NCBI RefSeq assembly: GCF_003367395.1
Contig: NZ_CP031417.1
Span: 1,984,001 to 2,048,000 of the forward strand
DNA from: Pseudolabrys taiwanensis
GTDB lineage: Bacteria > Pseudomonadota > Alphaproteobacteria > Rhizobiales > Xanthobacteraceae
Length of the DNA stretch: 64,000 bases
Reading direction: 5' to 3'
This document shows positions 1-64,000 of the stretch, in pieces (position 1 is the first letter of the stretch; each line of letters opens with the position of its first letter). The notes under the pieces were generated by a model, which saw only the letters and a list, made by a program, of their open reading frames with translations, was not told where the DNA came from and did no database searches. A program made the translations under genes and the position numbers.

Positions 1-83
1 CCAAGCTTTATTACCGCGTCTACAAATGGGACGGCAGCAAGATCGCCCGCGTGCAGGACTGGAAGAGCTATGACGTGAAGTGA
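1..83 (+). CDS. Branched-chain amino acid-type ABC transporter substrate-binding protein, C-terminal end only
   Basis: Only the last 26 codons are in the window, read in the frame beginning at base 3 and ending with TGA at 81-83. The tail contains YYRVYKWDG and ends WKSYDVK, which resembles the C-terminus of periplasmic Leu/Ile/Val-family (LivJ/LivK) binding proteins. It sits directly upstream of the permease and ATPase genes of a Liv-type importer on the same strand, so it is probably the solute receptor of that system. The ligand cannot be told from this fragment. Confidence 0.6.
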   Translation, partial: KLYYRVYKWDGSKIARVQDWKSYDVK

Positions 84-96
84 CGCGAGGCTTCTT

Positions 97-119
97 CCCT
101 CCCCCTGCAAGGGGGAGGG
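97..119. repeat. Perfect 9-bp hairpin between binding protein and permease genes
   Basis: CCCTCCCCC at 97-105 and GGGGGAGGG at 111-119 form a perfect stem around a 5-base loop. No T-run follows, so it is not a clear terminator. It may stabilise the upstream mRNA end and set different levels for the binding protein and permeases, as is usual in such operons. The same C/G-rich hairpin type recurs at 37 kb, 42 kb and 44 kb. Confidence 0.6.
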
Positions 120-177
120 ATTAAGAACACAAGCGGCGCGCTCGCCTCACAACCTCTGACGATCTGAAAGTTCTTTC

Positions 178-1050
178 GTGCAGCTCTTCGTCAATATCGT
201 CGTCCTAGCATCGATCTACGCGCTGATTGCCTGCGGCTACGTGCTGATCTACCGGGTCAGCCGCGTGCTCAACCTGGCGCATGGCGAACTGATGATGCTC
301 GGCGCTTACGCCGTGTTGGCGACGGCCTCGCTGTTCTCCGGCCATCCGGTGATGGCGCTCGGCGCGGCCATCGTGCTCAGTCTCGTTGTCGGCGTGCTGG
401 TCTATGTCTTCCTCATGCGCAAGATGACCGGCGAGATGGTGCTCGCCGCGATCCTCACCACCGTCGCGCTCGGCATCCTCATCCGCGGCTTCGTCGTGCT
501 CGTCTGGTCGGCACAGCAGCAATATCCGGCGCAGGCGCTCGGCATTTCCAACCCGTCGCTGACATTGCCCGGCGGCGCGCACATCTCGCTGTGGTCGGCC
601 GCGCTGGTCGGCACCACGGTCGCGGTCTATGCCGCGCTATTCTTCTTCCTCCGCTTCGGCCGCTGGGGCATGCGCATGCGCGCGGCCGGGCAAAACCCGT
701 TGCTCGCCGCGCAGCGCGGCATCAATCTGCACGGCGTCTATGCACTGGCCTGGAGCCTGTCGACGCTGACCGGCGCGCTCGCCGGCATTCTGCTCGCGCT
801 CGATTCCGGGCTGACGGCCACCATGCCGGTGATCGGTCTGAAGGCGTTCCCCGCCGCGCTCGTGGGCGGTCTCGACAGCCTCGTCGGTGCGCTCGCCGGT
901 GCGCTGATCGTCGCCGCCGCGGAAGTGCTGCTCATCTATTACGTCGACCCGCTGCTGTCCGACGTCGTGCCGTTCCTGGTGCTGTTGGCGATGCTGGTAT
1001 TCCGCCCCTGGGGCCTGTTCGGCACGCGCGAGGAGCTCGACCGTGTTTAG
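178..1050 (+). CDS. livH: Liv-type ABC transporter permease (LivH)
   Basis: Inner-membrane permease of 290 residues, the normal LivH length. The N-terminus carries the family pattern around residues 16-40 (CGYVLIYRVSRVLNLAHGE), and the chain has about eight hydrophobic segments. It should pair with the LivM-like protein to form the channel. The start is GTG at 178; no better in-frame start lies upstream. The end overlaps the next gene by 8 bases, so translation is probably coupled. The substrate is unknown: family members import branched-chain amino acids, amides, urea or aromatic acids. The nearby uracil genes suggest, but do not prove, a nucleobase or amide. Confidence 0.93.
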   Translation: MQLFVNIVVLASIYALIACGYVLIYRVSRVLNLAHGELMMLGAYAVLATASLFSGHPVMALGAAIVLSLVVGVLVYVFLMRKMTGEMVLAAILTTVALGILIRGFVVLVWSAQQQYPAQALGISNPSLTLPGGAHISLWSAALVGTTVAVYAALFFFLRFGRWGMRMRAAGQNPLLAAQRGINLHGVYALAWSLSTLTGALAGILLALDSGLTATMPVIGLKAFPAALVGGLDSLVGALAGALIVAAAEVLLIYYVDPLLSDVVPFLVLLAMLVFRPWGLFGTREELDRV

Positions 1051-2125
1051 GCCCCTTCCCCGCGCCTCCGGCTACTTCCGCACCGACTACGCCGACGAAC
1101 TGGCGCTGATCCAGACGCGTGGCGAGCGCGTGAGCCTCGCGATCTTCATCGTTGTCATGACGGCATTGCCCTTCATCGCCTCGCCGTTCCTGCTCGACCT
1201 CGCCTGCCAGGTGTTTCTCGCCGCCATCGGCGCGTTATCGCTGATGCTGCTCACCGGCTATGCCGGGCAGATCTCGCTCGGCCATGCCGGGCTCATCGCC
1301 GCCGGCGCCTTCACCACGGGCATTCTCGCGCGCGAGATCAACGCGCCGTTCTGGATCACGCTGCCCGCCTCGGCACTCACCGGCGTCGTGCTCGGCCTGA
1401 TCTTCGGCCTGCCGTCGCTGCGCCTGCGCGGGCTCTATCTCGCGGTCTCGACCTTGGCGCTGCATTTCATCGTCATCTATCTCGGCGGCGAATACGAGAC
1501 CAAACGCGGCTTCTCGACCGGCATCATGGTCGACAAGCCGGCCATCGCCGGCTTCGCCTTGAACGACGGCCGCATCTGGTACTTCATCCTGCTCGCCTTC
1601 GCCGCGGCAACCCTCCTGATCTGCATTAACCTGCTGCGCAGCCGCTCCGGTCGCGCCTGGCGCGCGCTCCATGCGAAGGAAACGGTCGCCGAGGCGCTGG
1701 GCATCAGCGTCGCGCGTTACAAGCTGCTCGCCTTCGTCGTCTCGTCCGCCATGACGACCGTGGCCGGTTGCCTGTTTGCCTACTACCGCGGCTTCGTCTC
1801 CATCGAGGCCTTCGATCTCTTTCTGTCGATCCAATACGTCGCGATGATCATCATCGGCGGCATGGGCTCGCTCCTCGGCGCGTTGCTCGGCGCCGCTTTC
1901 GTCACCGTATTCCCTTATGCGATCGAGTCGCTGCTCAAGTTGCTGCCGAACGTGCAGAGCCTCGCCGCCGACATCTTCGCCGTGAACTACGCGTCCTTCG
2001 GCGTGGTGATGATCCTGTTTCTCATCTTCGAGCCGCAAGGGCTCGTCGGCATCTGGCGGCGCGTTCAGGACTACTTCCTGCTCTGGCCGTTCAAGCAAAA
2101 GCCGCTGGCGGGAGCGCGCAAATGA
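1043..2125 (+). CDS. livM: Liv-type ABC transporter permease (LivM)
   Basis: Second inner-membrane permease, 360 residues. The diagnostic LivM segment LLTGYAGQISLGHAGLIAAG lies near residues 70-90 and is followed by multiple hydrophobic helices. The family motif near the C-terminus (IIIGGMGSLLGALLGAAF) is intact. Translation starts with GTG at 1043, inside the end of livH, and ends four bases into the ATPase gene (ATGA overlap), so livH-livM-livF are tightly coupled. It works with LivH to move solute delivered by the binding protein whose end lies at 1-83. Confidence 0.93.
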   Translation: MFRPLPRASGYFRTDYADELALIQTRGERVSLAIFIVVMTALPFIASPFLLDLACQVFLAAIGALSLMLLTGYAGQISLGHAGLIAAGAFTTGILAREINAPFWITLPASALTGVVLGLIFGLPSLRLRGLYLAVSTLALHFIVIYLGGEYETKRGFSTGIMVDKPAIAGFALNDGRIWYFILLAFAAATLLICINLLRSRSGRAWRALHAKETVAEALGISVARYKLLAFVVSSAMTTVAGCLFAYYRGFVSIEAFDLFLSIQYVAMIIIGGMGSLLGALLGAAFVTVFPYAIESLLKLLPNVQSLAADIFAVNYASFGVVMILFLIFEPQGLVGIWRRVQDYFLLWPFKQKPLAGARK

Positions 2126-2922
2126 CCACGCCGCTGCTCCAGGTCGACAAGATCGAGGTCGTCTACAAGCGCGTGATCACCGCCGTGCAAGGCGTCACCC
2201 TGTCGGTCTCCGACCGGCAGATCGTCGCCCTGCTCGGCACCAATGGCGCCGGCAAGACCACCACTTTGCGCGCCATTTCCGGTTTCCTCGGCATCGACGA
2301 CGCGCGCGTCACCGAGGGTGGCATCGGCTTCATGGGCGTGCGGCTGGAGAACCGGCCGCCGCACGAGATCGCCAAGCGCGGCCTGGTGCTGGTGCCGGAG
2401 CGCGACAAGGTGTTTCCCAATCTCACGGTGGCGGAGAACCTGATCGCGCCGGTGCCGCGCGCCGGCGCGACCGAGCAGCGGCGGCAGGAAGAGATCGTCT
2501 TTCACTTCTTCCCGCGCCTCGCCGAGCTGCGCCAGCGTATCGGCGGCCTGTTGTCGGGCGGCGAGCGGCAGATGTTGGCGATCGCCGCCGCACTCATGTG
2601 CCGGCCGCGCCTCTTGCTGATCGACGAGCTTTCCCTCGGCCTCGCGCCGGTCGTCGTCGGCGACCTGACGCGGCGCCTTACCGCCATTCGCGACGAGCTC
2701 GGCATCGCCATTCTGCTGGTCGAGCAAAGCGCGGCCACCGCGCTCGAGATCGCCGACTACGCCTATGTGATGGAGAACGGCCGCGTCGTGCTCGACGGCG
2801 ACCGTGCGCGGCTGAAAGGCCATCAGGACGTGCAGGAGTTCTATCTCGGGCAGACAGGAAGTGCCCGGCGCTCCTATCGCGACGTCAAACAGTATCGCCG
2901 CTCCCGGAGATGGTATGGCTGA
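2122..2922 (+). CDS. livF: Liv-type ABC transporter ATP-binding protein (LivF)
   Basis: Cytoplasmic ATPase of 266 residues. Visible motifs are Walker A GTNGAGKTT, the signature LSGGERQ, and Walker B LLLIDELS. The order (VLVPERDKVFPNLTVAENL after the Q-loop) is typical of LivF. The start is ATG at 2122, overlapping the livM stop as ATGA. The C-terminus (QYRRSRRWYG) extends past the usual LivF end and overlaps the next gene by 8 bases. It energises transport together with the following LivG subunit. Confidence 0.92.
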   Translation: MTTPLLQVDKIEVVYKRVITAVQGVTLSVSDRQIVALLGTNGAGKTTTLRAISGFLGIDDARVTEGGIGFMGVRLENRPPHEIAKRGLVLVPERDKVFPNLTVAENLIAPVPRAGATEQRRQEEIVFHFFPRLAELRQRIGGLLSGGERQMLAIAAALMCRPRLLLIDELSLGLAPVVVGDLTRRLTAIRDELGIAILLVEQSAATALEIADYAYVMENGRVVLDGDRARLKGHQDVQEFYLGQTGSARRSYRDVKQYRRSRRWYG

Positions 2923-3679
2923 GCTTTCCGTCGAGCATCTGAGCCTCCGCTTCGGCGGCCTGACCGTGCTGAACGACGTGTCGTTCGCCGTGCAGCCGGG
3001 CGAACTGATAGCGTTGATCGGTCCCAACGGCGCCGGCAAGACCAGCGTCTTCAACTGCATCAGCGGCATCTACCGCGGCGATGGCGTCATCAGCTTTCGC
3101 GGCCAAAGCCTGATCGGCCGCTCGCCACACGAAGTCGCGCAACGCGGCGTCGCGCGTACGTTCCAGCATGGCGAGCTGTTCGCCGAGATGAGCGTCGTCG
3201 ACAATCTGCTCACCGGCCGGCACGCGCGCATCGCCACCAATCCGATCGCCGAGATGCTATTCCTGCCGAGCGTACGGCGCGCGGAAGTCGCGCATCGCGC
3301 CGCGGTCGAACGTATCATCGATCTCGTCGAGCTCGAGCGCTACCGGCATGCGCGGGTCGGCTCGTTGCCGTTCGGCGTGCAGAAGGTGGTTGGCTTTGCC
3401 CGCGCGCTGGCGTCGGAGCCTTCGGTCATCCTGATGGACGAGCCGTCGGCGGGCCTCAACCGCGAAGAACGCGAGGACCTCGCGCGCTTCATTCTGCGCA
3501 TCAAGCACGAACTCAATATGACGATCATCTGGATCGAGCACGACATGCAGATGATCGCCGACCTTGCCGATCGCATTCACGTGCTCGACTACGGCCGCAC
3601 GATCGCCGAAGGCGCGCCGGATGCGGTCCTCAACGACCCAGCGGTTCTCGCCGCTTACGTCGGGACGGCGTCGGCCTGA
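2915..3679 (+). CDS. livG: Liv-type ABC transporter ATP-binding protein (LivG)
   Basis: Second ATPase of the importer, 254 residues. It has Walker A GPNGAGKTS, Walker B VILMDEPSAGL and the late H-loop IEHDMQMI. The signature region reads LPFGVQKVV, the looser form common in LivG. The start is ATG at 2915, inside the end of livF; an earlier in-frame ATG would create a long overlap and is not supported. It is the last gene of the Liv operon, and about 140 non-coding bases follow before the next promoter. Confidence 0.92.
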   Translation: MAELSVEHLSLRFGGLTVLNDVSFAVQPGELIALIGPNGAGKTSVFNCISGIYRGDGVISFRGQSLIGRSPHEVAQRGVARTFQHGELFAEMSVVDNLLTGRHARIATNPIAEMLFLPSVRRAEVAHRAAVERIIDLVELERYRHARVGSLPFGVQKVVGFARALASEPSVILMDEPSAGLNREEREDLARFILRIKHELNMTIIWIEHDMQMIADLADRIHVLDYGRTIAEGAPDAVLNDPAVLAAYVGTASA

Positions 3680-3817
3680 CCTGCGGCCTCTGCCGCAAAT
3701 GCAGGCACCAGAGCAAAGTATTAAGCATCGCACGCACAAGGATTTTGCAGCGCAGTATTTGTCGCCCCACGCCGCATACCGAAGCGACACGCGCCTCACG
3801 TTCCTCATCGGTGGGGC

Positions 3818-3853
3818 TTGAAACTTTCCGCGGAACCCCTATTATATTTTTTT
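3818..3853 (+). promoter_or_regulatory. Putative sigma-70 promoter with T-tract at the start site, upstream of urc1
   Basis: TTGAAA at 3818-3823 and TATTAT at 3840-3845 are separated by 16 bases and match a -35/-10 pair well. Seven T residues (3847-3853) follow, covering the expected start of transcription. T-tracts at this position are known in the E. coli codBA and upp promoters, where UTP level controls start-site choice and reiterative transcription. Whether this applies here is inference from position and from the uracil-related downstream genes. Confidence 0.5.
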
Positions 3854-3854
3854 G

Positions 3855-3896
3855 AAGCCGCTCTTCGGCACCCGCCGAAAGGGGCTTTTTGCTTTT
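3855..3896 (+). terminator. Intrinsic terminator-like hairpin in the urc1 leader
   Basis: Bases 3855-3869 (AAGCCGCTCTTCGGC) can pair, with small mismatches, with 3874-3887 (GCCGAAAGGGGCTT). TTTTTGCTTTT comes next. It looks like a Rho-independent terminator, but it lies immediately after the promoter at 3818-3845 and only about 15 bases before the urc1 ATG. It may end Liv transcripts, attenuate urc transcripts, or both. Confidence 0.55.
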
Positions 3897-3910
3897 GTGG
3901 GGCAAACTGG

Positions 3911-5161
3911 ATGTCCACGAATAAAGAGAGCCACATCAGGCTCACCTCGCATCCCGGTCACCGCGCGCCGGGTCGTTTCCCGATCAAGTGGGGAGCAGCG
4001 AACGCACGCGAGCGCGGACCCGTCCTCGCGACCGTCTCCTCTCCGAACGAGCGCAACGCCATCGGCGCGCACGGCGGCTCCTATGCGCTTTACCGCGCCT
4101 TGGCCGTCTCGTCCGGCGCGCTGAGCCCGATCGCCCGACCGGATCTCACCAACACAGCGCCGGTGGTCGATATCGGCCCGTTCCCGCAATGGAACGAGCC
4201 CGGCCGCATCGTCTCGCTCGATCCCTGGGGCCACCGTGTGGCGCAGGATTTCGCGCAAGAAATCGCCGAAGGCGCCGATATCCGGCCGACCATCGCCATC
4301 ACCAAAGCGCGGCTGACGATCCCGGAATTCATCGACAAGCAATGGGGCGTGAAGGCCGACGGCGAGATCGTGCGCGAAAGCGGCGACATCGCGGTGACCA
4401 AAGCGGCGGTCGATCCCGTCTGGTATCTGCCGGGCATCGCCGAACGCTTCAACGTCAGCGAAGACAAGCTACGCCGCACCTTGTTCGAGCAGACCGGCGG
4501 CATCTACCCAGAACTGGTGACGCGTCCGGATCTCACCACGTTCCTGCCGCCGATCGGCGGCATCACGCTCTATATCTTCGGCGATCCGGCGGCGATCGCC
4601 GATCCCAAGCGCCGCCTCACCTGCCGCGTGCACGACGAGTGCAACGGCTCGGACGTGTTCGGCTCCGACATCTGCACCTGCCGGCCTTACCTGATCCACG
4701 GCATCGCCGAATGCGTGAAGGAAGCGCAGGCGGGCGGCGCCGGCCTCATCGTCTATAACCGCAAGGAAGGCCGCGCCCTCGGCGAGGTCACCAAATTCCT
4801 CGTCTACAATGCGCGCAAGCGCCAGGAAGGCGGCGACCAGGCGGCGACCTATTTCGAACGCACCGAATGCGTCGCCGGCGTTCAGGACGCGCGTTTCCAG
4901 CAGTTGATGCCGGACGTGCTGCACTGGCTCGGCATCACCCGCATCGACCGCTTCGTCTCGATGTCGAACATGAAGTACGACTCGGTCGTCGCCACCGGCA
5001 TCGATATCGGCGAACGCGTGCCGATCCCGGACGGCCTCGTGCCGCCGGACGCGCAAGTGGAGCTCGAGGCCAAGAAGGCCGCCGGCTACTACACGCCCGA
5101 TCACGTGCCGAGCCAAGCCGAGCTCAAGACAGTCGTCGGCCGCAATCTCGAAGAGTTCTGA
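3911..5161 (+). CDS. URC1-type GTP cyclohydrolase II-like protein (uracil catabolism)
   Basis: Predicted 416-residue cytoplasmic protein whose C-terminal half resembles GTP cyclohydrolase II. The zinc-binding pattern C-x10-C-x-C is visible (ECNGSDVFGSDICTC, about residues 239-253), followed by VYNRKEGRALGE, matching the family's EGR segment. A long N-terminal extension of about 200 residues is not found in riboflavin RibA but is typical of URC1/Urg1. In the yeast URC route, URC1, URC4 and uracil phosphoribosyltransferase act together to open the pyrimidine ring. The next two genes here are URC4 and that transferase, which makes a uracil role much likelier than riboflavin synthesis. ATG at 3911 is chosen because it follows the leader hairpin. 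Confidence 0.85.
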   Translation: MSTNKESHIRLTSHPGHRAPGRFPIKWGAANARERGPVLATVSSPNERNAIGAHGGSYALYRALAVSSGALSPIARPDLTNTAPVVDIGPFPQWNEPGRIVSLDPWGHRVAQDFAQEIAEGADIRPTIAITKARLTIPEFIDKQWGVKADGEIVRESGDIAVTKAAVDPVWYLPGIAERFNVSEDKLRRTLFEQTGGIYPELVTRPDLTTFLPPIGGITLYIFGDPAAIADPKRRLTCRVHDECNGSDVFGSDICTCRPYLIHGIAECVKEAQAGGAGLIVYNRKEGRALGEVTKFLVYNARKRQEGGDQAATYFERTECVAGVQDARFQQLMPDVLHWLGITRIDRFVSMSNMKYDSVVATGIDIGERVPIPDGLVPPDAQVELEAKKAAGYYTPDHVPSQAELKTVVGRNLEEF

Positions 5162-6420
5162 CCATTCCGACAGAGACTCATACGCTCGCAAGCGAGCGGG
5201 ACGTCGCGCTTTCGCTGTTGTCGGCGGGCGCGGTCCGGGAACACGCGCAGGAAATGCTGTCGCTGGCGCGCGCCGATGCCTTGCCGCATTTCCGTTTCGA
5301 TGCGGCAAAGCTCAAGGCCACGGCCGACTATGTCGCGGAAGTGATCCGCGGCAATTATCCCGATCTGCGCGTGCCGCTGCATGCGCGCTGGCGGCATTTC
5401 GTATTCGGCGGCCGCGACCTGTGGGCTGAGATCGCAGCAAAGACGCAATGGCCGGACCAGGCGGCGCAAGCGCGCGCCGCCTTTGATCTCGCCATCGTCT
5501 CGGTGCTGCTCGATGCGGGCGCCGGTCCCGACTGGCGCTATCGCGACGAAGCCACCGGCCTGACCATCGGCCGCTCGGAAGGTCTGGCGCTCGCCTCGTT
5601 GCGCATGTTCGAGGCCGGCCTGTTCTCGGCCGATGCGCGCGATCCCTTGCGCGCCGACGCGCACCGGCTCGCCCAACTCAACGCCGCCGAATTGGCGCAG
5701 GGCTTCCAGGTCACCGCGAACAATCCCCTCGCCGGCCTTGAAGGTCGCGCCGCGCTGCTGGCGCGGCTCGGCCGCGCCATGGCCGACAATGCGGCCGTGT
5801 TCGCCGCGGCGGACGCGGCCCGCGCCGGCGGCCTGTTCGATCATCTCGTCGCGCAAGCCGACGGCAAGACGCTGCCGGCACCCGCGATCCTGCGCAGCCT
5901 GCTGCTGCATCTCGGCGGCATCTGGCAGAACCGGCTGACACTTGCCGGCGTGCCGCTCGGCGACACCTGGCGGCACCGCGCCATCAAGCGCGACGATGCC
6001 AGCAACGGCCTCATGCCGCTGCACAAGCTGTCGCAGTGGCTGAGCTATTCGCTGATCGAGCCGCTGCAGCAGGCCGGTCTCGCCATTACCGATGTCGACG
6101 GCCTCACCGGCCTCGCCGAATATCGCAACGGCGGCCTGCTTATCGACAGCGGCCTCATCGCCCTGCGCGAACCGGACAAGGCGAACGCGCCGCTGCCGGT
6201 CGACGCCGAACTCGTGGTCGAATGGCGCGCCCTCACCGTGGCACTGCTCGACGCGCTGTTGCCGCTGGTGCGCGAGCGCCTCGGTGTCACCGCCGCGAAT
6301 TTCCCGCTCGGCTCGCTGCTCGAGGGCGGCACCTGGGCCGCGGGACGCAAGATTGCCAAAGAGAAGCGCGGCGACGGCGCGCCGCCCCTCACCGTCATCA
6401 GCGACGGCACGGTTTTTTGA
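5158..6420 (+). CDS. URC4-like DUF1688 protein (uracil catabolism)
   Basis: About 400-420 residues of DUF1688, the family that includes yeast URC4 and Aspergillus UrgC-type proteins needed for growth on uracil. The body begins with LLSAGAVREHAQEMLSLA and the conserved end reads GTWAAGRKIAKEKR. Its biochemical step is not established. The start is unclear: no ATG or GTG lies between the urc1 stop and the conserved region. CTG at 5158 (overlapping the previous TGA) and TTG at 5218 are the only plausible starts seen, so 5158 is provisional. The reading frame is otherwise intact. It lies between urc1 and uracil phosphoribosyltransferase, the usual arrangement. Confidence 0.85.
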   Translation: MTIPTETHTLASERDVALSLLSAGAVREHAQEMLSLARADALPHFRFDAAKLKATADYVAEVIRGNYPDLRVPLHARWRHFVFGGRDLWAEIAAKTQWPDQAAQARAAFDLAIVSVLLDAGAGPDWRYRDEATGLTIGRSEGLALASLRMFEAGLFSADARDPLRADAHRLAQLNAAELAQGFQVTANNPLAGLEGRAALLARLGRAMADNAAVFAAADAARAGGLFDHLVAQADGKTLPAPAILRSLLLHLGGIWQNRLTLAGVPLGDTWRHRAIKRDDASNGLMPLHKLSQWLSYSLIEPLQQAGLAITDVDGLTGLAEYRNGGLLIDSGLIALREPDKANAPLPVDAELVVEWRALTVALLDALLPLVRERLGVTAANFPLGSLLEGGTWAAGRKIAKEKRGDGAPPLTVISDGTVF

Positions 6421-6438
6421 TCGCAAGAGGTTTCAGCC

Positions 6439-7068
6439 ATGAACGGCGTGACGATTATCGATCATCCTTTGGTGCAGCATAAATTGACGCTGCTGCGCGA
6501 CAAGACGCGCTCGACCAAGGTATTCCGCGAACTGTTCAACGAGATCGGCACCCTGCTCTGCTACGAGGTGACGCGCGACCTGCCGCTCGAAATGGTGGAC
6601 GTCGAGACGCCGCTCGCATCCATGAAGTCGCCGGTGCTCGCCGGCAAGAAGCTGGTGCTGGCGCCCGTCGGCCGCGCCGGCAACGGCTTCCTCGAGGGCA
6701 TGCTCAATCTCGTACCCTCGGCGCGCGTCGCCCATGTCGGCGTCTATCGCGATCCGCGCACCTTGGTCGCGGTCGAATACTTCTTCAAGGCGCCGGACGA
6801 CATGGCCGAACGCCTCGCGCTGATCCTGCATCCGATGCTGGCGACCGGCAATTCGGCGGTCGCCGCCATCGATCGCCTGAAGGAAGCCGGCGCCAAAGCC
6901 GTCCGCATCGTCTGCCTGTTGGCGACGCCACAGGCGATCGAGCGCGTGCGCGCGCATCACCCCGACGTGCACATCTGGACCGCCGCGGTCGACGACACGA
7001 TCAACGAGGCGGGCTTTATCCTGCCCGGCCTCGGCGATGTCGGCGACCGCATGTACGGCACGCGCTGA
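6439..7068 (+). CDS. upp: Uracil phosphoribosyltransferase
   Basis: Enzyme of 209 residues joining uracil and PRPP to give UMP. The family motif [10 protein letters not shown] (about residues 133-142) forms the PRPP-binding region, and the C-terminal uracil-binding signature [16 protein letters not shown] is intact. ATG at 6439 is 18 bases after the DUF1688 stop. In the URC route this enzyme is a required catabolic component (yeast URC6) and not only a salvage enzyme; its place as third gene of the cluster supports that role. It ends 6 bases before the convergent amidase gene. Confidence 0.95.
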
Positions 7069-7074
7069 CGCGCG

Positions 7075-8469
7075 TCACGGCGTCAACGCTTCCATCATCC
7101 AGCGGGCCATCGCGACGAGATCGCGATCCTCGCCTTCGAAGCCCATCACCTGAATGCCGAGCGGCGCATCATCGACCGCCAGCAGCGGCAGATTGAGCGT
7201 CGGCGCACCGATCGCCGACGACGGGTCGTTGTACCAGGGCGTGCCGAGCAGCGGCTGGCCGAACTGACCTGGCCCGATATGCGCCAATGTGATGAAGCCG
7301 TCGACCTTGCCGCGCAGCGCGCGATGTTTCGTCCGTAACTCCTGCTGCGCTGTTAGCGCCCGGCGATAATCGTCCAGCGTCAGCGCCTCGGCCTTGGCGA
7401 CGTGACCCCGCATGGTGTCGCTCATCGCGTCCGGATGCATGTCGCGGCAGGCCCGCATCGGCGAGCGGATTTCCCACAGCATCAGGTCGAAGAACCATTC
7501 GGGCGTGCGTGCCGTCACGTCTTCGTAGGCGGCGAGTTCGTCGCCGGCTTCCGGCGCGACGATCTCGATACCAGCGTTAGCGAGCCGCAGCAGCAACGCC
7601 TCGAACGCATGCTTCGAAACGTCGTCGGTCAACGACCAACCGAAGGTGCGTTGCCGCGCGAGCCGCGACGGCCGGCGCGGCGCGGGCAGATCGGGCCCGC
7701 CCGCCAGCGGCTGAAGGCCGGGATCACCGCCGACGTCCTGCGTGATCACATGCGCCGACTGCCAGATGTCGTCGAGATGTCCGCCCAACAGGACGAGATG
7801 ATTGAGACTCGGCGATGGATCGAAACCGCCATGCCGGTTCAAGGCGCCGAAGGTCGGCTTCATCGCCATCACGCCGCAGATCGACGCCGGACGGATGCCC
7901 GAGCCGCGCACTTGGCTGCCGCTCGCCAGTGGCACCATGCCGGCCGCGACCGCGGCGGCCGAACCGGACGACGAGCCGCCGGGCGTGCGGCGCAAGTCCC
8001 AGGGATTCATCGTCGGCCCCGGCGCCGCCATGGTCAGTTCGGTCGTCACCGTCTTGCCGAGCACGACCGCGCCGCCGCGGCGCAACGCTTCGACATGCGC
8101 GGCATCGACCTGCGCCGGCGGCGCATCGGCGAACAGCGCGCTGTTCACCCGTGTCGGAAAGCCCTGCACGTCGAAGCAGTCCTTCACTCCCAAGGGCAGA
8201 CCGTCGATCAGCGACAATGGACTGCCTGCACGCCACCGCCGCGTCGATGCATCGGCCGCCGCCCGCGCCGCGGCGAGATCGAGACAGACAAAGGCCCGCA
8301 CCTGAGGCTCTGCCGCAGCGAGCCGTTCCAGGCCACGCTCGAGCAACGCACGCGGCGTATCGGTGCCCGCCGCAAAAGCGTGCCGCGTTTGCGCAAAACA
8401 CGGCGCGACCATCGCGCCGGGCCGATAGGGCGTCGGCATGCCGGCGGCAAGAAGCGGCCTGCCCGTCAT
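7075..8469 (-). CDS. Amidase signature family hydrolase
   Basis: Cytoplasmic amidohydrolase of 464 residues. The Ser-cisSer-Lys set can be placed: Lys in LPLGVKDCFD, cis-Ser in PGGSSSGSAAAVAAG, and the nucleophile in ASGSQVRGSGIRPAS. The last segment departs from the usual GTDTGGSIRIPA: the Asp is Gln and the residues after Ser are shifted, although Ser aligns. The start is ATG at 8469, overlapping the gntR stop (ATGA), so both are one operon. Neighbouring uracil genes make ureido or amide intermediates possible substrates, but this is only inferred from context. Confidence 0.88.
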   Translation of the reverse strand: MTGRPLLAAGMPTPYRPGAMVAPCFAQTRHAFAAGTDTPRALLERGLERLAAAEPQVRAFVCLDLAAARAAADASTRRWRAGSPLSLIDGLPLGVKDCFDVQGFPTRVNSALFADAPPAQVDAAHVEALRRGGAVVLGKTVTTELTMAAPGPTMNPWDLRRTPGGSSSGSAAAVAAGMVPLASGSQVRGSGIRPASICGVMAMKPTFGALNRHGGFDPSPSLNHLVLLGGHLDDIWQSAHVITQDVGGDPGLQPLAGGPDLPAPRRPSRLARQRTFGWSLTDDVSKHAFEALLLRLANAGIEIVAPEAGDELAAYEDVTARTPEWFFDLMLWEIRSPMRACRDMHPDAMSDTMRGHVAKAEALTLDDYRRALTAQQELRTKHRALRGKVDGFITLAHIGPGQFGQPLLGTPWYNDPSSAIGAPTLNLPLLAVDDAPLGIQVMGFEGEDRDLVAMARWMMEALTP

Positions 8470-9170
8470 GCGAGGTCCGCGGCAAAGGCCGTGCCCGGCA
8501 TCACCATCTGATGACACGCCGCTGGCTTGCCGTCGATGTGATCGATCCACCACAATGACAACAACGGCGAGCCGAGCGGCGCCTTCAGCATCATGGCGAA
8601 ACGCGGTTCGGCAAGAATGGCTTCGATCCAGGCCTTGCCCGCGCGCAGCCGCTTGCCGCGCTTACGCGCCTGCGCCGCGAACGAACGGCCGGAGTCGTCG
8701 ACCAGCGCTTGCAGCGACGGCAGCACATAGCTCTTCACCGCCATGCGTGCGCGCTCATCGCCGCCGAGCACACGGATGGCGAAAGGCACCTCTATCGCTT
8801 CGTCCAGTTGCAACGCCTTGCTCACGACCAGCGGCGGCTTGGCCACACCGCCACGCAGGAAAACGCCGCGTTGCGCCGCCGCGTCGATGAAGGCGCCCCA
8901 CGGCTGCCGCTTGCGCTCCTGCACGGCGGGCCGCTCGCTCCGGCGCAGGAAGGTGCCGCGCCCCGGCGAACGGGTGATCACGCCCTCGCGCGTCAGCGCA
9001 TCGAGCGCCTGCCGCACGGTCGCGCGGCTGACGCCGAAGCGCGCGCATAACTCCGCCTCCGACGGCAGCCGATCGCCGGGGCGCAAGCCGCCGTCCTGGA
9101 TCTGCTCGCGCAGCAGCGCGTCGAGCTGGCGATAGAGCGACACGTCGCTGCGTTTCAAAGTGGCGGCCAT
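8466..9170 (-). CDS. GntR family transcriptional regulator (HutC/UTRA type)
   Basis: Repressor-like protein of 234 residues. An N-terminal winged helix (SLYRQLDALLREQIQDG, then RLPSEAELCARFGVSRATVR) is followed by a ligand-sensing UTRA domain of about 140 residues. ATG at 9170 is preferred over the in-frame ATG at 9191 because a GGGA sequence precedes it and 9191 lies within the promoter region. It is transcribed first in an operon with the amidase and divergently from the ThDP enzyme. The perfect inverted repeat at 9194-9211 is its probable operator. Confidence 0.9.
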   Translation of the reverse strand: MAATLKRSDVSLYRQLDALLREQIQDGGLRPGDRLPSEAELCARFGVSRATVRQALDALTREGVITRSPGRGTFLRRSERPAVQERKRQPWGAFIDAAAQRGVFLRGGVAKPPLVVSKALQLDEAIEVPFAIRVLGGDERARMAVKSYVLPSLQALVDDSGRSFAAQARKRGKRLRAGKAWIEAILAEPRFAMMLKAPLGSPLLSLWWIDHIDGKPAACHQMVMPGTAFAADLA

Positions 9171-9184
9171 CGCGGTCCCGCAAA

Positions 9185-9213
9185 TTGACATATTGTACGT
9201 ATGACCGTACAGC
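9185..9213 (+). promoter_or_regulatory. Divergent promoter with a perfect GntR operator-like palindrome
   Basis: TGTACG at 9194-9199 and CGTACA at 9206-9211 are exact inverted repeats with a 6-base spacer. TTGACA at 9185-9190 and TACAGC at 9208-9213 sit 17 bases apart and could be the -35/-10 of the ThDP gene, so the palindrome fills the spacer. Binding there would block the rightward gene and probably also the gntR-amidase operon. The sequence is seen directly; the regulator assignment is inferred from adjacency. Confidence 0.65.
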
Positions 9214-9244
9214 CTGCCTCGTCACAGCGTCAACGGGGGTTCCG

Positions 9245-10978
9245 ATGTCCGAGCAGGCCGCGCCAGCAACCAATGCCGACGAGGCGCCGCTGTTCGGCAG
9301 CGATCCCATCGCCGATCTCCTGCGCCGGCTCGGCCTGCCCTATCTCGCCATCAATCCGGGCGCGAGCTTTCGCGGTCTGCACGACAGCGTGGTCAACCGC
9401 CTCGGCAACCGCGATCCGGAACTGATCGTCACCTTGCACGAGGCGCAGGCCGTCGCCATCGCGCATGGCTATGCCAAGGTGACGGGCAAGCCGATGGGCG
9501 TCGTGCTGCACGCCAATGTCGGGCTGATGAACGCGGTGATGGCGATCTTCAACGCCTTTGCCGATCGCGTACCAATGCTCATCGTCGGCGCGACCGGCGC
9601 GGTCGATGCCGTGCGCCGCCGGCCCTGGATCGAATGGATACACACCAGCCGCGACCAGGCGGCCATGATCCGGCCCTTCGTCAAATGGGACGATCAGCCG
9701 GCCTCCACCGGCGCGGCGTTGCAGTCGCTGACGCGCGCATCGATGCTGACGCAGGCAACGCCGCAGGCGCCGGTCTATATCTGCCTCGACGTCGACATCC
9801 AGGAGAACCGGCTCAGCCCGAATGCCATCGCGGCGCCCCTGCCGGAGCGCTTCGCGCCGCCGAGCGCGCCCACCGCCAGCGATAACGATCTTAAGCGCGC
9901 TGCCGCGATGATCGGCGACGCGCGCCGTCCCGTCATTATGCTCGGCCGGCATCGGCGTACCCAGGAGGCCTGGGATGCGCGCGTTGCGCTCGCCGCAGCG
10001 ACCGGCGCGCTGGTGATCTGCGATCAGAAATGCGGCGTCGGCTTCCCAAGCGAACATAAGGCCTTTGTCGCGGCGCCGGCGCAATATCCCGATCCGCGCG
10101 CGCGCGCCGTTTTGTCCGATGCCGATCTCATCATCAGCCTCGACTGGCCCGATGTCGCCGGCACCTTGACCGCGCGGCCCGATGGCGGACGCGGCGTGCC
10201 GACGATCATCGTCTCGCCGGACGAGCGCCTGCACAACGGCTGGTCGCTCGATCATTTTCCGCTGCCCGAGGCCGATCTGCGCCTGCCGATCCATCCCGAC
10301 GACTTCGTGACGGCCCTCATGCCGCACCTCGACGGACATAAGGCGGCAACCTGGGCGGCGCCGGACAAAGCCCCCTTGTCGCCGCCGGCCACGGGTCAGG
10401 TGACCATTGCCGCGCTCGCCGCCAGCGTCGAACGCGCGCGCGGCGACCGCGACATCTGCTACACCCGCCTCACCTTCGGCTGGCCGGACGCACACACGCG
10501 CTTCATGCATCCGCTCGATTGCATCGGCTGGGACGGCGGCGGCGGCATCGGCTCGACGCCGGGCATCACGGTCGGCGCCGCGCTGGCGCTCAAGGGCAGC
10601 GGCCGCCTGCCGGTCGCCGTGCTCGGCGACGGCGATCTGCTGATGGGCAGCCAGGCGCTCTGGACCGCGGCCGCGCGCCAGCTCCCCGCCCTCTTCATCG
10701 TCAACAACAATCGTTCGTTCTATAACGACGTCGAGCACCAGGAGACGGTGGCCAAGCAGCGCCATCGCCCGGTCGAGAACAAGTTCATCGGCATGTCGAT
10801 CGATGGCCCGCCGGTCGATCTCGTCAACCTGGCGCAGTCCTATGGCCTCAAGTCTTTCGGGCCGGTCACGCGCGTCGAGGATCTCGACGCGGTCGTCGCC
10901 GCGGCGTTCGATGCCGCCTGTGCCGGCGCGACGGTGCTCGTCGACGTCCACGTCGCGCCGCCGCCGCCGCGCAAATAG
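9245..10978 (+). CDS. Thiamine diphosphate-dependent enzyme (acetolactate synthase/benzoylformate decarboxylase superfamily)
   Basis: Soluble enzyme of 577 residues in the usual three-domain layout. The N-terminal Pyr domain has the glutamate region LIVTLHEAQAVAIAHGYA, a central domain follows, and the C-terminal PP domain has GDGDLLMGSQ and then IVNNNRSFYND, the Mg-diphosphate site. The product is not predictable: the superfamily includes decarboxylases, carboligases and C-C hydrolases. ATG at 9245 is 34 bases past the palindrome. Its divergence from gntR-amidase suggests these three genes form one inducible pathway. Confidence 0.88.
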   Translation: MSEQAAPATNADEAPLFGSDPIADLLRRLGLPYLAINPGASFRGLHDSVVNRLGNRDPELIVTLHEAQAVAIAHGYAKVTGKPMGVVLHANVGLMNAVMAIFNAFADRVPMLIVGATGAVDAVRRRPWIEWIHTSRDQAAMIRPFVKWDDQPASTGAALQSLTRASMLTQATPQAPVYICLDVDIQENRLSPNAIAAPLPERFAPPSAPTASDNDLKRAAAMIGDARRPVIMLGRHRRTQEAWDARVALAAATGALVICDQKCGVGFPSEHKAFVAAPAQYPDPRARAVLSDADLIISLDWPDVAGTLTARPDGGRGVPTIIVSPDERLHNGWSLDHFPLPEADLRLPIHPDDFVTALMPHLDGHKAATWAAPDKAPLSPPATGQVTIAALAASVERARGDRDICYTRLTFGWPDAHTRFMHPLDCIGWDGGGGIGSTPGITVGAALALKGSGRLPVAVLGDGDLLMGSQALWTAAARQLPALFIVNNNRSFYNDVEHQETVAKQRHRPVENKFIGMSIDGPPVDLVNLAQSYGLKSFGPVTRVEDLDAVVAAAFDAACAGATVLVDVHVAPPPPRK

Positions 10979-10984
10979 CACGGT

Positions 10985-11752
10985 CTATTTGATCTCGACG
11001 TCGGTGCGCTGCCAGAACACGACGCGTCGGCGCACGAGCTGCAAGGCGCGATCGAGCGCGAAGCCGATCACCGCGATGACGACGAAGGCCGCCATACCGC
11101 GCGCGTATTGGAACGACGCCGAGGCGTAGGTCACGAAATAGCCGAGGCCGCGGCTCTCGCCGATGATCTCGGTAACGAGCGTGATGATCAGCGCCACCGG
11201 CAGCGCGATGCGCAGGCCGGTGAAAAAGATCGGCAGCGCCGCCGGCACCAGCACGCGCCAGAACACCTGCGCCTGGCTGGCACCCATGTTGCGCGCGGCC
11301 CAGATCAGCACCCGGTCGGTCGAACGCATGCCGGCATGGACATGGATCGCGATCGGATAGATGCACTCGAGGAAGATCAGCGCGATGGTCGAGCCGGTGC
11401 CGAGGCCGAAGACGAAGATGAACACCGGGTAGAGCGCGATCTTCGGGATCGGATACCCGAAATAGAAGATCGGCTCGATCAGCCGCTCCATCAGCCGCGA
11501 GCGCGCCATCAGCGTGCCGATGACGACGCCGCCCACCAGCGCCAACGCGAAGCCGGCGAAGGCGCGATAGAGCGTCACCTGCGCGTGCATGAGAAGCTGG
11601 CCGTTGGCGAGATAGATCCAGAGCTGGTCGCCGATGACCGCGAGGCTGGGCAACAGGCGCGGCGACACCAGCCCGAGGCGGACGATCAGCTCATAGACCG
11701 CGAGCAGCACAAAGACCGAGTAGTAGCGGCCGAACCAGCGTACGATCATCAT
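10985..11752 (-). CDS. ABC transporter permease (SsuC/TauC type)
   Basis: Inner-membrane protein of 255 residues with about six hydrophobic segments and the EAA-like loop WAARNMGASQAQVFWRVLVPAALP, which contacts the ATPase. The family imports sulfonates, nitrate, taurine or thiamine precursors. It overlaps the upstream permease by 4 bases and is the last gene of a four-gene importer operon (binding protein, ATPase, permease, permease). Two different permeases imply a heterodimeric channel. Confidence 0.9.
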   Translation of the reverse strand: MMIVRWFGRYYSVFVLLAVYELIVRLGLVSPRLLPSLAVIGDQLWIYLANGQLLMHAQVTLYRAFAGFALALVGGVVIGTLMARSRLMERLIEPIFYFGYPIPKIALYPVFIFVFGLGTGSTIALIFLECIYPIAIHVHAGMRSTDRVLIWAARNMGASQAQVFWRVLVPAALPIFFTGLRIALPVALIITLVTEIIGESRGLGYFVTYASASFQYARGMAAFVVIAVIGFALDRALQLVRRRVVFWQRTDVEIK

Positions 11753-12522
11753 CGCCGCATCTCCGTGGCCGCCATCTGCCCGACCAGCACGCGCCGGCCG
11801 ATCTGCCGCAGCAGGAAGTCGGCGCCGAAGCCGATGATGCCGATGGCGACGATCGCCACATACATGATGTCGAAGCGCAGGTTCTGCTCGGCGAACACGA
11901 TGAGGAAGCCGAGCCCGACGCTCGACACCACCATCTCGGCGACGAACATCACCACGAAGGACAGCGCAAGGCCGATGCGCAGGCCGTTGAAGATCTGCGG
12001 CAGCGCCGTCGGCAGCAGCACGCGCCAGATGATCTGCGCCCGCGAGGCGCCCATGTTGCGCGCCGCCCAGACGTGGACCTTGGACACGGACTTCGCGCCC
12101 GACAGCGCGCTGATATAGATCGGGTAGAACACCGACACGGTGATGATGATGATCTTGGACATGTCGCCGAGACCGAACCAGGCGAAGATGAGCGGCAGCG
12201 CGGCGATCTTCGGCACCGGATAGGTCAGCGAGATCAGGGGCTCATAGAAGCGCTCGACCGGCCGCAGCGCGCCCGACAGCAGCCCCGTCGTGACGCCGAA
12301 GAAAGCGCCGATCGCAAAGCCGGAAAGCGCCTGGAAAAGACTGACGCCGATATGCTGGAACAGCTCGCCGCTGGCCAGCATCGCCATGGTCTGGCGCGCG
12401 ATGGCCGACGGCGGCGGCAGATAGTCGGGCAGATGCCCGGCGTCGCCGAGGATCTCCCACACCGCCACGATGACCAGCGGCGGCAGCAGGCCGAGCCAGG
12501 CGGGATAGCGCTCCTTCGCCAT
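11749..12522 (-). CDS. ABC transporter permease (SsuC/TauC type)
   Basis: Paralogue of the following permease, 257 residues, with the matching loop WAARNMGASRAQIIWRVLLP. Hydrophobic helices cover most of the chain. It begins 2 bases after the ATPase stop and overlaps the next permease by 4 bases. The near-identical coupling loops show that both permeases use the same ATPase. Confidence 0.9.
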   Translation of the reverse strand: MAKERYPAWLGLLPPLVIVAVWEILGDAGHLPDYLPPPSAIARQTMAMLASGELFQHIGVSLFQALSGFAIGAFFGVTTGLLSGALRPVERFYEPLISLTYPVPKIAALPLIFAWFGLGDMSKIIIITVSVFYPIYISALSGAKSVSKVHVWAARNMGASRAQIIWRVLLPTALPQIFNGLRIGLALSFVVMFVAEMVVSSVGLGFLIVFAEQNLRFDIMYVAIVAIGIIGFGADFLLRQIGRRVLVGQMAATEMRR

Positions 12523-12524
12523 GG

Positions 12525-13313
12525 TCAGGCGAACTCCGCCCGCGCGCGCAACACCTCGTCGCGCAGCAGATCCCAGATCTGGTTGCGATAGTCGAAGTAT
12601 TCCTTGCTCTTCTTGACGTCGATGTCGCGCGGCCGCGGCAGATCGATGCGGATGTCGGCCTTGGTCCGCCCGGGGCGGGCCGAGAACACGATCACGCGGT
12701 CGGCGAGGTAGATCGCCTCCTCGATGTCGTGGGTGATGAAGATCACCGTCTTGCGCGCTTCGTTCCAGATGGTCTGCAGCTCTTCCTGCATCAGCTCGCG
12801 GTTCTGCGCGTCGAGCGCGCCGAACGGCTCGTCCATCAGCAGGATGCGCGGATCGAACGCCAGGGTGCGGGCGATGGCGACGCGCTGCTTCATGCCGCCC
12901 GAGAGTTCGGCCGGATAGTGATCGCGGAAATGCGTCAGCCCGACCTTGGCGAGGAGACGCTCGACGATCGCCTTCTGCTCGGCCTTCGAGCGCTTCTGGA
13001 TCTCGAGGCCCCAGGCGATGTTCTCGGCGACCGTGCGCCAGGGATAGAGCGCGAACTCCTGGAACACGACGCCGCGGTCCGGGCCCGGGCCGGTGACCGG
13101 CCGGCCCTCGATCAGCAGGTCGCCGCTTGTGATCGACTCGAAGCCGCCGACCATGTGCAGGAACGTGCTCTTGCCGCAGCCCGAAGGGCCGACAATGGCG
13201 ATAAACTCGCCCTCCGCGATCTCGAGATTGAAATCGCGGATGGCGTCGACGTCCTTGCCGCCCCGGCTGAATCGCTTGCCGAGGCCACGAACGACAATAA
13301 TAGGGGCCGACAT
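12525..13313 (-). CDS. ABC transporter ATP-binding protein (SsuB/TauB type)
   Basis: ATPase of 262 residues. Walker A is GPSGCGKST, the signature is LSGGMKQRV, Walker B is [12 protein letters not shown], and the H-loop is [12 protein letters not shown] at 13313 lies 2 bases after the binding-protein stop. A longer upstream open frame overlapping that gene is a shadow. It powers import through the two permeases downstream. Confidence 0.92.
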
Positions 13314-13315
13314 CG

Positions 13316-14299
13316 TTACTGCGGCAGGTACGACGTATCGACGATCGGCGTGAGGTCGATCTTCTTGTCGATGAAGCCGGCCGACAGCAGCACGTCCTGC
13401 TGCTTCTTCAGGTTGTCGATGTTGGGCCGCAGCTTCATGTCGGTGACGTAAGGCTTCACTTTCATGAAGATTTCGGGCGGCATCACGACGAGCTTGGCAT
13501 CGAGCAGCGCCTGACGGCCTTCCGTCTGGTGCTCGGCGAGATACTTCGTCACCCCGGCAAGGTCGGAGAGGAACGCCTTCACCGCGGCCGGATGCTGCTT
13601 CAGGAACGACGGCTTGGCGTTGACGACGATGAGCTCTTCGTCGAACGGCACGCCGGTCTTGGAGGTGAACACGACCTTCAGATCGCCCTTGGCCAAGGCC
13701 GGCTGCGCGAAGGCTTCCACGGCCGCCGCGACGGCGACACGGCCCGAGCGAACCGCGTCGGCGGCGGCAGAGAACGGCACCACCGCCCATTGCACGTCCG
13801 TATCGGGATTGAGACCCGCCGTCTTCAGCGCCTGACGCGCCCACAGTTCGACGCCCGTCCGATACGAGAGAATGCCGATGGTCTTGCCCTTGAGATCCTT
13901 GATCGAGTTCGGACCGCCGTCGACCTTGCCCAGCCAATAAGTGTGCGCGCCGTTGGCCGACTCGCGGCTGAGGCTGGCGATGATCTTCAAGTCGATGCCG
14001 TTCGTCGCCGCGGTCACGGCCGAATTGGCGTTGGTCGAGAACAGGTCGACCTGCCCGGCTTCGAACGCTTTGAAAGCGACGTCGGAGGCGCGAAACTGCG
14101 ACCACTCCACCTTGTAGGCTTTGCCGTAATTGGGCGCGAGGTCGGGCTTGGCCATCATCAGCCAGAGATTGTCTTCAGCGGCGCTCTGCCGGCCGAAACG
14201 GATGGTCGGAATGTCCTGCGCCTGCGCATTGGCGCCGGCCATCACGATGAACACGCCCAACAACGTGGCGCGCACGGCGGCAGATGTAACCCGAAGCAT
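13316..14299 (-). CDS. ABC transporter substrate-binding protein (NMT1/SsuA-like)
   Basis: Periplasmic receptor of 327 residues. A signal peptide is visible at residues 1-27 (basic MLRVTSAAVR, hydrophobic core, cut near ANAQAQD). The body has the NMT1/THI5-like pattern, with a phenylalanine-rich face and KTIGILSYRTGVELWARQAL in the middle. ATG at 14299 is preceded by GGGGAGAG at a good distance; eight further upstream codons are not needed. The ligand is unknown. It heads the operon, and about 200 bases upstream lies one copy of the shared element described at 14492-14515. Confidence 0.9.
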   Translation of the reverse strand: MLRVTSAAVRATLLGVFIVMAGANAQAQDIPTIRFGRQSAAEDNLWLMMAKPDLAPNYGKAYKVEWSQFRASDVAFKAFEAGQVDLFSTNANSAVTAATNGIDLKIIASLSRESANGAHTYWLGKVDGGPNSIKDLKGKTIGILSYRTGVELWARQALKTAGLNPDTDVQWAVVPFSAAADAVRSGRVAVAAAVEAFAQPALAKGDLKVVFTSKTGVPFDEELIVVNAKPSFLKQHPAAVKAFLSDLAGVTKYLAEHQTEGRQALLDAKLVVMPPEIFMKVKPYVTDMKLRPNIDNLKKQQDVLLSAGFIDKKIDLTPIVDTSYLPQ

Positions 14300-14751
14300 C
14301 GACGATCTCTCCCCTCGCGACATTAACAGTGCGTCCGCAGCAGCATGCCTGCGGCACCTTACGTGCCGTCACGCGCGCTTGCCGCAAGCACAACAAGCCG
14401 ACACGATCGCCTCCACGCGCGATGCACGCGCAGGCGTCGTCATGTCATTGAAGACCCGCACGAGCGGCTGAATTCCCGCAGGGCCCTAGTTTTGAATTAC
14501 TATACTGATGAGTATCGTTGATGTCATGCCCCTTTTTCGGACGACCACGGTGCGCTTGCATGTTCACAAACCGAGATATTGCAATGCGATAGAAGCGAAG
14601 TGGCCGCACGGAGGCTAAGGCAAGAGCAGGTGCTGATTAATCTCGGTGCACGCTGCGTCTTCGTGACGCGCACGATGACGCACCGCAGCACCTAGCGTAG
14701 CAACAGCGTGCGCCGGCTTTTGCCCGTCATATAAACGCGGTTGCGCGGCCC
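14300..14751. promoter_or_regulatory. Non-coding region with a TATACTGA-like element
   Basis: No convincing gene lies in these 452 bases. At 14502-14515 ATACT-GATG-AGTAT is a perfect 5-bp inverted repeat. Its core TATACTGATGA matches a sequence at 26869-26879 exactly, and resembles elements at about 29690, 31988 and 32068. It is upstream of the NMT1-type binding protein on the minus strand and is a candidate operator. Confidence 0.45.
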
Positions 14752-15579
14752 TCAGTGGCCGTCGCCACCGCCGACGCTCGGGCTCTGGACGAAGCGTTGC
14801 TGCACGAGTGCGAGTTGCTGTTTGCGCTGCGTCATCCGCTCACGATAGGCGAGGATGCGGTCCTTCAATCCCGGCCGCGCCGCGGACATGGTCAAATGCG
14901 CCAGATCCTCGGCGCCGTCCCTGGCCCGCACCGCATGCAACGCGGCGACCGTCTCGCGATCGAGCCGCGACGCCGCCGCGCTCTCCCGCGTCAGTAACGA
15001 ATCGACGTCGGCGCGTGTCACCAGGCCGCTGGCGAGACCGATCGCCAAGGCTTCGTCCGCGCCCAACTCCCGGCCCGAGCGCATGATCTCCCGCCCATGG
15101 TCCCGGCCGACTCGGCTGACGAGGCGGCCAATGCCGGCCACTGCGCCGAGGGCGGCGCCCGGGAAACAGAAGCGCGCATCGTCCACCACGAAGCGCCGTT
15201 CACAGGCGGCGAATAGATCGGCCCCCGCGCCCCTGACATCGCCATGCGCCAGGGCCAGCGTGACGAAAGGCGCGTTGTAGATGCGGTTGAGCAACATCTC
15301 GATGCGAACGAAGCGCAGCAGCAGGTCGCCGTCCGTTTCGGAGTCGAGATCGGACAGATCGAACCCTGTGCAAAACGAGGCGCCCGCCCCGCGCAAACAT
15401 AGGAGATGCGCGTTGGCGATCGCCGCGGCATCCAGTGCCTCGTGCAGGCATTCGACAAGATTGGCATCGAGCGCATTGCGCTTGGCAGCACGGTCGATGG
15501 TCACGACCATCGTGCCGTCGACCGGACGCGTGACGATCAATTCGCTGGCCGGCATATGATCATTGTCGCTGCGAAGCAT
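14752..15579 (-). CDS. Enoyl-CoA hydratase/isomerase family protein
   Basis: Crotonase-fold protein of 275 residues. The oxyanion-hole segments LRGAGASFCTGFDLSDL and ALAHGDVRGAGADLFAAC are recognisable. The second hole and the usual catalytic Glu positions are occupied atypically (FPGAALGAVAGIGRLVSRVG), so the exact reaction is uncertain. ATG at 15579 follows a GGAAGAG sequence; ATG at 15555 is an alternative. It lies on the same strand as the ABC importer but about 450 bases upstream of it, so it is probably a separate transcript. Confidence 0.8.
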   Translation of the reverse strand: MLRSDNDHMPASELIVTRPVDGTMVVTIDRAAKRNALDANLVECLHEALDAAAIANAHLLCLRGAGASFCTGFDLSDLDSETDGDLLLRFVRIEMLLNRIYNAPFVTLALAHGDVRGAGADLFAACERRFVVDDARFCFPGAALGAVAGIGRLVSRVGRDHGREIMRSGRELGADEALAIGLASGLVTRADVDSLLTRESAAASRLDRETVAALHAVRARDGAEDLAHLTMSAARPGLKDRILAYRERMTQRKQQLALVQQRFVQSPSVGGGDGH

Positions 15580-16085
15580 GAGGTTATCTCTTCCAAGGAA
15601 CCACGACGTTCGCCCCGCGCGGATGATAACCTCCTCGAGGCTGTGGCGACGCACAGCTTCGCTTCTTGTCGCGGATGCACACAGCTTTTCCTGCGAGGGA
15701 ACTTTTCATCAAAACGCGGGTACGCGCGCCTTCGGCCGTGGCGACGCGAAGGTCTCTCGGGCGAACCTCGGGTATACAATATTCATTCCGCATGCGCACC
15801 GGCGCCGCGCAGCCGCGCAGCCGCGACGCCCGCCGCAGCCGCTCGCCCTCCATTTAGGCAAGCATCGGCAACTCAAGGCAAGTGCCGCCCTCGCCGCGAC
15901 GCGCATGCCACCCTACTCCGTATCGGCAGGCGGCGCTGCCGAATGCGGGCGACGAATGTCCTAACCGAACGGTCACAATGGCGTCGCACGGATTCGATCC
16001 GATCGCGGCAGGCTGACGGCCACGTGCGGCAGCTGCGTCACCTATCGATGCCCACCGACGACCTCCAACGCGCGAGAGCACCATC
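15580..16085. other. Intergenic region with no recognised gene
   Basis: These 506 bases separate the divergent crotonase and alpha/beta hydrolase genes. Open frames here have strongly arginine-rich, low-complexity translations typical of GC-rich non-coding DNA, and none has a good ribosome-binding site. Promoters for both flanking genes should lie here, but no clear element was identified. Confidence 0.5.
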
Positions 16086-16910
16086 ATGGCGACCATCACA
16101 ACGAAAGACGGCACCGAGATCTTCTACAAGGACTGGGGCAAGGGCCAACCCATCGTGTTTCATCACGGCTGGCCGCTCAGCGCCGACGACTGGGACAACC
16201 AGATGCTCTACTTCCTGTCGAAGGGCTTTCGCGTGATCGCGCACGACCGCCGCGGCCATGGCCGCTCGTCGCAGACCTCAGGCGGCCATGAGATGGATAC
16301 CTACGCCGCCGACGTCGCCGCCCTCGCCGAGGCGCTCGACCTGCGCGACGCGGTCCACATCGGCCATTCGACCGGCGGCGGCGAAGTCGCGCGTTACGTG
16401 GCGCGCCACGGCAAAGGCCGCGTTGCCAAGGCCGTGCTGATCGGCGCCGTGCCGCCGATCATGGTCAAGACCGACAAGAACCCTAGCGGCCTGCCGCTCG
16501 AAGTGTTCGACGGCTTCCGCGCGGCGCTCGCGGCGAACCGCGCACAGTTCTTCATCGATGTGCCGACCGGGCCGTTCTATGGCTTCAATCGGCCGGGCGC
16601 GAAAGTCTCGCAAGGGCTGATCGACAACTGGTGGCGCCAGGGCATGATGGGCGCGGCCAACGCGCATTACGATTGCATCAAGGCCTTCTCGGAAACGGAT
16701 TTCACCGAAGACTTGAAGCAGATCGACGTGCCGGTCCTCGTCCTGCACGGCGAAGACGACCAGGTCGTGCCGATCGCCGACTCCGCGCTGCTGACGATCA
16801 AGCTCCTCAAGAACGGCACGCTCAAAACCTACAAAGGCTACCCGCACGGCATGTGCAGCACGAACCCGGACGTTATCAATCCGGATATTCTCGCCTTCAT
16901 CCAAGGCTAA
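16086..16910 (+). CDS. Alpha/beta hydrolase (non-haem chloroperoxidase/arylesterase-like)
   Basis: Soluble hydrolase of 274 residues, the standard length of the cofactor-free haloperoxidase/esterase family. The nucleophile elbow GHSTGGG places Ser at about residue 95. The acid is in HGEDDQVVP and the His in YPHGMC near the C-terminus. The oxyanion region [12 protein letters not shown] is typical. In vivo most members act as esterases or lactonases; peroxidase activity is a side reaction. A strong terminator follows, so it seems monocistronic. Confidence 0.92.
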
Positions 16911-16917
16911 TGCGCGA

Positions 16918-16954
16918 GGGGCGAGCGGCGGACGACGCCGTCTCGCCCCTTTAT
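16918..16954 (+). terminator. Intrinsic terminator after the alpha/beta hydrolase gene
   Basis: GGGGCGAG at 16918-16925 and CTCGCCCC at 16942-16949 form a perfect 8-bp stem that can extend through the GCGGCG/CGCCGT interior. TTTAT follows. Position just after the stop at 16910 supports transcription termination of that gene. Confidence 0.7.
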
Positions 16955-17279
16955 CCGCGCAGTCGATGCACGCCCATCGCGGAACCTCTCCATGATGAGA
17001 GAATCAGAACAATCGCGATAATCCGCGACAAGCATCCGCCGCCAGACTCTCTAAATTAGAGTTGTCAGTGATCGTCTCCCCGGCGACCACTACATCGCCG
17101 GTCAGGCATCCCCCCCTCTGCCTCAAACCGGCACCGGCAGCGGCCGACCTGTGCTCGTCCCCCCGCAGGTCGGCCGCGTAGCCCGCACCGCGCGGCCCGT
17201 CGTCGGCACGCGGGAGCACGCGGCGAGAACCGAAACAAAGCGGCGGATTTAAACAATTGGGTTTGGAGCGCAAACCGCG
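16955..17279. other. Intergenic region with a small palindrome
   Basis: No gene is supported in these 325 bases. The inverted repeat CTCTAAATTAGAG at 17049-17061 stands out against the GC-rich background. No gene on either strand has its start here: the hydrolase ends before it and the receiver gene also ends at 17280. A role for the palindrome is therefore unclear. Confidence 0.4.
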
Positions 17280-17663
17280 CTAGGCCGCCGGGCCTGCGGC
17301 CGCAGTCACGTGGCGGATCAGTTGGCTCAGCACGCGGCCATCGAACGGCTTTTCCAGGAACGCCAAGGCGCCCTTCGCCATCACACTGTCGCGCGTCCGC
17401 GCCTCGGGGAACGCGGTGATGAAGATCATGGGAATGAGTTGGCCTTCCGCCACGAGCTTGTGCTGGAGATCCTGCCCGCTCATGCCGGGCATCTGCATGT
17501 CCGTGATCACACAGACCGTGAGTGGATAATCCGCCGAGCTCAGAAAATCCTCGGCCGACGCAAACACGCGGGCGTCGAAACCGAGCGAACTCACGAGATC
17601 CCCGACCGCGTCGCGCACCGACTCGTCGTCGTCGATAATCGATATGATAGGCGGTTTAGACAC
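17280..17663 (-). CDS. Single-domain response regulator (receiver only)
   Basis: Cytoplasmic receiver of 127 residues. It has the acidic pair IIDDDES, the phospho-acceptor Asp in VITDMQMPGMSG, and Lys in FLEKPF. No output domain follows, so it may act as a phosphate sink or shuttle or as a protein-binding regulator. It starts with GTG at 17663. It follows the LuxR-type regulator and histidine kinase on the same strand with a gap of about 100 bases, and resembles FixJ-family receivers. Confidence 0.9.
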   Translation of the reverse strand: MSKPPIISIIDDDESVRDAVGDLVSSLGFDARVFASAEDFLSSADYPLTVCVITDMQMPGMSGQDLQHKLVAEGQLIPMIFITAFPEARTRDSVMAKGALAFLEKPFDGRVLSQLIRHVTAAAGPAA

Positions 17664-17766
17664 AGCCGTTTCCCGATCTCGCCGTTAAGCGGTACCATAA
17701 TGCATGATCGCATCGTCGATACCGTCAATATGGAGATGATGGGAAAAATTGAAATTATACAGACGT

Positions 17767-18435
17767 TTATCCGTGCGAATTCGCGCTCGGATGCAACGAC
17801 AGACTCTCGGCCATGCGAACGAGATCGGCCAGCGAGCGGGCACCCATCTTCCGCATCACATGACCGCGGTGAATCTTGACCGTGATCTCGCTGAGCCCCA
17901 TCTCGGCCGCGACCTGCTTATTCATTAACCCCTTGGTGACCAGGGTCATCACCTCGCGTTCGCGCGGCGTCAGCGAACCATATTGTTTGCGAAGCGTCGT
18001 CAACGCGCCGTCGCTATCGCGACGCTTGCGATCGCGCTCGATCGCACGCGCGACCGCGTCCAGCATGTCCTGGTCGCGAAACGGCTTCGTCAGGAAGTCG
18101 ACGGCGCCGGCCTTCATAGCGCGTACGGTCATCGGAATATCGCCGTGACCGGTCACGACGACGATCGGAATGTGGATGTTGGCCTGCGCCAGTTGCGTTT
18201 GGAACTCCAGCCCGCTCACCCCCGGCAGCCGGATGTCGAGCACCAGACAATTCGGCCCGTCCGGCAGCTTGGCCTTGAGAAACTCCGCCGCCGATCCGAA
18301 CGACTGCGTGTCCAGCCCGACCGAATTGAACAGCTCACTCAGCGCTTCCCGCAGCGATGCATCATCGTCGACGATCAGGACCGTCGCGGTCTGTGCCGCC
18401 GCCTCTTTGACCGTAGACCCTTTGCCCGCATTCAT
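17767..18435 (-). CDS. FixJ/NodW-family response regulator (receiver plus LuxR HTH)
   Basis: Transcription factor of 222 residues. Receiver residues are visible in [20 protein letters not shown] (phospho-Asp) and FLTKPF. The C-terminal LuxR-type HTH reads [28 protein letters not shown]. Its start overlaps the kinase stop by 4 bases, so kinase and regulator are one two-component pair. Targets are unknown. The PAS kinase points to redox, oxygen or aromatic-compound sensing. Confidence 0.92.
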
Positions 18436-19901
18436 GACTGTGCTTCCACGTTCAAGGGCAATGAGAACTGGAACACCGCCCCGCCGGCCGCCTTTCGCGA
18501 CGCGGCGATCTTACCGCCATGCGTTTCCACGATGGAACGCGAAATCGCCAAACCCATGCCCATGCCGTCTGACTTTGTCGTGAAGAACGCGTTGAACAGA
18601 TTGGCCTCGAGGCTCGGATCGTAGCCCGGGCCGGAATCCTCGACGGCGACACGGATATGGCTTTCGTCGTCTCGCTGCGTCCGGATGGTCAGCTCGCGCG
18701 GGCCGTCGACCGAGGCCATCGCCTGCACCGCGTTCAAGCCGAGGTTGACCACAACGAGTTGCAGCAGCAGGCGATCGCCACTGATGGCCGGCAGGCCCTC
18801 CGCGAGATCGAGGAACAGCCGGACGCCGTGCGCGCCCATCTCCCGCTGCATGAGCGGGATCGCCTCCTCGACCGCCTCGTTGAGGTCGAGCGGCGCCATG
18901 CGCAGGCCTTCCTTGCTCGACAGCGCGCGAAGCCGGCGCACGACACCGCTCGCCCGCTGGGCGTCCGCGATCATGCGCTCGAGGCCACGTTTGACGCGAT
19001 CGAAGGGCGGCCCCTCGATCCCCAGCCAGCGCAGCGAGGCCTCGCCGCGCGTCACGATCGCCGCGAGCGGCTGGTTCACCTCATGCGCGATGGACGCCGT
19101 CAGCTCGCCCATCGTCGAGACGCGGGACAAGTGCGCCAGTTCGGCCTGCGCCTCGGCCAGGCTCTCCTGTGCGCGTTTGCGATCGTCGATATCGGTGTTG
19201 GTCTCGAGCGTGGCGACCGGCTCGCCGCGCCGGTCGCGCTGCAACGACCAGCGGCTGGACACCGTGACCTTGCTGCCGTCGCGCCGGGTGTGGACGATGT
19301 CGCCTTCCCAGAAGCCGCTTTCCAAGAGCTGCTCGGCGATCTTCTCTTTCGACGCCGGAAACTGCGAGCGCAGCAATGCGTGCGACACCGCACCGATGGC
19401 TTCGGCGGCCGGCCAGCCGTAAAGGCTTTCCGCGCCGCGATTCCAGAACGTGATCACGTCGTTTCGGTCGCGCACGAAGATCGCGTCGTGGGACAGATCG
19501 AGCAGCCGCGCCTGATTGCGCATGGCTTGCGTACTGGCCTGAATTCCCAATGCGAGGAATGTGGTAATCGCGATCGCCAGCAGACTCACGGCGCAGCGCG
19601 CCATCGCGTTGCCGACCGGCTCGTCCCAATGCTGGACCGCGAAGGCCAGCACCGTCAGCGCCATGCACCCCGCCGACACGGCGAGAACGCCGCGCCGGTT
19701 GCAGAACGTGATCGACATGATCACGACCGTGACATAGAGCACGGCAACGGCGATATCGATCATGACGAACGCGTCGACGACGAAAATCACCGTCGCAAAC
19801 ACGAACGCCACCGCCGGCAAGAACGCGGCCGACGTGCGCGACCGCCGCGGCATCATGTCGTCAGCCACGGCAAAACCCAATGTCTGTTGATGCCGCGGCA
19901 T
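18432..19901 (-). CDS. Membrane PAS-domain sensor histidine kinase (FixL/NodV-like)
   Basis: Sensor of 489 residues. Residues about 20-120 form four or five hydrophobic segments. A PAS domain with PAC-like tail follows at about 130-250 ([21 protein letters not shown]). HisKA has the phospho-His in [14 protein letters not shown], and the ATPase domain ends with DSGPGYDP and [18 protein letters not shown]. There is no obvious haem-PAS His, so oxygen sensing as in FixL cannot be assumed. ATG at 19901. It forms an operon with the downstream LuxR-type regulator. Confidence 0.92.
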
Positions 19902-20025
19902 AAATCGTCTCGCCCTGAGATTCGTCGCAGCCAGAAAATTGCACTAAATTATACGCGGTTTCTTCTATTCCTTTTATACCCATTGCCCGTCGCCCCTTGC
20001 CACCCTCAAACGCCGGCCGCCCCGC

Positions 20026-21009
20026 TCACGTATAATCGCGACGGTAGGCCGTCGGCGACTGCCCCGAGATCCGGCGGAACGCCGCGGTGAAGGAACTCGT
20101 CTCGCTGAAACCCAGCATCAAGCCGATTTCCGTGACCGATTTCGTCCGCTCGGCGAGCAACGCCTTGGCCCGGTCGATGCGCCGGACGATGTGATACCGG
20201 TGCGGCGGCACGCCGAACGACTGCTTGAACGCCCGGCAGAAATAATGCGGGCTGAGCCGCGCCAGCGCCGCGAGCTTCGCCAGCGGAATGGGCTCGCCTA
20301 GGTGCTCGTCGACGTAAGCGGTGACGGCCCGCTTCTGCCAGCCGGCGAGACCGCCGCGCGCCAGCACGCGGTTCGCCTCCGGCGCGGCGCTGAGGCGCAC
20401 GATCTCGTGCGCCAGGACGATGCCCAGCGCCTCGCAGTAGCTGCGGCTCGCGGGATCGTCCGCCTCGCCGATGGCGGCCAGCTTCGAGGCCGCCTCCCAC
20501 AAGGTGGCGTTCGCGAAGAACAGCCGCGGGGAGAGGTCGACCGTTCCGCCGTTGATGGCGGGCAGCGCCGGCATGGCCGCCGGATCGAAGAAGAAATAGC
20601 TCGTGCGCGACAGCACTTTGGGATCCTGCCACTCGCTATAGGCATGCCCTGCCGGCACGAAGGTCAGTTTCTGCCGCAACTCCCGCAGCGACGATCGCGG
20701 CAGGCCTTCGAGCGCCGTCTCGCCTTCGAAGCGCACGCCCTGCTCGTGAACGATCAGCAGATGGCGCGGCCCGCGATAGCTGAAGGTCAGGCGCTCGCGG
20801 CGCGACAAGGTGACGAACTCGGCCGTCATGCCGCGCAGGACGAGGGAACGGCGGGCCACCGCCTGCGCCGGCGCGATGTCGATGCCGGGCTCTCGCTCGC
20901 TGCGGTGGGCGATGGGGCGGGAGAATTCGTAGCGCGGCGGCGGTGCCGTCTTGGCGGGCCGGTTAAACATGAACGAGTCAGTGTGGGTCGACTCAAGCTG
21001 TATCAGCAC
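20026..21009 (-). CDS. AraC family transcriptional regulator
   Basis: Regulator of 327 residues. The C-terminal 100 residues contain the two HTH units of the AraC/XylS domain (IPLAKLAALARLSPHYFCRAFKQ and KSVTEIGLMLGFSETSSFTAAF). The N-terminal region is divergent and probably senses a ligand. Translation starts with GTG at 21009, six bases after GGAGAG. It lies just downstream of the molybdenum hydroxylase genes on the same strand and may regulate them. Confidence 0.9.
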   Translation of the reverse strand: MLIQLESTHTDSFMFNRPAKTAPPPRYEFSRPIAHRSEREPGIDIAPAQAVARRSLVLRGMTAEFVTLSRRERLTFSYRGPRHLLIVHEQGVRFEGETALEGLPRSSLRELRQKLTFVPAGHAYSEWQDPKVLSRTSYFFFDPAAMPALPAINGGTVDLSPRLFFANATLWEAASKLAAIGEADDPASRSYCEALGIVLAHEIVRLSAAPEANRVLARGGLAGWQKRAVTAYVDEHLGEPIPLAKLAALARLSPHYFCRAFKQSFGVPPHRYHIVRRIDRAKALLAERTKSVTEIGLMLGFSETSSFTAAFRRISGQSPTAYRRDYT

Positions 21010-21176
21010 GGCTTTCTCTCCGACGCGTTGACCGTGCCGGTGAGTTAAATGTCACCGGCCGCCGCCCTCAATTGTCTGGAGGTTTGCGGCGATACCCGAT
21101 CGTGTGCGGCGGTACATACTTTGGTTTAGGTAGCTGGCCCGCCCGGCGGAAGACGGAGCGAGAGTCGGCGCGGGAC

Positions 21177-22295
21177 TCAGCGCTTTCGGCTAAGGCCCAG
21201 ACGCGCCAGCAGCGACGCCCAAAGCAAGCCCATGACGCCGAGCTCGGCCGGCTTGCGCTCGCTGCCGCCGATCGCCGCGGCGAGGTTCTGCGCGAAGGCC
21301 GCGGTCAAACGCCCGACCAGATCGCGCACCAATGCGCCGCGCGAGAACTGCGCCAGCATGCCGACGATGCGATAGCGCATGCGGATGTCGATGGCGCAGC
21401 GGCCATCGGCCTCCGGCACCAGCGTGTAGATCACCTCGCCGCTCGCCTGCGAGCCGGAGCCGCTATCGCGCCCCGCCCCACGCAGCACGCCGGACCGCGC
21501 CGCCTCGTCGAACGTCACGGTGCCTTCGCCACCGAAGCTCGCCTTGATCGGCCCGAACTTCACCACCATGCGGCCCGTAATGTTGCGACCATCGAACGAG
21601 GTAACCTCCGCGCCCGGCAGACAGCGCGCGACGCGCGGGATGTCGTGCAGGAACTGCCACGTCGTGCCGGCATCGGCGGCGACCACCACGCGGTCCGTCA
21701 GTTCGGTCCAGCCGTCGGTCGCGGCGACGATCGGCGCAGCGGTCGCTTTCGGTGCCGCCGCTGTCGTCGCGGCAGTCACCGCCGCGCTTGTCCCTTGCGT
21801 GGTCGCCGCCACCGCCGCGGCAGCCTGCGGCGCGCGTCCCGCCGAAGCCGCCTTCACGGCGGCGACGATGCCCATGTAACCGGTGCAGCGGCAGAGATTG
21901 CCGCTGAGCTCCTCGCGGATCTTAGCCTCCTCGCATTCGCCCTTGCGAAGGATGAGATCGCGCGACGTGATCAACATGCCCGGCGTACAGAAGCCGCATT
22001 GCAGACCGTGATGCGCCGAGAATTCCTCGCGCAGCTTCGACGCCACTTCGTCGCGATCGAGGCCCTCGATGGTGACGATTGAAGCGCCATCGCAGGCTAC
22101 GGCCGGCATGATGCAGGAGCGCATCGGCTTGCCGTCGACGATCACCGTGCAGGCGCCGCACACGCCCTGCTCGCAACCGATATGCGTGCCGGTGAGGCCG
22201 AGCTCGCCGCGCAGGAAGTCGGCGAGGTGCAGGCGCGGCGCGACCTGCGCCGTCACCGGATTGCTGTTGACGGTCAGAGCGATTGCTTTGTTCAC
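21177..22295 (-). CDS. Fusion of [2Fe-2S] small subunit (CoxS type) and CoxG/SRPBCC domain
   Basis: Protein of 372 residues. Residues 1-155 are a xanthine dehydrogenase-family iron-sulfur subunit: the plant-type cluster [10 protein letters not shown] and the second cluster CGFCTPGM...CRCTGY are complete. An Ala/Thr-rich linker follows (about 155-200). Residues 200-372 are a CoxG-like SRPBCC domain ending in a hydrophobic helix ([14 protein letters not shown]). CoxG is normally a separate membrane-anchoring protein, so here the electron-transfer subunit may tether itself to the membrane. GTG start at 22295, overlapping the FAD-subunit stop. Confidence 0.9.
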
Positions 22296-23113
22296 CGGCC
22301 AAGCTCCGCCAGAGCGCGTTCGATCGCGACTTTGTGTTGCTGCTTGAAGACGCCGTCGTGCGCCGACAGCAGAGCCTCGATTTCGGCTTCCGCCGCGGCG
22401 GCCGCCGCGTCCACGCCTTCGCGCAACGCAGCCGACGCGCGGGGCAATACGAGCGGCGGCGCCTCGACCGCGCCACAGACGATGCGCGCATAATCGCGCG
22501 CCGGATCATGCACCACCGCGCCGATCGCCATCGCGAATTCGCCGGTCTTGCGGCAGATCTTGTGATAGGCCCAGCGCGCGCGCTCGGAGAGCACGGGCAC
22601 ATCGATGGCGGTCACCAGTTCGTCCGCGGCCAACGTCGTCGCATAGGCCCCGAGCATGAACGAGAGCGCACTCTCGCGCCGCGTGCCGTTCCTGCCGCCG
22701 ATCTGGATGCCGGCGTCCAGCACCGCCATGGTCGTCACCCAATCCGCGCTCGGGTCGGCATGCGCCAGGCTGCCGCCGATCGTGCCGCGGTTGCGCACCG
22801 GGCGATAGGCGATGCCGCTCGCGACCTTTTGCATCAGGCCGCGCGTCACGTCCGGGACGATGCCGTCCTCGATCTCGGCATGGGTCCAGCAGGCGCCGAT
22901 GGTCAGCCGGTCGGGCGCCTGCGTGAGCTGGCGCAACTCGGACGCCGCGCGCAGATCGATGAGCTTGGCCGGCCGCGCCAGCCGCAGATTAAGCATCGGC
23001 CCGAGCGAGCAACCGCCCGCCACCGCCTTGGCGTCGCCATCCGGTGCGCCGAGCGCCGCCAGCGCATCGCCGATGTTGCTAGCCTTATGATAATCGAATG
23101 CGACGGGCTTCAT
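22292..23113 (-). CDS. FAD-binding subunit of molybdenum hydroxylase (CoxM type)
   Basis: Subunit of 273 residues. FAD-binding segments AGGCSLGPMLNLRLARP and TIGGSLAHADPSADW are intact. It passes electrons between the iron-sulfur clusters and the electron acceptor. ATG at 23113 overlaps the large-subunit stop by one base, and its stop overlaps the small-subunit start. The gene order large-medium-small differs from the coxMSL order of true CO dehydrogenase operons. Confidence 0.92.
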   Translation of the reverse strand: MKPVAFDYHKASNIGDALAALGAPDGDAKAVAGGCSLGPMLNLRLARPAKLIDLRAASELRQLTQAPDRLTIGACWTHAEIEDGIVPDVTRGLMQKVASGIAYRPVRNRGTIGGSLAHADPSADWVTTMAVLDAGIQIGGRNGTRRESALSFMLGAYATTLAADELVTAIDVPVLSERARWAYHKICRKTGEFAMAIGAVVHDPARDYARIVCGAVEAPPLVLPRASAALREGVDAAAAAAEAEIEALLSAHDGVFKQQHKVAIERALAELGR

Positions 23114-25449
23114 CAGGCGGCCGCCTGTTTCTGGGCCGCGGTGATCGCTTCGAGCACGCGCCGCGGCGTCGCCGGGATTTCGCACACTTCCGCGCCGAGG
23201 CCGCGCAACGCGTCGTTGATCGCGTTCACCACCGTCGCGCCGGGCGCGATGGCGCCGCCCTCGCCCACGCCCTTGATGCCGTGCCGCGTGTAAGGCGACG
23301 GCGTTTCGGTGTGCGCCATGCGGATCGACGGCAGTTCGGTCGGCCCGGGCAACAGATAGTCCATCAAGGTCGAGGCCAAAGGCTGGCCCTGCTCGTCATA
23401 GGTGCTCTCTTCGAACAGCGCGGTGCCGATGCCCTGCGCCACGCCGCCGAAGGTCTGGCCTTCGACGATCATCGGATTGACCACACGGCCGCAGTCCTCG
23501 ACCACGACATAGTCCAAAATCTTCACGATGCCGGTGCGCGGATCGACCGCCACCACGGCGGCATGCGTCGCGTAAGAGAACACGCCGCCATCGACCATCG
23601 GCTTATAGCCGTCGGTCACTTCGAGGCCGCCGGTGTCGACGCCTTCGGGCAACGTCTCCGGCCGCAGGTACCAGGCGCGGCCGATATCGGCGAAGTCGAG
23701 GCTCGCGCCGCCGGCTTCGATACGGCCGTCCTTGAACGTGACCTCTTCCGGCCGCTTCTGCATGAGATGCGCGGCGATGCTCTTGATGCGCTCGGCCAAT
23801 TTCTCCGCCGTGCGCGACACGGCGCCGCCGGCCATGACGATGCCGCGCGAGGCATAAGCGCCGGTCGAATATGGCGTGGTCGCCGTATCGCCGAGCTTCA
23901 CCTTGATGCGCGATACCGGGATGGTGAGGATCTCGCTTGCCACTTGCGCCAGGGTCGTCTCCAGCCCTTGGCCGATGGTGACGATGCCGGCGCGCACTTC
24001 GAGGCCGCCATCCGGCGTCAGCTTCAAGGTCGCCTGCTCGTAGCCCGGCACCAAAGGCAGGCCCCAGGCCGCGAACACCTTGGTGCCGTGCGCCGATTGC
24101 TCGGTATAGGTCGCGAAGCCGACACCGATCAGCGTACCGTCCGGCTCCGGCGTCTTTTGCCGCGCGCGGATTTTATCGAGCGCGATCATCTGCTGCGCCG
24201 TGCGCAGCGAAGCGACATAGTCGCCGCTGTCGTAGTGTTTGTTGGTCACGTTGGTGTAAGGCATCGCGCTCGCCGGCACGAGATTCTCGGCGCGCACGTC
24301 GGCCGGCTCACGGCCCGCCGCGCGGGCGATGGCATCGATGGTCAGCTCCATGGCGAAGCAGACGCCCGGCCGCGCCACGCCGCGATAAGGCGCGAACGGC
24401 GGCTTGTTGGTCGCCACCGAATAGGTACTGCAGCGATAGCCGCGAAAGTCGTAAGGCCCCGGCAGATTGCCGCCCGCCTGCGCCGCTTCGAGGCAAGCAG
24501 TAAACGGCCACACCGAGTAAGCGCCGGTGTCGACCATCACTTCGGCATCGAGGCCGAGCAAGCGGCCGCGCGCATCGGCATAGGCCGTCATCTTATAGTG
24601 ATGCTCGCGCGCATTGGCGCCGGCGGTGAGATGCTCACGCCGGTCCTCGATCCAGCGGAACGCCGCCTTGCGGTTCAGCGCCAGCCAGCCGAGGATAATC
24701 TCCTCCGGCTGCAACAGGCACTTGTAGCCGAAGCCACCGCCGACATCCGGCGTGACGATGCGCACCCGCTCCTGGTCGATCTGCAGGCATTCGGCAACGC
24801 CCGTGCGGATGAGATGCGGCACCTGCGTCGAGGTGACGATGACGAGCTGGTCGGCCTGGAAATCCCAATAGGCCAGGACGCCCTTGCCCTCCATCGGATG
24901 CATGCATTGGCGCGCGGTCTTGTATTCGCGCGTCACCTTGATCGGCGCGTTGAGCACCTCGTCGCTCAGGCCGCTGTCGAACGACGTTTGCAGGAAGAGA
25001 TTGTCGCCCCACTGCTCGTGCAACAGCGCGGCATCCTTGGCGCGGCCGCGATAGACATCGACGATCGGCGGCAGCTCTTCGAGGTTCGGCACGATCGTCT
25101 CGCAGACGTCCTCCGCCTCGGCCCGCGTACGGGCGACCGCGACGGCGAGAATGTCACCGACGAAACGGGCCTTGTCCGTCGCCACCGACGGATAGTCCGA
25201 CACCTTGTATCCGGGAATGGCGGAGCGCGTGACGATCGGCAGCATGCCGGTGAAATCGGCGGCGACCAGCACATCGCCCTGCGCCGGCTTGGCGATGCCG
25301 CGAATACGCGCATGCGCCACCGGACTGCGCAGGAACGAGACCTCCTGCAAACCGGGCATGGCGATATCGCCGACGAACCGGCCGCGGCCGTGCAAATGCC
25401 GCTCGTCCTCCTTGCGGCGCACGCGTGCGCCGATTCCCTCCGAAGCCAT
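23113..25449 (-). CDS. Molybdopterin-binding large subunit of xanthine dehydrogenase/aldehyde oxidase family
   Basis: Catalytic subunit of 778 residues. The Moco region with the catalytic Glu (KGVGEGGAIAPG) is near the C-terminus. The loop that reads AYXCSFR in form I CO dehydrogenase is PYRGVARPG here, so CO oxidation is unlikely; hydroxylation of an aldehyde or N-heterocycle fits better. ATG at 25449 begins MASEGIGARVRRKEDERHL. It is the first gene of the three-gene operon. The next upstream gene is a TRAP binding protein on the same strand, 89 bases away, which may bring in the substrate. Confidence 0.92.
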   Translation of the reverse strand: MASEGIGARVRRKEDERHLHGRGRFVGDIAMPGLQEVSFLRSPVAHARIRGIAKPAQGDVLVAADFTGMLPIVTRSAIPGYKVSDYPSVATDKARFVGDILAVAVARTRAEAEDVCETIVPNLEELPPIVDVYRGRAKDAALLHEQWGDNLFLQTSFDSGLSDEVLNAPIKVTREYKTARQCMHPMEGKGVLAYWDFQADQLVIVTSTQVPHLIRTGVAECLQIDQERVRIVTPDVGGGFGYKCLLQPEEIILGWLALNRKAAFRWIEDRREHLTAGANAREHHYKMTAYADARGRLLGLDAEVMVDTGAYSVWPFTACLEAAQAGGNLPGPYDFRGYRCSTYSVATNKPPFAPYRGVARPGVCFAMELTIDAIARAAGREPADVRAENLVPASAMPYTNVTNKHYDSGDYVASLRTAQQMIALDKIRARQKTPEPDGTLIGVGFATYTEQSAHGTKVFAAWGLPLVPGYEQATLKLTPDGGLEVRAGIVTIGQGLETTLAQVASEILTIPVSRIKVKLGDTATTPYSTGAYASRGIVMAGGAVSRTAEKLAERIKSIAAHLMQKRPEEVTFKDGRIEAGGASLDFADIGRAWYLRPETLPEGVDTGGLEVTDGYKPMVDGGVFSYATHAAVVAVDPRTGIVKILDYVVVEDCGRVVNPMIVEGQTFGGVAQGIGTALFEESTYDEQGQPLASTLMDYLLPGPTELPSIRMAHTETPSPYTRHGIKGVGEGGAIAPGATVVNAINDALRGLGAEVCEIPATPRRVLEAITAAQKQAAA

Positions 25450-25538
25450 TGACTGCTCCTTGAACGTGGGCCGCCGACGCAATGTTATCGCGCGGGCGCC
25501 GGACGACCAGCGCCCGCGCGAACCCTGCGTCTATTTTT

Positions 25539-26627
25539 CTACCACTTCGTCGACGAATAGCGGAATGCGTCGAGGCGATATTCCGCGACCTGGAACCACT
25601 GGTTGGAGGTGTTGATGAAATCCTTCCAGTGCTCGTAGACGCGCTTGAAGTCGGCGCTCTTGGACGACAGCTCGTTGAAGGTCTCGACCGTGGCCTTGAA
25701 ACAGGCTTCGAGCACCGGCTGCGGGAAGGCCCGCAGCTTGGTGCCGCCCGCGATCAGCCGCTTGAGTGCGGCCGGGTTCTTGAAATCGTATTTCGCCATC
25801 ATCAGGAGGTTCTGCTCGTTCGCCGCGGTCTCGAACGCATCCTTGTAGAGCTGCGGCAGTTCCTTCCACGCGTCGGCGTTGACCAGACTGGTGATCATGG
25901 CGCTGCCTTCCCACCAGCCGGGCGTATAGTAGAACGGCGCGACCTTATGGAAGCCGAGCTTCTCGTCGTCGTAAGGGCCGATCCATTCGGCGGCGTCGAT
26001 CGTGCCGCGCTCGAGCGCCGGATAGATGTCGCCGGTCGCGATCTGCGTCGGAATGGCGCCGAGGCGTTGCAGCACGACGCCGCCGAGGCCACCGATGCGC
26101 ATGCGCAGGCCCTTGAGATCGTCGACCGAGTTGATTTCCTTGCGGTACCAGCCGCCCATCTGCACGCCGACATTGCCGCACGGGAAGTTCAGCATTTTCT
26201 GCTTGAGGAAGATCTCGCGCAGCACTTCGAGGCCGCCGCCGTAATACATCCACGCCGCCTGCTGGCGCGCATTGGTGCCGAAAGCGACGCCGGCATCGAA
26301 GGCGTAGACCGGGTCCTTGCCGAAGTAGAACGAGGTCAGCGTGTGGCCGCATTCGATGGTCTTGTTCGACACGCCGTCGAACACCTGCAAGCCGCCGACG
26401 ATCTCGCCCGCGGCAAAGCATTGAATGGTGAACTTGCCGTCGGTGAGCTGGCCGACGCGTTTGCACATCTCTTCGGCCGAGCCGTACATCGTATCGAGGC
26501 TCTTCGGCCAGCTCGTCGCCATGCGCCATTTCACCTGGCCCGGCGTCTGCGCCACCGCGGGCGCGGCAATCGTCGAGGTCGCGGCAAGGCCCGCCGCTGC
26601 TTTCTTCAGGAATGTCCGTCGCTGCAT
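25539..26627 (-). CDS. TRAP transporter substrate-binding protein (DctP type), orphan
   Basis: Periplasmic receptor of 362 residues with a twin-arginine signal (MQRRTFLKKAAAGLAATS, cut after AVAQ). The DctP core is evident (MATSWPKSLDTMYG..., RMRIGGLGG, and WWEG in the pocket). Strict RR-x-F-L-K suggests folded export. No DctQ or DctM membrane gene is near, so the permease must be elsewhere. ATG at 26627 is preceded by GGGGAG. It lies upstream of the molybdenum hydroxylase operon and may share its transcript. Confidence 0.9.
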   Translation of the reverse strand: MQRRTFLKKAAAGLAATSTIAAPAVAQTPGQVKWRMATSWPKSLDTMYGSAEEMCKRVGQLTDGKFTIQCFAAGEIVGGLQVFDGVSNKTIECGHTLTSFYFGKDPVYAFDAGVAFGTNARQQAAWMYYGGGLEVLREIFLKQKMLNFPCGNVGVQMGGWYRKEINSVDDLKGLRMRIGGLGGVVLQRLGAIPTQIATGDIYPALERGTIDAAEWIGPYDDEKLGFHKVAPFYYTPGWWEGSAMITSLVNADAWKELPQLYKDAFETAANEQNLLMMAKYDFKNPAALKRLIAGGTKLRAFPQPVLEACFKATVETFNELSSKSADFKRVYEHWKDFINTSNQWFQVAEYRLDAFRYSSTKW

Positions 26628-27027
26628 CGTGAAGTCTCCCCTTTTTTAATTGGCCGTTCAGCCGAGACGGACGGGCGCCGTCGTAATGCCGCGCGAAGCG
26701 CGGCCGGGCGCACACAGAACCGCTCGAAGATCGTGGATGTCGGAGGCGCCACGCGCGACCGGAATGGAAAGCTCTGCGCCGCCGGCGCTCCGCGAGGCTG
26801 CATCGAAGATGGCGCGGATCATGAGCCCCTCGTTATCGGCTGGCATCCCAGCCGGATATTTATGCGGTTATACTGATGATCTTTCGCGGCACTGTCAAAC
26901 GGCGCGCGCCGACAAAAAATGCGCTGTTAAGCCGCTTTTTGAGCAGGCCTTTGCTCAGCCTGCGAGCAGACACGCCATAGCGCACGAACATTCGGGCGGT
27001 ATACCGCCTTTTGCGCCGCAACCTGGA
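26628..27027. promoter_or_regulatory. Intergenic region with a second TATACTGATGA element
   Basis: These 400 bases separate the ABC permease end from the TRAP receptor start on the same strand. No gene is supported. TATACTGATGA at 26869-26879 matches the element upstream of the other NMT1 binding protein at 14501-14511 base for base, and is about 245 bases upstream of the TRAP gene. The rest shows nothing recognisable. Confidence 0.45.
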
Positions 27028-27819
27028 TCAGTGACCGCCGCGGTCGGCGCTGTGATGCCACGGCATCGCCAGCCGCTCGACGATGGCGACCGCCTCGATC
27101 AGCGCGACACCGACCACCGCCAGGATGGCGATCGCCGCGAACACGCGCGTCGTATCGAACATGCCTTGCGCGCTGAGGATCACATAGCCCAGGCCGCGCT
27201 GCGAGGAGACGAATTCGCCGACGATGGCGCCGACCAGCGCCAGCGACATCGCGACTTTCAGGCCGGCGAACAGATGCGGCATCGCGCAAAACAGTTTCAC
27301 CCGCAACAGCACCTTCAGCCGCGAACCGCGCAAGGTGCGCGCGAGATCGAGCGTGTCGGGCGGCACCGAGCGCAGGCCGAGCGCGGTGTCGATGACCACC
27401 GCGAACACCGCGATGAGAAAGGCGATAGCGACCTTCGGCGTATCGCCGACGCCGAACCAGATGATGAACAGCGGCGCCAGCGCCACCTTGGGCACGCTGT
27501 TGAGGCCGACGAACAGCGGAAACAGCAGACGCTCCAGCAATTTCCATTCGACGATGATGATCGCGAACAATACGCCGAACACCACCGCCGCGCCGAAGCC
27601 GGCGAGCGTGATGCCGACCGTGTAGACGGTCTGCTCGGCGAACCAGGCCGGCGAGTCGGCGAGTTCGCGCAACACCATGGTCGGGCTCGGCAACAGGATC
27701 GGCCGGATGGCGAATAATCGGCAGGCGATCTCCCACAGGACGATGAACACCAGCGCGCCGAGCAGCGGCACCGACGAGCGGCGAAAGCCGGACCACAAGG
27801 CAGACGGCATCTCAATCAT
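27028..27819 (-). CDS. ABC transporter permease (SsuC/ThiX type)
   Basis: Inner-membrane permease of 263 residues with about six helices and the coupling loop DLARTLRGSRLKVLLRVKLFCAMPHLF. ATG at 27819 overlaps the end of the ATPase gene by 8 bases. It belongs to a binding protein-ATPase-permease operon with a single permease, so the channel is probably a homodimer. The 400-base gap to the TRAP gene ends the unit. Confidence 0.9.
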   Translation of the reverse strand: MIEMPSALWSGFRRSSVPLLGALVFIVLWEIACRLFAIRPILLPSPTMVLRELADSPAWFAEQTVYTVGITLAGFGAAVVFGVLFAIIIVEWKLLERLLFPLFVGLNSVPKVALAPLFIIWFGVGDTPKVAIAFLIAVFAVVIDTALGLRSVPPDTLDLARTLRGSRLKVLLRVKLFCAMPHLFAGLKVAMSLALVGAIVGEFVSSQRGLGYVILSAQGMFDTTRVFAAIAILAVVGVALIEAVAIVERLAMPWHHSADRGGH

Positions 27820-28576
27820 GGATGAGCCCCATCTTCTCGAACAGCCCGCGGATATGCCGCGTATAGCCGGCGAACTCGGCGCTCTCGCGCACGGCCAGGC
27901 GCCGTTCGCGCGGCAGATCGATGCGGATATCCTCGACGATGCGGCCCGGGCGCGGGCTGAACACGACGACGCGCGTCGACAGGAACACCGCCTCGGAAAT
28001 GCTGTGCGTGACGAAGATCGTCGTCGTCTTCTGCCGCTGCGTCAGGCGATGCAGGTCGACGTTGAGCTGGTCGCGCGTCAGCGCGTCGAGCGCGCCGAAC
28101 GGCTCGTCCATCAGCAACAGCCGCGGGTCGAGCAGCAGCGAGCGGCACATCGCCACGCGCTGACGCATGCCGCCGGACAATTCGCGCGGATAGGCGTTGA
28201 CGAAGCTGTTCAGCCCCGCCATCGCCAACAGTTCGCGCGCGCGCGGCTCGAAATCGCGCTTGCGCTTGCCGCCGAAGTCGGCCGGCAGCAGCACGTTCTC
28301 CAACACGTCGAACCAGTCGAGCAGCGCATCGCGCTGAAACGCCATGCCGAGACCGTCCGGCGGGCCGTCGACCGCCTTGCCGTCGACCAGCAGCGTGCCC
28401 GCGCTCGCCGTCTCGATGCCGGCGAGGCAGCGCAGGAACGTGCTCTTGCCGCAGCCGCTCGGCCCGAGCAGGCTGACGAACTCGCCCTCGCCGATCTCGA
28501 GCGAGATGCCATCGAGCGCGGTGACGCCTTTGTCGCCCTTGCCGAACCGCTTGACGACGTCCGAAGCTCGGATCAT
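27812..28576 (-). CDS. ABC transporter ATP-binding protein (SsuB/TauB type)
   Basis: ATPase of 254 residues. Walker [10 protein letters not shown], signature LSGGMRQRV, Walker [13 protein letters not shown] and H-loop FVTHSISEAV are visible; Ser replaces the usual Asp after the H-loop His. It starts 9 bases after the binding-protein stop and overlaps the permease start. Together the three genes form one importer. Confidence 0.92.
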   Translation of the reverse strand: MIRASDVVKRFGKGDKGVTALDGISLEIGEGEFVSLLGPSGCGKSTFLRCLAGIETASAGTLLVDGKAVDGPPDGLGMAFQRDALLDWFDVLENVLLPADFGGKRKRDFEPRARELLAMAGLNSFVNAYPRELSGGMRQRVAMCRSLLLDPRLLLMDEPFGALDALTRDQLNVDLHRLTQRQKTTTIFVTHSISEAVFLSTRVVVFSPRPGRIVEDIRIDLPRERRLAVRESAEFAGYTRHIRGLFEKMGLIHD

Positions 28577-28585
28577 GCGGGCGAC

Positions 28586-29605
28586 TTAGAACTTGCCCGC
28601 GGCGAGATCGGCGACGATCTTCTTGTCGATGAGATCGTTGGTGAAGACCGCATCCGCCGTCACCTTCTGATCGAGCAGGCCGCCTTCCGCCAGAATCTCC
28701 AGCGCCGACGACCAGTCCGACGCGGCCTGGATGCCGAACGGCTCGTTCTCCGTCGCCTTGGTCTTGGAGAAGGCCTTGATATTCTCGATCTGCTCGCGCA
28801 GCACCGCGGGATCGAGCTTGGCCTGCGGCCGCGCGGCGATGATCGCCTGCGCGCCCTCGTCCATATGGCCGTTCAGGATGTAGGCCCAGCAGCCGGCGAC
28901 GACGCTGGCGAAGCGGCGCAGCGCGTCCTTCTTGGTCTCGATCGACTTCTCGGTCGCGAACAGCCCGAAGCTCGGGAATTGCAGGCCGTAATCGGCGAAG
29001 TTCACGCTGGTCGACTTACGCTTGGCCGACACCACCGGCAGGAAGAACGGCACCGACGACAGCGCGCCGTCGGCGCTGCCCGACATATAGGTGCCCGCCT
29101 TGGCGGCGGCGCTGACGTTGAGCAGTTCGACGTCGTTGCGCGTCAGCTTGCCGGCGGCGAGGAAGCGATCGATGAACGGCGCTTCGAGCGAGCCGGCGGT
29201 GAAGGCGATCTTCTTGCCTTTGAGATCGGCCGGGCTCTTGATGCCCGCGTCCGCCGGTACCAGCAGGCCGATATCGTTCTTCTGCACGAAGCCGGCGATG
29301 GCCTTTACCGGCAGGCCCTTCGAGCGCGCGATCGCCATCGGCGCGAGCGAGGCATGGCCGACATCGTATTCGCCGTTGCCGACGATCTGCACGGTCGCGA
29401 CCGAGCCGTTGCCGTCGTCGATCGTGACGTCGAGATTGTACTTCTTGAAGAGGCCCTTTTGCGCCGCGAAATGAAACGGCGCGTGATTGCCCCACGGCGT
29501 CCAGTCGAGCCGAACCTTCAGCGTGTCGGCGGCGGTGGCGGAGCCCGCAAGCGCGGCACTGGCCATCAACGCGAATGCAAAACCGATCCAATGACGTGCT
29601 GACAT
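28586..29605 (-). CDS. ABC transporter substrate-binding protein (NMT1/SsuA-like)
   Basis: Periplasmic protein of about 339 residues. The signal peptide is clear (MSARHWIGFAFALMASAALAGSATAA). The mature part begins DTLKVRLDWTPWGNHAPFHFAAQKGLF, the NMT1/THI5 pattern of pyrimidine-precursor and aromatic-acid receptors. Two ATGs (29608 and 29605) follow AGGGGAAG; 29605 has the better spacing. The gene faces the MarR regulator across about 300 bases, which includes a candidate operator at 29683-29706. Confidence 0.9.
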   Translation of the reverse strand: MSARHWIGFAFALMASAALAGSATAADTLKVRLDWTPWGNHAPFHFAAQKGLFKKYNLDVTIDDGNGSVATVQIVGNGEYDVGHASLAPMAIARSKGLPVKAIAGFVQKNDIGLLVPADAGIKSPADLKGKKIAFTAGSLEAPFIDRFLAAGKLTRNDVELLNVSAAAKAGTYMSGSADGALSSVPFFLPVVSAKRKSTSVNFADYGLQFPSFGLFATEKSIETKKDALRRFASVVAGCWAYILNGHMDEGAQAIIAARPQAKLDPAVLREQIENIKAFSKTKATENEPFGIQAASDWSSALEILAEGGLLDQKVTADAVFTNDLIDKKIVADLAAGKF

Positions 29606-29682
29606 CATCTTCCCCTGCTCGACGAGACGATTGGCATTCACCGGCACGCACACGGTAACACGACAATTTTGAATTCGACAAG

Positions 29683-29706
29683 ATATGATGTGGTACTGAC
29701 GATTTT
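29683..29706. promoter_or_regulatory. Candidate operator between NMT1-type receptor and MarR gene
   Basis: The sequence ATATGATGTGGT-ACTGACGA shares the GATG(G)TA...ACTGA pattern with elements at 31981-32000 and 32061-32080, and the ACTGA(T/C)GA part with those at 14504 and 26872. It is 78 bases upstream of the receptor start and about 200 upstream of marR. Regulator binding is inferred. Confidence 0.4.
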
Positions 29707-29908
29707 GCTTTCGCCGTTCGCTGCGCTATCAAGTCGCCAGCGGCCGCCGCTCAGCGCGCCGGATCACGCCTTCGCCGCGCACCTGCCATGTCCACATCCT
29801 TCGGGAAACTCGCCCTCAAATGGTTGCAAAGGACGTGCCAGGATCGTCCAATTGCTCCGACTCAACCCTCGCGCGTCGGCGTTCGGCCGAACGTCTATAG
29901 GAATGCCC

Positions 29909-30481
29909 ATGGCAACAAGCCCAAAACGCCGTACTAAGTCGGCTCCGGCCGGCGCACCGGCAAAGCTCGTCGCGCGCGCCGGCCAGCCGCGCGATTATTC
30001 CGTTGCGGGCGCACTCATGTCGGAAATGCCGCTGTGGGCGCGACCGGGCTATCTGCTGCGCCGCCTGCACCAGATCCATTACGCGCTGTTCTTCGAGGAA
30101 TGCACGCCGTTCGACATCACGCCGGTGCAATACGGGCTTTTGACCACGCTCGCGACCAATCCCGACCTCGATCAGAACTCGATCGCGCGCGAACTCGGCA
30201 TCGACCGCACCAATGCCGCCGATGTGCTCAACCGGCTCAGCCGCCGCGGCTTGATCGAACGCCGGCGCGGCAAGGTGGACAAGCGCACGATGCTGGCGCG
30301 CCTGACGCCGGAAGGAAAGCGCGTCACCAAGGAAATGTACGCCGCGATGCAGCGCGCGCAGGAACGGCTGCTCGAGCCGCTGCTGCCGGCCGAGCGCCAC
30401 GCTTTCATCACCACCTTGATCCGCCTGATCGACGGCAACAACCATCTCGGCCGCACCATCTTCAGCCCGAGCAAGGCATAG
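29909..30481 (+). CDS. MarR family transcriptional regulator
   Basis: Dimeric winged-helix regulator of 190 residues. A basic N-terminal tail is followed by PLWARPGYLLRRLHQIHYALFFEE, the recognition region QNSIARELGIDRTNAADVLNRLSRRGLIERR, and the wing KVDKRTMLARLTPEG. The family usually responds to aromatic acids. ATG at 29909 is selected over 29903 because AGGA sits six bases ahead. It is divergent from the NMT1 importer and near the Rieske dioxygenase genes, so it is the best local candidate to bind the shared element. Confidence 0.9.
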   Translation: MATSPKRRTKSAPAGAPAKLVARAGQPRDYSVAGALMSEMPLWARPGYLLRRLHQIHYALFFEECTPFDITPVQYGLLTTLATNPDLDQNSIARELGIDRTNAADVLNRLSRRGLIERRRGKVDKRTMLARLTPEGKRVTKEMYAAMQRAQERLLEPLLPAERHAFITTLIRLIDGNNHLGRTIFSPSKA

Positions 30482-30516
30482 CGCCATCTTGAGATAAGGC
30501 TGCCGCAACCTCCGCT

Positions 30517-30599
30517 CATTCCCGCGCACGCGGGACTCCAGTTGAGCCTATCAGGATTGAACTGCCGCGCTGGGTCCCCGCTTTCGCGGGGACGAGCGG
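30517..30599. repeat. REP-like double hairpin repeat, copy 1
   Basis: Two GC-rich hairpins, CCCGCGCACGCGGG and TCCCCGCTTTCGCGGGGA, flank about 45 variable bases. Related copies lie at 42680-42763 and 51890-51973. This architecture is that of paired REP (REPIN-like) elements common in Bradyrhizobium relatives. Confidence 0.7.
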
Positions 30600-30747
30600 A
30601 TTTTGAGTCAGTCGCTCGCCCGAATGAGCGCAGCCAAATCCGGGAGCAGCCCATCGATCGTCGCCGGGTTACGCGAAGCCTGTCATCGGGCGGCGCTTCG
30701 CGCCGACCCGTTGGCTCCACCCGGGCTACAGACAGACTCTCTCCGTC

Positions 30748-30908
30748 ACCCTGAGGTGCGAGCGTAGCGAGCCTCGAAGGGCGACGGCCACCGAGGTCGG
30801 AACTATCCGACATCGGCCTGATTCCTACCGCAAGTCCGCTGTGGCTGACCTGCCTTGGCCGTCCATCCTTCGAGGGCCGCCTTCGGCGGCCACCTCAGGA
30901 TGACGGGG
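30748..30908. repeat. Inverted repeat of the CCTGAGG/CTCGAAGG type
   Basis: CACCCTGAGGTG and CCTCGAAGG near 30749-30780 recur in inverted order as CCTTCGAGGG and CCACCTCAGGATGA at 30868-30903. It can fold into a long hairpin. No coding role is seen in the 447 bases between marR and the isomerase gene, which hold this repeat and the REP-like copy. Confidence 0.6.
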
Positions 30909-30928
30909 CGATGCCGCGACTTAATCGG

Positions 30929-31573
30929 CTAAAACGCGTCCGGCTGCGTGCTCGGCTGCGTGTCGGTGAAGGCCGGCAGCTTCATGCAGTCCTCGAAGAT
31001 CGCCATCAGCTTGGGATAGCCGTCGAGCGGACAGCCGAAACGCTGCGCGTTGAAGATCTGCGGCACCAGGCACGTATCGGCCATGGTCACGCTGTCGCCG
31101 AGCGCAAAGCGCCCCGACCGCCCCTCTTGCGCGACATATTGCTCCAGGCCGCCGAGCCCCTCGGCGATCCAGTGCGCGTACCATTCGTTGGTCGCCGCCT
31201 CGTCGGCGCCGAACTGGCTCTTGAGCCGCTTGAGCACCCGCACGTTGTTGAGCGGATGAATGTCGCAGCTGATGACTTGCGAGAACGCGCGCACATAAGC
31301 GCGATCCAGCGGATCTTTCGGCATCAGCGGCGGCTCGGGATAGATCTCGTCGAGATACTCGATGACCGCCATCGTCTGGATATGACTGCGGCCGCCCTCG
31401 ATCAGCAGCGGCACCAGGCCTTGCGGATTGAGGTCGCGATAGCCCGGCTCCCGATGTTCCATCTTCGGCAGGCTGACGTAATGCGCCTCGTAGGGGAGCT
31501 TCTTGTACGCCAGCACGATCCGCATCCGGTACGACGTCGACGACCGGAAGAACGTATAAAGATGCCGCTCCAC
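30929..31573 (-). CDS. Zeta-class glutathione S-transferase, maleylacetoacetate/maleylpyruvate isomerase type
   Basis: Soluble enzyme of 214 residues. The N-terminal thioredoxin-like domain has the zeta-class SSxSxR active-site motif (FFRSSTSYRMRIVLAY), with NPQGLVPLL and the glutathione-binding IQTMAVIEYLDE. The C-terminal helical domain includes GDSVTMADTCLVPQIFNAQRF. Such enzymes isomerise maleylacetoacetate or maleylpyruvate with glutathione, in homogentisate or gentisate breakdown. GTG start at 31573. Its pairing with a dioxygenase favours the gentisate route, but no ring-cleavage dioxygenase is in the window. Confidence 0.9.
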   Translation of the reverse strand: MERHLYTFFRSSTSYRMRIVLAYKKLPYEAHYVSLPKMEHREPGYRDLNPQGLVPLLIEGGRSHIQTMAVIEYLDEIYPEPPLMPKDPLDRAYVRAFSQVISCDIHPLNNVRVLKRLKSQFGADEAATNEWYAHWIAEGLGGLEQYVAQEGRSGRFALGDSVTMADTCLVPQIFNAQRFGCPLDGYPKLMAIFEDCMKLPAFTDTQPSTQPDAF

Positions 31574-31580
31574 GGCCGGC

Positions 31581-31949
31581 TTACCCCGCCGCCTTCTGCA
31601 GGATCTCGTCGGGCGTCGAGGAGACGACCTGGACGTATTTCGGGATGAACTTGCCGCCCTCGATATATTTGATGAATTCCGGCTTGAGCTCGTTGGCGAG
31701 GATCTTGCGGATCTTCGCGTGCTCTTCGATGTCCGACCATTCGGCGATCAGGAAGAAGCGCTGCGGATCCTCGACGTCGCGGCAGAGCACGCCGTCGCTC
31801 ACCTGCGCCGCCGATTTGTGCATCGGGTTGCCGTCGGAATAGTCGAACTCCTCGAACAGCCGGATGAACTCATCCTCGTGGCCCTTCTGCACGCGGAAGT
31901 CATAGATGTGCAGGTAGTTGCCTTTGGTCGCGAGCGGCTCTTGGGCCAT
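31581..31949 (-). CDS. Small protein with dimeric alpha/beta barrel (ABM-like) fold
   Basis: Protein of 122 residues without signal or membrane segment. The pattern YLHIYDFRVQKGHEDEFIRLFEEF and later RFFLIAEWSDIEEHAKIR resembles antibiotic-biosynthesis-monooxygenase-like domains. These act as small monooxygenases or as structural partners, so its reaction is unknown. ATG at 31949 is 8 bases after GGAGGAG, a near-perfect ribosome-binding site. It precedes the isomerase gene by 7 bases in one operon and is divergent from the dioxygenase. Confidence 0.7.
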   Translation of the reverse strand: MAQEPLATKGNYLHIYDFRVQKGHEDEFIRLFEEFDYSDGNPMHKSAAQVSDGVLCRDVEDPQRFFLIAEWSDIEEHAKIRKILANELKPEFIKYIEGGKFIPKYVQVVSSTPDEILQKAAG

Positions 31950-32100
31950 GACGGCGCTCCTCCGATTGCGGTGTCCTATTTTATGATGGTACACTGACTA
32001 AATCGCAGGGGCAATAAATTCCTTGTGGTCGAGCGGCGGCGGCACCGTTGCCGCCCGGAAACAACGATGTACACTGATCAATAAGCGCGGAAACGAACCC
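31950..32100. promoter_or_regulatory. Divergent promoter with two copies of a shared element
   Basis: TTATGATGGTAC-ACTGA at 31981-31997 and ACAACGATGTAC-ACTGA at 32061-32077 share TAC-ACTGA and are spaced exactly 80 bases apart. They flank the divergent starts of the ABM/isomerase operon and the Rieske operon. TACACT could also act as a weak -10 for the rightward gene. The similarity to elements at 14504, 26872 and 29695 suggests one regulator. Confidence 0.5.
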
Positions 32101-34962
32101 ATGGCCTGGCAGCGTGCGGCATCGTTGAGTTCGATAAAGGACGGCGCCGTCATCGGCGTCGATGTCGGCGGAACGCCGGTTGCGCTCTTCAATCTCGGCG
32201 GCACGGTCTTCGCCACGCACAACGTCTGCACGCACGCGCTGGCGCTGCTGTCCGAAGGCTGGATCGAGGACGGCAAGATCGAGTGCCCGCTGCACCAGGG
32301 CCAGTTCGACATCCGCACCGGCAAGGCGCTGTGCGCGCCGTTGACGGAAGACCTGCGCACTTATGCGGCAAAGGTCGACGGCGACGACATCCTCGTCGAC
32401 CTCGACCAGCCCGGCGCCCGGCCGCCGGTTTCGGCCGCCGAGAAGAAAACCGCGGCGCCAGCCGCTGCGACCACCGCCGTCATTGTCGGCGCCGGTCAGA
32501 CCGCCGCCGCCGCGATCCGCGCCATGCGCGCGGCCGGCTTCAATGGCGCGATCGATCTCGTCGGCGATGAAGTGCACCTGCCCTATGAACGCCCGCCGCT
32601 GTCGAAGGACATGCTGTTCGGCACCGGCGACCTCGCCGCCTGCACGCGGCTGAGCGAGGCCGATGCCGAGGCGCTCGGCGTGCGCCTGCATCTCGGTCAG
32701 CAGGTTGTCGCCATCGACGCCGCGCAGAAGCAAGTCGAACTCGGCAGCGGCACGCGCCTGCCCTACGATGCGCTGTTGATCGCGACCGGCGGCCGCGCCC
32801 GCCGTCTCGGCGTTCCCGGCGCCGATCGCGCCGGTGTCTTGCATCTGCGCACCGTCGAAGACGCCGACGCCATCGAACGCGCGCTCGCCTCGGCGTCCCA
32901 CGTCGCGGTCGTCGGTGGTGGCTTCATCGGCCTCGAACTCGCCTCCGCGGCGATCAAGCGCGGCGTCGCCGTCACCGTGCTCGAACGCGAGCCCGAGATC
33001 ATGTCGCGGCTGTTGCCGGCGCCGCTCGGCCGCGCCTTCCGGCGTCTGGCCGAGTCTCACGGCGTCGAGGTCCGCCGCAATGCCGAGGTGCGCGAGATCA
33101 CGCAGCGCGGCGGGAAGCTTGGCGTCGTCACCGAGCGCGACACGCTCGAAGTCGACGCGGTGCTGGTCGGCATCGGGCTCGAGCCGCATGTCGAACTGGC
33201 CGCCTCCGCCGGCCTGAAGGTCGCGGGCGGCATCGACGTCGATGCCGAAGGCCGCACCAGCGTTGCCGGCATCTGGGCCGCCGGCGATTGCGCGTTGCAT
33301 CACATTCCTAACGGCGGCCGCCGCGTGCGGCTTGAAAGCTGGCACAATGCCGAGGAACAAGGCGCCGCCGCGGGCCGTTCCATCGCCGGCGCGGCACCCG
33401 GCAGCGCCGCCAAGAAGCCGTGGTTCTGGACCGATCAGTTCGGCCTCAACATCCAGATGATCGGCAGCATCGGCGCCAGGGACATCGTCGCGCGCGAAGG
33501 CGACATCGAGGCCGCCGCCGGCGCCGTCTATCGCACGCTCGACCGCGACACCGGCAAGCTCACCGGTGTCGTCGCTTTCTCCGCGCCTGACGCCATTCGT
33601 CAGGCGCGCACCGACTTGCAAGCCGCAACGCCTTTCGATCTCGACGCATCCACCGCCGTCGTCCTCGCGGATGACGAAGCAGACGAAACATCCCCGGAGG
33701 CCGCCATGACCGCACATCCTTCGCTGGCATTGACCAAACGCTATCTGTGGCCGGAGGAAGGCCTCACGCGCATCCCGGACTGGGTCTACACCGACCAGAC
33801 CATCTACGAGCGCGAGGTCGAGAAGATCTTCCACGGCCGCACCTGGAATTTCGTCGCACTCGAATGCGAGGTGCCCAATCCGGGCGACTTCATCCGGTCC
33901 AATGTCGGCCCGACACCGGTCGTCGTCGCGCGCGACAAGGATGGCGCGATCAACGTGTTCGAGAACCGCTGCGCGCACCGCGCCGCCGAGTTCTGCCGCG
34001 ATCTGTCCGGCAACGCCAAGGAGTTCGTCTGCCCCTATCACCAATGGTCGTACGACCTGAAGGGCAATCTCGCCGGCGTGCCGTTCCGCCGCGGCGTCAA
34101 CGGCAAGGGCGGCATGCCGGCCGATTTCAAGAACGCCGACCATGGGCTGCGCAAGCTGAACGTCACGACGCATCGCGGCGTCGTATTCGCCTCCTACTGC
34201 AACGACATGGAGTCGTTCCCGGACTATCTCGGGCCCGAAGTGCTGCGCGAGTTCGAAGCGACCTTCGACGGCCGCAAGCCGGTGCTGCTCGGTTACTACC
34301 GTCACACGCTGCCGGGCAACTGGAAGCTCTATCACGAGAACCTCAAGGACCCGTATCACGCGACCTTGCTGCACACCTTCCTGGTGACGTTCGGCCTGCT
34401 CGTCGCCGGCAACCGCTCGCTGATGCTGGCCGATCCGACCGGCCGTCATGGTGTGATGGCCTCGGCCAAGTCCGACGGCAAGGCGGTCTCCGGCGACGCC
34501 AAGAAGGAGATGCGCGCTTATCGCGAAGGCATGACGCTGGAAGAGCCGCGCTTCATGGACTTCATCGACGAGTTCGACAGCCCGTGGTCGGTGACCATGG
34601 CGACCATCTGGCCGAACCTGATCATCCAGCGCGAGATGAACACGCTCGGCGTGCGCCACATCGTGCCGACCGGCCCCAACGAGTTCATCATGAAGTGGAC
34701 CATGTTCGGCTTCGAGGGCGACACCGAGGAGATGACGCGCCACCGCCTGCGCCAGGGCAACCTGATGGGGCCGGCCGGCTTCCTCGGCCTCGAAGACAAT
34801 GAGGCGATCAAGTTCGTGCAGGACGGCATGCTCAACGTGCCGAACGGCGAGCATCTGGTGAAGCTCGATCCGGACATCGAGACCGGCACCGCCGACAGCC
34901 TGATCTCGGAGGCGGCGATCCGCGCGATGTACAAGCACTGGCGCCAGGAAATGGGGCTCTGA
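32101..34962 (+). CDS. Fused Rieske ferredoxin - FAD reductase - Rieske oxygenase alpha subunit
   Basis: One frame of 953 residues encodes a whole ring-hydroxylating electron chain. Residues 1-110 are a Rieske ferredoxin (NVCTHA and CPLHQG ligands). About 120-500 form a ferredoxin reductase with two Rossmann motifs (VIVGAGQTAAAA, VAVVGGGFIGLELA) and the FAD site AAGDCA. Residues 536-953 are an oxygenase alpha subunit of the anthranilate/salicylate dioxygenase group, with CAHRAAEFC...CPYHQ and the iron site ENLKDPYHATLLH. The parts meet in an acidic linker. ATG at 33706 (5 bases after GGAGG) could make the alpha subunit alone as a 418-residue product. Substrate is inferred: anthranilate or salicylate-like. 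Confidence 0.9.
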   Translation: MAWQRAASLSSIKDGAVIGVDVGGTPVALFNLGGTVFATHNVCTHALALLSEGWIEDGKIECPLHQGQFDIRTGKALCAPLTEDLRTYAAKVDGDDILVDLDQPGARPPVSAAEKKTAAPAAATTAVIVGAGQTAAAAIRAMRAAGFNGAIDLVGDEVHLPYERPPLSKDMLFGTGDLAACTRLSEADAEALGVRLHLGQQVVAIDAAQKQVELGSGTRLPYDALLIATGGRARRLGVPGADRAGVLHLRTVEDADAIERALASASHVAVVGGGFIGLELASAAIKRGVAVTVLEREPEIMSRLLPAPLGRAFRRLAESHGVEVRRNAEVREITQRGGKLGVVTERDTLEVDAVLVGIGLEPHVELAASAGLKVAGGIDVDAEGRTSVAGIWAAGDCALHHIPNGGRRVRLESWHNAEEQGAAAGRSIAGAAPGSAAKKPWFWTDQFGLNIQMIGSIGARDIVAREGDIEAAAGAVYRTLDRDTGKLTGVVAFSAPDAIRQARTDLQAATPFDLDASTAVVLADDEADETSPEAAMTAHPSLALTKRYLWPEEGLTRIPDWVYTDQTIYEREVEKIFHGRTWNFVALECEVPNPGDFIRSNVGPTPVVVARDKDGAINVFENRCAHRAAEFCRDLSGNAKEFVCPYHQWSYDLKGNLAGVPFRRGVNGKGGMPADFKNADHGLRKLNVTTHRGVVFASYCNDMESFPDYLGPEVLREFEATFDGRKPVLLGYYRHTLPGNWKLYHENLKDPYHATLLHTFLVTFGLLVAGNRSLMLADPTGRHGVMASAKSDGKAVSGDAKKEMRAYREGMTLEEPRFMDFIDEFDSPWSVTMATIWPNLIIQREMNTLGVRHIVPTGPNEFIMKWTMFGFEGDTEEMTRHRLRQGNLMGPAGFLGLEDNEAIKFVQDGMLNVPNGEHLVKLDPDIETGTADSLISEAAIRAMYKHWRQEMGL

Positions 34963-34964
34963 TC

Positions 34965-35498
34965 ATGCAAGGCCTGATGACCCGCCCGCCGCTCGCCATG
35001 GCCGACCGCGATGCCCGCCTCGACGCGCTGCTGCTGGCGCACGAGGTGACGACCTTCAACAACGTCTATGCCGCCGCGCTCGACGAGCAGCGGCTGATGG
35101 ACTGGGCCGAGCTGTTCACCGACGACGCGCTGTACATCATCCTGTCGCGCGAGAACCACGACCGCAATCTGCCGGTCGGTCTCATCTACTGCGAGAACAA
35201 GGGCATGATCCGCGACCGCGCCTTCGCCCTGAAGGAGACCGCGATGTTCGCGCCGCGCTATCTGCGGCACATGATCGCCAACCAGTCGGTCGGCGAGGAA
35301 GCCGCCGACGGCACCGTCACCGCGCGCGCCAACTATGTGGTGCTGCAGGTGCTGTACGACCGGCCCGACGCCAAGATCCATCAGGTCGGCACCTATTACG
35401 ACACGTTCAGGCGCGTGAACGGCGCGCTCAAGCTCGCCGCGCGCCGCTGCGTCTACGACAATTTGCTCGTCGACAACGCGCTGTGCCTGCCGGTGTGA
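34965..35498 (+). CDS. Ring-hydroxylating dioxygenase beta subunit
   Basis: Small oxygenase subunit of 177 residues with the NTF2-like/SnoaL fold typical of the family (EVTTFNNVYAAALDEQRLMDWAELFTDDALY near the start). It stabilises the alpha hexamer. ATG at 34965, two bases after the alpha stop, so translation is coupled. Together with the fused gene it provides a complete ferredoxin-reductase-oxygenase set in two genes. Confidence 0.92.
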   Translation: MQGLMTRPPLAMADRDARLDALLLAHEVTTFNNVYAAALDEQRLMDWAELFTDDALYIILSRENHDRNLPVGLIYCENKGMIRDRAFALKETAMFAPRYLRHMIANQSVGEEAADGTVTARANYVVLQVLYDRPDAKIHQVGTYYDTFRRVNGALKLAARRCVYDNLLVDNALCLPV

Positions 35499-35547
35499 GC
35501 GGGCGCGCCGCCGCCCCTCGCCTCTCATTCTTTCGGAGCCAAGACCC

Positions 35548-36984
35548 ATGACCGCAGCGGCCTCGCCGTTTGCCTATATGACCGCCGTTGAGATGGCGCA
35601 GCGCATCCGCGCGCGCGAGATCTCGTCGCTCGCGGTCACCACCGAGATCCTCCGCCGCGCCGAGCAAAGCCAGCCAACGCTCAACGCCTTCATCACGCTC
35701 TGCAAGGACGAGGCGCTCGCCGCCGCGAAAGCCGCCGACGCCGCGGTCGCGCGCGGCGACACATTGGGCCCGCTGCACGGCGTGCCGGTGTCGGTGAAGG
35801 ACATCATCAACACCGCCGGCATCCGCACCACCTGGGCCTCGCGCACGATGCAAAACAACGTGCCCGACATGGACGCGGCCGCGGTGAAGCGCCTCAAGGA
35901 CGCCGGCGCCGTCATCATCGGCAAGACCATGACGTCGGAGTTCGCGCACAAGCTGATGACCGACGCGCCGGCCTTCGGCGTAACGCGCAACCCGTGGGGC
36001 CTCGCTTACACGCCGGGCGGCTCGAGCGGCGGCTCGGCCGTCGCGGTCGCCGCGGGGCTCGGGCCCTTGTCGCTCGCGACCGACGCCGGCGCCTCGACGC
36101 GCCTGCCCGCCGCCTGCACCGGCATCGTCGGCCTGAAACCCACGCTCGGCGTCATCCCGCACAACCAGGTGCCGGACGGCTTCAACAACTTCATCCATCT
36201 CGGCGTCATGGCGCGCACTGTGCGCGACGCAGCGCTCATGCTCGACGTCGTCGCCGGCCCGCATCCGGCCGATCCGCATTCGCTCGGCCTTAACCACATC
36301 CGCGCAACGGCCAGCCTCGACACACCCATCAAAGGCCTGCGCATTGCGTTTCGCCCGCTGATCGGCAACACGCTCCTCGACGACGAGGTGCGCGCCGCGT
36401 GCGAAGCGAGCCTTGCCGCCTTCCGCGCGCTCGGCGCCACGGTCGACGTCATCGACGAGGCGATCGACAACGCCGAGCCCGCCTGGCGCATCCTGCAGCA
36501 ATCGAACTGGGCGGCGCGCTTCTTCGCGCGCATCGACGAGGTCGCGCCGCAACTCGACCCCTCCTTCGTCGACGGCATCCGCGCCGGCGGCGCCTACAGC
36601 GGCCAGCAGCTGCTGCAGGCGACCTACAAGCGCACGGCGCACTTCCGCATGGTGCAGGGCTGGTTCGCCACATACGACCTGATCCTGACGCCGACCATGA
36701 GCCGGCCGCCGCTCTCGGCCGACCACAAGGCGCTCGACCCGATCGCCATCAACGGCCAGGACGCCGGCGACATGCGCGCCTCGTGGGTGCCGTATCTCAA
36801 CATGTTCGACCTCACCGGCCATCCGGCCGTCAGCGTGCCATGCGGCGTCTCGCGCGACGGCCTGCCGCTCGGCCTGCAGATCGTCGGCCCGTGGTACGCC
36901 GACGCCAAGGTGCTCGCCGCCGCTCTTGCGTTCGAAACGGCGCAGCCCTGGGCGCAGCGCATCCCGCCGCACGCGGTGGCGTAA
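35548..36984 (+). CDS. Amidase signature family hydrolase
   Basis: Amidohydrolase of 478 residues. Lys is in GVPVSVKDIINTAG, cis-Ser in TPGGSSGGSAVAVAAG and nucleophile Ser in TDAGASTRLPAACTG, where the family's GGS is GAS; catalytic Ser is kept. ATG at 35548 follows CGGAG. It lies 49 bases after the dioxygenase beta gene, so it probably joins that operon and may release an aromatic acid from its amide before ring hydroxylation. It is distinct from the amidase at 7075-8469. Confidence 0.9.
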   Translation: MTAAASPFAYMTAVEMAQRIRAREISSLAVTTEILRRAEQSQPTLNAFITLCKDEALAAAKAADAAVARGDTLGPLHGVPVSVKDIINTAGIRTTWASRTMQNNVPDMDAAAVKRLKDAGAVIIGKTMTSEFAHKLMTDAPAFGVTRNPWGLAYTPGGSSGGSAVAVAAGLGPLSLATDAGASTRLPAACTGIVGLKPTLGVIPHNQVPDGFNNFIHLGVMARTVRDAALMLDVVAGPHPADPHSLGLNHIRATASLDTPIKGLRIAFRPLIGNTLLDDEVRAACEASLAAFRALGATVDVIDEAIDNAEPAWRILQQSNWAARFFARIDEVAPQLDPSFVDGIRAGGAYSGQQLLQATYKRTAHFRMVQGWFATYDLILTPTMSRPPLSADHKALDPIAINGQDAGDMRASWVPYLNMFDLTGHPAVSVPCGVSRDGLPLGLQIVGPWYADAKVLAAALAFETAQPWAQRIPPHAVA

Positions 36985-37036
36985 GCGCTCACCCTCGCCC
37001 TCCCTTCCTTCCTTTCACCCTCGCCCTTCTTCTTTC

Positions 37037-37210
37037 TTCACCCTCCCCCTTGTGGGGAGGGTCGATTGGCCGAAGGCCAATCGGGGTGGGGGTCGTTGTA
37101 AATCGCCATCACCCCCACCCCGCTCACCTCGCTGCGCTCGGTGAGCGACCCTCCCCACAAGGGGGAGGGTAAGAAAGAAGCGCTCCGCCCCCCTCCAGGG
37201 GGAGGGTAAG
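37037..37210. repeat. Long inverted repeat of CCCTCCCC type
   Basis: ACCCTCCCCCTTGTGGGGAG near 37040 is repeated in reverse as GAGCGACCCTCCCCACAAGG near 37140, followed by GGGAGGGT and a third short copy at 37191-37208. The arm CCCCGCTCACCTCGCTGCGC recurs (with one change) at 42048. It probably folds into a large hairpin after the amidase gene and marks the left edge of the 37-42 kb patch. Confidence 0.7.
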
Positions 37211-37255
37211 AGCGGCCCCTTGCTCCCGCCTCATCCTAGGCTTAACATCCTAGAA

Positions 37256-37936
37256 ATGACATTTCACCCCCTCGCCCGTCCGATCCTCGCGCTGCGCTAC
37301 AAGCCGGGCGCCCGCGACGCCATCGCCGGGCCGCGGCCGAAGCGTTCGCGCCGCCCGCACACCGACGGCACGGTCGCGCGCGTGCGCCATTTCGTCGAGC
37401 AGACGGCGCTGACCTATGGCGAGATTTCCGCCAAGACCGGCGTCGGCGCCGCCTCGATCTGCCGCTGGACGCGCGACCAGGGCTGGACGCGGCCGTTGTT
37501 CGCGCCGCGCGCGACCGACACCGTGCCGCGCGAGCGCGCCGGCGCGCAGCTCAAATTGCGCACGCTTGCCGCGCGCCTCGCGGCGCTCGCCGAACGCTAT
37601 GTCCGCGAACTGGAGGACAGCGCGGACGTCGACGTCGACAAGCTCGCCGAAGCCTACGCGCTCTACCGGATGACCAAGGTGGCGCTGCGGCCGCGCAAGC
37701 GCGCGCCCAAGGCCCCGCGCCCGACGGCGCTCACCAATCTCGGCGACGCGCCCGCGCCGAAGCTGCTCGCCGAACTCGCCGACGGCGGCGTCGACCTCTA
37801 CGCCGCGCCGCGCGCGGCGGTGAAGGATTATGTCGAGAGCCGCCAATACGCGGACCTCAAGCAGCGCCCGCGCAACATGAGCAAAAGCCAGCGGCGGCGC
37901 CAGCGCCGTCAGGCGTGGATGTTGGAGGAGGTGTGA
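37256..37936 (+). CDS. Hypothetical basic protein with HTH-like segment
   Basis: Protein of 226 residues, very rich in Arg and Ala. The segment LTYGEISAKTGVGAASICRWTRDQGW looks like a helix-turn-helix of the homeodomain-like type also seen in small terminase and transposase-associated proteins. A second basic cluster (RPRNMSKSQRRRQRRQ) ends the chain. ATG at 37256 sits right after the repeat block. G+C matches the chromosome, unlike the genes that follow. No firm function; DNA binding is inferred. Confidence 0.65.
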   Translation: MTFHPLARPILALRYKPGARDAIAGPRPKRSRRPHTDGTVARVRHFVEQTALTYGEISAKTGVGAASICRWTRDQGWTRPLFAPRATDTVPRERAGAQLKLRTLAARLAALAERYVRELEDSADVDVDKLAEAYALYRMTKVALRPRKRAPKAPRPTALTNLGDAPAPKLLAELADGGVDLYAAPRAAVKDYVESRQYADLKQRPRNMSKSQRRRQRRQAWMLEEV

Positions 37937-37981
37937 GGGGGGAGCGAGCGGCCTGCCCCATCGGCGGCGTCAGCAGCAGCG

Positions 37982-38012
37982 TCATGGCCGGGCTTGTCCC
38001 GGCCATCCACGG
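37982..38012. repeat. Short hairpin repeat ATGGCCGGG...CCCGGCCAT
   Basis: A perfect inverted repeat of 9 bp (ATGGCCGGG / CCCGGCCAT) with a CTTGT loop. It resembles the GGATGCCCGGGACAAGCCCG core of the repeats at 41335 and 41969. It lies in the gap between the HTH-like gene and a hypothetical gene at 38222. The rest of the gap (38012-38221) is AT-rich with a TA run near 38125 and no gene. Confidence 0.6.
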
Positions 38013-38221
38013 GTTGGCCGCGTCGTCCCACCAAACCTGAAGTACAAGCCTGCCGCAGACGGATGACCTGCGCTATGTCCAAAGTGGTGGAGGAGAGAGG
38101 GAGATAGGCGTGCAATTCAATTATATATATACTATTAGTTGATTCTCTACCTGCTTCCGTTCGACGTCACTTCAAGGCGCTTAACGCTACCTATTCCCAA
38201 TAGTTCTAACCGGGGCGTTCC

Positions 38222-38710
38222 ATGGAAATATTCTCGAAGGGCATGCCTGCCCGATTGACTGACGTGCCAAACGGTCAGTGCTTCGCGTTCATGGCAGCCG
38301 ACAATCTCGCGATCGCAATCAAGATCGCTTATCCTCAATCTCCAGATAGTCGAATTTTAATTCTAACATCCACCGCTGGACAACCGCCCGCACTCCAAAG
38401 TAGCCGACAGGCTACGCCGTCGATCGTCTACAAGCAGCCCGGCATGACCATCTTTACAGGCGCGGCGCCCAACCGTTTACGGAACGGCATCGGAACTCCC
38501 CAACCTGGCCACGTCATGCAATTTGATGATGATGTGTATCTTGGCTTTCTTGATGAGCATATTGATCCGAGCGCCGTGTCATTGAAAACGGGGCTAATCA
38601 ATCCAAACACACTCAATGGACCCGCTGCAGTATTCGAAACTTGGCAGATCGGATTTGACGATGACGAAAAATTCGATCCCGTGTTCACCTACCAGCCGGC
38701 AAAAGAGTGA
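38222..38710 (+). CDS. Hypothetical protein at the left of the TIR/HNH patch
   Basis: Protein of 162 residues, not recognised. It has no signal peptide or membrane segment and ends FDDDEKFDPVFTYQPAKE. Base composition (about half G+C) is clearly lower than the surrounding genes and matches the TIR and partner genes downstream, so it probably arrived with them. ATG at 38222 lacks a strong ribosome-binding site, so the start is provisional. Confidence 0.6.
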   Translation: MEIFSKGMPARLTDVPNGQCFAFMAADNLAIAIKIAYPQSPDSRILILTSTAGQPPALQSSRQATPSIVYKQPGMTIFTGAAPNRLRNGIGTPQPGHVMQFDDDVYLGFLDEHIDPSAVSLKTGLINPNTLNGPAAVFETWQIGFDDDEKFDPVFTYQPAKE

Positions 38711-38911
38711 GAGGCCCATGCAGATGTCAACTTGGCAGAGCTAAAGCAAGAGCCTCAGCAAGCCCATAGGTCATTTCCTGAGAGATGCAATTCAAAGCTT
38801 CTGCGAAGCTTATAAATGCACTGATAACGCGGACATCGATCTGGATTTCTTGCGCTCCCCGTTCGAAAATGGAACTGGCGGTTGCGCCGTGTACCGGGGT
38901 CGGAGTCGACA

Positions 38912-39865
38912 ATGCCTAGCGTCTTCTTTTCTTACTCGCACGCTGACGAGGCGTTACGAGATCAACTAGAAAAACAACTCTCCCTTCTTAAGCGCCAAGG
39001 AGTCATTGAAGTCTGGCATGATCGCAGGATCGGCGCCGGACAAGACTTTGGCAAGGAAATCGATCATCACATCGAAACCGATGATATCATTCTGCTACTT
39101 ATCAGCGCCGATTTTCTCGACTCCAACTATTGCTACGAGAAGGAAATGGCTCGCGCGATGGCACGACACGAGGCTGGCGAGGCCGTCGTCATTCCCGTGA
39201 TCTTGCGAGCCTGTGATTGGCACGGAGCACCATTCGGAAAGCTAAATGCGACGCCACCCGACGGCCGCCCGATAACGCAATTTCCAGACCGCGACCAAGC
39301 CCTATTGGAAGTTGCCAAGGCTGTGCGCGCAGTTGCCGAACGACTAGCACCCCGCGGGACGATCACGAGAGACAAAGCGCCAGGATCAGTTGGGGCTCCG
39401 GCTCCGAAGATCGATAGCGCTCCCCGCTCCAGCAATCTACGCGTCGCAAAACAGTTTAGCGAGCGCGACCGAGATGCCTTCAAAATTGATTGTTTCGAGT
39501 TTATGGCGAAGTTCTTCGAGAATTCACTGACCGAGTTGTCGCAGCGCAATCCAGGAATCGAGGGCAGCTTTCGTCGGATCGACGCAAACCGCTTTTCTGC
39601 GAAGATATACAAGAACGGAAAGTCCGTTGCGCAGTGCACAGTTTTTTTAGGTGACCAGTTCGCCTCGGGCATAGCCTATTCTTCGTCGGAAATGGGCAAC
39701 GGATATAACGAACTACTTAGCGTCGATTCTGACGATCAAGCTATGTACCTCCGCCCGCTCGGCATGACGATAGCCCGCGCAGGCGGCGACCGCGCCAAGC
39801 TCTCTCAGGAAGGCGCGTCCGAAGCGTATTGGTCGATGCTAATCGAACGAATACAGGGGGGATAA
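38912..39865 (+). CDS. TIR-domain protein with conserved unknown C-terminal domain
   Basis: Protein of 317 residues. Residues 1-135 are a bacterial TIR domain: VFFSYSHADEALRDQLEKQL at the N-terminus and SADFLDSNYCYEKEMARAM, whose Glu (76 or 78) is the candidate NAD-hydrolysis residue. A linker leads to a C-terminal domain (about 185-317, FKIDCFEFMAKFFENSLTEL...) of unknown role. ATG at 38912 begins MPSVFFSYSH. TIR enzymes of this kind commonly deplete NAD in anti-phage defence. The following gene begins 4 bases after the stop. G+C is low compared with flanks, consistent with transfer. Confidence 0.85.
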   Translation: MPSVFFSYSHADEALRDQLEKQLSLLKRQGVIEVWHDRRIGAGQDFGKEIDHHIETDDIILLLISADFLDSNYCYEKEMARAMARHEAGEAVVIPVILRACDWHGAPFGKLNATPPDGRPITQFPDRDQALLEVAKAVRAVAERLAPRGTITRDKAPGSVGAPAPKIDSAPRSSNLRVAKQFSERDRDAFKIDCFEFMAKFFENSLTELSQRNPGIEGSFRRIDANRFSAKIYKNGKSVAQCTVFLGDQFASGIAYSSSEMGNGYNELLSVDSDDQAMYLRPLGMTIARAGGDRAKLSQEGASEAYWSMLIERIQGG

Positions 39866-39869
39866 AATC

Positions 39870-40331
39870 ATGCTTTCGCCAGCGGAGTTTTCTGTCGGCT
39901 ATATCGGAGACGCCGCGGCAGAACTGACACTTGTATGGCCCAGAAACTCCTACGAATATGCAATGCTGATTACACGCGCTTCCGGCTCCCCTTACGCCAT
40001 ATGCCTTGATGGGCAATTCCAATTTTCAGGTTTCAAATGCGAAGGCAGCACTTCATGGCGCGGCATTTTGATTCCGAATGTGACAGTCGAAGTTGATGAA
40101 GAAAGCGTCGTTGATAGCGCTGCGGCAGGGATACTGCTCCGGCGAGGCACACAGCTTGATGTTATGGCAAAATCCGACGGCGACTTTTCCGGCCTACTCA
40201 ATGTCTCTATTGTCAATGGTTTGCCGCCCTGCGCAAATGGCATGAGTGCGGGTTTCGCAAAGTGGCGCATCACCCTCGGGGAGGGAATGACGAAGCGCGA
40301 GCTAAAACGGATCGAAGTTAGCCCAACTTAA
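39870..40331 (+). CDS. Hypothetical partner of the TIR gene
   Basis: Protein of 153 residues, not recognised. It starts 4 bases after the TIR stop, with GGGGGGA ahead of the ATG, so the two are surely one operon. Predicted mostly beta strands (VTVEVDEESVV, GILLRRGTQLDVMAKS). It lacks signal, membrane or nuclease motifs. It might control or sense for the TIR effector; this is inference from position only. Low G+C like the TIR gene. Confidence 0.7.
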   Translation: MLSPAEFSVGYIGDAAAELTLVWPRNSYEYAMLITRASGSPYAICLDGQFQFSGFKCEGSTSWRGILIPNVTVEVDEESVVDSAAAGILLRRGTQLDVMAKSDGDFSGLLNVSIVNGLPPCANGMSAGFAKWRITLGEGMTKRELKRIEVSPT

Positions 40332-40396
40332 CTTCAAGAAAAACGAAAGCCGGCAGCTATACTGGGTGACTGCGATATCCGGGTTATAAACTGCGC

Positions 40397-41299
40397 ATGG
40401 GTTACGGGGTTTTAATTCACCGGTCAGATTCGATCTACAACGACAGTCCCGCTGAGCGTTATCAATTTCCCAGTCAATATCTCGGCCGTGTTCAAGCCTG
40501 CGTCGGCGATTGGATCATATATTATGAGCCTCGCAAGGTGGCCGATACGCGGGGCTACTTTGCCATTGCGAAAGTCCAGCAGGTCATTCCCGATCCGGCA
40601 ACGGCCGGTATGTACCTCGCACTCATCGAACCCGGCAGCTGCCTCGACTTCGCGACCCCCGTCCCATTCACCGACGCATCTGGCGTGGTGAATGAGCGAG
40701 GTGTTCTAAACGAAGAAGGAAGGATTTCCGGCCGCGCGCAATCAGCCGTCCGGCCAATCTCACCAAGCGATTTTAATCGTATCATCGCCTTGGGCCTGAA
40801 CGACAGCGAGCCTATGCTCCCGCGCGTCGGCGAAGCACCTCCGATGCTCGATCTCCAGGAAGAACAAAGGCCGTTCGAGTTCGAGCAGAGCCGCGATCGC
40901 ACGAGTTTTACTGTGTCACGAATCGTGCGCGATCGGATATTTCGCCGGACCGTATTGCGGGCCTACCCAGAACGTTGCGCCGTCAGCGGCCTCAAACTCA
41001 TAAACGGCCGAGGCCGGGCGGAGGTCGCGGCAGCGCATATCCGCCCCGTTGAAGCCCACGGTCCCGATATCGTCAGCAACGGAATTGCACTTTCAGGCAC
41101 CGTGCATTGGATGTTCGACCGAGGGCTGATTAGCCTCGCTGACGATCTGCAAATTCTCGTTTCGCGGCAGGCTAACGATCCCGATAGCATTCGAGCTCTT
41201 ATCAACAAGAGCGGTTACGCGTTTGCCCCTCAGCGGACGTCTGAACGTCCGCATCCCCATTTCTTGCAATGGCATCGGGAACATTGCTTTAAGCAGTGA
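40397..41299 (+). CDS. HNH endonuclease with N-terminal PUA/EVE-like domain
   Basis: Protein of 300 residues. The N-terminal half (VLIHRSDSIYNDSPAERYQFP, GDWIIYYEP, GYFAIAKVQQVIPDP) resembles small-molecule or modified-base binding domains of the PUA/EVE type linked to nucleases. The C-terminal half carries HNH_2: CAVSG, AAHIRP with the catalytic His, and NGIALSGTVHWMFDRGLI with Asn and His. The layout recalls modification-dependent restriction enzymes. ATG at 40397, 65 bases after the hypothetical partner gene on the same strand. Whether it acts with the TIR pair is unknown. Confidence 0.85.
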   Translation: MGYGVLIHRSDSIYNDSPAERYQFPSQYLGRVQACVGDWIIYYEPRKVADTRGYFAIAKVQQVIPDPATAGMYLALIEPGSCLDFATPVPFTDASGVVNERGVLNEEGRISGRAQSAVRPISPSDFNRIIALGLNDSEPMLPRVGEAPPMLDLQEEQRPFEFEQSRDRTSFTVSRIVRDRIFRRTVLRAYPERCAVSGLKLINGRGRAEVAAAHIRPVEAHGPDIVSNGIALSGTVHWMFDRGLISLADDLQILVSRQANDPDSIRALINKSGYAFAPQRTSERPHPHFLQWHREHCFKQ

Positions 41300-41334
41300 A
41301 GCTTCGCGCAAAACGTCCTTGTCTTCGAGACAGC

Positions 41335-41391
41335 AAGACGTGGATGCCCGGGACAAGCCCGGGCATGACGCCGAGAGTGCGGCGGCGACAA
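41335..41391. repeat. 57-bp repeat, copy 1 (disrupts vapB)
   Basis: This segment is identical to 41969-42025 except one base and includes the hairpin GCCCGGGACAAGCCCGGGC. Its right end coincides with the point where the antitoxin frame on the other strand stops matching its family. It is therefore probably an insertion or a mobile repeat. Confidence 0.75.
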
Positions 41392-41491
41392 ACATGATCG
41401 CTTCATCGCCCGGTAGTTCGAATTCCGCCGGGATACGGACCGCCTGGTTGCGGCCGTCACGAAACAGTCGGACGCGCTTCCGCTCTGACAT
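41380..41491 (-). pseudogene. Truncated VapB/AbrB-type antitoxin
   Basis: Starting at ATG 41491 the frame reads MSERKRVRLFRDGRNQAVRI, then PAEFELPGDEAIM, the conserved N-terminus of VapB antitoxins. After this it runs into the 57-bp repeat (VAAALSASCPGLSRAST) and loses the toxin-binding tail. No VapC follows on the minus strand, where the HNH gene lies. It is a remnant of a toxin-antitoxin unit. DNA binding by the remaining AbrB domain is possible. Confidence 0.7.
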
Positions 41492-41591
41492 GCTCGCTCT
41501 CTTCAACTTGGGCCAGCAACGATAGCACGCGCGGACATTGACAACTTCGACAACATTGTTCATGATACGTTCTCATCGTTGAGTTGTTGCC

Positions 41592-41822
41592 ATGTTCCTG
41601 GTTCACAATGAGCGCACCAAACTCACTGCCTCCTGGCTGAATACGATCGCCACGGCGCTGATCGCGGCGGGCGCGTTCGCTCCTGCGGCAGCATGGCTTT
41701 ATGGTCTGTCGTCATTGCCGGTTGGAGCTTTTTATGTGTCGGTGCTCGCGTTTGCTTGTGGCACCGTGGGCGTAAGCCTACACATGTCGGCATTGGCGAT
41801 GCTCGGGAGATTGCGCGAATGA
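41592..41822 (+). CDS. Small membrane protein, first of a coupled pair
   Basis: Protein of 76 residues with two hydrophobic segments (IATALIAAGAFAPAAAWLYGL and VGAFYVSVLAFACGTVGVSL), so probably an inner-membrane hairpin. The function is unknown. The ATG at 41592 follows GTTGTTGCC with no strong ribosome-binding site. Its stop overlaps the next start as ATGA. It lies between the two 57-bp repeats and is divergent from the vapB remnant. Confidence 0.6.
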   Translation: MFLVHNERTKLTASWLNTIATALIAAGAFAPAAAWLYGLSSLPVGAFYVSVLAFACGTVGVSLHMSALAMLGRLRE

Positions 41823-41944
41823 CAGAATTCGGAATCTTCGCGATGGTGTGGCCGTTCGTGATGATCGGCTTTGCTGTGGTCTGCGTGCTCGCTTTTCACC
41901 GACTGCTGGACCTGCGCGAGCAGCGCCGTCACGCGGCGGAGTGA
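41819..41944 (+). CDS. Tiny membrane protein, second of a coupled pair
   Basis: Protein of 41 residues: one hydrophobic segment (FAMVWPFVMIGFAVVCVLAF) and a charged tail (DLREQRRHAAE). ATG at 41819 overlaps the preceding stop (ATGA). Pairing of two small membrane proteins in a coupled operon recalls toxin or envelope-stress micropeptides, but there is no sequence match to state a role. Confidence 0.5.
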   Translation: MTEFGIFAMVWPFVMIGFAVVCVLAFHRLLDLREQRRHAAE

Positions 41945-41968
41945 GCCGCGCCGAGGTCAGAGGTTTGT

Positions 41969-42025
41969 AAGACGTGGATGCCCGGGACAAGCCCGGGCAT
42001 GACGCCGAGAGTGCGGCAGCGACAA
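41969..42025. repeat. 57-bp repeat, copy 2
   Basis: Same direction and sequence as 41335-41391 with one change (A for G in GCGGCAGCG). Direct copies 634 bases apart flank the vapB remnant and the small membrane pair. They could recombine and delete that segment. Confidence 0.75.
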
Positions 42026-42038
42026 GCGCATCACCGCT

Positions 42039-42100
42039 GCTACCCCACCCCGCTCACCTCGCGACGCTCGGTGAGCGACCCTCCCCACAAGGGGGAGGGT
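42039..42100. repeat. CCCTCCCC-type repeat arm
   Basis: CCCCACCCCGCTCACCTCGC and GAGCGACCCTCCCCACAAGG match the right arm of the repeat at 37106-37170 almost base for base. It marks the right edge of the 37-42 kb patch, just before the cyanase gene end. Confidence 0.7.
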
Positions 42101-42129
42101 GAAGAGCGCGAGCGGCGCGGGGAAGCCCC

Positions 42130-42618
42130 CTACTCCTCCTTGAACCCATAGGCCTGCTGGTTGCCGGTCGCGCCGTAGTACTTGAACGGCAGGAATTTGC
42201 CGGTCATGCCGAGCTTGACGCGGTCGCCCTTCGGGTCCGGCTGGCGGTCGATGGTCATGTCGAAGTCGATCGCCGACATGATGCCGTCGCCGAACTCCTC
42301 CTCGATCAGCAGCTTCATCGCCGGGCCGTTGACCAGCACCAGCTCGTAGAGGCGGTAGATCAAGGGATCGGTCGGCGGCATCGGCGTCGCGGTGCCGCGC
42401 ATCGGCACCTCGTTGATCATCGCCTCCTCGCTCTTGCTCAGGCCGAACAGCTTGGCCGCGTTCGCCGCCTGCGGCTTGGTCAGCTTGTGCTGGCCGAGGA
42501 TCGCGCCGACGATCAACACCGGCGACATGCCGCCGATCGTCTCGCAGATGTGCTTCCAGCTCCAGCCCTTCTCGCGCTTGATGTCGAGCAGCTTTTCGGT
42601 GAGGTCTTCGCGCTTCAT
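42130..42618 (-). CDS. cynS: Cyanate hydratase (cyanase)
   Basis: Cytoplasmic decameric enzyme of 162 residues; it converts cyanate and bicarbonate to ammonia and carbon dioxide. The N-terminal helical DNA-binding-like domain (KREKGWSWKHICETIGGMSPVLIVGAIL) and the C-terminal catalytic domain are complete. The catalytic set is visible: Arg and Glu in IYRLYELVLVNGP and Ser in GIMSAIDF. ATG at 42618 follows GGAGACTCCC on the coding strand. It is the last gene after the transporter genes, so imported cyanate can be used as nitrogen. Confidence 0.97.
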   Translation of the reverse strand: MKREDLTEKLLDIKREKGWSWKHICETIGGMSPVLIVGAILGQHKLTKPQAANAAKLFGLSKSEEAMINEVPMRGTATPMPPTDPLIYRLYELVLVNGPAMKLLIEEEFGDGIMSAIDFDMTIDRQPDPKGDRVKLGMTGKFLPFKYYGATGNQQAYGFKEE

Positions 42619-42673
42619 GGGAGTCTCCGGCGTTGTGACAAGGGAAGGTGAACGTTCGTCGTCGGGCAAAGCC

Positions 42674-43621
42674 TCACCCCGTTCGTTCCCGCGCAAGCGG
42701 GAACCCAGGGCCAGAGGCGCGATCCGTGTTGCTCTGGGTCCCCGCGTCCGCGGGGACGAACGGTGAAACGTCGGCGGGTGCCGCGCCCGGGCGCACCACG
42801 GGCACGTTCCGCGGATCGTAGGCCGCGCCTTTGTCGAAGCTCTTAGAGCGCGCGACCAGGAAGTCGATGATGTGGTTGCGCACGGCGTAATAGAGCGGAT
42901 GCTTGTGCACGTCGGCGCGGGCGCGCGTCTTGGGCAGCGGGTTGTCGACGATCTCGGCGATCACCGCGCCGGGGCCGTTGGTCATCAGCACCACCTTGTC
43001 GGCGAGATAGATCGCCTCGTCGACGTCGTGCGTGATCATGAACACGGTCTGGCCGGTTTCGAGGCAGATGCGGCGCACCTCGTCCTGCAAGGTGCCGCGC
43101 GTCAGCGCGTCGAGCGCGGAGAACGGCTCGTCCATCAGCATGATCTTCGGCTCGATCGACAGCGCGCGCGCGATGCCGACGCGCTGCTTCATGCCGCCGG
43201 AGAGTTCGGCCGGGCGCTTGTGCTCGGCGCCGGTGAGGCCGACGACGTCGATGAAGCGCTGCGCGTGGGCGTTGATTTGCGCGGCGCTCCAGCGGCGGTG
43301 CTTGGAGGCGACGGCGTAGGCGACGTTGCCGAGCACGGTGCGCCACGGCAACAGCGCGTGGCTCTGGAAGATGACGGCGCGGTCGAGGCTCGGGCCGGCG
43401 ATCGCCTGGTTGTCGACGATGACGGCGCCCTCGGACGGCGCGTCGAGGCCGGCGAGGATGTTGAGCACGGTGGTCTTGCCGCAGCCGGAGTGGCCGATGA
43501 CGCAGACGAACTCGCCGCGCGCCATGCTGAGCCACAGGTTCTCGAAGATGGTGGTGTCGCCGCCGCCGGCCTTGGGATAGCGCCGCGCGATGCCCTCGAT
43601 GGAGATGAACTTGTCGGTCAT
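42674..43621 (-). CDS. cynD: Cyanate/nitrate-type ABC transporter ATP-binding protein with repeat-derived tail
   Basis: ATPase of 315 residues. Walker A GHSGCGKTT, signature [10 protein letters not shown], Walker B IMLMDEPFSALD and H-loop MITHDVDEA are visible. It resembles NrtD/CmpD/CynD. The last 30 or so residues (PFVPADAGTQ... to LARERTG) are encoded by a REP-like repeat at 42680-42763 that has replaced or extended the native C-terminus. Core domain is intact, so it should function. Downstream of the permease with a 4-base gap; upstream of cynS. Confidence 0.92.
   Translation of the reverse strand: MTDKFISIEGIARRYPKAGGGDTTIFENLWLSMARGEFVCVIGHSGCGKTTVLNILAGLDAPSEGAVIVDNQAIAGPSLDRAVIFQSHALLPWRTVLGNVAYAVASKHRRWSAAQINAHAQRFIDVVGLTGAEHKRPAELSGGMKQRVGIARALSIEPKIMLMDEPFSALDALTRGTLQDEVRRICLETGQTVFMITHDVDEAIYLADKVVLMTNGPGAVIAEIVDNPLPKTRARADVHKHPLYYAVRNHIIDFLVARSKSFDKGAAYDPRNVPVVRPGAAPADVSPFVPADAGTQSNTDRASGPGFPLARERTG
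42680..42763. repeat. REP-like double hairpin repeat, copy 2, inside cynD
   Basis: GTTCCCGCGCAAGCGGGAAC and TCCCCGCGTCCGCGGGGA flank a variable centre. It is related to copies at 30517 and 51890. This copy is translated as the C-terminus of the ATPase gene. It also forms the spacer before cynS, where its hairpins may affect mRNA stability. Confidence 0.75.
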
Positions 43622-43625
43622 GCGT

Positions 43626-44465
43626 TCACTCCGGGAAGGTCACGAGCCGCGTCAGCCGCGCCAGCATCAGGTCGAGCAGCATGCCGACCACGCCGATCGT
43701 CACGATCGCCACTATCACACTACTAATAGAAAGATTATTCCATTCGTTCCAAACGTAGTAGCCAATGCCCGTTCCACCGACCAACATCTCGGCGGCGACG
43801 ATCACCAGCCAGGCGATGCCGATGGAGATGCGCATGCCGGTGAGGATGGTCGGCGCGGCCGCGGGCAGGATCACCGTGAAGGCCTGGCGGAACGTACCGA
43901 CTTCGAGCGTCTTGGCGACGTTGAGCCACTCCTTGCGCACATTGGCGACGCCGAAAGCCGTGTTGATCAAGGTCGGCCACAACGAGCAGATGAAGATGAC
44001 GAAGATCGCCGACAGGCTCGAATCCTTGATGGTGTAGAGCGCGAGCGGCATCCACGCGAGTGGCGAGATCGGCTTCAATATCTGGATGAACGGATCGAGC
44101 GCGCGGCTCATCAGCGGCGACATGCCGATCATGAAGCCGACGGGAATGGCAAACAGCACCGCCAGCAGATAGCCGGCGAGAACGCGTGCGATGGAATAGC
44201 CAAGCTGGATGCCAAGCCCCTTGTCGTTCGGCCCCTTGTCGTAGAAGGGGTTCTTCAGCTGCTCCCAGAGCTTCGCTCCGACGTCGAACGGACCCGGCAT
44301 GGCCGATTTGCCCTGCGTCGCGGTCGCCCCCATCAGCTTGGCGTATTCCGGATCCATGTTGGCCGCCGGACCGCTGCCGCTGACCGCAACCTGCCAGACG
44401 AGAATGAAGGCAACGAACAGCGCAATCGAGACGATCGCCGCGCGAAGGGAAAGCGAGAGGGTCAT
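43626..44465 (-). CDS. cynB: Cyanate/nitrate-type ABC transporter permease
   Basis: Inner-membrane permease of 279 residues, NrtB/CynB group. A first helix near residues 8-30 precedes a periplasmic loop (GPAANMDPEYAKLMG...), then five or six helices and the coupling loop EWLNVAKTLEVGTFRQAFTVILPAAAP. ATG at 44465 is separated from the receptor gene by 172 bases of repeat-rich sequence, unusual inside an operon. Serves both half-channels as a homodimer. Confidence 0.92.
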   Translation of the reverse strand: MTLSLSLRAAIVSIALFVAFILVWQVAVSGSGPAANMDPEYAKLMGATATQGKSAMPGPFDVGAKLWEQLKNPFYDKGPNDKGLGIQLGYSIARVLAGYLLAVLFAIPVGFMIGMSPLMSRALDPFIQILKPISPLAWMPLALYTIKDSSLSAIFVIFICSLWPTLINTAFGVANVRKEWLNVAKTLEVGTFRQAFTVILPAAAPTILTGMRISIGIAWLVIVAAEMLVGGTGIGYYVWNEWNNLSISSVIVAIVTIGVVGMLLDLMLARLTRLVTFPE

Positions 44466-44637
44466 TGGCGGTTCTTCTCCCCTCCCCCCGCGGAGCGGAG
44501 CGAAGCGATGGGGAGGGGTCGGGGGTGGCGAGCCGCCTCACCGAAGCCCGCCCACCCCGACGCCTTCGGCGTCGACCCTCCCCGCCGCTCGCAGGTGCTC
44601 GCGGGGGGAGGGAAAGAGACCACAACAGCCTTCTGCA
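44466..44637. repeat. Repeat-rich spacer between cynA and cynB
   Basis: CCCCTCCCCCCGCGGAGCGG and later CGACCCTCCCCGCCGCTCGC can pair with GGGGAGGGGTCG and GCGGGGGGAGGG to give large hairpins. It has the same C/G-rich character as the repeats at 97, 37040 and 42040. Hairpins between receptor and permease genes may raise receptor levels relative to membrane parts. Confidence 0.65.
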
Positions 44638-46017
44638 TCACGCCGCCTTCTTGATCTTGAACGACGCGAGATACTCCTCGGGCTTGGCCGGGTCGAAGGT
44701 CTTGCCCATGACGACGAAAGTCTTCGACGTCGCGGTCGGCGGCGTCAGGCCCATCTCCTTCATCTGCTTCTGCATATCGGTCGCCAGGAACACCTGCTCG
44801 GCCACGCCCTTGTAGTCGACATCGCCCTTGACCTGGCCCCAGCGCTTCATCTGCGTCAGCATCCACACTGCGAAGGACTGCCACGGGAACGGATCGAAAT
44901 CGACGCGCTTGGGGTCCTTCTTGATGCCGCCGAGCCCGTCGGCGTAGGTCCCGGTCAGCACCTGCTCAAGCACAGTCACCGGCGCGTTGATGTAGTTGGC
45001 CGGTGCGATCGCTTCCGCGATCTGCTTGCGGTTCTCCGCCTTGGAGCTGTAGGCGGTGGCGTCGACGATAGCGCGCGAGAGCGCCGCGAAGGTGTTCGGT
45101 GCCGTGGCGATGAACTCCTTCGAGGCCGCGAAGGCGCAGCAGGGATGCCCGTCCCAGATCTCCTTCGACAGGATGTGCAGGTAGCCGACGCCGTCATAGA
45201 TCGCGCGCTGGCAGATGTTGTCGGGCGCAAGAAAGCCGTCGATGTTGTCGGCGCGCAGATTCGCGACCATCTCCGGCGGCGGCACCGAGCGCAATTGCAC
45301 GTCGGTATCCGGATCGAGCCCGTGCTCGGCGAGATAATAGCGCAGCAGATAATTGTGCATCGAATAGTCGAACGGAATGGCGAACTTCATGCCTTTCCAT
45401 TCCTTCGGGTCGCGCTTGTCCTTGTGCTTCATCGCCAGGGTGATGCCCTGGCCGTTGATGTTCTCGATCGCCGGCACGACGAAGGGCTGCGGCGTCGAAC
45501 CGAGGCCGAGCGAGATCGCAACTGGCATCGGCGAAAGCATGTGCGCGGCGTCGTATTCCTTGTTCAGCGTCTTGTCGCGGACCACCGCCCAGCCCGCGGT
45601 CTTGACGACGTCGACATTGAGCCCCTGCTTTTCGTAGAAGCCCATTGGCTTGGCCATGATGATCGGCGTCGCGCAGGTGATCGGGATGAAGCCGACCTTC
45701 AGGTCCTTCTTCTCCAGCGGGCCGCCTTGGGCAAAGGCTTCGGTCGCGGTCTTCAGCGGGAAGAACTGCGACAGCGCGGCAAGCGCCGTCGAGGCGCCGA
45801 CCGAGTGCAGGAAGGCGCGCCGAGTCGGCGCATCCGGAATGACGGCCTTGAGGACCGCCGAGGCGACGACGTTCTCGTAACGCTTCTCCTCGCTGGCCAA
45901 GGTCTGCTGGAGCTCGAGCTGCGCCTCGCGCTCGTGCTGGGCCTGATCGGCATGGTGGCCGCAGGTGCAGCCTCCCGTCATGCGCTTCGGATCGAACGGA
46001 TTGTCGAAAATGGACAT
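44638..46017 (-). CDS. cynA: Cyanate/nitrate-type ABC transporter substrate-binding protein
   Basis: Receptor of 459 residues, NrtA/CmpA/CynA group. Before the Tat-like signal ([19 protein letters not shown], about residues 66-84) there is an unusual leader containing GGCTCGHH, a Cys/His-rich motif that could bind metal. The mature part starts [23 protein letters not shown]. Only its position next to cynS makes cyanate the likely ligand; nitrate or bicarbonate cannot be excluded. ATG at 46017. First gene of the cynABDS-like operon, behind a sigma-54 promoter. Confidence 0.9.
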
Positions 46018-46070
46018 CGAAGCTCCCCCTCGCGGCCAAATGGCCGTGCTGTTCGCGGCAAAGGGAGTTC

Positions 46071-46086
46071 AGCAACAAGCGTGCCA
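46071..46086 (-). promoter_or_regulatory. Consensus sigma-54 promoter of the cyn operon
   Basis: On the minus strand TGGCACGCTTGTTGCT matches the sigma-54 consensus (TGGCACG-N4-TTGCW) at every defined base, with GG and GC spaced correctly. It ends about 54 bases before the cynA start. The divergent neighbour encodes a sigma-54 activator, which makes regulation by that protein very likely. Confidence 0.85.
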
Positions 46087-46162
46087 GCGCGCCTGCGACC
46101 GATTTGCACCAGGAAGCCCCGCGTTTCGGCATTGATTTTGCTGAAGAGATTGGAAGGGACGC

Positions 46163-46214
46163 TACGAGATTTCATCGTCGACGTAATCTCGTACCGCATC
46201 CTACGAATTCTCGT

Positions 46215-46215
<1 letters not shown>
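46163..46215. promoter_or_regulatory. Inverted repeats upstream of and overlapping the activator start
   Basis: TACGAGATT at 46163-46171 and AATCTCGTA at 46185-46193 form a perfect 9-bp inverted repeat. A further TACGA-ATTC-TCGTA lies at 46202-46215 and ends on the A of the activator ATG. They are about 80-130 bases upstream of the sigma-54 promoter, the usual position of activator-binding sites. The overlap with the start codon suggests self-repression. Confidence 0.6.
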
Positions 46216-48185
<1,970 letters not shown>

Positions 48186-48237
48186 GCTTGGCGAGACGAA
48201 TTTGCGGACGCCGAAGCGAACTCCGGCGCCCGAACCG

Positions 48238-49122
48238 TTATGCTGCGGCGACCGCTGACGGACCCGCGCTGTAAGGCAGCCCCTCCTCGATCGGCAATGA
48301 CGGATCGCGCGACCATTCGTTCCAGGAGCCGAAGTAGAGGCTGACGTTCTTGATGCCCGCCTCCTTGAGCGCCACCAAGGTGTTGGAAGCCCGCGCGCCT
48401 TTGAAGCAATAGAGCACGACCGGCGTATCGGGCGTGACGCCGACGCTGGCGCATTCAGCAAGGATTTCCGGCGCCGACTTGAACATCGGGCCGGCCGAAG
48501 TCGGCTTCATCATGCGGTACCATTCGATCCAAACGGCGCCGGGGATGCGGCCTTTGCGCGGGCAAAAGTCCTTGCCGTAGGGCGAAGACGAGTCGGCGAT
48601 CCATTCGTCGACGTCGCGGGTGTCGAGTTTGACGATGTTGGGATCGGCGACCGCGGCCTTCATGCCGTGCAGATCGACGAGGATCGAAGCCGCCTTGGGA
48701 TCGATATCGAAGCTCGCGGCTGCGGGCGCCGGCACGTCGGTCGTGGTCGGCAGGCCGGCAGCCGTCCAGGCGGCGTAACCGCCGTGCAGGATCGCCACTT
48801 TGGGATAGCCGAGATAGGTGAGTAGCACGTAGCCGCGACACGATTGGCCGAAGCCGGAGTTCATCGACTGCTCGTAGACCACCGCGGTCTCTTTGCCCGA
48901 CAGACCGGCCGCGCCGAAGATGGCGGCGAACTTCTCGCGCATGGCGGCGACGCCATCGGGCGTCGAGGTGGCGAGATAGGTGAAGATGTCGTGGATATTG
49001 ACGGCGCCAGGGAGATGGCCGGCGGCATAAGTCGCCGGATCGCGCGTATCGATCAGGACGATGTCGTCCGAGGGCAGCATGGACGAGAGTTCGGAGGGCG
49101 TAACGAGCACTTTCTCAGTCAT
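48238..49122 (-). CDS. Two-domain rhodanese (thiosulfate/3-mercaptopyruvate sulfurtransferase)
   Basis: Soluble protein of 294 residues. An inactive-like N-terminal rhodanese domain (VLIDTRDPATYAAGHLPGAV) is followed by the catalytic domain with Cys in VVLYCFKGARASN. Transfers sulfane sulfur, classically to cyanide, making thiocyanate. Converges with the activator gene 52 bases away. Its presence next to cyanase suggests linked handling of cyanide, thiocyanate and cyanate, which is inference from context. Confidence 0.9.
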   Translation of the reverse strand: MTEKVLVTPSELSSMLPSDDIVLIDTRDPATYAAGHLPGAVNIHDIFTYLATSTPDGVAAMREKFAAIFGAAGLSGKETAVVYEQSMNSGFGQSCRGYVLLTYLGYPKVAILHGGYAAWTAAGLPTTTDVPAPAAASFDIDPKAASILVDLHGMKAAVADPNIVKLDTRDVDEWIADSSSPYGKDFCPRKGRIPGAVWIEWYRMMKPTSAGPMFKSAPEILAECASVGVTPDTPVVLYCFKGARASNTLVALKEAGIKNVSLYFGSWNEWSRDPSLPIEEGLPYSAGPSAVAAA

Positions 49123-49242
49123 GGGTCGCTCCTACTGGATGTTCGACGCTTCCCGGCGTGATCATCTTGGACCGCAGGGGGCCAGCCTGACGTTGGGCCG
49201 CTGTGCTTCTCCTTTCCGTTTCGACGCGTTCAATGCTCCTCG

Positions 49243-50364
49243 TCAGTGCGCCATGTCGGCGAGCATCTTCTTGAGCTGCTTGGTGGCCGGCGTGACGATG
49301 GCGACGAAGTAGGCTTCGCGCAGGCGGCGCTGCGCCGCGCCGGTCGTGACATAGCCGCGCGCGCCGCAATGGAGCATCGCGGCATGCGCCGCCGCGACCG
49401 AGGCTTCACCGGCGGCGAGCCGCGCCTCGATCACAGCGCGCCAATAGCCGGGATCGGTTTCGAACGGCGTGGCGCACAGGGCCGTCACCGCGCTCTCCAT
49501 CGCCGCGAGCTGTTCGGCAATGTGCTCGGGTTGCGCGTCGAGATATTTGTTCACATGGCCGAGCGGGCCCTTCACCTGCTGCATCAGGTTGATGCAATCG
49601 CGGATGAGACCGAAGGCCATGCCGGCCTGCAACAGCACGAAACCGGCGCGGATCTTCTTGATGTAGGCATCGCACGGATCGGCGATGATCGACGAGTCCG
49701 GCACGAAAACGTCGCGCATCTGCACCGCGAAGGTGCGCGTGCCGTCGAGCGCCACGAATCTGGTGTTGTCGGCAAGCGACAGACCTTCGGAGGCGCAGGG
49801 CACGATCGCCATTACATTGCGTTTGCCGCCCTCCTCCACCTCGAACACCGCGCCGAAGTAATGGTCGTCGCCTAGATTGGATACGAACGGCAACAGGCCG
49901 CGCACGATATAGCCGCCTTCGACGCGCTTGCCCTTAAGGCGCAAGCCTTCGATGCCGAAGAAGGATTTCATCGGGTTCGACAGCGCCGTGCCGCCGAGCG
50001 CTTCGCCGGCGGCGACGCGCGGCAGCAGCGTTTCTTTCAGATGTTCGTTGTCGGAGGCGAAGATGTACCAACCGAGCGCGTCCTGACACCAGACGCAGAA
50101 CGAGGTCGACAGACAGTATTCGCCGGCCGCCGCCATTGCGCGCACGGCCGTGTCGATGTCCGGCATGCCGTCAGCCGGCAGATGCGCGGCATAGCCGCCG
50201 AGACGGCCATAGCCGCGCATCACCGCTTCCGGGTAATAACCCTCGGCGTCGATCTTATGCACGAGGGGCGCGAGCTCGCGCGCCGACAAATCCCGCATGG
50301 CGGCGATAACGTCCGCGCCGGCGGACGGCTTGTCTTCGTTGCGAGCAACCGAACTCTCGAGCAT
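49243..50364 (-). CDS. Acyl-CoA dehydrogenase-like flavoprotein
   Basis: Protein of 373 residues with the acyl-CoA dehydrogenase fold: the N-terminal helical domain, beta domain with GGTALSNPMKSFFG, and C-terminal helices with HCGARGYVTTGAAQRRLREAYF. The usual catalytic Glu is not obvious and the flavin-contact region is atypical, so it may belong to the flavin-dependent monooxygenase (DszC/HpaH-like) or dehydrogenase branch. ATG at 50364. Co-directional with OsmC (67 bases upstream) and rhodanese (120 bases downstream). Confidence 0.8.
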   Translation of the reverse strand: MLESSVARNEDKPSAGADVIAAMRDLSARELAPLVHKIDAEGYYPEAVMRGYGRLGGYAAHLPADGMPDIDTAVRAMAAAGEYCLSTSFCVWCQDALGWYIFASDNEHLKETLLPRVAAGEALGGTALSNPMKSFFGIEGLRLKGKRVEGGYIVRGLLPFVSNLGDDHYFGAVFEVEEGGKRNVMAIVPCASEGLSLADNTRFVALDGTRTFAVQMRDVFVPDSSIIADPCDAYIKKIRAGFVLLQAGMAFGLIRDCINLMQQVKGPLGHVNKYLDAQPEHIAEQLAAMESAVTALCATPFETDPGYWRAVIEARLAAGEASVAAAHAAMLHCGARGYVTTGAAQRRLREAYFVAIVTPATKQLKKMLADMAH

Positions 50365-50430
50365 TGCGCACCCCTCATTGCATCCGACGTTGGCGGCGAA
50401 ACGGCGCGAGGTTGCCCCCGCGCCGCTTGA

Positions 50431-50973
50431 TCAAGCCAAGGTCACATCGAGATTGACCGGCCGGGTGAAGGTGTTCGCCACCGGCGACCACTGCTTGGCG
50501 TGCGCGATCAGCGCGTCGAGCTCCTCGCGCGGACGGTCTGCTTCAAAGGTGACCTTGGCGCGCACGTCGGTGAAGCCGACCGGCTTTTCCGAGAGGTCGC
50601 CGGTGCCCCAGACGCCGGTGATGTTGAGATCGCCCTCGAGTTCGATCTCGAGCTTGTAAACGGTGATCCCGCGCGCGACCGCATTGGCATGAATGCCGAC
50701 AGCCAGGCACGAACCAAGTGCCGCGAGCGAGGCCTCGGACGGGTTCGGCGCGGTGTCGTCGCCGAGCAGGCCCGGCGGCTCGTCAACGATATAGGGCGGC
50801 AGCGTGCGCACGAAATTGAGGTGGCGAAAGCGCCCCTCCGCAACAGTCTTGCACTTGAGCGTCTTGATGACCTTCGGGTCGGCCTTGCCCTTGGCGATCA
50901 GTTCGTCGAGGCCCGCCTTATCGATGGGAGCGAGACACCCGGTCAGGGCGGTCTTGGCGACGGCTTGGGTCAT
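50431..50973 (-). CDS. OsmC/Ohr family protein
   Basis: Protein of 180 residues. It has the OsmC core: PSEASLAALGSCLAVGIHANAVARGI includes one redox Cys; a second Cys at about 41 (LKCKTV) may replace the usual partner. Such proteins reduce organic hydroperoxides or handle sulfur compounds. ATG at 50973 is 23 bases from an 18-bp palindrome and divergent from a TetR gene, so it is very likely controlled by it together with the flavoprotein. Confidence 0.88.
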   Translation of the reverse strand: MTQAVAKTALTGCLAPIDKAGLDELIAKGKADPKVIKTLKCKTVAEGRFRHLNFVRTLPPYIVDEPPGLLGDDTAPNPSEASLAALGSCLAVGIHANAVARGITVYKLEIELEGDLNITGVWGTGDLSEKPVGFTDVRAKVTFEADRPREELDALIAHAKQWSPVANTFTRPVNLDVTLA

Positions 50974-50995
50974 TGGTTTCCTCTCTGCGGTTAGG

Positions 50996-51013
50996 ATACA
51001 GAACGTTCTGTAT
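50996..51013. promoter_or_regulatory. Perfect 18-bp palindrome, probable TetR operator
   Basis: ATACAGAACGTTCTGTAT is a perfect palindrome between divergent osmC and tetR genes. Its length and centre-symmetry are typical of TetR operators. It lies 22 bases from the OsmC start and about 190 from the TetR start. The assignment to TetR is inferred from adjacency. Confidence 0.75.
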
Positions 51014-51203
51014 TATGCAGGAGACGTGCCAGCCGGAAAAACCGTGGTGAATCAGACATCGCGCGCGCGCGGGCCGGCGAGAACGGCCCGAACGCTCAAT
51101 TTCTGATCATCGCGCCAAGGCAGGTTGCCCGCAGGGAGTGCAGAGACAGAACGGTCGTTCTACTTTTTATTGCGCTCCGCCGCGACGCGCTTTAACTGGA
51201 GAT

Positions 51204-51821
51204 ATGGACGCCGCCACCGCCAGCCCTGCCCTCGACGCGCCGATCGACACGGCACCAGTCCCGGTGTCATCGCCGCAGGAGCGATTGATCGAGGCGGCAA
51301 CGCGGCTGTTCTGCCGTTACGGCATCAACTCGGTCGGCGTCGATGCCATCGTCGATGCGGCCGGCACGGCGAAGACCACTCTTTATAAGAGCTTCGGCTC
51401 TAAGGACGGCTTGGTGGAGGCCGTGCTCGAACGCGAAGGCCGCGCCTGGCGCGATTGGTTCCTCGCCGAGATCGATGGGCCGGGCGGCACGGCGCGCGAA
51501 CGGCTCGGCCGCATCGCGCCGACGCTCAAGCTCTGGTTCGAACGCGAGAACTTCTACGGCTGCCCCTTCATCAACGCCGTCGGCGAAAGCGACAAGGCCG
51601 ACGATCGCATGCGCAACCTCGCCATTGCGCACAAGAAGGTGGTGCTCGAGCGGCTGTCGACGTTGTGCGGCGAGGCCGGCTTCGCGCAGCCGCCGCAGGT
51701 GGCGCATGCCTTGGGGCTGATCATCGACGGCGCCATCGTCGCGGCGCTTGTCACCCGCGACGCCGGTGTCGCCGATACAGCCGCCATGGCCTGCGACGCG
51801 CTGATCAAGAGCCGCCCGTAG
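51204..51821 (+). CDS. TetR family transcriptional regulator
   Basis: Repressor of 205 residues. The N-terminal HTH reads LIEAATRLFCRYGINSVGVDAIVDAAGTAKTTLYKSFGSKDGLVEAVL. The C-terminal domain contains WFERENFYGCPFINAVGE, a form seen in TetR proteins of redox or electrophile response; the Cys may be reactive. ATG at 51204 is preferred over the in-frame codon at 51138. Divergent from osmC across the palindrome at 50996-51013. Confidence 0.9.
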   Translation: MDAATASPALDAPIDTAPVPVSSPQERLIEAATRLFCRYGINSVGVDAIVDAAGTAKTTLYKSFGSKDGLVEAVLEREGRAWRDWFLAEIDGPGGTARERLGRIAPTLKLWFERENFYGCPFINAVGESDKADDRMRNLAIAHKKVVLERLSTLCGEAGFAQPPQVAHALGLIIDGAIVAALVTRDAGVADTAAMACDALIKSRP

Positions 51822-51837
51822 TCGCGCGACCGCGCCC

Positions 51838-51851
51838 TTGCGGCAGATCAA
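51838..51851. promoter_or_regulatory. Weak FixK-like box upstream of prs
   Basis: TTGC-GGCAGA-TCAA fits the relaxed TTG(A/C)-N6-(T/G)CAA pattern of FixK2 but only half of it is the strong FNR half-site. It is about 155 bases upstream of the PRPP synthetase gene. Alone it would not be convincing; it is reported because three exact boxes follow further right. Confidence 0.25.
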
Positions 51852-51889
51852 GCGAACGCGAGTCCCATCATCCTATGGTGGTTCTCCGC

Positions 51890-51973
51890 TCATTCCCGCG
51901 AAAGCGGGAACCGAGTAGGCTCTAACAAACTCGCACCGCCGCGCTGGGTCCCCGCTTTCGCGGCGACGAACGG
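51890..51973. repeat. REP-like double hairpin repeat, copy 3
   Basis: TTCCCGCGAAAGCGGGAA and a second hairpin TCCCCGCTTTCGCGGCGA with one mismatch flank a central stretch. Same organisation as copies at 30517 and 42680. Lies between tetR and prs. Confidence 0.7.
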
Positions 51974-52005
51974 AAATCGGTTGGCCTTCCGTCAGGACCG
52001 CGCCC

Positions 52006-52992
52006 ATGGCAACGCACCCTCTCCGCCTGTTCGCGCTCGACGCCAGCGCCGCGCTCGGCCGGGCGATCGCTGAAGCCTTGGGCGCACCGCTCGCGAACCA
52101 TGAAGAGCGTGACTTCGAGGACGGCGAGCATAAGGCGCGCCCGCTCGACGCGGTCGACGGCGCCGACGTCTATGTGGTGCAGAGCCTCCACGGCGGGCCG
52201 GCCGAGAGCGTCAACGACAAGCTCTGCAGTCTGTTGTTCTTCATCGGCGCGCTGAAGGACGCCGGCGCGGCCCGCGTCACCGCGGTGACGCCGTATCTCT
52301 GTTACGCGCGCAAAGATCGCCGCACCAAACCGCACGATCCAGTCACGACGCGCTACATCGCCGCGCTGTTCGAAGCCGTCGGCACCGATTGCGTCGTGAC
52401 GCTGGAGGTGCATAACCCCGCGGCGTTCGAAAACGCCTTCCGCTGTCGTACGGTCGCGCTGACCGGCACACCGTTGTTCGTCGATTACCTCAAGAACGCG
52501 TTGGCCGCCGGACCGCTGTCGGTGATCTCGCCCGATGCCGGCGGCATGAAGCGCGCCGAAATGCTGCGCGAGACGCTGGAAGCCGCGCTCGGGCGTCCCG
52601 TCGGCAAGGGCCTCGCCGAGAAACACCGCAGCGCCGGTGTCGTCTCCGGCGACCTGTTCGTCGGCGATGTCGCCGGCACCACGGCGCTGATCGTCGACGA
52701 TCTCATCAGCACCGGCGGCACGCTGCTGCGCGCCGCGCGCTCGGCGCGCGCCGCCGGGGCCAAACGTGTGCTGGCGCTCGTCTCGCACGGGTTGTTCATG
52801 AAAGGCGCGGCCGATGTTCTTGCCGATGCCGCCATCGACCAGATCATCGTCACGGACACGGCGGCACCATTCCGGCTCGATCATCCCGACGCGAACAAGA
52901 AACTCGTCGTTCTTCCGTCCGCGCCACTGCTCGCCGAAACCATCCGCCGTCTCAACGAGGCCCGCGACCTCACCGACTTGATGGCGTTTTAA
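52006..52992 (+). CDS. Ribose-phosphate pyrophosphokinase paralogue (PRPP synthetase)
   Basis: Enzyme of 328 residues that makes PRPP from ribose 5-phosphate and ATP. Family features are FEDGEHKARP, PYLCYARKDRRTKPHDPVTTRY (ATP loop), SPDAGGMKRAE, and the PRPP-binding loop ALIVDDLISTGGT. It is more divergent than housekeeping Prs, so a specialised second copy is likely. ATG at 52006. It converges with the kinase-like gene, overlapping it by 23 bases, and lies near a nicotinamidase gene, a route that also consumes PRPP. Confidence 0.9.
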   Translation: MATHPLRLFALDASAALGRAIAEALGAPLANHEERDFEDGEHKARPLDAVDGADVYVVQSLHGGPAESVNDKLCSLLFFIGALKDAGAARVTAVTPYLCYARKDRRTKPHDPVTTRYIAALFEAVGTDCVVTLEVHNPAAFENAFRCRTVALTGTPLFVDYLKNALAAGPLSVISPDAGGMKRAEMLRETLEAALGRPVGKGLAEKHRSAGVVSGDLFVGDVAGTTALIVDDLISTGGTLLRAARSARAAGAKRVLALVSHGLFMKGAADVLADAAIDQIIVTDTAAPFRLDHPDANKKLVVLPSAPLLAETIRRLNEARDLTDLMAF

Positions 52993-54043
52993 GGAACGCC
53001 TCCAACTTCCGCGCACTCCTCGCCGCCAGGGCCAGATACTCGCGCGCTACGCGCGGCCATTTCTCCGGCGTGCGCGGATGGGGCTCGTACAGATGGGCGA
53101 TCGCGAGCCGCGCCCGCAACGTCGCGCGGTAACAGTGATAGAACGTGAACAGCAGGTCCGTTGGACCGTCGCGCAGCTCGCGCATCAAGCGGCGGCGCAA
53201 TAACTCTCCAGCCCAGGCCGCGCCGAGCCGCTCGCATTCGAGGCTCAGGAACGCGACCTCGTCGAACGGATCGACCACGCGCAGCCGCGCGTTGAATTCG
53301 AGGCAATCGATGATGCGTACGTCGTCGTCGAGACAAATGTGCTCCGGCCGCAGATCGCCGTGGCCGTCGACGACGCGGCGATGCCGGAAGCGGGCATCGA
53401 TCAAACCGCTGCACTGGCGCAGAAACCGGCGCTGCGCATGATCGATACGCCAAACAAGCCCAGAAGGCAGAGAGAAACGGCCGTCAAGCAGGACACGACG
53501 ATTGTAGTCGAGGCTGCGCAGCAGCTCAGCCCGATAAACGGTCGGCGCAATCAGCGTCGGCTCAGCCATGCGATAAAAGCGCGCCAGCGCATCGACCAGC
53601 CGCGCGACCTGCGCCGCCGTCAGCCGGCCGTCGGCGATGAGCCGGTCGAGCATGAAGCGCTCGTCGAGCCGCTCCATGCACACCAGCCAGTCGACGACGG
53701 TCCCCTCGCCGCCGAGCGACAAACGGCCGTGCGACTGCACCAGCGGCACGACATCGCGATAGACCTGCGGCGCCAGACGGCGATTGAGCGCCAATTCCGC
53801 TCGGCAAGCCCGCTCGCGCCGCGCCAAGGTCGAGAAATCGAGATAAGGGAACCGCACCGGCTTCTTGAGCTTGTACACGCGGTCCCCGGCGAGAAAGACC
53901 CAGGACATATGCGTTTCGCGACATGCGACCGCGGCGGGAACCGGCCGGTACGTCTCCGGGCGGCTCAGAAACGAGACCTTGGCGTCCAGGGTCGGCGCGT
54001 CGCCGGCCGCCTGATGTCCGTGCACCCGCTGCTCCGCCGCCAT
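52970..54043 (-). CDS. Aminoglycoside phosphotransferase-like kinase
   Basis: Protein of 357 residues with a protein-kinase-like fold. The Lys-containing N-lobe reads YKLKKPVRFPYLDFS; the catalytic loop is GHGDLRPEHICLDDD and the metal-binding Asp is in IIDCLEF. The family often forms the N-terminal half of larger proteins with a P-loop domain, which is absent here. The substrate is unknown; resistance should not be assumed. ATG at 54043. Divergent from a small hypothetical gene across a FixK-like box. Confidence 0.8.
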   Translation of the reverse strand: MAAEQRVHGHQAAGDAPTLDAKVSFLSRPETYRPVPAAVACRETHMSWVFLAGDRVYKLKKPVRFPYLDFSTLARRERACRAELALNRRLAPQVYRDVVPLVQSHGRLSLGGEGTVVDWLVCMERLDERFMLDRLIADGRLTAAQVARLVDALARFYRMAEPTLIAPTVYRAELLRSLDYNRRVLLDGRFSLPSGLVWRIDHAQRRFLRQCSGLIDARFRHRRVVDGHGDLRPEHICLDDDVRIIDCLEFNARLRVVDPFDEVAFLSLECERLGAAWAGELLRRRLMRELRDGPTDLLFTFYHCYRATLRARLAIAHLYEPHPRTPEKWPRVAREYLALAARSARKLEAFLKTPSSR

Positions 54044-54090
54044 GTGCTATTATGAGCCTGCCGGTTTTAACGGATCAGCCCTGCCCGCGC

Positions 54091-54104
54091 TTGATACGGG
54101 TCAA
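54091..54104. promoter_or_regulatory. FixK/FNR-like box in divergent promoter
   Basis: TTGATACGGGTCAA fits TTGA-N6-TCAA exactly, differing from strict FNR consensus (TTGAT-N4-ATCAA) by one base. Lies 48 bases upstream of the kinase-like gene and 77 upstream of the small hypothetical gene, suitable for control of either. Confidence 0.6.
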
Positions 54105-54180
54105 ACCGTCACGCTCTCCCGCCGGCATAGTCTTTGTTTCTTGAATGCGGTTGTCGGCAGAACCAGAGGGAGGTGTTGAA

Positions 54181-54429
54181 ATGGCAACCACACCCACGCC
54201 CATCAAGAATGCCATGTTCGAGGATATCGTTGCCATTCTTGGCGATATCGATCAGGACAAGGTCCTTGCCATTGTCGACTTGAGACCGACAATGGCCGAA
54301 GTTGAGGCTGCTTCGCTGTGGCTATCGGGCGACGACGACGTGTTCGGCGCCGGCGAGCCGCTGAAGGGCAATGCGGCCGCGATCGTCAACATCCTCAGCG
54401 CGAACGAGGAGGATGAACGGTCACGCTGA
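54181..54429 (+). CDS. Small conserved-looking hypothetical protein
   Basis: Acidic protein of 82 residues with no signal or membrane segment. The pattern FEDIVAILGDIDQDKVLAIVDLRPTMAEVEAA and then a helix near SLWLSGDDDVFGAGEP suggests two or three helices. The function is not known. ATG at 54181 is preceded by AGGGAGGTG, a very strong ribosome-binding site. First gene after a FixK-like box and 13-19 bases upstream of nicotinamidase, so an operon is likely. Confidence 0.75.
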   Translation: MATTPTPIKNAMFEDIVAILGDIDQDKVLAIVDLRPTMAEVEAASLWLSGDDDVFGAGEPLKGNAAAIVNILSANEEDERSR

Positions 54430-54448
54430 ACGAGGGATCGCGGTGGCA

Positions 54449-55087
54449 ATGACCGAACGCTTCACTGTCGGCGATAGCGACGTGCTGCTGGTCGTCGACG
54501 TCCAGAACGACTTCTGCCCCGGCGGACGGCTGGCGGTGCCCGAAGGCGACGCGGTGGTGCCGGTCATCAATGCGCTGGCGCGGCGCTTCGCCCATGTGGT
54601 GCTGACGCAGGACTGGCATCCGGCAGGACACCTGTCATTCGCCTCCTCGCATCCGGGCAAACAGCCGTATGAGATGATCACGGTCTCTTACGGACCGCAG
54701 GTTCTGTGGCCGGACCATTGCGTTCAAAACACATCCGGCGCTGCCTTCCGCGGCGATCTCGATATCCCGCAGGCCGAACTCGTGCTGCGCAAGGGCTACC
54801 ACCGCGAGATCGACTCCTATTCGGCCTTCTACGAGAACGACCGCGCCACGCGGACCGGCCTCACCGGCTATTTGCGCGAGCGCGGCCTCAAACGCGTGTT
54901 CGTCGCCGGCCTCGCATTCGATTTCTGCGTCCGCTACTCGGCCGAGGACGCCCACCGCGAAGGTTTCGCGACGGTCGTCATTGAGGATGCCTGCCGCGGC
55001 ATCGACATCGCCGGCTCGGTCGCGGCCACGCGCGACGTTTTGCGCGATCACGCCATCCCCTGCGTCGGTGCGAGCGCGGTCGTCTGA
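54449..55087 (+). CDS. pncA: Nicotinamidase (PncA type)
   Basis: Isochorismatase-fold amidohydrolase of 212 residues converting nicotinamide to nicotinate. Visible are the catalytic Asp in VVDVQNDFCPGG, metal-site residues in TQDWHPAGHLSF, Lys in LRKGYHREIDSYSAFYEN, and the nucleophile Cys in GLAFDFCVRYSAEDA. ATG at 54449 is annotated; GTG at 54443 is better spaced from GAGGG and is possible. Together with the nearby PRPP synthetase, it suggests NAD recycling. Under FixK-like control if the upstream box is real. Confidence 0.93.
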   Translation: MTERFTVGDSDVLLVVDVQNDFCPGGRLAVPEGDAVVPVINALARRFAHVVLTQDWHPAGHLSFASSHPGKQPYEMITVSYGPQVLWPDHCVQNTSGAAFRGDLDIPQAELVLRKGYHREIDSYSAFYENDRATRTGLTGYLRERGLKRVFVAGLAFDFCVRYSAEDAHREGFATVVIEDACRGIDIAGSVAATRDVLRDHAIPCVGASAVV

Positions 55088-55106
55088 CGCGCAACCTTGG
55101 TCGCCA

Positions 55107-57497
55107 TTACGTCTTTCCCTCCGCTTCGGCCACCACGTCGATGGTGTGCAGCAGGCTGGACGGATTGACGCTGATCGAGTCGATGCCGAGCTTGGCGAGG
55201 AAGCTGGCAATCTCCGGATAATTGGCCGGCGCCTCGCCGCAGATGCCGACATGACGGCCATTGCGCTTGGCGCCGGTGACGGCGAGCCGCAGCATCTCCA
55301 GCATGCCGGGATCGCGCTCGTCGAAATCGAAAGCGACGATGTCGGAATCGCGGTCGACGCCGAGCGTAAGCTGGGTCAGGTCGTTGGAGCCGATGGAGAA
55401 GCCGTCGAACAGTTCTGCGAAAGCATCGATCTGGATGACGTTGTTGGGGATCTCGCACATCACGTATATCTCGAGACCGTTCTCGCCGCGCTTGAGACTG
55501 TTCGCCGCCATCGTCTCGATCACGCGCCGGGCCTCCTCGACGCGCCGGCAGAACGGCACCATCACCAGCACATTGGTCAGGCCCATGTCCTCGCGCACGC
55601 GGCGAAGCGCCGCGCATTCCAGCGCGAAGCCTTCCCGGTAGGCCGGATGCGCATAGCGCGCCGCGCCGCGGAAGCCCAGCATCGGGTTCTCCTCCCGAGG
55701 CTCGAAGCCCTCGCCACCGACGAGCCGGGCATATTCGTTGGTCTTGAAGTCAGACAGGCGCACGATCACCGGCTTGGGGTAGAACGCCGCGCCGATGGTG
55801 CCGATGCCTTCCGACAGCTTGCGCACGAAATAGTCGGACGGGCTCGCGTAGCCACGCACGAGCTTGGCGATCTCCTCACGCGCCGCCGGCGATGTCACCC
55901 TCTCCGGGTGCACCAACGCCATCGGATGCACGCGGATATGCTCGCTGATGATGAACTCCATGCGGGCAAGGCCGACGCCGTCGCTCGGCAGCATGGCGGA
56001 GCGGAAGGCGAGATCGGGATTGCCCAGGTTGAGCATGATCGCCGTGCGCGGCTTTTTCAGCGCGGCGAACTCGACCTTGGTGGTCTTGATCGGCAGCGCA
56101 CCGTCGTAGACGCGGCCGACCTCACCCTCGGCGCACGACACCGTCACCTGTGCGCCACCCGTCAACTTCCGCCGCGCGTCTTCGGCTCCAACCACCGCCG
56201 GCACGCCCAGCTCGCGCGCGACGATGGCGGCATGGCAGGTGCGCCCGCCGCGCTCGGTGACGATGGCCGCGGCGATCTTCATCACCGGCTCCCAATCCGG
56301 AGTCGTCTGTTCGGCGACCAGCACCTCGCCCGGCTTGAAGTCGGTCAACTGCCGCGCATCGGTGACAATGCGCACCGCGCCGGATGCGATCTTCTCGCCA
56401 ACAGCCCGGCCCGTTGCCAGCGCTGTGCCTTGCGCGCCGAGCGCATAAGTCTCGAAGCCCGTCTGCGCCCGTTGCGACACCACCGTCTCGGGCCGCGCCT
56501 GGATGACGTAAAGCTGACCGTCCTCGCTGTCCTTCGCCCATTCGATATCCATCGGCATCGAATGCCCGGCATTGGCCGAATAGTGCTGCTCGATGGCGAT
56601 CGCATCGCCCGCAAGCTTGAGCACTTCGTCATCGTCAAGACAGAAGCGCGCCTGCATGTCTTCCGGCACCGGCACGTTCCGCGTGCCACCATCCTCGGCA
56701 TAGATCATGCGCAGATGCTTGCGGCCGAGCGCGCGCGATAGCACGGCGCGCTTGCCGGCGCGGTAGGTCGGCTTGTGCACATAGAACTCGTCCGGATCGA
56801 CGACCCCCTGCACGATGTTCTCGCCGAGACCGTAAATGCCGGAGACGAACACGACATCGCGGAAACCGGACTCGGTGTCGAGCGTGAACATGACGCCGCT
56901 GGCGGCATTGCCGGCTCGCACCATCTTCATCACGCCGACCGACAGCGCGACCTTGAAGTGATCGAAGCCGTTGTCGATCCGGTAGGAGATGGCGCGGTCG
57001 GTGAACAACGAGGCGAGGCATCGCCGCGTCGCCTCGAATAGCGCGTCCGGCCCGCTGACGTTGAGATAACTTTCGTGCTGGCCGGCAAAGCTGGCATTCG
57101 GCAGGTCTTCGGCGGTTGCCGAACTGCGCACCGCGACCGCGACGTTCGCGCCATATTCGGCCTCGAGCTGCCGATAGGCGCGCACGACCTGTTCGTTGAG
57201 CCAGCCGCTGTCCGCCGCCGCATAGACGATGCGGCGTGCTTCCGCGCCGGCCGCGGCGAGGCGTGCGATATCGCGCTTGTCGAGGCCGTCCAGCAGGCGG
57301 TGCAATGGTTCCCAGGCCTTGGCCTCGGTGAGCACGTCGCGGAAGGCGTCAGCGGTCACGGCAAAGCCATTGGGCACGCGCACGTCCGCGGAGGCCAACG
57401 TCGCATAGAGCTCGCCGAGCGATGCGTTCTTGCCGCCGACTTGGCCGACATCGGCAACGCGGATATCGGCGAACCAGCGAATGCAATCCTGCGGCAT
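55107..57497 (-). CDS. ppsA: Phosphoenolpyruvate synthase
   Basis: Enzyme of 796 residues that converts pyruvate and ATP to PEP, AMP and phosphate. The N-terminal ATP-grasp domain has VGGKNASLGELY and AVRSSATAEDLPNASFAGQHE. The swivelling domain has the phosphorylated His in GGRTCHAAIVARELG, and the C-terminal PEP domain has the Cys in GICGEAPANYPE. Full length, no interruption. ATG at 57497. Divergent from a universal stress protein gene across a FixK-like box, suggesting use in gluconeogenesis or low-oxygen carbon flow. Confidence 0.96.
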   Translation of the reverse strand: MPQDCIRWFADIRVADVGQVGGKNASLGELYATLASADVRVPNGFAVTADAFRDVLTEAKAWEPLHRLLDGLDKRDIARLAAAGAEARRIVYAAADSGWLNEQVVRAYRQLEAEYGANVAVAVRSSATAEDLPNASFAGQHESYLNVSGPDALFEATRRCLASLFTDRAISYRIDNGFDHFKVALSVGVMKMVRAGNAASGVMFTLDTESGFRDVVFVSGIYGLGENIVQGVVDPDEFYVHKPTYRAGKRAVLSRALGRKHLRMIYAEDGGTRNVPVPEDMQARFCLDDDEVLKLAGDAIAIEQHYSANAGHSMPMDIEWAKDSEDGQLYVIQARPETVVSQRAQTGFETYALGAQGTALATGRAVGEKIASGAVRIVTDARQLTDFKPGEVLVAEQTTPDWEPVMKIAAAIVTERGGRTCHAAIVARELGVPAVVGAEDARRKLTGGAQVTVSCAEGEVGRVYDGALPIKTTKVEFAALKKPRTAIMLNLGNPDLAFRSAMLPSDGVGLARMEFIISEHIRVHPMALVHPERVTSPAAREEIAKLVRGYASPSDYFVRKLSEGIGTIGAAFYPKPVIVRLSDFKTNEYARLVGGEGFEPREENPMLGFRGAARYAHPAYREGFALECAALRRVREDMGLTNVLVMVPFCRRVEEARRVIETMAANSLKRGENGLEIYVMCEIPNNVIQIDAFAELFDGFSIGSNDLTQLTLGVDRDSDIVAFDFDERDPGMLEMLRLAVTGAKRNGRHVGICGEAPANYPEIASFLAKLGIDSISVNPSSLLHTIDVVAEAEGKT

Positions 57498-57548
57498 GAG
57501 TCACCTTCTTATGGTAGGCTTATACGAACGCGCCGGGCCACCGCGGCA

Positions 57549-57562
57549 TTGATGTCAGTCAA
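57549..57562. promoter_or_regulatory. FixK/FNR-like box in divergent promoter
   Basis: TTGATGTCAGTCAA fits TTGA-N6-TCAA exactly. It is 52 bases from ppsA and 67 from the universal stress protein gene. Low-oxygen control of USP genes by FNR/FixK proteins is well known in this class. Confidence 0.6.
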
Positions 57563-57628
57563 AGGCCGCGTCGGGCTTTGGTTCTTGACCGCGACTGCTG
57601 GTTCCGCCTTTGATGGTGCCGAACCACG

Positions 57629-58072
57629 ATGAGCATCAGCCGGATGAAACGCGTCCTCGTTGCGACCGACGGCTCGGATGGCGGCAATCGCGCCGTCGAC
57701 GCCGCAGCCGAACTGGCCAAGACGACCAACGCCACCCTCGTCATCGCCACCGTCGGCGGCAACGTGACCGGCGCCGAGTTGCGACGGCTGGCGAGCACCG
57801 ACGGCGACCTGTCGAAGACGCTTGAGACGAAGGCGGACCGCGTCCTGCGGCAGGCGGCGCGACGCGCCCGGCGGCTGGGCATCAAAAGCCCGATCCTGCG
57901 GTGCGGCTGGGGCGACCCGGCCGAAACGATCCTCGATTTCGTGCGGCGCGAGAAGGCCGATGTTGTCGTGGTCGGCCGGCGTGGCCGCAGCCGCCTGAGC
58001 CAATTGTTGCTCGGCAGCGTTTCGCAAAAGGTCACCAATCTCGCCCCGTGTACGGTGGTCGTGGTGCCCTGA
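57629..58072 (+). CDS. Universal stress protein (UspA family)
   Basis: Small protein of 147 residues. The ATP-binding motif G-x2-G-x9-GS is complete (VVGRRGRSRLSQLLLGSVS), and the strand before it is VVVV. The N-terminal RVLVATDGSDGGNRAVDAAAELA is typical. ATG at 57629; ATG at 57644 would also fit. Often induced by low oxygen in this class, in keeping with the FixK-like box upstream. Confidence 0.95.
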   Translation: MSISRMKRVLVATDGSDGGNRAVDAAAELAKTTNATLVIATVGGNVTGAELRRLASTDGDLSKTLETKADRVLRQAARRARRLGIKSPILRCGWGDPAETILDFVRREKADVVVVGRRGRSRLSQLLLGSVSQKVTNLAPCTVVVVP

Positions 58073-58095
58073 GGCGGGCGACCGTCATCCGGCAC

Positions 58096-58109
58096 ATGAT
58101 ACAGATCAA
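58096..58109. promoter_or_regulatory. Degenerate FixK-like box
   Basis: ATGATACAGATCAA keeps TGAT-N4-ATCA but the first base of TTGA is A. It lies 72 bases upstream of the SbmA-like gene. Weak on its own. Confidence 0.3.
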
Positions 58110-58181
58110 GGCGGGAACGGGCCCTCCCGCCTCATATGGCGCAGACGCTAGCGGTATCCGCCGGCAAACCAGGCGCCCCTT

Positions 58182-59294
58182 ATGCGGTTCTTCGATTTCA
58201 GCGCCTTCATGTTCAACCATAAGGAGTTGACGGAGCGCTTCTGGCATTCGGCCCTGCTGCTCTGGCGCGACCGCAAAAGCTGGGCCGTTGCGCTCGGCAC
58301 GTGCCTCCTCATCATCGTCCTGCTCCAACTCGTGGTGCAGGTGCTGCTCAATCTCTGGAACCGTAACTTCTTCGACGCGCTCGAGAAGCGCGATGCGGCC
58401 ACGCTCTGGTATCAGGCCAAGATGTTCGTCCCGCTGGCCGCCTTCAGCGTATTGCTCGCGGCGACGTCGGTATGGGCGCGCATGACCGCGCAACGCGGCT
58501 GGCGCGAGGCTCTCACGCGCCGCGTCGTCGGCCGATGGCTGCAGAACGATCGCTTCCGCCATCTCAACGGCATGGTGAAGGGCACCGAGAACCCCGAATA
58601 TCGGATCGCGGTCGACATCCGTGTCGCCACCGACGCGCCGATCGATCTGCTGCTGGCCTTCGTGACGTCGCTTCTGACCGCCTTCACGTTCTTCGGCGTG
58701 CTGTGGACCATCGGCGGCAGCCTCGCCGTGCCCGTTTTCGGCGTCACGATCACTATCCCCGGCTATCTGGTGATCGGCGTCATCCTCTATTCGGGCGCGA
58801 TGTCGACATTGATGATGTTCGTCGGTCATCACATGACCGGAGTCATCGAGCGCATGAACCAGTCGGAAGCGGAGTTCCGCGCCGCCGCCGACGCCTTTCG
58901 CGGCGAAAAGGTCGCCGAAGACGCCAAGCCGATCGACGGCGAGAAGCGCAACGCGCTATGGCTGCGGCTGCAGGCGGTGCTGCTGTGGTGGCGCGAATTT
59001 TGCTGGCAGCTGGTGCGCACCACGCTCATTTCGCACAGCAATTTCCTGCTGGCGCCGGTCGTGGCCTGGCTCCTGTGCGTGCCGAAATACTTGAGCGGCG
59101 CGATGACGCTCGGCGAGCTGACCCAATCCGCCGCCGCCTTCGTCACGGTGCAAAGCGCGTTCAACTGGCTGGTCGACAACTACCAGCGCCTCGCCGACTG
59201 GCGCTCATCGGTGCACCGGGTCGGCAGCCTGCTCATCGCGCTCGATGAGCTGGAGGCCAAGGAAAATGCCAAGCCTGGGCCCGCGCAACCTTGA
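58182..59294 (+). CDS. SbmA/BacA-like (ABC_membrane_2-type) membrane protein without nucleotide-binding domain
   Basis: Protein of 370 residues with about six to seven membrane helices. The features match SbmA/BacA and the membrane half of YddA-type exporters: NRNFFDALEKRDAATLWYQ, WREALTRRVVGRWLQNDRFRHLNG, ENPEYRIAVDIRVATDAPIDL. The chain ends DWRSSVHRVGSLLIALDELEAK, where YddA-type proteins would continue into an ATPase. SbmA/BacA proteins use the proton gradient to import peptides. Its 3' end overlaps the opposite beta-glucosidase gene by 62 bases. Confidence 0.85.
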   Translation: MRFFDFSAFMFNHKELTERFWHSALLLWRDRKSWAVALGTCLLIIVLLQLVVQVLLNLWNRNFFDALEKRDAATLWYQAKMFVPLAAFSVLLAATSVWARMTAQRGWREALTRRVVGRWLQNDRFRHLNGMVKGTENPEYRIAVDIRVATDAPIDLLLAFVTSLLTAFTFFGVLWTIGGSLAVPVFGVTITIPGYLVIGVILYSGAMSTLMMFVGHHMTGVIERMNQSEAEFRAAADAFRGEKVAEDAKPIDGEKRNALWLRLQAVLLWWREFCWQLVRTTLISHSNFLLAPVVAWLLCVPKYLSGAMTLGELTQSAAAFVTVQSAFNWLVDNYQRLADWRSSVHRVGSLLIALDELEAKENAKPGPAQP

Positions 59295-60645
59295 TCAATC
59301 CCTTGTACCAGTCGAAGGACGCTTTCGGCGTGCGCTTCTGCGTCGGATAATCGATGTAGACGAGTCCGAAGCGCGCGGCATAGCCGCTGTCCCACTCGAA
59401 ATTGTCGAGCAGCGACCAGACGAAATAGCCGCGGATGTCGGCGCCTTCGGCGGCGGCATCGTTCATCGCGTTGATGTAGCCCTTGAGAAAGGCAATCCGG
59501 TCGTTGTCGATCACGGCGCCGGTGATATCCGGCTTGTCATGGCCGCCAAAGCCGTTCTCGGTCACGTAGACGGGTAGACCATAGTCTTTCGTCACGCGCA
59601 GGAGGCTGTCGCGAAAGCCGTCCGGTTCGATCGGCCAGTCCATCGGCGTCACCGGAATGCCCGGCGGGCGATCGCCGAAGCCGAACCGGAAGCGTGCGGC
59701 GTTGTCGGTGCGCACATAGATCGGGCTGTAGTGGTTGAGGCCGAACCAATCGACCGGACGATGAATCCGCTCGAGATCACCTGGCCGCATGATGGCCTCC
59801 ATCGCCGGACCCAGCAGTTCGGGATAGCGGCCGAGAAACTGCGGGTCGGGGTAGGCTCTGTTCCAATAGGTGTCCGCCCAGCGCGCGCCGTCCGCATCGG
59901 CCGGCGACGACGGCCGGCATGGCTGCACGTTGTGGATCGACCCGAGCGAGCATCCGCCGACGCGCGCGCGCAAGACGTCTACCGCCGCGCCGTGACTGAG
60001 GTTCACATGGTGGATGGCGTGGTGCAGTTCCTCGATCGGCGTCTCGTCGCGGTTGCCGCGGCCGAAGCCATAGCCGAACAGCGTAAAGATTGCCGGCTCG
60101 TTGAAGGTCGCGAAGCGCTTGACCCGGTCGCCGTAACGATCCGCCACCAGCGCGGCATAGTCGGAGAACCAGCCGACGCTGTCGCGGTTGGTCCAGCCGC
60201 CGAGGTCGTCGAGGGCCTGCGGCAGATCCCAATGATAGAGACACAGCCACGGCTCGATGCCGGCCGCGAGCAAGCCGTCGATCAGCCGATCGTAGAAGGC
60301 TAGGCCCGGTTCGTTTGCCTGCCCCCGCCCCTGCGGCAAAACGCGCGGCCAGGCGACCGAGAACCGGTAGGCCTGCACGCCGAGCTTCTGCATCAACGCA
60401 ATGTCTTCGGGATAGCGATGATAATGATCGCACGCCACGTCGCCGGTGTCCTTGCCGGGAATGACGCCGCGCCGCCCGTCGGTGTCCCACACGCTCGGAC
60501 CGCGCCCATCGACCCGCGTCGCGCCCTCGATCTGAAAGCTGGAGGTCGCGGCACCCCAGATGAACTCCGGACGCAAGGCCGCAATGCGCGGCGCGCCCGG
60601 GGCAGTCGGCTCGGGCCCGTTCGTGTCGCCTGCGCTTTTGTCCAC
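59233..60645 (-). CDS. GH1 beta-glucosidase
   Basis: Cytoplasmic glycosidase of 470 residues. The acid/base Glu lies in FATFNEPAIFT (about residue 183) and the nucleophile Glu in VYVTENGFGGH; substrate-binding FIWGAATSSFQIEGA opens the barrel and WSLLDNFEWDSGY closes it. No signal peptide. Start chosen as GTG at 60645, 9 bases after AAGGAG; further upstream the frame is not GH1-like. Cleaves beta-linked glucosides taken up from plants. Divergent from an agarase-like gene across a FixK-like box. Confidence 0.95.
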   Translation of the reverse strand: MDKSAGDTNGPEPTAPGAPRIAALRPEFIWGAATSSFQIEGATRVDGRGPSVWDTDGRRGVIPGKDTGDVACDHYHRYPEDIALMQKLGVQAYRFSVAWPRVLPQGRGQANEPGLAFYDRLIDGLLAAGIEPWLCLYHWDLPQALDDLGGWTNRDSVGWFSDYAALVADRYGDRVKRFATFNEPAIFTLFGYGFGRGNRDETPIEELHHAIHHVNLSHGAAVDVLRARVGGCSLGSIHNVQPCRPSSPADADGARWADTYWNRAYPDPQFLGRYPELLGPAMEAIMRPGDLERIHRPVDWFGLNHYSPIYVRTDNAARFRFGFGDRPPGIPVTPMDWPIEPDGFRDSLLRVTKDYGLPVYVTENGFGGHDKPDITGAVIDNDRIAFLKGYINAMNDAAAEGADIRGYFVWSLLDNFEWDSGYAARFGLVYIDYPTQKRTPKASFDWYKGLIKVARAQAWHFPWPPAHRAR

Positions 60646-60700
60646 TTGCCGTCGCTCCTTGCACGTCGTCGCGATATTGTGTCGCCGGCTCACGACTTTA

Positions 60701-60714
60701 TTGAGACATGTCAA
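60701..60714. promoter_or_regulatory. FixK-like box/GACATGTC palindrome in divergent promoter
   Basis: TTGAGACATGTCAA fits TTGA-N6-TCAA exactly and contains the 8-bp palindrome GACATGTC (60704-60711 region). It lies 55 bases from the GH1 start and 56 from the agarase-like start. FixK or a sugar repressor of the LacI type are the alternatives. Confidence 0.5.
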
Positions 60715-60770
60715 TAGATTGCACCGGCAATGCGTCAGTCTACGCAAAAACCATCCGCCGTGAGCAGCCG

Positions 60771-62129
60771 ATGCTGGACAAATGTGTGAGGACCCGTTGG
60801 GGCGGTCTGGCCGACGGCCAATTCAGGCCCAACGGCTTTTTCCGGCTGGCGCAAAGCGGCGGCATCTTTTGGCTGGTCGATCCCGACGGCGGCCGCTTTC
60901 TCTCGAAGGGTGTCAACACGGTGCGCTTCGATCAGGACGAGGTTCGCGGCACCAAACGTGTTCCTTATGCCGACGCCTGCCTTCGTAGGTACGGGAGCGA
61001 GCCGGCCTGGCGCAGCGCGATTGCGCAGCGGCTCACCGGCTGGGGCTTCAACACGCTCGGTTCCTGGTCGGATGAAGGGGTCGCCGCCCATGCGCAACTG
61101 GTGCTCACGCCCAACATCGACCTCGGCATGTCCTTCGCCTGGCAGGCCAATGAGCGGGGTGGCCCCAGACAGGAATTCCCGGATGTGTTCGATCCGGCCT
61201 TCGAAGCACATGTCATGCGGCGGGCCCGCGACAAGTGTTCGCAACATAGCGGCGACGCCAATATCGTCGGCTGGTTCATCGACAATGAACTGCGCTGGTG
61301 TCCCGACTGGCGCGGGCCGGACGATCTCCTGCCGCTGTTTCTCAATCTTTCACCGACCACGCCAGGCCGTGGCGCGGCGCTCGACTTCCTGCGCGGACGC
61401 TACGGCGATATGGCCGCCTTCAATGCCGTGTGGCGCACGCGGGCGACGACGTGGGATGCGCTCGGAGCGCTGGACCCTATCGAGCCGGCCTACCGCCGCA
61501 AGCCGCCTTACGACCGCAATGCGAGAGATGAGATCATCGCCAACGTCGCCGACCCGCATCGCGCCGCCTTCTTCGCCGATTGCGACGATTTTCTCGCGCT
61601 GCTCGCGGAGCGCTATTTCACGCTGACGGCCGCCGCGATCAAAGCCGCGGACCTGCACCATCTCGTGCTCGGCTCGCGCTTCGCCTTCCCGCCCCCCGTC
61701 ACGGTCATCGAAGCCGCGGCGCGTCACGTCGACGTCATCTCGTTCAACTGCTACGGCCCCGACCCCGATGGCGCCCTCGCCGCTTATGCGCCGACCGGCA
61801 AACCGTGCCTGATCGGCGAGTTCTCTTTCCGCGGCGCCGACGCCGGCCTGCCCAACACCAATGGCGCCGGCCCGGTCGTCGCGACACAAACCGAGCGCGC
61901 TGCGGCATTCGAGCGCTACGCGACGAAAGCGCTGCGCCATCCGCGCGTCGTCGGCTATCACTGGTTCGAACACGCCGATCAGCCGGCCGAGGGCCGGTTC
62001 GACGGCGAGAACTCCAACTTCGGCACCGTCAGCATCGACGACAACGTCTACGAGACGCTCACCGAGGCGATGACGACGTTGAACACGCAAGCCGAGACCA
62101 TCCACGCCAGCGCGGAGGCCATCGCATGA
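60771..62129 (+). CDS. Agarase-like glycoside hydrolase (clan GH-A type)
   Basis: Protein of 452 residues with a (beta/alpha)8 hydrolase pattern. [32 protein letters not shown] matches the N-terminus of beta-agarase/porphyranase-like families. The probable acid/base Glu follows Asn in [11 protein letters not shown] and the nucleophile in [10 protein letters not shown]. No signal peptide, so it is probably cytoplasmic and acts on imported oligosaccharides; real agarose is unlikely. ATG at 60771. Stops 4 bases into the next gene (ATGA). Confidence 0.75.
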
Positions 62130-63403
62130 GCCATCACACCAAGATCGCTTTCCTCGGCGCGACCAGCATGTCGTTCGGCTTGAGCATGTTCCGCGACGTA
62201 TTCTCGAGCGACGAGTTGCGCGGCTCGACGCTCACCTTGGTCGGGCTGGACCGCGCTCCCTTGGAGAAGATGACGGCGCTCGCGCGCCTATTGAACGAAA
62301 AGACTGGCGCCGGCCTTGTCATCGAGCAGACGACCGATCGCCGCGCTGCGCTCGATGGCGCCGGCTTTGTCGTCAACGCCACGGCCATCGACCGCAACCG
62401 GCTGTGGAAGCTCGACTTCGAGGTGCCGCGCAAATACGGCATCCGCCACACGCTCGGCGAAAACGGCGGCCCAGGCGGGCTGTTCTTCACGCTCCGCACC
62501 TTGCCGCTGGTGTTCGACATCGTACGCGACATGGAAGAATTGTGCCCGAAGGCGCACTTCCTCAACTTCTCCAATCCGGAAAGCCGCATCGTTCTAGCGC
62601 TCGGCAAATACAGCAAGATCGCCTCGCTCGGCCTGTGCCACGGCATCTTCATGGGCCAGGGCGATGTCGCCGAAATCCTCGGCCTGCCTTCCGAGGATGT
62701 CGACGTCTCCGGCGCCGGCATCAACCATTTCCAATGCCTGACGCAGATCCGCCACCGCAAGACAGGCGAAGACCTCTACCCGCTATTGCGCGAGAAGGAA
62801 AAGACGCTCGACCCCGATTTCGCGCCGCTGACGCGGCAACTGTTCCGAGCCTTCGGCTATTGGTTCACCTGCAGCGACGATCATTTAGGGGAATATCTCG
62901 CCTTCGGCTGGGAAGCCGGTGAGGACGGCTACGATTTCGAGGAGGATGAGCACGAGCGGACCGCATTCGCCGCGCAGATCGATACGGTACTCGGCGGCGG
63001 ATCGATCCCGAGCGACTGGCTGACCCCTTCGGGCGAACGCGGCGCGGCCGCCATCGGCGGCATCCTGCACGACAAAAAGCGTGTCATCGAGTCTGGCGTG
63101 GTGCCGAACCACGGCACGATTCCCAACCTGCCCTATCACGCGTCCGTTGAAGTGCCGGTAATGGCCGACGCCGCCGGCATTCATCCGATCTCGCTCGGGC
63201 CGTTGCCCGATGCGGTCGCCAAGCTGCTGCACACGCCGGTACAAGTGCATGAGCTGGCCGTCGAAGCCGCGGTGCACGGCTCGAAGGAGATCGCCCTCCA
63301 GGCTTTGCTGATCGATCCGGTGGTGAATTCGGCCGATGCCGCTGTCAAGCTGCTCGATGAGCTGTGGGAGGTGAACAAGCCCTATATCCGCGCGTGCATC
63401 TGA
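62126..63403 (+). CDS. GH4 family NAD-dependent glycosidase
   Basis: Enzyme of 425 residues. It has an N-terminal Rossmann fold ([19 protein letters not shown]), and metal-site residues Cys-His in GLCHGIFMG and Asn-His in GINHFQ, with [11 protein letters not shown] near the substrate. GH4 members use NAD and Mn for alpha- or beta-glycoside cleavage by an elimination route; galacturonidases and galactosidases are common. ATG at 62126 overlaps the previous stop. Probably breaks a sugar released by the neighbouring hydrolases. Confidence 0.9.
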
Positions 63404-63405
63404 TC

Positions 63406-64000
63406 ATGACAGACGGCATCGAACACGTTGCCTTTTACTTCTCGCCGCACGAGGACGACTGGCAGCTGTTCATGAATCCGCCGGCTTTCACGGACGTGCT
63501 CGATGCCGCCTGCCGCGCGGTCTTCGTCCATATGACGGCCGGCGATGCCGGGCTCGGCCTGGGCAATGGCGGCCGCAAGCATCCGTTCTATCTCGCGCGC
63601 GAGCACGGCGCCGAGGCCGCCATCCGTTTCATGGCGGACGCCGATGAGCGGTCGCCGATCGAGGCACAGACCGGCGCTGTGTCGTGCAATGGACAGAGCT
63701 TGCAGCGCACCGCTTATCGCAACACAGCGACATATTTTCTGCGCCTGCCGGACGGCAGCCCCAGCGGCGACGGCTACGAAACCACCGGCCGCCAGTCACT
63801 GAAGCGGCTGCGCGGCGGCGACATCGATGGCATGACCACAATTGACGGCGCCGCCGTCTATCGCGACTGGGAGGCGCTTTGCGAGACGCTCCGCGCCCTG
63901 ATCGAATACGAACGCCAGGGCGAGCTTGCGGTCGATCTCCACATCCCCGAGACCGACGCCGCGCTCAATCCGAACGATCATTCCGACCACGTCACCACCG
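63406..64000 (+). CDS. PIG-L/LmbE-family deacetylase, N-terminal part
   Basis: The gene is cut by the window end after 198 codons. The zinc motif SPHEDD (VAFYFSPHEDDWQLFM) near residue 10-20 replaces the usual PHPDD, and the second metal segment NPNDHSDHVTT appears at the end. The family removes acyl groups from N-acetyl sugars. ATG at 63406, two bases after the GH4 stop, so it continues the carbohydrate operon. Confidence 0.8.
   Translation, partial: MTDGIEHVAFYFSPHEDDWQLFMNPPAFTDVLDAACRAVFVHMTAGDAGLGLGNGGRKHPFYLAREHGAEAAIRFMADADERSPIEAQTGAVSCNGQSLQRTAYRNTATYFLRLPDGSPSGDGYETTGRQSLKRLRGGDIDGMTTIDGAAVYRDWEALCETLRALIEYERQGELAVDLHIPETDAALNPNDHSDHVTT

Follow-up and report, generated by a model that had tools for sequence, protein, structure and literature searches.

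Three-component Rieske oxygenases of the alpha-beta type usually consist of separate polypeptides: a Rieske-type ferredoxin, an FAD/NAD(P)H reductase of the glutathione reductase type, an alpha subunit carrying a Rieske centre and a 2-His-1-Asp iron, and a beta subunit. In these systems electrons pass from NAD(P)H to FAD, from there to the Rieske ferredoxin and the Rieske centre of alpha, and finally to the iron in an adjacent alpha subunit of an alpha3-beta3 hexamer, the reductase being required in small amounts. The use of Rieske oxygenases as biocatalysts is limited by their supply of electrons, and artificial fusion of the parts is being attempted by engineers. The components of salicylate 5-hydroxylase are separate, while in AIF3-like proteins a Rieske domain and a pyridine nucleotide reductase form a single chain. 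According to a 2025 perspective (PMC12445004), a self-sufficient Rieske oxygenase system had yet to be identified. Literature searches for natural Rieske fusions, made by titles and abstract openings and with the subscription literature largely outside their scope, found no report either. Internal in-frame starts that yield a C-terminal subunit are already known, for example for Cas11 (PMC11899642).

The window analysed here (64,000 nucleotides of Pseudolabrys taiwanensis contig NZ_CP031417.1) contains all four parts listed above. However, ferredoxin, reductase and alpha subunit are not separate polypeptides, as in salicylate 5-hydroxylase and the class in general, but lie in a single stop-free frame. 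The original prediction had described one uninterrupted 953-codon frame for these three components with the beta subunit next to it, and translation and Pfam analysis bore this out (Table 1). The gene is a fused variant of a three-component Rieske oxygenase and not a typical member of the class. Pfam models matched the protein at Rieske (two stretches, the best at residues 3-88), Pyr_redox_2 (PF07992; 126-421), Reductase_C (PF14759; 441-515) and Ring_hydroxyl_A (734-951), and the PDB matches of the reductase part included the biphenyl dioxygenase reductase, TodA and putidaredoxin reductase. The iron-sulfur and FAD motifs had been read as complete in all three parts, and they are: the ligands of the N-terminal Rieske ferredoxin (C43/H45/C62/H65, in the arrangement C-x-H...C-x2-H), those of the alpha Rieske centre (C624/H626/C644/H647) and residues D750/H753/H758/D899 all occur in the window protein, and none of them varies among 64 aligned fusions. 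From the roles of such residues in other, known Rieske oxygenases, D750 is taken to be the bridging Asp, and H753, H758 and D899 the ligands of the mononuclear iron. The sizes expected for the fusion and for a product starting at an inner ATG, about 100 and 47 kDa, were computed as 102.8 and 47.4 kDa, the shorter chain having 418 residues.

An AlphaFold model of the fusion built from 64 sequences (mean pLDDT 72.3, pTM 0.50) was confident for the reductase and mostly so for the ferredoxin, but poor across much of alpha; it therefore gives no information on the geometry of the reductase-ferredoxin arm. Confidence was low at residues 109-121 and 526-562, as expected of linkers.

Table 1. Position of the fused gene, its parts and its neighbours in the window.
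Feature	Position	Strand	Basis
MarR-type regulator, true start uncertain, recurrent neighbour	29669..30481	+	Pfam, neighbourhood comparison
Maleylacetoacetate isomerase type GST, recurrent neighbour	30929..31573	-	TIGR01262, 251.6 bits (cut-off 171.05)
Small ABM-like protein, divergent neighbour	31581..31994	-	Neighbourhood comparison
Ferredoxin-reductase-alpha fusion gene (953 aa, 102.8 kDa)	32101..34962	+	Open frame, Pfam
Rieske-type [2Fe-2S] ferredoxin domain, residues 1-105	32101..32415	+	Pfam; ligands C43 H45 C62 H65
FAD/NAD(P)H ferredoxin reductase domain with Reductase_C, residues 121-515	32461..33645	+	Pfam, NCBIfam, PDB matches
Linker, variable and probably disordered, residues 516-549; contains the putative internal ribosome-binding site	33646..33747	+	Alignment; pLDDT <50 at 526-562
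Internal Shine-Dalgarno GGAGG, 5 bases 5′ of the inner ATG	33696..33700	+	Sequence, pairing score
Alpha (large oxygenase) part from the inner ATG at 33706 (418 aa, 47.4 kDa); proposed free second product	33706..34962	+	Sequence, conservation
Alpha Rieske cluster ligands C624 H626 C644 H647	33970..34041	+	Alignment
D750 H753 H758; D899	34348..34374; 34795-34797	+	Alignment
Beta (small oxygenase) subunit, beginning 2 bases past the alpha stop	34965..35498	+	Pfam, NCBIfam
Amidase, recurrent neighbour	35548..36984	+	Pfam, neighbourhood comparison

A protein search limited to proteins of similar length (7998 candidates scored; E <= 1e-20) found 536 homologues. The 120 of them that were listed were 862-972 aa long, with Pfam domains that included Rieske, Pyr_redox_2, Reductase_C and Ring_hydroxyl_A; one (P0002, 99%) represents the window's own protein. 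Database names among these 120 were often one-sided, such as FAD-dependent oxidoreductase, apoptosis-inducing factor 3 or anthranilate 1,2-dioxygenase large subunit. For one 94% identical fusion (P0005) the source is given as Microbacteriaceae bacterium K1510; this name is actinobacterial and apparently misplaced. The P. taiwanensis genome itself also holds an AIF3-like Rieske-reductase relative (C1:1415262-1416773), the match to which crosses one TAA.

At the DNA level, 44 loci gave 39 distinct fused coding sequences, a set whose selection itself required an open frame through the junction, and these fell into 16 lineages below 80% identity. With one more sequence found later (L157), 40 distinct coding sequences from Alpha- and Gammaproteobacteria were available, so that the genome search for the same fusion suggested in the original prediction was successful, and the first case that it had named as refuting it, a stop or indel overlooked near the junction, is ruled out by these 39 + 1 open sequences, as is a sequencing error. 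Counting only matches that span the whole query, fusions were present in 5 of 199 genomes of relatives; for the family the count was 16 of 391, for genus g25 18 of 265, for the class 6 of 385 and for the phylum 3 of 398. These sets overlap, differ in their E-value limits and, except for that of g25, include the window's own genome. Ten of 80 named loci had the single-frame fusion, from Bradyrhizobium (three), Pseudolabrys, Oceanibaculum, Xanthobacter, Rhodospirillaceae, Alcanivorax, Alloalcanivorax and Pacificispira.

In many Betaproteobacteria, and in some other bacteria, ferredoxin, reductase and alpha are encoded in the same order as separate frames, mostly with beta next; this arrangement is likely to be the precursor form. 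In two such loci (L061 and L066) the reductase gene overlaps the start of alpha out of frame, which could possibly represent an intermediate on the way to fusion. A tree of alpha sequences was built from 79 rows (84 minus five with long branches), with a single long-branched outgroup row as its root. The 38 rows of full fusions all fell within one clade of 49 rows (support 88/80), for which an earlier quick tree of the 84 rows had given a support of 99. The separate-gene rows formed a clade of 26 (94/94), whose pairing with the fusion clade was weak (78/26). Relatives with separate genes and no fused product, which the original prediction had counted as refuting it if they carried a stop codon at the junction, do exist, yet they sit outside the fusion clade. 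The fusion clade also contained five fusions of ferredoxin and alpha without reductase (one, L129, cut by the end of its contig) and six other rows. Five of these six had neither partner in frame; the sixth (L059, Mangrovicoccus) has a frame with the reductase end and alpha only, and is broken or truncated. A clade made of full fusions alone was ruled out (AU test, p = 4.4e-5), hence the view of one fusion clade with later losses; one fusion event followed by losses is the simplest reading, although not a proven one. The tree of the reductase domain, which omits three fragmentary or duplicate separate rows, agrees with that of alpha: the 16 fused representatives formed one clade (97) beside 18 separate sequences (84) and apart from 12 others.

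An inner ATG at position 33706, preceded by a GGAGG with a 5-base spacer, had been singled out as a possible second start, and both elements are in place. The strength of such sites was scored as the pairing of the 14 bases upstream of each in-frame ATG, GTG or TTG of the linker with the tail of the 16S rRNA. The best linker site reached -6 kcal/mol or better in 38 of the 39 fused genes, and -7 or better in 34. For the other in-frame ATGs of the same genes (n = 822) the respective values were 9.4% and 4.6%, a comparison biased toward the linkers, for which the best of one to six ATG/GTG/TTG codons was scored. The sequence found later (L157) had an inner site at -9.5 and a linker nearly that of the Alcanivorax sequences. 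In one gene (L145) the best-scoring start was a neighbouring TTG rather than the GTG, and one full fusion (L153, from genome G1004) lacked an inner ribosome site, with a best score of -1.6. When each gene was compared with synonymous versions of itself, only 4 of the 39 exceeded the null at the 0.05 level, most of the site being already dictated by the encoded Glu-x-x-Met. For the 16 genes below 80% identity taken together, however, z was -4.62 and 0 of 2000 shuffles were as extreme; 15 of these 16 lineage representatives had a site at -6 or better. That the inner start is conserved beyond the requirements of the protein sequence is supported when the genes are pooled in this way.

Several further features bear on this site. 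Across the 16 lineages the linkers share 15% identity and the alpha parts 80%. The site occupies all three codon registers (CCG GAG GCC GCC ATG, CGG AGA GGA ACG ATG and AAG GGA GAT ATC ATG), and is thus encoded by different residues (PEAAM, RRGTM and KGDIM). Among 121 proteins, the window's included, residue 536 was Met in 97, Val in 22 and another residue in two, while most of the surrounding linker columns were far more variable; Met is exchanged for Val, not for Leu or Ile, and the Val codon was GTG in all nine fused genes for which DNA was examined. A Glu was present no more than five residues ahead of position 536 in 108 of the 121. In the six codons preceding the inner start Glu was encoded by GAG 49 times and by GAA 7 times, against 1539 and 997 times in the whole genes (Fisher p = 1.2e-5, for rows that are not independent). 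The inner site was stronger than that of the first start in 28 of 39 genes and in 11 of the 16 representatives (the first start being the stronger in the other five). The RNA near the inner start was less folded than its synonymous versions in 11 of 15 representatives (mean z +0.74, L153 omitted), with the opposite in four. The identity contrast between linker and alpha, the changing registers, the Met/Val exchange, the GAG excess, the strength of the site and the RNA folding together point to selection on the nucleotides at the inner start.

The ferredoxin-reductase junction of the same fused genes served as a control: a site at -6 or better was present in 6 of 39, and an ATG was the best start in 3 of 39. 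This control is imperfect, since the reductase site was probably weak already before the fusion. In 21 separate-gene loci (not deduplicated), the alpha start scored -6 or better in 19 and the reductase start in 8, the reductase start not being found in two of the 21. The old operon thus already favoured alpha over reductase, and the difference between the two starts therefore fits a model of internal initiation. If the internal start doses the reductase, decay would be expected in the ferredoxin-alpha fusions that lack it. The alpha parts of these five (L129, L130, L131, L132 and L134, the last on the reverse strand) are 82-88% identical to the window's. Their best inner site scored -2.5 to -5.0 in four, and -7.1 in the fifth, where the GGAGG is only 2 bases away from the ATG. 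A score of -6 was thus reached in one of five, a contrast that comprises five loci from two lineages. In six loci with alpha only (two of them identical), the matching start was at -6 or better in five.

The inner Shine-Dalgarno sequence and ATG might be an unused relic of the separate alpha gene, in which case only the fusion would be made and alpha3-beta3 hexamers would carry three reductase arms. In the separate-gene relatives alpha does begin here, at a genuine start preceded by a Shine-Dalgarno-like sequence, L153 manages without such a site, and 35 of the 39 genes taken singly fail to exceed the synonymous null. Against this, the site was retained in 15 of 16 lineages while the linkers were randomised to 15% identity; it also shifts between registers, stands out from the pooled null, and is weak in four of the five ferredoxin-alpha fusions that have no reductase. 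An idle remnant is accordingly regarded as unlikely. The same mostly non-significant single-gene tests (4 of 39 exceeding the null), together with the Glu found within five residues of position 536 in 108 of 121 proteins, would also be compatible with a Glu-x-x-Met kept for a protein reason, such as a hinge or docking motif, with the Shine-Dalgarno as a by-product. The site, however, is made by differing residues in differing registers, Met gives way to Val (GTG in nine of nine) but not to Leu or Ile, GAG is in excess and the pooled null is exceeded, all of which make a protein motif very improbable.

A third way to obtain separate reductase and alpha, acting as in ordinary systems, would be cleavage of the long chain after translation. 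The linker is highly variable and predicted to be disordered (526-562), and could as such be open to proteases, but inspection of the 121 linkers by eye revealed no conserved cleavage-like motif, and cleavage would leave the conserved ribosome site unexplained; it is hardly to be expected. The reading preferred here is that the locus encodes a three-component Rieske oxygenase in one chain from which free alpha is also made by internal initiation, leaving the reductase substoichiometric, and this is probably correct. The ferredoxin, reductase and alpha genes would have merged into one frame with the ribosome-binding site and start of alpha retained inside. Within the chain, electrons would pass from NAD(P)H to FAD (residues 121-515) and reach the mononuclear iron by way of first the Rieske ferredoxin at the N terminus and then alpha's own Rieske centre. 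Ribosomes initiating at 33706 would provide extra alpha, which would assemble with beta into alpha3-beta3 enzymes that bear a reductase-ferredoxin arm on part of their alpha chains only; internal initiation could in this manner match the supply of beta without placing three arms on each hexamer. Free alpha production, mixed assembly, the electron path and the reaction are all inferred from sequence. Extended to the relatives, the data give a slight preference to a natural family of self-sufficient Rieske oxygenases, able to turn over on NAD(P)H without extra redox partners, in which a conserved internal start sets the ratio of arms to catalytic subunits, hexamers mix fused and free alpha, and the start has mostly decayed where the reductase is missing, as in the nested ferredoxin-alpha fusions.

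The neighbourhood of the fusion includes, besides the genes in Table 1, an ABC system, a TRAP binding protein and a molybdenum hydroxylase. Homologues of several neighbours recur beside fused and separate forms alike; among 78 loci longer than 7 kb, the molybdenum enzyme was present in 25 and the MarR gene in 26 (matches covering more than 50% of the query). In the window, a CoxG domain is fused to the iron-sulfur subunit of this molybdenum enzyme (21177-22295, minus strand), as it is in L050 and L043. A TIR protein matching the Thoeris ThsB model (38882-39865, plus strand; PDLC00420, E 5e-132) and an HNH protein (40397-41299, plus strand) also lie near the catabolic cluster.

NCBIfam models for anthranilate 1,2-dioxygenase and related enzymes matched below their cut-offs (score/cut-off: AndAc 399.5/750, AndAb 113.4/150, AndAa 279.8/650, HcaD 332.9/450, AndAd 139.6/230), so that none of the four AndA equivalog names applies. 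The closest solved alpha by sequence was the large component of salicylate 5-hydroxylase, an enzyme that converts salicylate to gentisate (PDB 7c8z; in the alpha part, residues 14-417 were matched with 427 bits and the ligands aligned). The reaction is likely to be the hydroxylation of an aromatic or N-heteroaromatic acid. A gentisate-type pathway is suggested, but not proven, by the maleylacetoacetate isomerase, the alpha resembling that of salicylate 5-hydroxylase and an FAA hydrolase in L043. In view of the MarR gene, auxin (iad) dioxygenase was considered as a label for the fusion and dropped, as IadC differs by its description: it is an FMN reductase of another type (PMC10374108). The picolinate pic cluster, also considered, has picC-picF genes with a dehydrogenase and a four-part 6-hydroxypicolinate monooxygenase (PMC10142695). 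Compared with it by description, the window has a molybdenum cofactor enzyme and a MarR gene nearby, and no picC-F were recognised in the subset of ORFs scanned; a text search of the literature for a link between 6-hydroxypicolinate monooxygenase and Rieske proteins found nothing.

The combination of a Rieske fusion with an internal in-frame start is unreported as far as the searches reach. Natural fusions of this kind form a family that one-sided database names have concealed; it would make a native domain order and native linkers available, and would offer a candidate rule for the relative dosage of catalytic subunits in fused and free form. The natural variants lacking the reductase, both partners or the inner start would allow direct tests of the benefits of fusion and dosing, L153 being a natural test case for the purpose of free alpha.

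Among described systems, anthranilate 1,2-dioxygenase (AndAa-AndAb-AndAc-AndAd) has the same four parts by NCBIfam, namely an AndAb-like ferredoxin, an HcaD/AndAa-like reductase, an AndAc-like alpha and an AndAd-like beta, but differs from the window enzyme, which has three of them in one chain and all its scores under the cut-offs. The alpha of salicylate 5-hydroxylase (7c8z) is, among solved structures, the nearest to the window's by sequence. The AIF3-like Rieske-reductase fusions, whose name JGI gives to some of the listed homologues, have no oxygenase part, unlike the window fusion. The production of Cas11 by internal in-frame translation of cas8/cas10 resembles the proposed arrangement: there, one frame yields a full-length protein and a C-terminal subunit at higher dose, with a possible Shine-Dalgarno 5′ of the inner start (PMC11899642). 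Cas11, however, belongs to a CRISPR complex of unrelated proteins, and its product was shown experimentally. Self-sufficient P450s such as CYP116B46 hold redox partners and oxygenase in one chain (PMC7260179), and the window enzyme would work like them if the preferred reading is right; their oxygenase is not homologous, and the system described here adds to this plan a second subunit and a putative internal start.
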